Source: a bacterium
Lineage (GTDB): Bacteria; JAMCPX01
Assembly (NCBI GenBank): GCA_021792615.1
Contig: JAJYUJ010000036.1
Span: 1-23,885 of the forward strand
Direction: 5' to 3'
Length of the DNA stretch: 23,885 nt
Numbering within the stretch: the first letter of the stretch is position 1; every line of letters starts with the position of its first letter. The position numbers and the translations under genes were made by a program. Below the pieces are notes generated by a model that had not been told where the DNA came from, ran no database searches, and saw nothing but the letters and a program-made list of their open reading frames with translations. Below are positions 1-23,885 of this stretch, piece by piece.

Positions 1-383
1 GAAACCTTGTTCAGATAGGATTGTTCTCCTGCAAGGGTGTAGTGGAGGCTTGTCGTGTAACTCTGGACAATACCTGCATGACAGTTCGCGCAGACCGTGT
101 TCGGGTTCAACGAAGGGTCCACGACCATACCGGAATGTGCCTGCTGCATCGATGTACTCGAGGGATTGCCTTTATGACAGTCAACGCACTGCAATATGCC
201 GTGTGGCGAATCGAAGAAGCCTTGAGTAACGAGGAAATCAGCGGTATTTATGGATGGGGCAGACGCCTTGAGAGCCTGCGCATTGGTATGACAGGATCTG
301 CATGTGTCTGTGGTGTTGAGATGGCTCTGTCCGCAGCCCGTAAAAATAAATGCCAGTGTGATAAATAAATATATTTTTTTCAT
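1..383 (-). CDS. Trihaem c-type cytochrome lipoprotein, 3' end cut by window edge
   Basis: The minus strand, read from an ATG at 383, gives an open frame of 127 residues running off the window. A strong ribosome site (ACGGAGG) lies just upstream. The N-terminus is a short hydrophobic signal ending in FTGC (Cys17), which suggests a lipoprotein, although Phe at -3 is not ideal. Three CxxCH haem motifs are visible: CRSCH (28-32), CVDCH (66-70) and CANCH (98-102), with further His residues that could be distal ligands. The product is therefore a multihaem electron-transfer protein on the periplasmic side; more haems may follow outside the window. The specific family (NapC/NrfH-like, cytochrome c7-like or other) cannot be set from this fragment. 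The beta-barrel gene upstream on the same strand is 125 bp away, so co-transcription is possible. Confidence 0.88.
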   Translation of the reverse strand, partial: MKKIYLFITLAFIFTGCGQSHLNTTDTCRSCHTNAQALKASAPSINTADFLVTQGFFDSPHGILQCVDCHKGNPSSTSMQQAHSGMVVDPSLNPNTVCANCHAGIVQSYTTSLHYTLAGEQSYLNKV

Positions 384-462
384 ACAACCTCCGTATCTCA
401 GGATTGCTTATACTGCTTTTTAAAAAATTGCAATTATATCATACAACATGCCGGTCATTGAT

Positions 463-487
463 AGGGGCGGGTGGTAAACCCGTCCCT
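463..487. repeat. GC-rich palindrome, copy 1
   Basis: Ten-base arms (463-472 and 478-487) around a five-base loop pair fully if one G-U is allowed, with the core GGGGCGGG / CCCGTCCC. No T tract follows on either strand, so it is not a canonical terminator by itself. It lies between the beta-barrel gene and the cytochrome gene. It resembles the hairpins at 3921, 5515 and, more loosely, 10467, suggesting one dispersed REP-like element. Confidence 0.6.
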
Positions 488-508
488 GAAAAACAGGATA
501 AGACGAAA

Positions 509-1021
509 TCAGAAATAATAATGAAATCCTGCATTGATCGAATCAGCTTCAATGCCGAATGCCGTACCGTATTGATTGAGATATTTTACACCAAGATCGA
601 GTTCGAGATTGAATCCGAGGTTAGGAAGCCCTTGAAAAAAGAATTCTATACCGCCTAAACCTCCAAGGCTGAACCCTGTTTCCGTATCCACCGGAGCTGG
701 CTGGGTGAAAACATACAGACCTCCGCCTACGTACAAATTCATATTGGTTTCCTCTATCACGTTGTAAAGGAATTTACCTCCAAGACCGAACGATGTCTGA
801 TTGTTACCTTGGTGAGGCGAGAAATCCAGAAAGGCAACGTCTCCCTGAATTCCCATGTCCCTGTTTATCCAGTATCTTGCCGAGGCCGCATCGAGATGAT
901 TGGAAAGTCCAATCTGAGAATTGAATCCGACCCCGACCCTTTGTGAAAGATCTTTTGCCATTGCATTCGGTGCAACGAACATGCAGAGCAGCGTAACGGC
1001 ATACACCAGCTTTATTTTCAT
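509..1021 (-). CDS. Small outer-membrane beta-barrel protein
   Basis: This 170-residue protein has a clear Sec signal peptide of about 22 residues ending in NAMA, followed by alternating polar/hydrophobic strands rich in Gly and aromatic residues. It ends in Tyr-Tyr-Phe; a terminal Phe is the usual recognition signal for barrel assembly by BamA. The length fits an eight-stranded barrel. The glycine-rich strand with LYVGGGLYVF near the middle is typical of OmpA/OmpX-type barrels, but no closer family is recognised and no substrate can be proposed. The start is supported by GAAGGAG ending 6 bases before the ATG, and a sigma-70-like promoter lies at 1055-1082. It is followed on the same strand by the cytochrome lipoprotein gene. 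Confidence 0.82.
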   Translation of the reverse strand: MKIKLVYAVTLLCMFVAPNAMAKDLSQRVGVGFNSQIGLSNHLDAASARYWINRDMGIQGDVAFLDFSPHQGNNQTSFGLGGKFLYNVIEETNMNLYVGGGLYVFTQPAPVDTETGFSLGGLGGIEFFFQGLPNLGFNLELDLGVKYLNQYGTAFGIEADSINAGFHYYF

Positions 1022-1054
1022 GACGTTCTCCTTCTCTTTGGTTAAATTTTTATT

Positions 1055-1082
1055 ATTTTATCAGAACGCAGGATCTTGGCAA
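1055..1082 (-). promoter_or_regulatory. Sigma-70-like promoter of the beta-barrel gene
   Basis: On the minus strand a -35 TTGCCA (1077-1082) and a -10 TAAAAT (1055-1060) are separated by 16 bases, about 35 bases upstream of the start codon. Each box matches five of six consensus positions. This is pattern recognition only. Confidence 0.5.
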
Positions 1083-1181
1083 GTAAATTAAGAGATAGAA
1101 CCGCTGTTCTGAGTCTTGTTACTTTTCGGGGCGAGGGCAGTCGAATATATAATTCTATACTCTCATAATAAGGAGGTTTCT

Positions 1182-3884
1182 ATGAGAAAGCTAATGGTAA
1201 GCCTGTTTTTGGCCGTCGTTACCCTTTATGGGTGCTCGGGCGGTTCAAGTTCGTCGCATAAAACGCAACCGGCGCTATCACCTCCGTCAATTTCATCGAT
1301 TTCCCCGCAGTTTGGATGGACGAATGCAGATACCAATATCACGATAAGCGGCGCAAACTTCAGCCCTTCCGCGGCTGTAACATTCTCACCGGCCGGCTCT
1401 GCTGCCGGCATGCAGCTGACCTACGTTGCCTATGTATCATCCTCACAGATACAGGCTGTTGTGCCGAAGGGTATGGTCGTAGACTGGTATGATGTGACCG
1501 TGACCAACCCGAATGGTACAAAGGGAACTTCTGTGAAGGCATTTTATGTGTCTCAAAATCCACCGCCTGTTATAACGGGCATTGCACCTGCGTCAGGCTC
1601 GTCCAATGCCACGACGCAAATAACGATTACCGGGAATTACTTTGCGTCCAATGCAACGGTTACAACGATAGATAGTTCCGGGAATGCGCTGCCGTGCAGC
1701 ATAAACTCGCAAAGTTCCACTCAAATTATCTGTACCACCCAGGTCCTTCCGACAGGGGTTTATCTCATTCGTGCTATCAACACCTCCGATGGTACCTATT
1801 ATGACTACTCGAGTTTTATCGTAACAAATCCGGCGAGCAACCTCGGTGGCTTCTCAACGTCATCACAGAACCTTGTTATCGGCAGGCAGGGGCTTGCTGC
1901 TGTTACCGGCAATGACGACATAGGAGGCAGGTTTATCTATGCCATCGGCGGAGACAATGGTTCCGGAGGTGATACACTCGACAGTGTTGAGTATAGCCAG
2001 CCTGATAAGTTCGGCAGTCTTAACCCGTTCAATCTTACGTCACCACTCATATATAGAACTACCGGTGCTGCCGCGTTCCAGTATAACGGTTATGTGTATG
2101 TACTCGGTGGACTCACTCCTGCGGGTTATACCTCAGTTATAGAACGAGCAAAAATTCTTACCACAAACAGCGCACCGGTGATAGCGTTCAAAAGCCTGAC
2201 TGTCCTTAACGGCGGTTCTCTTCCTGCCGGTACATGGGTGTATGCTGTTTCGGCAAACCTGCCGACTGGTACAACCAACATAGGGGAGAGTCTGCCTTCG
2301 CCGGTGGTGTTTACCACGACATCGTCCTCCGGTTCTATCCAGCTCTCATGGCAGCCGGTTAGCGTCTGGAACCCCCTCAGCCATGCTTTTGTGGCTGCGA
2401 CGGGTTACAATGTTTACAGGAACGTTGCGGGCAGTTTTAAGCCCGTATTGATTGCATGGAACATGCATTCCACGAGCTTCGTAGACAACGGGAGCGCCGC
2501 TCCGATTAGCATCATAGACACGGTATCCGGCTTCCCCTCGACACTGCAGGACCCCGTGATTACAGGGGCAGTCCCGTCTTCATCGGGCGGCACCCTCTCT
2601 GCGGGTACCTACTACTACAGGGTCTCCGCCGTAAACTACAGGGGTGAGACGCCGGCTCTGGACTTTACGTCGGTGACAACGACGTCAACCGCGTCTTCTG
2701 TAGTGTTGACCTTCAATAAGGTGCCCGGGGCAGAGTATTACAGGGTTTACAGAAGCGAGTATCCGGGCATTGCAAAAGGGAACGAGGTGTTACTTGTGCC
2801 TGCTACCCTCGATACAACGATCACGGACAACGGCGGTTTGCAGCCTGTTACAACAACAACCGTGTCAGCAGGTTACATTTCGCCCCTGCCGTACGGCAGT
2901 CTCGGTCCGTTTCGTCAGGCCTCTGTTTCTCTGTCCAGTGCACGCGGTTATCTTGGTGCAGCAGTGGGTCATACGCAGACAGGTACTGTTTATGGGTATG
3001 CCGCGGGAGGTACGTCCGACGGTTCTACCGGCCTCGGTACCGTTGATTACGCGCAGCTCTCGGCGTCTCCGATAACCTCGGCAAGTCCGGCATCCGGCAG
3101 CCTCGCAGCTTCAACCTACACCTACGCTATCACGGCTATCGTTCCTGACGGCGAGCTTGCTTATGCCGGGACATTCGTCACCGGCGTAACGGGAGGCGGT
3201 ATCCAGCTTGCCTGGCAGGCAGTGCCGGGCGCTTCGTCCTATAACGTATACAAGGACAGCGGTTCAGGACTTGAGTACCTTGCCAACACAACAAATCCGG
3301 CCTTCACAGACAACGGCTCGTACACACCGGTACCGGGCTCGAAGCCGGCAGGCGGGGGGATCGGACCTGTCTCTTCGACTTCGCCGCTTGCTGCGCCGAG
3401 GTGCGAACTCGGCATGCAGGCCTCGGACAAGGGAAACCTCCCTGTTGCAATAACTGACGACTCCGGCTATCTCTATGTGGCGGGCGGTTACAATGCAGGT
3501 GTCCAAAACACCATAGAGGTATCCCGCATTCAGGGTGACGGCAGTCTTGAGCCTTTTACAAACGTGCAGAAGGACACCAACACAAATGCACTTACGTATA
3601 CGATCACAGGACCATTCTTCCTCGAGGACTCGAATAATTACATGTACATCTTCGGCGGATACACAACCCATGTAACACCGTCGGTGCAGGACTTCGATGT
3701 GACGCCCACACCGTATAAGATGGCGACAAACGCAAACGGCGCAGGAATGGTTTCGGCACGGTATCTCGGCGGAGGGGTACTCCTCGGCCCTTACTTCTAC
3801 TTCATCGGCGGAACGTCAAACGGTACACCAACAACTCTTTCCAGCGATACCGTACTAAATACGGTGGAGCAGGTTATCTACTAG
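1182..3884 (+). CDS. TIG/kelch/fibronectin-III lipoprotein
   Basis: The start is the ATG at 1182, behind a perfect AGGAGG at 1171-1176; an upstream in-frame start at 1116 lacks this. The 900-residue product begins with a lipoprotein signal (LYGC, Cys18) and a Ser/Gly-rich linker. Two IPT/TIG immunoglobulin-like domains follow (about 35-125 and 126-220). Then come six kelch-like motifs, each with a hydrophobic strand before a Gly-Gly pair (YAIGG, YVLGG, YAAGG, YVAGG, YIFGG, YFIGG) at about 232-283, 293-327, 570-628, 737-793, 807-845 and 853-900. Fibronectin-III-like inserts with the YNVYR/YRVYR/YNVYK signature separate blades 2 and 3 (two inserts) and 3 and 4 (one). It is probably surface- or periplasm-anchored and involved in binding or adhesion; no catalytic site is seen. 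It is a single-gene unit ending in the terminator at 3921. Confidence 0.85.
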   Translation: MRKLMVSLFLAVVTLYGCSGGSSSSHKTQPALSPPSISSISPQFGWTNADTNITISGANFSPSAAVTFSPAGSAAGMQLTYVAYVSSSQIQAVVPKGMVVDWYDVTVTNPNGTKGTSVKAFYVSQNPPPVITGIAPASGSSNATTQITITGNYFASNATVTTIDSSGNALPCSINSQSSTQIICTTQVLPTGVYLIRAINTSDGTYYDYSSFIVTNPASNLGGFSTSSQNLVIGRQGLAAVTGNDDIGGRFIYAIGGDNGSGGDTLDSVEYSQPDKFGSLNPFNLTSPLIYRTTGAAAFQYNGYVYVLGGLTPAGYTSVIERAKILTTNSAPVIAFKSLTVLNGGSLPAGTWVYAVSANLPTGTTNIGESLPSPVVFTTTSSSGSIQLSWQPVSVWNPLSHAFVAATGYNVYRNVAGSFKPVLIAWNMHSTSFVDNGSAAPISIIDTVSGFPSTLQDPVITGAVPSSSGGTLSAGTYYYRVSAVNYRGETPALDFTSVTTTSTASSVVLTFNKVPGAEYYRVYRSEYPGIAKGNEVLLVPATLDTTITDNGGLQPVTTTTVSAGYISPLPYGSLGPFRQASVSLSSARGYLGAAVGHTQTGTVYGYAAGGTSDGSTGLGTVDYAQLSASPITSASPASGSLAASTYTYAITAIVPDGELAYAGTFVTGVTGGGIQLAWQAVPGASSYNVYKDSGSGLEYLANTTNPAFTDNGSYTPVPGSKPAGGGIGPVSSTSPLAAPRCELGMQASDKGNLPVAITDDSGYLYVAGGYNAGVQNTIEVSRIQGDGSLEPFTNVQKDTNTNALTYTITGPFFLEDSNNYMYIFGGYTTHVTPSVQDFDVTPTPYKMATNANGAGMVSARYLGGGVLLGPYFYFIGGTSNGTPTTLSSDTVLNTVEQVIY

Positions 3885-3920
3885 GTGCCACTGTTTTTGA
3901 TAGTTGAAAGGACCTTTTAA

Positions 3921-3953
3921 TATGGGCGGGTTTAACCCCGCCCGTACTTTTTT
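3921..3953 (+). terminator. Intrinsic terminator of the kelch lipoprotein gene (also palindrome copy 2)
   Basis: The stem TATGGGCGGG (3921-3930) pairs with CCCGCCCGTA (3937-3946), with one G-U pair, and is followed by a run of seven T. It lies 36 bases after the stop codon. Its GGGCGGG core matches the palindromes at 463 and 5515, so a dispersed element may have been recruited as a terminator. Confidence 0.85.
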
Positions 3954-3981
3954 ATTTGGCACACAAGGGCAGGCTCTATGT

Positions 3982-4377
3982 TTATGGCTGAGCCTGCATC
4001 ACCCTTACCAAATCCTCATTGCCCTGTTTCCTGGCCTTTATTCCTGCAAACCCTTTTGAAGCAGTACTGTCGAGATGTCTTGCTCCCCACTCGTGCATGA
4101 GGTCCAGAATGGGTCTGAGACTCTGTCCTTTCTGTGTCAGGGAATATTCCACTTTGGGCGGGATCTGAGGATAAACCTTCCTGAGAATAATGCCGTCTCT
4201 TTCCAGTTCCCTGAGCTGCTGGGTCAGCATCTTTTGTGTAATGCCGTTTAAAGATTTGTGCAGCTCCCCAAACCGTTTCGTCTCCTTGAACAACTCTCTG
4301 AGGATCAGCAGCTTCCACCTGCCTCCGATAATCCTCAGCGTGCCCTCTACCGGGCATTGCATATCTTTGTTTTTCAT
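3982..4377 (-). CDS. HxlR-family transcriptional regulator
   Basis: The 131-residue protein has the usual HxlR start: a Cys (Cys8) followed by PVEGTLRIIGGRWKLLILREL, then a winged helix-turn-helix with the ITQKMLTQQLRELERDGII recognition region and the PPKVEYSLT wing. In relatives such as YodB and HypR an N-terminal Cys senses diamide, quinones or other electrophiles; Cys8 could do this here (inference). It is divergent from doxX-wrbA across 108 bp that carry an AGTAT/ATACT dyad, the expected arrangement for a regulator repressing its neighbour and itself. The ribosome site is GAAGGG before the ATG. It converges with the kelch lipoprotein gene. Confidence 0.93.
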   Translation of the reverse strand: MKNKDMQCPVEGTLRIIGGRWKLLILRELFKETKRFGELHKSLNGITQKMLTQQLRELERDGIILRKVYPQIPPKVEYSLTQKGQSLRPILDLMHEWGARHLDSTASKGFAGIKARKQGNEDLVRVMQAQP

Positions 4378-4403
4378 ATTTTCCCTTCAGTATGTTTTTT
4401 GAC

Positions 4404-4428
4404 AGTATATTACATAAAAGTGCATACT
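4404..4428. promoter_or_regulatory. Probable HxlR operator dyad
   Basis: Half-sites AGTAT (4404-4408) and ATACT (4424-4428) are symmetric about 4416 and spaced 20 bases start to start, about two helical turns, suiting a dimeric winged-helix regulator. Flanking symmetry extends partly inward (TTAC / GTGC). A third half-site AGTATG is at 4389-4394. The dyad abuts and touches the -35 box of the doxX promoter at 4428. Confidence 0.55.
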
Positions 4429-4456
4429 TTACAATATAACTATAAATACCTATAAT
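4428..4456 (+). promoter_or_regulatory. Promoter of the doxX-wrbA operon
   Basis: TTTACA (4428-4433), a 17-base spacer and a perfect TATAAT (4451-4456) lie 30 bases ahead of the doxX start codon. A second weaker candidate is TTGACA (4399-4404) with CATACT (4423-4428), an 18-base spacer that falls inside the operator dyad. Either would be blocked by a protein bound at the dyad. Confidence 0.7.
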
Positions 4457-4485
4457 AAAGTCAACAAATAAAAAAGGAGGGTTTT

Positions 4486-4893
4486 ATGGAAAGATACAAA
4501 AACGGGTTGTTGCTTATCGGCAGAGTTTTGTTCTCCCTGATATTCGCGTTCGGTGCTGTGGGGCATTTAACGAAGATCAATGCTATGGCAAGTTACGCGG
4601 CGTCTGCGGGCGTACCATTCCCGAAGCTCGCCATCATTGTAACGGGGTTGATGCTGCTTGTCGGGAGCATTTCGATACTGCTGGGATGGAAGATATCCTA
4701 TGGTGCAATCATCCTGATTATATTTCTTATCCCGGTAACATATCAGATACATTTCCTCGGTATGCTCCACGCGACGGATCCCATGATGAAACAGGAACAG
4801 ATGCTCAATCTATTGAAGAACATCGGACTTATCGGCGGCGCCATATATATAGCACTCTTTGGTGCCGGGAAATACAGTATAGATAAAAAATAA
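4486..4893 (+). CDS. DoxX-family membrane protein
   Basis: This 135-residue protein has four hydrophobic segments (about 8-25, 46-65, 71-92 and 112-128). The first helix followed by FGAVGHLTKINAMASYAASAGVP is typical of the DoxX/SURF4-like family. Members are linked to quinone or thiol redox reactions and oxidative stress, but the biochemical role is poorly defined. A strong AAGGAGG lies 5 bases before the ATG. It is the first gene of a two-gene unit with wrbA (16 bp gap) and is divergent from the HxlR regulator, which supports a shared role in handling quinones or electrophiles. Confidence 0.88.
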   Translation: MERYKNGLLLIGRVLFSLIFAFGAVGHLTKINAMASYAASAGVPFPKLAIIVTGLMLLVGSISILLGWKISYGAIILIIFLIPVTYQIHFLGMLHATDPMMKQEQMLNLLKNIGLIGGAIYIALFGAGKYSIDKK

Positions 4894-4909
4894 CCTAAAG
4901 GAGGACACG

Positions 4910-5500
4910 ATGGCAAAGATAGCGATTGTTTACTATTCAGCGTACGGACATACCCTTGACCTTGCAAAGGCGATAGAAAAAGGGGCCAAAGAGGCCGGCG
5001 CTGAAACAAGGCTGAGGAAGGTAAAAGAACTGGTACCGGATGATGTTATCAAGGGCAACAAGGGGCTTTCTGCCGGTTACGCGCTGCAAAAAGACATACC
5101 CGAGGCAGCACTCGGAGACCTCGAATGGGCGGACGGCATTGCATTCGGCACGCCCACGCGGTTTGGCAATACGACGGCACAGCTCAGGAATTTTCTCGAT
5201 CAGACCGGACCTCTGTGGGCCAAGGGTGCGCTTGCAGGCAAGGTAGCTGCATTTTTTACCGGTGCATCAACACCTCATGGGGGCCATGAAACAACCATAC
5301 TTACCTTAAGTACGTTTGCATACCATCATGGCATGCTGATCATGCCCATGGGCTACACGATCAAAGGATCGGGCGATCCTTACGGGCCTACGTATATTTC
5401 CGGAGACGGCTCAAAACCTGTGGGTGAGGAAGAAACAAGGCTCGCGTACGAATTCGGCAAAAATCTTGCAAAGACAGCACAAAAAATAGCAGGGAAATAA
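4910..5500 (+). CDS. wrbA: NAD(P)H:quinone oxidoreductase, WrbA type
   Basis: The 196-residue flavodoxin-like protein has the FMN phosphate-binding loop near the N-terminus (YYSAYGHT, about residues 8-15), the GTPTRFGN motif near residue 79 and the FTGASTPHGGHETT motif near 115-128, all diagnostic for WrbA. WrbA enzymes are cytosolic FMN-dependent tetramers that reduce quinones by two electrons and so avoid semiquinone radicals. The length matches the family (about 198). AAAGGAGG lies just before the ATG. It follows doxX in the same operon, next to an HxlR regulator whose relatives often sense quinones, which agrees with this function. Confidence 0.95.
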   Translation: MAKIAIVYYSAYGHTLDLAKAIEKGAKEAGAETRLRKVKELVPDDVIKGNKGLSAGYALQKDIPEAALGDLEWADGIAFGTPTRFGNTTAQLRNFLDQTGPLWAKGALAGKVAAFFTGASTPHGGHETTILTLSTFAYHHGMLIMPMGYTIKGSGDPYGPTYISGDGSKPVGEEETRLAYEFGKNLAKTAQKIAGK

Positions 5501-5514
5501 TCATCAGTGTTTTT

Positions 5515-5542
5515 CCAGGGGCGGAATAACGGCCGCCCCTGG
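5515..5542. repeat. GC-rich palindrome, copy 3
   Basis: Perfect ten-base arms CCAGGGGCGG (5515-5524) and CCGCCCCTGG (5533-5542) surround an eight-base loop, 14 bases after the wrbA stop. TTTT precedes the hairpin but no T tract follows, so it is not a standard terminator for wrbA. It shares its GGGGCGG core with copies 1 and 2. Confidence 0.65.
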
Positions 5543-5611
5543 ATCTCAGCAATCTTCAAAGCCGCAACAATTGCAACATGTAAGAATGTGTGTTTAATTG
5601 AAACACAGGTC

Positions 5612-6109
5612 ATGTTTCATAATTCAATTAAATATTTCAAAGTATTTTTGTTCAGGATGATGTTCAATCTTTATATGCCGTACCTTGGTGCGGGCATACA
5701 TATAACCCATATATCACCTGATTACCGGACCTTCGAAATCAGCATGAAACTGAGGTTTTATAATAAGAACTACTTCGGCACGCATTTTGGAGGCTCGCTG
5801 TATTCGATGTGTGATCCATTTTTTACCATTATACTCATAAAGAACCTCGGCAGCGATTATATCGTATGGGACAAGCACGCTTCGATAAGGTTTAAAAAGC
5901 CCGGGCGCAACACGGTCAACGTACGCTTCCACATACCACAGGAAAGGATCCACGAGATCAAGCATCTTGCAGACGTGAACGGCAAAACAGAGCCTGTTTT
6001 TACCGCAGACCTGACGGATGAGGATAATGCCGTTATTGCACAGGTGGAAAAGACCGTTTACGTGCGGAAAAAGGGCGCAGTGAAACGAGATCTCCCTTCA
6101 GCCCGCTGA
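5612..6109 (+). CDS. DUF4442 hotdog-fold protein, possible thioesterase
   Basis: The reading frame is open from 5507, but the stretch before 5612 spans the palindrome at 5515 and looks non-coding, so the ATG at 5612 is chosen (165 residues). An internal ATG near 5657 is another option. The core motifs [36 protein letters not shown] and the I-R-F-K-K-PG strand are typical of DUF4442, a family with the hotdog fold of PaaI/YiiD acyl-CoA thioesterases. The substrate is unknown, and a hydrolytic role is inferred from the fold only. No strong ribosome site precedes either start. It lies between wrbA and the YyaL gene on the same strand. Confidence 0.82.
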
Positions 6110-6132
6110 GCCGACTGCCCCGGCATTCCCCC

Positions 6133-6160
6133 TTGCCATTCCTGTTTTTATTACTATCTT
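6133..6160 (+). promoter_or_regulatory. Possible sigma-70 promoter of the YyaL-type gene
   Basis: TTGCCA (6133-6138) and TATCTT (6155-6160) are separated by 16 bases and lie 25 bases upstream of the start codon, before AAAGGAGG. The boxes match five and four of six consensus positions. Confidence 0.4.
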
Positions 6161-6185
6161 AGTATACCGAACAAAGGAGGTCTTT

Positions 6186-8342
6186 ATGAAGATAAGATCT
6201 TCGGAACACGATAAACAACATAAGTACTATGGTAATAAAACCCGCTTTGTAAACCACCTGGGCGAAGCAAAAAGCCCGTATCTCCTTCAGCACGCGCACA
6301 ACCCTGTAGATTGGTACCCATGGTCTGATGAAGCATTCGAGAAAGCCAGGAGAGAAGACAAACCAATTTTCCTGTCAATAGGTTATTCTACATGCCATTG
6401 GTGCCATGTTATGGAGCAGGAGTCTTTTGAAGACCCCGATGTGGCAAGACTCATCAATGATGCCTTTGTGCCGGTAAAGGTCGATCGTGAGGAAAGGCCG
6501 GATCTTGACAGTATCTACATGGATGTATGCCAGCTGTTTACCGGACGGGGAGGATGGCCGATGCATATTGTCATGTCACCGGACAAAAAACCGTTTTTTG
6601 CAGCAACCTATATACCGAAAGAGACAAGGTTCGGCATTATCGGTATGCTCGAACTCATACCCATGCTGAAGAATTCATGGAAAGACCGCCGCAAAAAGTT
6701 AATGGAATCCGGCGATCAATCGATAGAAATACTCAGGAGCGGTTCTGAAAAGTCGGCAGCAGGGAAGCCGGACTCAAGTCTGCTCGATAGTGCCTATAAA
6801 GAGCTGGAAACATATTTTGATTCGCTGAATGGCGGGTTTGGGAATGCTCCAAAGTTCCCGTCTGCGCCTCATCTGTTTTTCCTGCTCCGTTATTACAACA
6901 GAACAGGAAGCGCGCATGCGCTGCACATGGTAGAGAAAACTTTGACGGCGATGGCTCAGGGCGGCATATACGACCACATAGGCTTTGGATTTCACAGGTA
7001 TTCTACGGATGCACGGTGGATCCTGCCGCATTTCGAAAAAATGCTCTACGATCAGGCCATGCTGGCCATGGCGTATACAGAGGCGTATCTGGCGACGGGC
7101 AGTGATGCGTACAAAATAACGGCAAAAGAGATATTCACCTATGTGCTGCGGGACATGACATCTTCTGACGGCGCTTTCTATTCTGCCGAGGACGCAGACA
7201 GCGAAGGAATGGAAGGGAAGTTCTATCTCTGGACATTGAAAGAGGTGGATGAGGCACTTGAGCCGGATGATATCCCGGCCGTGAGTGACAGCAAATTTGC
7301 GGAGAAAATATTCAATGGAGAAGAGTCGGGGAACTACTTTGATTCAGCGACCGGCGAGAAGACGGGGATGAACATCCTGTACGCCGGGAGAACGGTTCCG
7401 GAGATTGCATCGGAATTGCACATTCCGGAGAACGTGCTCTGGCAGCGCAGAGAGAAGATCCGGCAAAGACTGTTTTTGGCAAGACAGAGCCGCGTAAGGC
7501 CGCAAAAGGACGATAAAATCCTTACCGACTGGAACGGCCTTATGATAGCAAGCCTTGCAAAGGCAGCGGAGGCGTTTGATGAAAAGATTTATGCGGATAC
7601 CGCTGCGAGGGCCGTAGATTTTATTCTGAGTAAAATGCGGGATCGCGATGGAAGACTATTCCATCGATATCGGGACGGCGAAGCAGCTATCCCGGCATAT
7701 TTGAATGATTATGCGTTTCTGATCTGGGGGCTCCTGGAGCTCTATGAAACGACATTCGAGGCACGTTATCTTGCCACGGCTCTCGAATTGAACGTTGATA
7801 TGATCAAGCATTTCGCGAATGAGGAAAAGGACGGTTTTTATTTTACTGCAGAAGATGCGGAACAACTGCCGGTCCGGCGGATAGAACTGCATGACAATGC
7901 AGTGCCGTCCGGCAATTCTATAGTAATGCTGAATCTGATACGGCTTTCGAGGATAACCGGGAATACAAAGTTTGAGAACATGGCAGGGCTGCTGGCGCAA
8001 AGGTTTTCCGGAAACGTCGTCAAATACCCTTCTGCCTATACCGGGTTTTTGTGTGCACTCGATTTTGCACTCGGGCCTTCGTACGAAGTGGTGATAGCCG
8101 GAAACAAGGACGCAGCCGATACCGATATCATGCTCAAATCCCTGAGGAGTAATTTTATACCGGATAAGGTTGTCATCCTGAACGATCCGGGGCGCCCGGA
8201 CGGAATAAAGGATATAGCCCCGTTCATACGATATCAGACAAGCATTGAAGGCAGGGCAACGGCGTACGTGTGCTCGCACGAGCGCTGTGAGTCTCCTACC
8301 ACGGAACCGGAACGGATGCTTGAGCTGCTGAATATGAAATAG
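6186..8342 (+). CDS. DUF255 thioredoxin-domain protein (YyaL/SPATA20 type)
   Basis: The 718-residue protein matches the full length of the YyaL/SPATA20 family. The N-terminal thioredoxin-like domain (about 20-180) has the hallmarks [27 protein letters not shown] with the CxxC pair Cys70/Cys73, and GGWPM. The rest is an alpha/alpha-barrel similar to N-acylglucosamine 2-epimerase and six-hairpin glycosidases, with [38 protein letters not shown] and the DWNGLMI motif. The enzymatic activity of the family is not established; a redox or sugar-handling role is only suggested by the folds. The start is fixed by AAAGGAGG 5 bases upstream. It converges with trpA across 38 bp with no convincing terminator. 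Confidence 0.93.
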
Positions 8343-8380
8343 CCTGCTGTGCAGCTTACGCCGTTTTGCAACTGCGCGTA

Positions 8381-9175
8381 TTAGTGGATATTTACGGCTG
8401 ACTTGAGACTGCGCGTCAGAGCGGCGATACGCGCTGATGCGTTTTTATTGTTCTCGATCAATTTCACAAACGCGCTGCCGACGACAATACCGTCTGCAAG
8501 GGCCGCAATGGTTTTTGCCTGCCGGGGCGTTGAAATGCCAAACCCGACTGCCACGGGTTTTTGTGTGTTTTTCCTGATCCACCGGATACTTTCGAATGCA
8601 GCATGGCCCATCTTTTTCTGGGATCCGGTTACCCCGGTCATCGATATATAGTAAAGAAAACCGCGTGTATGTCTTAACAGCTCCACGAGCCTTTTTCTAT
8701 CCGATGTAGGTGCAGCAAGAAGGATGATATCAATACCGGATTGTACGGCATATTCCTTTACATGGTCGATCTCTTCAAGGGGCAGGTCCGGCAGGATAAG
8801 ACCGTCAACACCGCTGCGTGCTGCGTCCTCGAAGAACCTTTTTGTCCCGTACTTGAGAACAGGGTTGATGTAGCCCATCAAAACGATAGGAATGCCGGAT
8901 GTTTTCCGCAGGGTGCGTACGAGAGCAAAAATTTTCGAAATGTTCGTTTTTGATTGCAATGCGCGCTGTGCTGCTTGTTGTATGGTCGGACCGTCTGCAA
9001 TGGGGTCCGAGAACGGCATACCGAGTTCTATGATATCAGCTCCACCCTGTATGAGTGCACGGGCATAGACAAGCGTCTTGTTCATGTCTGGGTCTCCCGC
9101 CATGATGTATGCTATGAAAGCTTTTTCACCGCGTTCTGCCAGAGCGCCAAAAGTATTTTTTATGCGGTCAGTCAT
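8381..9175 (-). CDS. trpA: Tryptophan synthase alpha subunit
   Basis: TrpA cleaves indole-3-glycerol phosphate to indole and glyceraldehyde 3-phosphate and passes indole to TrpB through a tunnel. The 264-residue TIM barrel is full length. It shows the catalytic Glu50 and Asp61 in [16 protein letters not shown], the LPDLPLEE loop, and the phosphate-binding GFGIST and GIVVGSA segments. The start overlaps the end of trpB by 8 bases and has AAAGGA at proper spacing, so translation is likely coupled. No other tryptophan biosynthesis genes are in the window. Confidence 0.97.
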
Positions 9176-10382
9176 GGTATTCCTTTAGCCGTCCCTTATT
9201 GTTTATAAGATCGATGTTTTCTCTGATGATATCCATGTCCTTATCGCCCCTGCCCGATATGTTGATAATGACGACGGTATTTTTGGGCAGTCTTTTTACA
9301 TAGGTTCTCGCACATGCAATCGCGTGCGCACTTTCGAGCGCGGGTATAATACCCTCTGTTTTTGAGAGGTATGATGTTGCGGAAAGCACCGCATCGTCAT
9401 TTGCCGTGAAGACCTTCAGCCTTCCCGTATCGTGCAGATGGCTGAGCTCGGGGCCGACACCGGGATAATCAAGCCCTGCCGATATGGAATGGGGATTAAT
9501 GATCTGGCCGTCACGGTCCATCAGTATCTTTGTCATTGTACCGTGCAAGACACCCTTTTCACCGGCAGTGAGCGATGCCCCGTGTTTGCCTGATTTTATA
9601 CCGAGGCCGCCTGCTTCGACTCCAATGAGCTTGACCTCATCGTTTTTTATAAACGGATAGAACAGACCCATAGAGTTGCTGCCGCCGCCTATGCAGGCAA
9701 TGAGGACATCGGGAAGCCTGTGCTCGGCCTCCATGATCTGTCTTTTCGCCTCGGTCCCTATAACGGATTGGAAATACCTGACTATCTCGGGGTAAGGGTG
9801 AGGACCCGCTACCGACCCTATCACATAATGTGTGGTTTCGACATTGGTCACCCAGTCACGTATGGCTTCGTTCATGGCATCCTTCAGCGTCATGGAGCCC
9901 GAATATACGGGCACAACTTTTGTCCCGAGCAGCCTCATCCTGTCCACGTTCAAGGCCTGGCGTTTGACGTCAAGCTCTCCCATATAAACCTCGCAGGGAA
10001 GACCGAACAGCGCCGCTGCAGTCGCAGTCGCAACCCCGTGCTGGCCTGCCCCTGTTTCTGCGATGATACGTTTCTTGCCGAGTTTCTTTGCAAGGAGAAC
10101 CTGACCAACGGTATTGTTTATTTTATGGGCACCGGTATGCGCGAGGTCTTCCCTCTTCAGGTATACCTTCGCACCACCGAGGTCTGCACTCATCCTCTCT
10201 GCGAAATAGAGGGGGGTAGGCCTGCCGACGTAATATTTCAGGTAATGTGAAAGTTCGCTTCTGAAGGAAGGACTCCGGGCAATATGCCTGAATCCTTTTT
10301 CCAGTTCTTTTAACGCGGCAACCAGCGTTTCGGGCACAAACCTGCCGCCGTACTCCCCGAAATATCCATAGCTATCGGGCAT
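9168..10382 (-). CDS. trpB: Tryptophan synthase beta subunit
   Basis: TrpB joins indole with serine to form tryptophan using PLP. The Schiff-base Lys lies in HTGAHKINN, the PLP phosphate loop is GGGSNSMG, and the Glu-bearing ETGAGQHG and GVEAGG motifs are present. A longer frame begins at an ATG at 10409, but the ATG at 10382 has AGGGA 10 bases upstream and puts the PLP lysine at residue 87, the E. coli TrpB number; it gives 404 residues, close to the usual 395-405. The choice remains tentative. trpA follows with an 8-base overlap. It lies 194 bp downstream of the helicase-nuclease gene on the same strand (167 bp if the longer start is used). Confidence 0.96.
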
Positions 10383-10466
10383 ATAATTTTTGTCCCTGGC
10401 ATTTTTCATGGTGCAACTATACGTTTATCGGCATAGGGTGTCAACCCAGTCAGAAATTTTGGTATG

Positions 10467-10484
10467 GGGCAGGTATACCGGCCC
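10467..10484. repeat. GC-rich palindrome, possible copy 4
   Basis: An 18-base near-perfect dyad (GGGCAGGTA / TACCGGCCC, one mismatch, no loop) lies between the helicase-nuclease and trpB genes. It shares the GGGC/GCCC ends with the palindromes at 463, 3921 and 5515 but has a different centre, so membership in the same family is uncertain. No T tract follows on the minus strand. Confidence 0.35.
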
Positions 10485-10576
10485 TTGTTTATAACTAAGA
10501 ATAGCTATTGCTGAGCTGATTCCTCAATGGCCCGGCTTGTTTTTTAACGGGGCAGCCGAGATGCATCGTGCGGGGA

Positions 10577-13500
10577 TTATCCGGCCTCTTCAACCCTTTT
10601 ATGATCAAGGTACAAAAGATATCCATGTATGCGTTTTTCCGGATAGATCTCCGAGATTATTTCCTTATACTCGTTTACCTGTCTTTTATGTTTTTCGATG
10701 TCCTTAAGCCCTCCGGTCTTATAATCAATGATAATGGCCTCTTCCCCGGTTACAAGAAGCCTGTCTATCCTTTTTGTCTCTCCCTTTTTATTAACGACCT
10801 CTTTTTCCGCAAACACTTTTACTGACGGACCGGGATTGAACCATGATTGGACAGCTTGTAATGAAAGCGTTTCCTTCAGTGTATCCGGGGCACCTAATTG
10901 CTGTCTGATCCTTTCATCCTTTATCTGAGAAAAAAGCCCGGTTATCTGTTCCCCGGGATTGCCTCCTGTTGCCGTTATCTGCGCAAGGAGCTCATGGATG
11001 ATATCTCCTCGCCTTTCTTCGCTGTAATGTTCCAGGCTGTCCCGGTCAGGCTGTTTTATGAATATATGGCTCTGCCAGTGGGTGGATGCCGGTACTTTTT
11101 CAGGGAAGACATCTTCTTTCTTTTGGTCCTCTTCCAAAGCAGCATGTACGCCCTGCTCGTACCGGTTGCCCGACGCCAATTTGTTTTCGAAGAGCTTATA
11201 CACGGGATTCTTTTCGTCCTGAATGAGAATGTACAGTTCTTGTTTCGCTCTCGTTGCCGCCACATAGAATGCGTTGAGTTCGTCCATAAAAGAAAGGGCA
11301 CATTCTTTGATATAAGCACTCACCGAAGGATCCGCGTTCTGCATACTGTCTAAGATACTGCGATGGTCATTGTTGGTGTACGATAAGCTGAGCTTGTCCT
11401 GAGACTCTATGATAAGCATGTCCGGTTTACGGGCTTCCGGCGTGCTTATCGATAGTGCGGGAAGAATGACAACGGGGAATTCAAGCCCTTTTGATTTGTG
11501 TATGGTCAGAATCTTCACGGCGTTCCCGGACGAGAGGTTGACAAAAAAGCTGTTGTCGTCTTCCTGCCGGGCTGTCCAGAATTCGAGAAAGCTATCCAGG
11601 TTGTTGTCGCCTTCGTCCTCTCTTTTTTTGAGCATCTCGAGCAGGTGCATAAAAAACCCGGTTGATGAGTCAAAACACCCATTCACGTTGAACCGTGCCA
11701 TAAACTCATGGACAATGTCGTATACCGGGAGATAGCCGACGCCGTTCAGCAGCGGTTTTACGAGATCATTCCATAAGTCCGGCTGCCATTTTTTAAAGCC
11801 GGTATACAGATGCCCGGCACCACGCTGCCGGAGGAACCAATCGGACAGAGTGCCGGCCGATATTCCCGATCGAGCCGTGAAAATCTCTCCCGATATAAAC
11901 CCTGCAAAAGAGAGATCGTCAAGGGGATTATTGAGGAAGCTCAGGAATGATATTGTTTCCCGGATCAGAGGATGATCCCGAATATCAAATCCCTGCGCCG
12001 ATTGAACGGGGATACCGTTCTGTTTTAGCGCTCCTGAAAGCGTTTTTACCTCTTCGTTCGTTCTTACCAGAAGAGCAATATCAGAATAAGAAACGCCGCG
12101 ATTATGCAGATCGGCAACAACCTCGCTCGTCCTCGCGATAGCGGCGGCTTTATCTGCCGGCTGCTCTGTGTCTTCGGAGTCGTCCGGGGATCCTTCACCG
12201 GCGCTTGCCGGATCTTCCTCCGGTTTCACGTATTCGATCAACAGGTAGCCGCTGTTTTGCTGGAGGGTACGGTTCTGCACCGGTGTCTGGGATGAATTCC
12301 CGTAGACGGTATCGATGAGCAGCTCAAGGTGCGCGTTGATTTTTGATCCGACCGGATTGCCTTCCCCGGTCAGCATATTTTTCAGAGAATCCGGACAGAA
12401 GGTCTCATTGAAAAAATGCACGAGCAAGGGGGCGGATCTGTGGTTGGAGCCCAATTGTTTTCTGTAGATTTCCTTGAGGACCGGTTTTATTTCTTTGTCC
12501 TCCGCTGCCTCGTCAAAGAGGCTTGCGTCGCTGCCCTTGAATCTATAGATGGATTGTTTTTTGTCGCCGACATAGAAGAGAGAGCCCCCGTTTGCAAGGG
12601 CTTCAAGAACGAGTGCCCGGATATTGTTCCATTGCGCCCTGTCCGTGTCCTGGAATTCGTCTATGAAGTAATGGAATATGTTTTCTCCGAGATTGAAATA
12701 GAGCTCGGGTACACGGTAGTTATCTATCAATTCCCTCACGTAGGTGTTGATATCATCTATGAGAATCTTGCCCCGGGTCAAGGTGAGAGCCCCGAGTATA
12801 TCCCCGATGACTGTCAGGATGTCGTGGTATGCTCGGTAGCGGCTGCCGTCGGATGCAGCCAGGAAGTCCGCCAGCAGTTCTCTGATAGTATCCCACGTCT
12901 GCTGAAGGGTATCTTTCAAATGCATGCTCTGCTTCTTCAAAATATATTCGATGCCGGGTTTCTGCCAGAGCTTATTTGAGAAATTATCGTTGTCGATTCT
13001 ATCGATTAAAAGATCCCTTTTGGGCAGGTTCCGTGTGTTGACCCCGATGCGGTTTGCGGCAATGCCATCATAAAGGGTGTTGACGCTTTCTTTTAATCTG
13101 TCCTTTTTCTGATGCAATTCATCCAGGGTTACACGGGTGCATTCAATATGTTTTCCTTTCTTGTTTTCCTGATATCTGAGCCTGCTCACGGTCTTGACAA
13201 TATCCCTTCGGGGATAAAAGCTTGTTTTCCCTTCTACGGAAAGATAGATGTCCAGGAATGTCATAAAGAGGGTTTTTATAGAAGGGACTGTCTGGATTTT
13301 TGAGAGAAGATCGTCGACGGCATATTCTATGTACGGAACGGGGTCCATTGCTATATCGAAACCGGGCTGCAGGTTCGTCTCGCGCAAAGATGCCATAATA
13401 ATGCTCCTGAGGAAGCTGTCAATGGTGCGGACCTGGAAATCCGTGTACCGGCGTATCATTTCGCCGATGAGTCTATGCGAAGCTGTTTGCAGCATTTCGC

Positions 13501-13807
13501 TGCTGAGGCTGATAACGCTTTGTGCCGATGACAGGGCATCTTTATCCCCGATTGCAATGCGTTTCATCTGCTGCAGTATCCGTTCCTTCATCTCGTTCGA
13601 TGCCTTGTTCGTGAAGGTGATTGCAAGCATGTTGTTCAGCGTATTTTGCGAGAGGTTGTTTTTTATCCCTGGGGAGAGCAAAAACTGGATAAACCTGAGC
13701 GAAAGGTTATGGGTCTTGCCGGAACCCGCGGAAGCATTAAGAACAAAAACGTGGGGAAATTTCAAATCGCGATCAATTTCCAAAACAGATTTTTCTTCCA
13801 TATTCAT
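10577..13807 (-). CDS. AddA/RecB-like UvrD-family helicase-nuclease
   Basis: The 1076-residue protein is a superfamily 1 helicase: Walker A ASAGSGKT (25-32), motif Ia AITFTNKA, Walker B DEFQDT (383-388), motif III GDKKQSIYRF (414 onward), motif IV NHRS, motif V LTIHKSKGLEFPVV and motif VI FYVAATRAKQELY. The C-terminus carries a RecB-type PD-(D/E)XK nuclease with RRGDIIHELL, IDRLLV, IIIDYKTGG (near 1028) and the QVNEYKEI helix. This order is that of AddA or RecB, which resect double-strand breaks with a partner (AddB or RecC). No partner is adjacent: the gene before it is an SDR epimerase-like gene, 13 bp upstream. The start is the ATG at 13807; an ATG two codons later is equally plausible, and neither has a strong ribosome site, so translation may depend on coupling. 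Confidence 0.92.
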   Translation of the reverse strand: MNMEEKSVLEIDRDLKFPHVFVLNASAGSGKTHNLSLRFIQFLLSPGIKNNLSQNTLNNMLAITFTNKASNEMKERILQQMKRIAIGDKDALSSAQSVISLSSEMLQTASHRLIGEMIRRYTDFQVRTIDSFLRSIIMASLRETNLQPGFDIAMDPVPYIEYAVDDLLSKIQTVPSIKTLFMTFLDIYLSVEGKTSFYPRRDIVKTVSRLRYQENKKGKHIECTRVTLDELHQKKDRLKESVNTLYDGIAANRIGVNTRNLPKRDLLIDRIDNDNFSNKLWQKPGIEYILKKQSMHLKDTLQQTWDTIRELLADFLAASDGSRYRAYHDILTVIGDILGALTLTRGKILIDDINTYVRELIDNYRVPELYFNLGENIFHYFIDEFQDTDRAQWNNIRALVLEALANGGSLFYVGDKKQSIYRFKGSDASLFDEAAEDKEIKPVLKEIYRKQLGSNHRSAPLLVHFFNETFCPDSLKNMLTGEGNPVGSKINAHLELLIDTVYGNSSQTPVQNRTLQQNSGYLLIEYVKPEEDPASAGEGSPDDSEDTEQPADKAAAIARTSEVVADLHNRGVSYSDIALLVRTNEEVKTLSGALKQNGIPVQSAQGFDIRDHPLIRETISFLSFLNNPLDDLSFAGFISGEIFTARSGISAGTLSDWFLRQRGAGHLYTGFKKWQPDLWNDLVKPLLNGVGYLPVYDIVHEFMARFNVNGCFDSSTGFFMHLLEMLKKREDEGDNNLDSFLEFWTARQEDDNSFFVNLSSGNAVKILTIHKSKGLEFPVVILPALSISTPEARKPDMLIIESQDKLSLSYTNNDHRSILDSMQNADPSVSAYIKECALSFMDELNAFYVAATRAKQELYILIQDEKNPVYKLFENKLASGNRYEQGVHAALEEDQKKEDVFPEKVPASTHWQSHIFIKQPDRDSLEHYSEERRGDIIHELLAQITATGGNPGEQITGLFSQIKDERIRQQLGAPDTLKETLSLQAVQSWFNPGPSVKVFAEKEVVNKKGETKRIDRLLVTGEEAIIIDYKTGGLKDIEKHKRQVNEYKEIISEIYPEKRIHGYLLYLDHKRVEEAG

Positions 13808-13820
13808 GGCATGGTGAGGG

Positions 13821-14702
13821 TCAACTAAACCCCTTTGGCGTTATGCCGAGTTCATCAAAAAGATAAGAATCACCGCAGGTGTTGCCGCCGACCAGCATGT
13901 CGATCTGTTCAACGGTCACCGGGAACGATTCAATGTTCTGGAGTAATGCCGCAAGAGTCCTGACAAGTATGGCAGGAATATGGATTTTCATCTTTTTCTT
14001 CAGGTTATACCGGAGGGTTATGCTGTCTATGATATCATTATACGAAACACTCTTTGCTCCGCATACACTGTATGTTTTATTGAACGTGGAAGGCCTGTTC
14101 ACGATCAGGGAAATAACCTTCGCAAGATCATCGACATGGACGGGCTGCATCCTGTAGTCGCCGTTTCCTATGACAGGTACCATGAACGGCGTTGATTGAA
14201 TGATTTTTTTAACGCTCGTCACAAAGTTGACGGTCCTGTCTGTTTCTTCTCCGAACACCACAGAAGGTCTTACAATAGTATAATTGATATCCTGCACCTT
14301 TATAAATTCCTCTGCCCTGTATTTTGTCCTTCTATAGCCGTCAGGGGTGTCGGGCATTACCCCGTTTGCACTTACCTGAACCCATCTTTTTATACCGGAA
14401 AGTTTTGCTCTGGTATAGAGGTGCCGCACGCCATCAACGTGAGCAAGTTCGAAACTGATCCCTTTTGACGGAAACTCCCGGATAAGCCCGATAAGATAGA
14501 TAACGGCATCGCATCCGTCCAGGGCGCTGTTTAATGATGCAGGATCGGATATGTCTCCGTACCGGAATTCGATGTGCTTATTACTGACTTTTTGTTCGGA
14601 CCCCCTGCGGACGAGCGCAGAAACCCTGTGGCCGTCTCTTACAAGCGTATCTATGACGTGATTCCCGATATACCCTGTTCCGCCTGCTACGAAGACATTC
14701 AT
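13821..14702 (-). CDS. NAD(P)-binding atypical SDR, nucleotide-sugar epimerase-like or NDUFA9-like
   Basis: The 293-residue protein has the extended/atypical SDR Rossmann start GGTGYIGNHV (7-16), followed by VSALVRRGSE, an Asp-containing adenine pocket (YGDISDP) and a possible YxxxK pair in GYRRTKYRAEEF. IVRPSVVFGEETDRTVNF and MQPVHVDDLA resemble the complex I NDUFA9/YbjT-like group. Substrates in this group are often unknown. The start overlaps the gmhA stop as ATGA, and the helicase-nuclease gene follows after 13 bp. Its place behind gmhA and a GT39 gene suggests envelope sugar or quinone/lipid metabolism; this is inference. Confidence 0.85.
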   Translation of the reverse strand: MNVFVAGGTGYIGNHVIDTLVRDGHRVSALVRRGSEQKVSNKHIEFRYGDISDPASLNSALDGCDAVIYLIGLIREFPSKGISFELAHVDGVRHLYTRAKLSGIKRWVQVSANGVMPDTPDGYRRTKYRAEEFIKVQDINYTIVRPSVVFGEETDRTVNFVTSVKKIIQSTPFMVPVIGNGDYRMQPVHVDDLAKVISLIVNRPSTFNKTYSVCGAKSVSYNDIIDSITLRYNLKKKMKIHIPAILVRTLAALLQNIESFPVTVEQIDMLVGGNTCGDSYLFDELGITPKGFS

Positions 14703-15283
14703 AAGGGCAGATTTTTGATCCTCAGATCGATAATCGAACAGATTATGTGCCCTATAGTTATGTGCGACTCCTGAATCCGGGGCGTGTCCGGGTGATCGAT
14801 GATAATCGCAAGGTCCACCATGGATCGCGCCTTGCCTCCGTCCCTTCCGAGAAGGCCGATGGTAAAGATCCCTTTGTTCCGTGCTGCACTGAATGCATTC
14901 AGAATGTTCGGGGAATTGCCCGATGTGGTGATGCCCATGGCTACATCCCCCGTGCTTCCGAGGGCTGTTATCTGTTTTGAGAAGATGTCGTCAAACGAAT
15001 AATCATTACCGATACTTGTTAAAACAGACGTATCGGTTGAAAGTGCCAGAGCAGGAAGCGGCCGGCGCTCTATCTGGAACCTGTTGACGAATTCTGCCGC
15101 TATATGCTGTGCATCCGCTGCCGAGCCTCCGTTCCCGAATAAAAGAAGCTTAGCCCCTTTGGTAACGGCAGAGTAGATGATGTCCGCTGTTTTTTGGATC
15201 AATGCCGCATGCGTATCCATGAGCCTCAGTTTTAACTCAGCGCTCGATTTGAGCTCCGATTTTACAATTTCTATTTCGTCCAT
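14699..15283 (-). CDS. gmhA: Phosphoheptose isomerase / SIS-domain protein
   Basis: GmhA converts sedoheptulose 7-phosphate to D-glycero-D-manno-heptose 7-phosphate, the first step to the heptose of lipopolysaccharide core. The 194-residue SIS domain is full length and has FGNGGSAADAQHIAAEF, including the expected metal ligands His60 and Glu64, then TSGNSPN for phosphate binding and ESHITIGHIICSIID near the C-terminus with the last Glu/His pair. The related DiaA protein shares this fold, but the metal ligands favour GmhA. AAGGGGAATAATC precedes the ATG and contains the stop of the preceding GT39 gene (2 bp gap). The next gene overlaps by ATGA. Confidence 0.88.
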   Translation of the reverse strand: MDEIEIVKSELKSSAELKLRLMDTHAALIQKTADIIYSAVTKGAKLLLFGNGGSAADAQHIAAEFVNRFQIERRPLPALALSTDTSVLTSIGNDYSFDDIFSKQITALGSTGDVAMGITTSGNSPNILNAFSAARNKGIFTIGLLGRDGGKARSMVDLAIIIDHPDTPRIQESHITIGHIICSIIDLRIKNLPL

Positions 15284-15285
15284 GA

Positions 15286-16752
15286 TTATTCCCCTTTATA
15301 ATCATACCCTCTGTAAAGAGAAAACGTATGCCATGTAACGCCTGTTGCTTTGTCGGTCAGCCGGAATACCCCGAGTTTGTCGACATGCGAGAATAATGAA
15401 CTTGTTACGGTGTTTAATGGACCGCCTCCCCTGTCTACGATGAGAATATTTTTGCCCTCCAATGCCTTTCTGTTCTGGAAGAACCAGTATGCATTTTTCG
15501 AACCGGCACCCGTAGGGAGGTAGTATACCTGGGGCTGCCCTTTCAGGTAAAAGGCGAGCTCTGCCGTAACACCGTAATCCGTTGCACCAACGATATCACC
15601 GGGTTTGGAAAGCTTTTCCACCTGTGCTGCGAGTCTGTTCCAGCCTGTGAGCCTGATCGTAAATTGATTTTGAGGAGGAATGTGGAATGTATTGAATATC
15701 CATTCAGGGTAATGTTCAAAGTATAAAACCGGTACTGTTGTGATAAACATGAGGATAAACGCCGATACAGCAAATTTTTTAAGTCCTTTCCCGTATGCCT
15801 CTTCAAGCAAATAAACACCACCGATAAACGGTGCAATAAAGCCCGCAGCAGGCCAATTGACCTCAGCCCTGCCTTTGAAAGCGAGGAATGTTATAAACGC
15901 AAAGGTTGGCAGGGACGTTGCCAGAATTATGTTGAACCGTTCGTCATGCTGAAACAGTCCGCGCCGTACCGAGTAAAGCATGGTGTACAAGAGAAGGATA
16001 AATACGAACGGTGTTTCAATCCCCATATTCCCGAAAAAGAAATTGGAGAATACAAACCACGGGTTGTAGTGTGCCGGCATCAGGGACAAAGCCCTTTTGA
16101 ACATTCCGAGCCCGTGGGTGAGGTTCCATATAAATACCGGGCTTGCGGTGAGCATTGTTACCACGGCACCGAGATATGGCTCTTTTTTCAAAAACCAGTG
16201 TCTGTTCTTGCTGGATATAAGGACAAAGAGCGCTACCTCGAGACTAAAAAAGAAAAACATGTGATGGCTCAGTATGCCGAGTCCGAGAACAAAACCGATC
16301 GGGTACCACAACCATGGCTTTTGTGTCTGGTTAAGCTCGAACAGCAGGAACAGCAAGATGGTCATGAAGAGGATCTGAGGAACATAGTATGTTTCAATAA
16401 AGGCGCCCGCCGAGGCAAGAGGATTCAGAATATAGAGAAGGGTGGCAAGCAATCCCGTGTTTGAAGAAAAAAAGCGGTTGCCCGTTTCAAAGAAAACGAT
16501 AGCGGTAATTGTAGAGAATATATTTGCTCCCATCCTTAAGGCAAATGCAGTGGACCCGAAGATGTGGATCATAAGCATGTTGATCCAGGAGATCATGGGC
16601 CCCATGTCGAGGTAGCTCAGGCTCGGATGCCGTGCCCAGTCCCAGTAATATGCCTCATCGGGAGACAGGAGCAGGTGCGTTGTCTTTATATAGTAGAGAT
16701 TAAAGAGGAAGGATAAAAATATAACCGTATACGCTAGGGTGCGTTTTTTCAT
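15286..16752 (-). CDS. GT39-family membrane glycosyltransferase (ArnT/PMT type)
   Basis: The protein has 488 residues when started at the ATG at 16752, which forms an ATGA overlap with the upstream methyltransferase stop; an upstream GTG at 16761 is less likely. The N-terminal helix is followed by SPDEAYYWDWARHPSLSYLD, the conserved Asp-containing first periplasmic loop of PMT_2 enzymes, with about ten hydrophobic segments up to residue 360 and a soluble C-terminal domain. GT39 enzymes of this type use polyprenyl-phosphate sugars as donors and modify lipid A, other lipids or proteins on the periplasmic side. Donor and acceptor are unknown here. Its partners gmhA and the methyltransferase fit envelope modification. 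Confidence 0.88.
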   Translation of the reverse strand: MKKRTLAYTVIFLSFLFNLYYIKTTHLLLSPDEAYYWDWARHPSLSYLDMGPMISWINMLMIHIFGSTAFALRMGANIFSTITAIVFFETGNRFFSSNTGLLATLLYILNPLASAGAFIETYYVPQILFMTILLFLLFELNQTQKPWLWYPIGFVLGLGILSHHMFFFFSLEVALFVLISSKNRHWFLKKEPYLGAVVTMLTASPVFIWNLTHGLGMFKRALSLMPAHYNPWFVFSNFFFGNMGIETPFVFILLLYTMLYSVRRGLFQHDERFNIILATSLPTFAFITFLAFKGRAEVNWPAAGFIAPFIGGVYLLEEAYGKGLKKFAVSAFILMFITTVPVLYFEHYPEWIFNTFHIPPQNQFTIRLTGWNRLAAQVEKLSKPGDIVGATDYGVTAELAFYLKGQPQVYYLPTGAGSKNAYWFFQNRKALEGKNILIVDRGGGPLNTVTSSLFSHVDKLGVFRLTDKATGVTWHTFSLYRGYDYKGE

Positions 16753-17306
16753 AACGGGCACACATAAAACAAATGAAAATGATACTTGAGATATAAGAGA
16801 ATGATAATGGCTGAAAATCCGAGCCAGGCATTATATTCCTCATGCTTTACGACAAGCTTCAGATCGAAATCCCGTGAGATCTTTACAGGCTTCAGCAGCG
16901 GGAAAAATGCCGGGACTTTTGATTTGTAATCAAGGAACGAGCCGCCAAACAGCTCAATAAGTCTTTTCTCTTCCTCTTTGATGACGCTGTTGTATACAAA
17001 ATAAAATCCGGCAAGGAAGATTATCATAAAGAGGATGCAACTACCCATGATGGAAGCCCCCAGTCCGACAAAGAAGCTGCCCAGATACAATGGATTGCGG
17101 GTATAAGAGTAGGGCCCGTCTATGGAAAGTTCCTTGTTCTTTTTTATGTATCCCGAAGCCCATAGCCTTATGAGAAGACCCATGATGCCGATCGGAATGC
17201 CTATGGTCATACCGATAACACCCGGCTTTGCCATAACAATGAACAACAGTGCAAAAACAAAACCGAACTTTATCCTGTAGTACGCTAAAAATTCATTCAT
17301 CTTCAT
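16749..17306 (-). CDS. Isoprenylcysteine/phospholipid methyltransferase-like membrane protein
   Basis: The 185-residue protein has three to four hydrophobic segments and the ICMT/PEMT signature: GLLIRLWASGYIKKN, then GPYSYTRNPLYLGSFF, followed by a C-terminal E-E-x-R region (IKEEEKRLIELFG) that helps bind S-adenosylmethionine in this family. Bacteria lack prenylated CaaX proteins, so the substrate is likely a lipid or other small hydrophobic molecule (inference). It is the first gene of the minus-strand run leading into GT39, gmhA, SDR and the helicase-nuclease. The start at 17306 is tentative; an ATG two codons later at 17300 is also possible. Confidence 0.85.
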   Translation of the reverse strand: MKMNEFLAYYRIKFGFVFALLFIVMAKPGVIGMTIGIPIGIMGLLIRLWASGYIKKNKELSIDGPYSYTRNPLYLGSFFVGLGASIMGSCILFMIIFLAGFYFVYNSVIKEEEKRLIELFGGSFLDYKSKVPAFFPLLKPVKISRDFDLKLVVKHEEYNAWLGFSAIIILLYLKYHFHLFYVCPL

Positions 17307-17314
17307 AAATTTTC

Positions 17315-17341
17315 ACTATACCATTTTGCGCGGGTTGTCTA
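17315..17341 (-). promoter_or_regulatory. Possible promoter of the methyltransferase/glycosyltransferase operon
   Basis: On the minus strand an extended -10 (TGG TATAGT, hexamer at 17315-17320) and TAGACA (17336-17341) are present, but the 15-base spacer is short. The predicted transcript would begin almost at the ATG at 17306, implying a leaderless message or a start at 17300. Confidence 0.3.
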
Positions 17342-17379
17342 CCTTTGTTATCGCTATCGGGGTGATCTTTATAATTCTG

Positions 17380-17408
17380 TTGCACAACTGTAGAAAAGGC
17401 TATATAGA
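17380..17408 (+). promoter_or_regulatory. Possible sigma-70 promoter of the 43-codon ORF
   Basis: TTGCAC (17380-17385), a 17-base spacer and TATAGA (17403-17408) lie 20 bases before the small ORF start. GTTGCACAAC around the -35 is a short palindrome that could bind a regulator. Confidence 0.35.
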
Positions 17409-17428
17409 GATAAAGGATTTTTATAAAA

Positions 17429-17560
17429 ATGGCAATAATAAATCAAATAGCGAAGTATGCGGGATTGTATGGGTTTACCCCCGGTGACGGTATATTTTCT
17501 TTGTGTGTTTTCTTGCTTATCATAGTGCTGGTTAAACTGTACAATAGAAAACGGAGTTAA
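17429..17560 (+). CDS. Putative 43-residue single-span membrane miniprotein
   Basis: An ATG at 17429 opens 43 codons ending in TAA. The first 20 residues are mildly amphipathic, then a hydrophobic run of about 15 residues (IFSLCVFLLIIVLV) is followed by a basic tail KLYNRKRS, a typical positive-inside single-span membrane protein. AAGGA lies 11 bases upstream, a little far, and a promoter-like element is at 17380. The ORF lies between the divergent methyltransferase operon and the receiver gene, on the same strand as the latter. No homologue is recognised. It could be a genuine small protein or chance. Confidence 0.45.
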   Translation: MAIINQIAKYAGLYGFTPGDGIFSLCVFLLIIVLVKLYNRKRS

Positions 17561-17594
17561 TACTCCTCAAAATACCTTCAGGAATACCCCATTC

Positions 17595-17610
17595 TGGCAT
17601 GATGTTTGCT
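17595..17610 (+). promoter_or_regulatory. Sigma-54 (-24/-12) promoter before the receiver gene
   Basis: TGGCAT, five bases, TTGCT: the GG at 17596-17597 and GC at 17608-17609 have exactly the spacing required. With the preceding C the site matches the family consensus YTGGCACGRNNNTTGCW at every defined position except one (T for C). The predicted transcription start is near 17621, only about 6 bases before the ATG at 17627. Confidence 0.6.
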
Positions 17611-17626
17611 TGATCTGTTTAGAGAT

Positions 17627-17998
17627 ATGAGAAGAAATATTGTCATTATTGATGATTGCGAACTGATAAAATTATCGTTATTGAAGACATTACCGGATTA
17701 TGCACCTGCGTTTCAATTTTATGATAATCTGTCAGCCGCCTTAAAGGAACTAAAAGGGGCCCAAAGCCCGCAAAAGTATATATTCATTCTGGACTTGGAG
17801 ATCGTTACCCATAACGGGATCCGCGAGATTATGGAAACGATGGCCAAAGACTGTTGCGACATCATCGTACTTACCTCCATGCCTCTCGCCCACGTAGAGA
17901 AAGAAACCGGCGGTATGAACATAGTGAAGATCTTTACAAAACCCTTTAACGTAAAAGAACTTACTGAAACAATTCTTCATTTGGAAAATGCGGTTTAA
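17627..17998 (+). CDS. Single-domain response regulator (receiver only)
   Basis: The 123-residue protein is one CheY-like receiver: Asp9-Asp10 for Mg2+, phosphoacceptor Asp56 in FILDLE, the Thr83/Ser84 switch in VLTSM, and Lys105 in FTKPF. No output domain is fused. An in-frame TTG at 17606 would add seven residues but lies inside the sigma-54-type promoter, so the ATG at 17627 is preferred; it has no clear ribosome site. No histidine kinase is next to it. It converges on the methylmalonyl-CoA epimerase gene with one base between stop codons. It may act by phosphoryl relay or protein contact; the partner is unknown. Confidence 0.85.
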   Translation: MRRNIVIIDDCELIKLSLLKTLPDYAPAFQFYDNLSAALKELKGAQSPQKYIFILDLEIVTHNGIREIMETMAKDCCDIIVLTSMPLAHVEKETGGMNIVKIFTKPFNVKELTETILHLENAV

Positions 17999-17999
17999 C

Positions 18000-18392
18000 C
18001 TATTTCTCGTAGAACTCGATAAGGACGCCGTTTGTCGATGCGGGATGTACAAAGATTGCCTTGTTGCCTTTGTAACCTCTGCGGGGTTTTGTACCGATAA
18101 GTTTTAAACCCGCGATCTGAAGTGATTGTATCAATGCTTCTATGTTGTCAACCTCGAGACAGATGTGGTGAAGCCCTTCTCCCCGCTTTTCGAGAAAATT
18201 TGCCGCTCCGCTGTTGTTCTCCAGAGGATGGAGAAGCTCGATGCGAGTGTTATCCAGGGACATAATCGCTATTTCTACCCCCTCGTGTTCTACACGTTGC
18301 CTGGACTCAAGGGGTACCCCGAGTTTCCGGCTGTATGTAGCAACGGCCTCCTCCAAATCTTTCACCACGATTGCAATATGATCAAGCTTCAT
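18000..18392 (-). CDS. mce: Methylmalonyl-CoA epimerase
   Basis: The enzyme interconverts (S)- and (R)-methylmalonyl-CoA in propionate and odd-chain or branched substrate metabolism. The 130-residue vicinal-oxygen-chelate protein begins with the usual LDHIAIVVKDL and has likely metal ligands His5, Glu52 (IELL), His75 or His76 (GLHHICLEV) and Glu126 (VLIEFYE). The length is normal. Its start lies 11 bases inside the end of ptsI, so it is the last gene of the hpf-to-ptsI operon and probably coupled to it. No mutase genes are in the window. Confidence 0.93.
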   Translation of the reverse strand: MKLDHIAIVVKDLEEAVATYSRKLGVPLESRQRVEHEGVEIAIMSLDNTRIELLHPLENNSGAANFLEKRGEGLHHICLEVDNIEALIQSLQIAGLKLIGTKPRRGYKGNKAIFVHPASTNGVLIEFYEK

Positions 18393-20106
18393 CTTCGAGC
18401 TCTTTCGTGTAGATGTTCATGATAAATTTCTCAACCTCTTCTGCGGATGGAAGTTTTACCACCTCTCTTACGAGCGTCTTTGCATGTGCCTTATTGATTT
18501 TTGCAATGAATCTCTTTGCTCTGTTCATGATGCCGATGTTCATGCTTAATTCGGAAAAACCCATACCTATCAAAAGTGGAAGATAGAGCGGCACGCTTGC
18601 CATTTCTCCGCATATCTGCGCCGGTATTTTGCTCCTCTCCGCCTGTTCGGCTATTGACAGGAGCATCCTTAGCACGGCGGGATGCAATGGCTGGTAGAGG
18701 TAGGACACGTCTTCGTCTCCCCGATCGATTGCCATGGTATACTGGATTAGATCGTTTGTCCCGACGCTTACAAAATCAAGCGTACCGGACAGGCTGTCCA
18801 CGATCATTGCAGCGGCCGGAGTTTCGATCAGCGCACCAAGTTTTGTCGTGCCGGTTTTGTAGCCTTTCGCGGCAAGATTATCCCGTTCTTCTTCTATGAT
18901 CTTCTTTGCGGTTAGGACTTCGCCTACGGATGAGATCATGGGCAATAATATGCCTATTTCGCCCAATGCACTTGCCCTGAGGATAGCCCTAATCTGTGTT
19001 CTGAAGAGGGATTGTTCTTTCAGACAGACCCTGATACCCCGTAACCCGAGGGCCGGGTTCTCGGATTTTTTATAGAGTTCCGAGAATATTTTATCACCCC
19101 CGATATCAAGGGTTCTTATCGTAACCTGGGAACCGGAAAACAGTTTTGTAATGGTGGAATAATGCATAAAACTCGTTTCTTCTGACGGAAGTTCTCTCTT
19201 TCGTGTGTAGAGATACTCGGTCCTTACAAGGCCGATTCCTTCCGCCCCCGCATTAAAAGCATCTTCCGCTTCCTCAAGAAATTCAATGTTTGCCATTATC
19301 TTGATAGCGGTACCGTCTTTTGTTTGTGTGCTGCTCCTTACCTCATGGAGGGTATCGCTCCCCTTTTTATGTGCCCTTGTGTCCTGATATTTATTGATGA
19401 TCTCGAGTTCCGGCTCTACTATCAGGATGCCGTTATCTCCATCGATAAGTATGTTTTGTCCGTCCCGGATCTTACTTGCCAGATTCTTTATGCCGGCGAC
19501 CGCAGGGATTCCGAGCGAGCGTGCTATAATCGCAGGGTGTGATACGAGCCCGCCTGTTTCGAGTGCAAGACCTATGACATTGTCTTTCATGAGATACGGC
19601 GTGTTCGACATGGCAAAACTTGATAAAACAATGATGCCCGGTTCTGCGAGATCATAGGTTGCTTCCTGTCCGGAAAGATTTTTCAGGATCCTTTGTCCTT
19701 CGTGAGCTACGTCAAACTTTCTTTCTTTGATATATTCGTCTTCGATCCTATCGAAGGTTTTTTCTATGTTGCTGAGGACCTCGGTCAATGCCCATTCGGT
19801 GTTTATTGAATTGTCCCTTATTCTGGTAATGACATTTTCTACAAACGACTTGTCCTCAAGTATCATCATGTGCATATCGAGTATGAGCAATGCCTCTTTG
19901 CCGGAGACGGGATCTATTTTTTCTGAAATGCCCTGGATCTCCTTTTTTGATTTTTCAATTGCGGTGAGGAACCTGTTTATTTCCGAAGGCACCGTATCGG
20001 CGGATATATGGTAGCGGGATATATCGAATACCGAGCTGATGGGCATAATTGCCTTGCCCGTTGCCCAGCCGGGAGATATTGCTATGCCTTTCAGGTAGAC
20101 CGTCAT
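18382..20106 (-). CDS. ptsI: Phosphoenolpyruvate-protein phosphotransferase (EI)
   Basis: EI takes phosphate from PEP and gives it to HPr. The start at 20106 forms an ATGA overlap with the HPr stop and has GAGGAA upstream, giving 574 residues, normal for EI; a longer in-frame extension to 20283 runs over the HPr gene and is rejected. The active His is His190 in GGLVSHPAIIARSLGIPAV, a variant of the usual GGxTSHxAI (Val for Thr, Pro after His). The PEP/Mg2+ barrel shows GAEGIGLVRTEYLY, GLRGIR, and the second signature VSVGTNDLIQYTMAIDR with HPAVLR. There is no GAF domain, so this is ordinary EI rather than the PtsP form. mce follows with an 11-base overlap. Confidence 0.96.
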   Translation of the reverse strand: MTVYLKGIAISPGWATGKAIMPISSVFDISRYHISADTVPSEINRFLTAIEKSKKEIQGISEKIDPVSGKEALLILDMHMMILEDKSFVENVITRIRDNSINTEWALTEVLSNIEKTFDRIEDEYIKERKFDVAHEGQRILKNLSGQEATYDLAEPGIIVLSSFAMSNTPYLMKDNVIGLALETGGLVSHPAIIARSLGIPAVAGIKNLASKIRDGQNILIDGDNGILIVEPELEIINKYQDTRAHKKGSDTLHEVRSSTQTKDGTAIKIMANIEFLEEAEDAFNAGAEGIGLVRTEYLYTRKRELPSEETSFMHYSTITKLFSGSQVTIRTLDIGGDKIFSELYKKSENPALGLRGIRVCLKEQSLFRTQIRAILRASALGEIGILLPMISSVGEVLTAKKIIEEERDNLAAKGYKTGTTKLGALIETPAAAMIVDSLSGTLDFVSVGTNDLIQYTMAIDRGDEDVSYLYQPLHPAVLRMLLSIAEQAERSKIPAQICGEMASVPLYLPLLIGMGFSELSMNIGIMNRAKRFIAKINKAHAKTLVREVVKLPSAEEVEKFIMNIYTKELEDEA

Positions 20107-20372
20107 TGTTCCTCGCCGAATTTGTTTTCTATCAGTCGTTGCAGGGAAACGAATGCTGTTTCTTCGTCCTTTCCGTCCGCCATGATCTTCAATAGAGTAC
20201 CTTTTGCAGCGGCAAGCGTTAAGAGACCGAGTATGCTTTTCCCGTTCGCCCGTTCGCCGTTTTTGTATACAGAGATCTCGCATTCGTAGGTGTTTGCGAG
20301 CTTCACGAACTGAGCAGCCGCCCTGGCGTGGAAACCAAGTTTATTACTGATGATAAAATTCCCTTCTTTCAT
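20103..20372 (-). CDS. ptsH: Phosphocarrier protein HPr
   Basis: The 89-residue protein has the phosphorylatable His15 in LGFHARAAAQFVKLA (Ala replaces the usual Pro after Arg) and the regulatory Ser46 in NGKSILGLLTLAA, the site used by HPr kinase. It receives phosphate from EI and passes it to EIIA. Its start overlaps the EIIA stop as ATGA and its stop overlaps the EI start in the same way. The Ser46 site agrees with the hprK gene in the same operon. Confidence 0.96.
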   Translation of the reverse strand: MKEGNFIISNKLGFHARAAAQFVKLANTYECEISVYKNGERANGKSILGLLTLAAAKGTLLKIMADGKDEETAFVSLQRLIENKFGEEQ

Positions 20373-20776
20373 GATCCCGTTTTGTTCAATACGTCATCGG
20401 CAAGTATGATGTTCTTCCTGCCGTACTCCTTTATCATATTGGCGAGCTCCTTTATCGGCATTTTTGTGTCCATGGATGCCAACTTAATCAGCATCGGCAG
20501 ATTTACGCCTGCGAGGACTTCGACAAGGCCACCGCTGAGGAAGGACAGGCTGATGTTTGACGGTGTGCCGCCGAACATATCGGTAAGAATAAGGACGCCT
20601 TCTCCTTTATCGACCCTTTTGATGGCGTTCGCAATCCCATCCCGTAAGACCTCGACAGGTTTTGTGGGGTCTGTCATAACGGATGTTATATAGTCTTTTT
20701 TGCCGACAATGAATTCCGTGGTCGCAACCAATTCATTCGCAAACTGACCGTGTGCAACAACAACAATCCCAACCAT
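20369..20776 (-). CDS. PTS mannose-family EIIA domain protein
   Basis: The 135-residue protein is the ManX/EIIA-Man fold: GIVVVAHGQFANEL with phosphorylatable His9, then GEGVLILTDMFGGTPSNI with the conserved Asp and the TPSN loop, and VLAGVNLPMLIKLA. It is a single domain without EIIB. No EIIB, EIIC or EIID is present in the window, so a regulatory use is more likely than sugar import, though permease genes could be elsewhere. AAAGGAG precedes the ATG; rapZ ends 3 bp upstream and HPr starts within its stop codon. Confidence 0.93.
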   Translation of the reverse strand: MVGIVVVAHGQFANELVATTEFIVGKKDYITSVMTDPTKPVEVLRDGIANAIKRVDKGEGVLILTDMFGGTPSNISLSFLSGGLVEVLAGVNLPMLIKLASMDTKMPIKELANMIKEYGRKNIILADDVLNKTGS

Positions 20777-20779
20777 TGT

Positions 20780-21655
20780 TTACTCCTTTGCTATATCCCG
20801 GTGTTTAATAATGGGGGTATACCCTAAACCGGTTATCATGTCTTTTACCTCTTCCACGATCGTTACGGACCTGTGCCTGCCGCCGGTACACCCGAATGAT
20901 ACGGTGAGGTAACTCTTTCCCTCTGCATCATAAAGCGGTATGGTAAATTCCATGAACTTTTTTAAAAGCTCGAGAAACTTAATCGTCGTGTCATTACCCT
21001 TAACATAAAGGATCACATCCTTGTCAAGACCTGTGGAATTTTTCAACTCCGGTACAAAATATGGGTTCCTGAGAAACCGTACGTCAAAGACCATGTCCGT
21101 ATCCGTAGGAATACCGAATCGATAACCGAATGATTGCAGAATAATTGTCATAGATTTTGTTTTTGTTGATTGCTGAATGAATATCCTCAGCTCTTTTTTC
21201 AAATCATGAACGGTAAAGTTTGATGTATCGATCAGGTGATCCGCCTGGCTCTTGATTTCCTCGAGGTACTTTCTCTCGAGGAGGAATCCCTCTTCTATGG
21301 GTATATTCTGTGCAAGGGGATGCTTTCTCCTCGTTTCGCTGTACCGTTTCAAGAGAACACTGTCGGAGGAATCAAGGAATATGATGGTAACCGTGTCTTT
21401 TGTCGATTTCAATGCCTGAAGCTGGCGGGACAGATCTGCAAAGAAGCCCCTTCCCCGTACATCTATCGAAAAGGCTATGTTCCTGATGTCTTCTTTTGAA
21501 TCCGTTATCAGGTCGATAAACTTCGGTATAAGCTGTAAGGGAATGTTGTCGATGCAGAAAAAGCCCATGTCCTCAAGCATGGCCATTGCGGTCGTTTTGC
21601 CCGAGCCGGACATGCCTGTCACGATCACGATGTTCAGGGGCGACCTGCTATCCAT
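20780..21655 (-). CDS. rapZ: RapZ-family nucleotide-binding protein
   Basis: The ATG at 21655, preceded by GGGAG, gives 291 residues, the usual RapZ length; it overlaps the end of hprK by 8 bases. The N-terminal P-loop is GMSGSGKTT (about 14-22), followed by DNIPLQLIP. The C-terminal domain has SFGYRFGIP, DVRFLRNPYF and SFGCTGGRHRSV, the ligand-binding signature. In E. coli RapZ binds glucosamine 6-phosphate and directs GlmZ to RNase E; that sRNA circuit is restricted to enterics, so the role here is probably a metabolite-sensing one within the PTS operon (inference). Confidence 0.95.
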   Translation of the reverse strand: MDSRSPLNIVIVTGMSGSGKTTAMAMLEDMGFFCIDNIPLQLIPKFIDLITDSKEDIRNIAFSIDVRGRGFFADLSRQLQALKSTKDTVTIIFLDSSDSVLLKRYSETRRKHPLAQNIPIEEGFLLERKYLEEIKSQADHLIDTSNFTVHDLKKELRIFIQQSTKTKSMTIILQSFGYRFGIPTDTDMVFDVRFLRNPYFVPELKNSTGLDKDVILYVKGNDTTIKFLELLKKFMEFTIPLYDAEGKSYLTVSFGCTGGRHRSVTIVEEVKDMITGLGYTPIIKHRDIAKE

Positions 21656-22208
21656 GGGTACTCCCGATCCTTTCTGAAATCCTCTGTTCCAGTTCTTTTG
21701 CCTCATCTATCCCCTGTTTTTTCAACAGAAAACTCGTAACGGCCACCTCGACCAATGAAGCCATATTCCGTGCCGGCCGTACGGGCAGTTTTACGAGGGG
21801 TAGTGTTTTCCCCAGGATACTGTACGTGTAGGGTTTTAAAAAGCCCCTCGCATGGCTTGATTTGTCCCAATCGATAAAATCTATAACCATATCTATACGT
21901 TTTTTAGGGCACAGGGCGTTTTTGCCAAAATGCGATTGGACTTTTATGACACCCAGGCCGTGCAGTTCCATGTATCCTCGTATAAGAGGATCGCTTTTAC
22001 CGAACAAATTGCCGTGCTCGATGCCGGCTATGACCAGGTCATCGGCTACGATTTTGTGGTGCCTCGTGATAAGCTCAAGAGCACACTCACTCTTTCCTAT
22101 ACCGCTTTTACCCATGATAAGAACACCTACACGGTTTACCGACACGAGCACCCCGTGTATGCGTTCCTGATCTTTTCGATTGTTATTTATATCTGGCACC
22201 TGTTTCAA
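21648..22208 (-). CDS. hprK: Short HPr kinase/phosphorylase, catalytic domain only
   Basis: HprK phosphorylates and dephosphorylates Ser46 of HPr. The catalytic domain is complete: RIHGVLVSV, Walker A GKSGIGKS, VADDLV, LHGLGVIKVQSHFG, and the phosphorylase-linked PVRPARN, a variant of the usual PVRPGRN. At 186 residues or less it lacks the N-terminal domain of about 130 residues found in full-length HprK (about 310). That region is occupied by hpf in another frame, so the loss is real and not a start-site error. The first start codon is a TTG at 22208, overlapping hpf by 26 bases; a GTG at 22199 is an alternative and neither has a good ribosome site. rapZ overlaps its 3' end. Confidence 0.88.
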   Translation of the reverse strand: MKQVPDINNNRKDQERIHGVLVSVNRVGVLIMGKSGIGKSECALELITRHHKIVADDLVIAGIEHGNLFGKSDPLIRGYMELHGLGVIKVQSHFGKNALCPKKRIDMVIDFIDWDKSSHARGFLKPYTYSILGKTLPLVKLPVRPARNMASLVEVAVTSFLLKKQGIDEAKELEQRISERIGSTHG

Positions 22209-22725
22209 TAAGTCCGTACTGTCCGTCGTCCCGCTTGAATACTACATTGACCCTTTCAGCCCCGGCATCGAGGTAAACGAGAAAAGGTGTCTCCGATATA
22301 TCGAGCTGGAGGACCGCCTCCTCCGTGGTCATGGGACGTACAAAGTAATCTTTCTCGGGTATTACCATGACCTCGTCTTTATCCTCTTCTTCATCCGCGA
22401 ATCCGGCCTGCTGGAGGTGCTTCATGGAGGCTATACCCGTGTGCTTTTTTTTCTTCTCTTTCAGCTTTTTGATCTGCTTGTCGAGTTTATCGTGTATAAG
22501 GTCAATGGCAGCGTACATATCTCCGCCGCGCTCTTTGGCATAGAGTTCCTTGCCTGCCGATGTAAGCGTCAACTCAACGGTGTTGTTTTTCTTCTCCTGA
22601 GTAAAAATGATATGAACCTCTATAGGTTCTTTCAGGGATTTTATCAGTTTTGTGATCTTTTCCTCTGCGTATTGTTTCAAAGCACTGGATGAAGGGATGT
22701 GTCTGAAGGTTACCTGAATGTTCAT
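22183..22725 (-). CDS. hpf: Ribosome hibernation promoting factor, long form
   Basis: HPF binds the 30S decoding region and, in the long form, dimerises 70S ribosomes. The ATG at 22725 has AGGAGG 7 bases upstream and opens MNIQVTFRHIPSSSALKQYAEEKI, the standard start; a 33-residue upstream extension of the frame contains the promoter and is rejected. The 180-residue product has the S30AE domain (1-100), a charged linker and the C-terminal dimerisation domain with VRPMTTEEAVLQLDISETPFLVYLDA. It is the first gene of the hprK-rapZ-PTS operon. In many proteobacteria rpoN precedes this gene, but here the neighbour is divergent glyQ. Confidence 0.94.
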   Translation of the reverse strand: MNIQVTFRHIPSSSALKQYAEEKITKLIKSLKEPIEVHIIFTQEKKNNTVELTLTSAGKELYAKERGGDMYAAIDLIHDKLDKQIKKLKEKKKKHTGIASMKHLQQAGFADEEEDKDEVMVIPEKDYFVRPMTTEEAVLQLDISETPFLVYLDAGAERVNVVFKRDDGQYGLIETGARYK

Positions 22726-22761
22726 AGAGTTCCTCCTGTAATTATTTTGTGTTCTTGTTAT

Positions 22762-22790
22762 AAGATAGGCTAAGGTTTCGGCAATTTCAA
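22762..22790 (-). promoter_or_regulatory. Promoter of the hpf-hprK-rapZ-PTS operon
   Basis: On the minus strand TTGAAA (22785-22790), a 17-base spacer and TATCTT (22762-22767) lie 36 bases before the hpf start. The boxes match five and four of six consensus positions. Confidence 0.5.
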
Positions 22791-22817
22791 CTGTTTTCTC
22801 TGCATCTTCTAACGGGG

Positions 22818-22845
22818 TTGACAAACACTGCCGTTTCTGGATACC
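22818..22845 (+). promoter_or_regulatory. Possible glyQS promoter
   Basis: A perfect -35 TTGACA (22818-22823) is followed after 16 bases by a weak -10 GATACC (22840-22845), 22 bases before the glyQ start. The element is divergent from the hpf promoter. Confidence 0.4.
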
Positions 22846-22867
22846 ATTCTTGCCTTAGGCGGATGAT

Positions 22868-23836
22868 ATGAATATCCAGGACGTTATTTTCACATTAAAC
22901 AAATTCTGGTCAAACAGCGGATGTGTTGTCGATCAACCGTACGATGTTGAGGTTGGTGCGGGGACATTTCATCCATCTACCTTTTTAAGGGTACTCAACC
23001 CGTCACCATGGTCAGCGGCTTATGTCCAGCCGTCCAGAAGGCCCACGGATGGCCGGTACGGTGAAAATCCAAACAGACTTCAAAGATATTTTCAGTATCA
23101 GGTTATTATCAAGCCTTCGCCTCCCACTATTCAGGATAGGTATCTTAAAAGCCTCGATGCCCTGGGGATAAAAATAAAAAAACACGACATACGGTTTGTA
23201 GAGGACGATTGGGAGTCTCCAACACTCGGTGCCTGGGGGCTTGGATGGGAGGTTTGGCTCGACGGCATGGAGATTACCCAGTTTACGTACTTTCAGCAGG
23301 CAGGGGGTGTTGATCTGGCATCCATTCCGGTAGAGATCACCTATGGGATCGAGCGTATCTCCATGTACCTGCAGGGAGTTGAGAACGTCTTTGACCTCAA
23401 ATGGAACAACAAGGTCAAGTACGGAGATCTATTCAAAGAAAATGAACACCAGCAATCGATGTATAACTTCGAATCTGCCGATATAAACAGGCTTTTTTTT
23501 CTTTTTAATGAGTACGAGAAGGAATCTCTGCGGCTCACCGGAGAAGGGCTGTTCTTGCCGGCTTATGACTGTACGCTGAAATGTTCTCACCTTTTCAACC
23601 TGCTCGATGCTCGGCGCGCCATATCTGTTGCAGAAAGGGCACGGTACATCGGCAGGGTCCGGGCGATGGCTAAGGGTGTTGCACAGGCTTATAAAGAAAC
23701 TCAAGATTCAAAATTCAAGATTAAAGAGTCAGAGCCAAAAACTCAAGATTCAAAATTCAAGATTAAAGAGTCAGAGCCGAAAACTCAAGATTCAGGACTC
23801 AACTTTAAAAATGCAGAAAAAAGAGATTCAAAATGA
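22868..23836 (+). CDS. glyQ: Glycyl-tRNA synthetase alpha subunit with repeat-derived tail
   Basis: GlyQ is the catalytic alpha chain of the bacterial alpha2beta2 glycyl-tRNA synthetase. The core (1-277) is canonical: [81 protein letters not shown] and [18 protein letters not shown]. After residue 277 the usual short end of the family, from memory a REALGFP-like motif, is missing; instead there are two copies of a 14-residue repeat ([14 protein letters not shown]), part of a third and a Lys-rich end, for 322 residues in total. The tail is disordered in appearance. The stop overlaps the glyS start as ATGA. AGGCGG lies upstream of the ATG. Confidence 0.96.
23699..23800 (+). repeat. Tandem 42-bp repeat in the 3' end of glyQ
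   Basis: Unit 1 (23699-23740) and unit 2 (23741-23782) differ at one base; a third begins at 23783 and diverges after about 12 bases. The unit is AT-rich and internally repetitive (ATTCAAAATTCAAGATT). 42 bases is 14 codons, so copies add in frame. Confidence 0.92.
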
Positions 23837-23885
23837 AAGTATTGCATAGTCCGGAACTCTTTATAGAAATTGGCGTTGATCGGAA
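23833..23885 (+). CDS. glyS: Glycyl-tRNA synthetase beta subunit, first 17 codons
   Basis: The ATG at 23833 overlaps the glyQ stop as ATGA and opens a frame that continues off the window. The visible residues include [10 protein letters not shown], resembling the LLxEIGTEE start of GlyS, the beta chain that binds tRNA. The repeat-derived end of glyQ leads directly into this start. Identification rests on the context and this short match. Confidence 0.85.

Follow-up and report, generated by a model that had tools for sequence, protein, structure and literature searches.

A 42-bp repeat at the 3' end of glyQ is probably an in-frame copy of a genus-specific family of dispersed heptamer arrays

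The DNA analyzed here (the window; 23,885 nt, contig C65 of genome G000) ends with glyQ at 22868–23836, followed by the first bases of glyS. Two NCBIfam models, PRK09348 and TIGR00388, match GlyQ above their cutoffs and end at residues 276–281. PDB 1j5w was aligned across residues 1–280, and the best solved homologs likewise reach residue 280. The features at this end of the window are as follows.

22868–23698, + strand: glyQ core (GlyRS alpha subunit, residues 1–277; NCBIfam PRK09348 and TIGR00388, PDB 1j5w)
23692–23698, + strand: leader TAAAGAA preceding the heptamer array, its TAA out of frame here (AAGAA enrichment; leader consensus TGAAGAA)
23697–23738, + strand: 42-bp unit 1, six heptamers (TRF; identity to unit 2, 41/42)
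23739–23780, + strand: 42-bp unit 2 (block comparison)
23781–23822, + strand: 42-bp unit 3, diverged, homologous to the tail in G003, the closest relative (30/42 against unit 2; alignment)
23823–23836, + strand: end of glyQ, RDSK and stop codon TGA at 23834–23836 (G003 ends alike)
23833–23879, + strand: start of glyS, sharing an ATGA overlap with glyQ and continuing in contig C13 (121-bp exact overlap with C13)
23880–23885, no strand: TCGGAA, probable adapter remnant or misassembled tip (conflicts with C13 and G003)

An array at the glyQ 3' end had been reported in an initial annotation of the window, and TRF places it there as well (23697–23794; period 42 bp, 2.3 copies, 98% match). That annotation counted two units and a partial third. 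The tandem 42-bp units stand, but position-wise comparison of three 42-bp blocks from 23697 (1 vs. 2, 41/42; 2 vs. 3, 30/42; 1 vs. 3, 31/42) indicates that the third is a complete, diverged unit. All three units are in the glyQ frame, which remains open to its TGA, and the glyS ATG at 23833 preserves the 4-nt overlap described earlier. The tail is AT rich and unlike the gene, as had been noted, with a G+C content of 31% vs. 48% in the core. AlphaFold assigns pLDDT below 50 to residues 289–322, and the repeat tail is predicted to be disordered.

Beneath the 42-bp unit lies a 7-nt period, with match fractions of 0.53–0.56 over the tail at lags of 7, 14, 21, 28, and 35. For units 2 and 3 together, the mean match over lags 7, 14, and 21 is 0.53, compared with at most 0.33 in windows of the core, and the heptamer periodicity was equalled by none of 5000 codon shuffles. 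Thus the 42-bp unit comprises six heptamers and is also 2 × 21 bp, 21 being the common period of the heptamer and the codon. The heptamers are degenerate, of the form AYTMAAR, and are led by TGAAGAA or TAAAGAA.

Contig C13 and the window share 121 exact bases, from inside unit 2 to 23879. Beyond this point the window reads TCGGAA and C13 reads AGAGAT; C13 proceeds through an intact glyS reading frame, and G003 sides with C13. TCGGAA at the end of the window is therefore probably an artifact and not genomic. At the tip, GATCGGAA looks like what we take to be a common adapter sequence. Because the contigs agree from within the array onward and conflict only in the last six bases, an assembly artifact, named at the outset as an outcome that would speak against the repeat, is unlikely for the array itself. 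Collapse of a longer array during assembly was judged unlikely on the same grounds.

The 42-bp unit had been said to resemble dispersed intergenic repeats, and a search of the genome bears this out: a 17-mer of the unit occurs at 22 sites with at most one mismatch (reversed control, 0), and the 118-bp array returned 47 matches as a BLAST query. The strict heptamer pattern was found throughout the genus (five of five genomes) but in 0 of 36 other genomes. When AAGAA followed by three strict heptamers was sought in 386 genomes, three contained it, all within the genus, and 0 of the 377 genomes outside the family did. A looser pattern gave 4–19 matches per genome of the genus and one in each of two unrelated genomes; four other members of the family had none. 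In G005, a genome of a sister genus, strict arrays are absent genome wide and decayed forms are visible. Altogether, 93 arrays, most of them intergenic, were detected in sampled loci of five genomes, a count that leaves out a duplicate contig end and is not a complete census; the genes around them are simple ORF calls. AAGAA stands directly before 47 of the 93 arrays, compared with a background of 6.7%, and the upstream consensus is TGAAGAA. As judged from sequence, the arrays form a dispersed family restricted to one genus, whose members appear to consist of degenerate AYTMAAR heptamers behind a leader, (T)(G/A)AAGAA. At two loci on contig C22 of G000 (L056 and L057), AYTAAAG-rich arrays lie beside another dispersed element, which has G+C-rich inverted repeats (e.g., CCCCTCCCTTGACGGGAGGGG) and several copies in ∼30 kb.

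Members of the family lie in the open frames of GlyQ, thymidylate kinase (Tmk), PurN, NadE, a DegT-type aminotransferase, CobQ, RtcB, and others. At the level of open frames, conserved proteins thus appear to carry in-frame copies. Domain models of the array-bearing proteins end before the inserts or span them, and several in-frame arrays occupy orthologous sites across species. Tmk has C-terminal repeats of 3 × 17 aa (51 bp) in G000 only, among genomes with the gene. Repeats precede PurN in frame, at its N terminus, in G000, G002, and G004. NadE has two internal array sites, clear in G000 and G004 and absent in other genera, and the DegT-type aminotransferase has a C-terminal array in the same two genomes. 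Further in-frame arrays in G004 lie in CobQ, RtcB, a CusB-like adaptor, and an IclR-type regulator. Three of the G000 features are located as follows.

L054, 858–1688, contig C67, − strand: Tmk with repeat tail, which is missing in relatives having the gene
L174, 171–1079, contig C39, + strand: PurN with three 28-aa (84-bp) repeats ahead of it in the same frame
L173, 23–232, contig C43, − strand: near-identical repeat block ending the contig, where C39 and C43 therefore probably join

Among arrays within genes, 23 of 25 (raw count) are in sense orientation, and the two exceptions are short overlaps with ORF ends; the weak cases (C8, C18, C6, and RdgB) were left out of the argument. Whichever of the three sense frames is read, (ATTCAAA)n and its common variants yield a single cyclic heptapeptide (e.g., IQNSKFK), whereas each of the three antisense frames contains stops. 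This asymmetry explains why every in-gene array that we rely on is sense. Furthermore, because the three sense frames yield the same cyclic peptide, a 7-base repeat can extend a protein whatever the frame in which it lands, and would offer a simple route from noncoding repeat DNA to protein.

The glyQ/glyS junction was compared among relatives represented by MAG-quality genomes, one per species. In G003 (GlyQ identity 93%, core DNA identity 96%, 14 of 119 fourfold sites different), the tail is YKQTQDSTLNSKNEESRDSK and the ATGA overlap is identical. This tail aligns with unit 3 and the last tail residues of G000, the difference being exactly 84 bp, or two 42-bp units. G000 thus has three units and G003 has one, so that these close relatives differ in copy number by a multiple of three bases, and an expansion of this kind is what the initial annotation had anticipated. 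It had also held that the repeat replaces the normal end of glyQ, which the alignment contradicts: the native tail is retained downstream of two extra units, so that the end of GlyQ is extended, not replaced.

Elsewhere in the family, the glyQ 3' end of G004 carries an array of five heptamers and then other sequence, the GlyQ tail of G002 is short, that of G005 (RETQNSESRG) looks like a decayed array, and those of G006–G008 are short with no clear heptamers. The residues following the conserved Tyr number 47, 19, 36, 10, 10, 12, 12, and 19 in eight genomes of the family, and the spacing of the junction itself varies within it. The tail thus varies in length and copy number, as the initial annotation had proposed to check, and the conserved nonrepetitive tail that would have contradicted it was not found in these relatives. 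Its idea of a repeat that invaded or expanded at the junction holds for a recent, local 84-bp expansion; the array itself predates the species, with only the two added units being recent. Overall, that interpretation is partly supported. Past its heptamers, the G004 tail (L025) continues into another repeat-like stretch, GATCAAGGGTCCAAGGGATCAAGGG.

The tail is probably an in-frame copy of the genus-specific dispersed heptamer family, largely neutral, prone to slippage, and tolerated at protein ends and loops. The two extra 42-bp units may have arisen by slippage or tandem duplication, and the reading frame and the glyS overlap would have survived since 84 bp adds whole codons. Overlaps as short as ATGA are important for termination–reinitiation, and coupling declines within some 20 nt (PMC10666635); such coupling at glyQ/glyS would select against out-of-frame changes. 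Some GlyRS have their alpha and beta subunits connected by a natural linker (PMC9908026), so the alpha C terminus is a plausible place to tolerate additions, and a disordered tail may be close to neutral for the enzyme.

Mobility resembling that of Rickettsia palindromic elements could also have brought the repeat to glyQ, as a MITE-like element served by a transposase in trans that inserted in frame and then expanded. The conserved 5' leader TGAAGAA and the new Tmk site, seen solely in G000 among genomes with the gene, are consistent with such an element, as are filled and empty sites. Downstream of the L055 gene, G005 has the stop codon TAG, 11 nt, and the next ATG; the locus is filled in G000, G003, and G002, with ∼80 bp from stop to ATG in G000 and G003. 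However, the arrays vary in length and show no constant 3' end, and they are directional heptamers without terminal inverted repeats or a stem-loop. No target-site duplication could be resolved at L055, the one filled/empty pair, where a TA duplication was considered and dropped. A mobile element is an unlikely source. We also abandoned the notion that the stop codon invariably comes from the element, since at an E1-alpha-like gene the position of the stop is shared by all relatives.

The placement of the arrays relative to genes could indicate a role in mRNA. Arrays that start no more than 12 nt past a stop codon are predominantly sense (22 sense vs. 3 antisense, P = 1.6×10−4), also after apparent orthologs were removed by eye (16 vs. 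2, P = 0.0013). Such a post-stop start is found in 22 of 42 sense arrays, and a position within 12 nt before a start codon in 2 of 37. The arrays might then be functional cis elements, unstructured A-rich RNA between a stop and the next ribosome-binding site (bound by Rho or by an RNA-binding protein, for example), with translation as a by-product. The array downstream of the E1-alpha-like gene is present in G000, G001, G003, and G004 and decayed in G005; at one locus the array and spacer differ at only about two positions between G000 and G003; and TAACTGA heptamers of Beggiatoaceae have been proposed as regulator sites (PMC4679880). On the other side, heptamers turn over from one species to the next in both content and number, the AYTAAAG variants are distinct from AYTCAAR, and translation would be expected for the many arrays located within proteins. 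We regard a cis role with incidental translation as distinctly improbable. Still more doubtful, in our view, is a genus-wide functional RNA element after stops (e.g., at transcript ends or in intercistronic coupling) that is also translated as a frame-independent heptapeptide linker; were it so, one sequence would act as a linker in some genes and remain an untranslated signal in others. Even so, the retention of arrays by several species between the same genes, together with their post-stop placement, could reflect function instead of neutrality.

The tails of G005 and G006, which begin YRETQ and YRDSK and resemble an array start, suggest that the glyQ array might have formed locally, through slippage at an ordinary 3' end, its likeness to the dispersed heptamers being coincidental, and G005 has no strict arrays genome wide; yet the leader and heptamers recur at tens of sites across the genus, and the strict pattern is found in 0/377 genomes outside the family, which makes this very improbable.

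Several known systems can be compared with the dispersed heptamer family. Rickettsia palindromic elements (RPEs; Ogata et al. 2000; reviewed in PMC2229807) are 105–146 bp long and carry terminal inverted repeats as well as stem-loops. Like the arrays, they are small dispersed repeats, mainly intergenic, that also run in frame within conserved housekeeping proteins; here, by contrast, the element is a heptamer array of variable length lacking terminal inverted repeats, and it is not an RPE. TAACTGA heptamers of marine Beggiatoaceae, Cyanobacteria, and Bacteroidetes lie just upstream of starts; their forward strand has stops in all frames, and a few of the repeats occur in ORFs (PMC4679880). They are likewise dispersed, gene-oriented direct heptanucleotides at many intergenic sites, with strain-specific copy number. 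The present family differs in sequence (AYTMAAR), in lying just downstream of stops, and in its open sense strand. A literature search for heptamers after stop codons and for in-frame repeat families returned only the TAACTGA report (PMC4679880) and papers on RPEs and MITEs.

The 42-, 51-, and 84-bp in-frame units that vary among relatives resemble coding VNTRs or long simple sequence repeats; VNTRs, however, are locus specific, and here one sequence family occurs at many unrelated genes. Cyanobacterial STRR heptanucleotide repeats are short tandem heptamers scattered intergenically, and their sequence differs from that of the AYTMAAR family. To our knowledge, STRRs are not characterized by in-frame copies in a wide range of essential enzymes. 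The arrays would add to these systems a nonpalindromic, heptamer-built kind of dispersed repeat that runs in frame through conserved enzymes. The orthologous inserts in NadE, PurN, and GlyQ map the natural insertion tolerance of essential enzymes, and their presence across species would permit a direct test of neutral vs. functional repeats.

By inspection, inverted pairs were seen only where two arrays face each other. The facing arrays at L059 (954–1023) and at L167 (849–876 and downstream) could form an imperfect hairpin.
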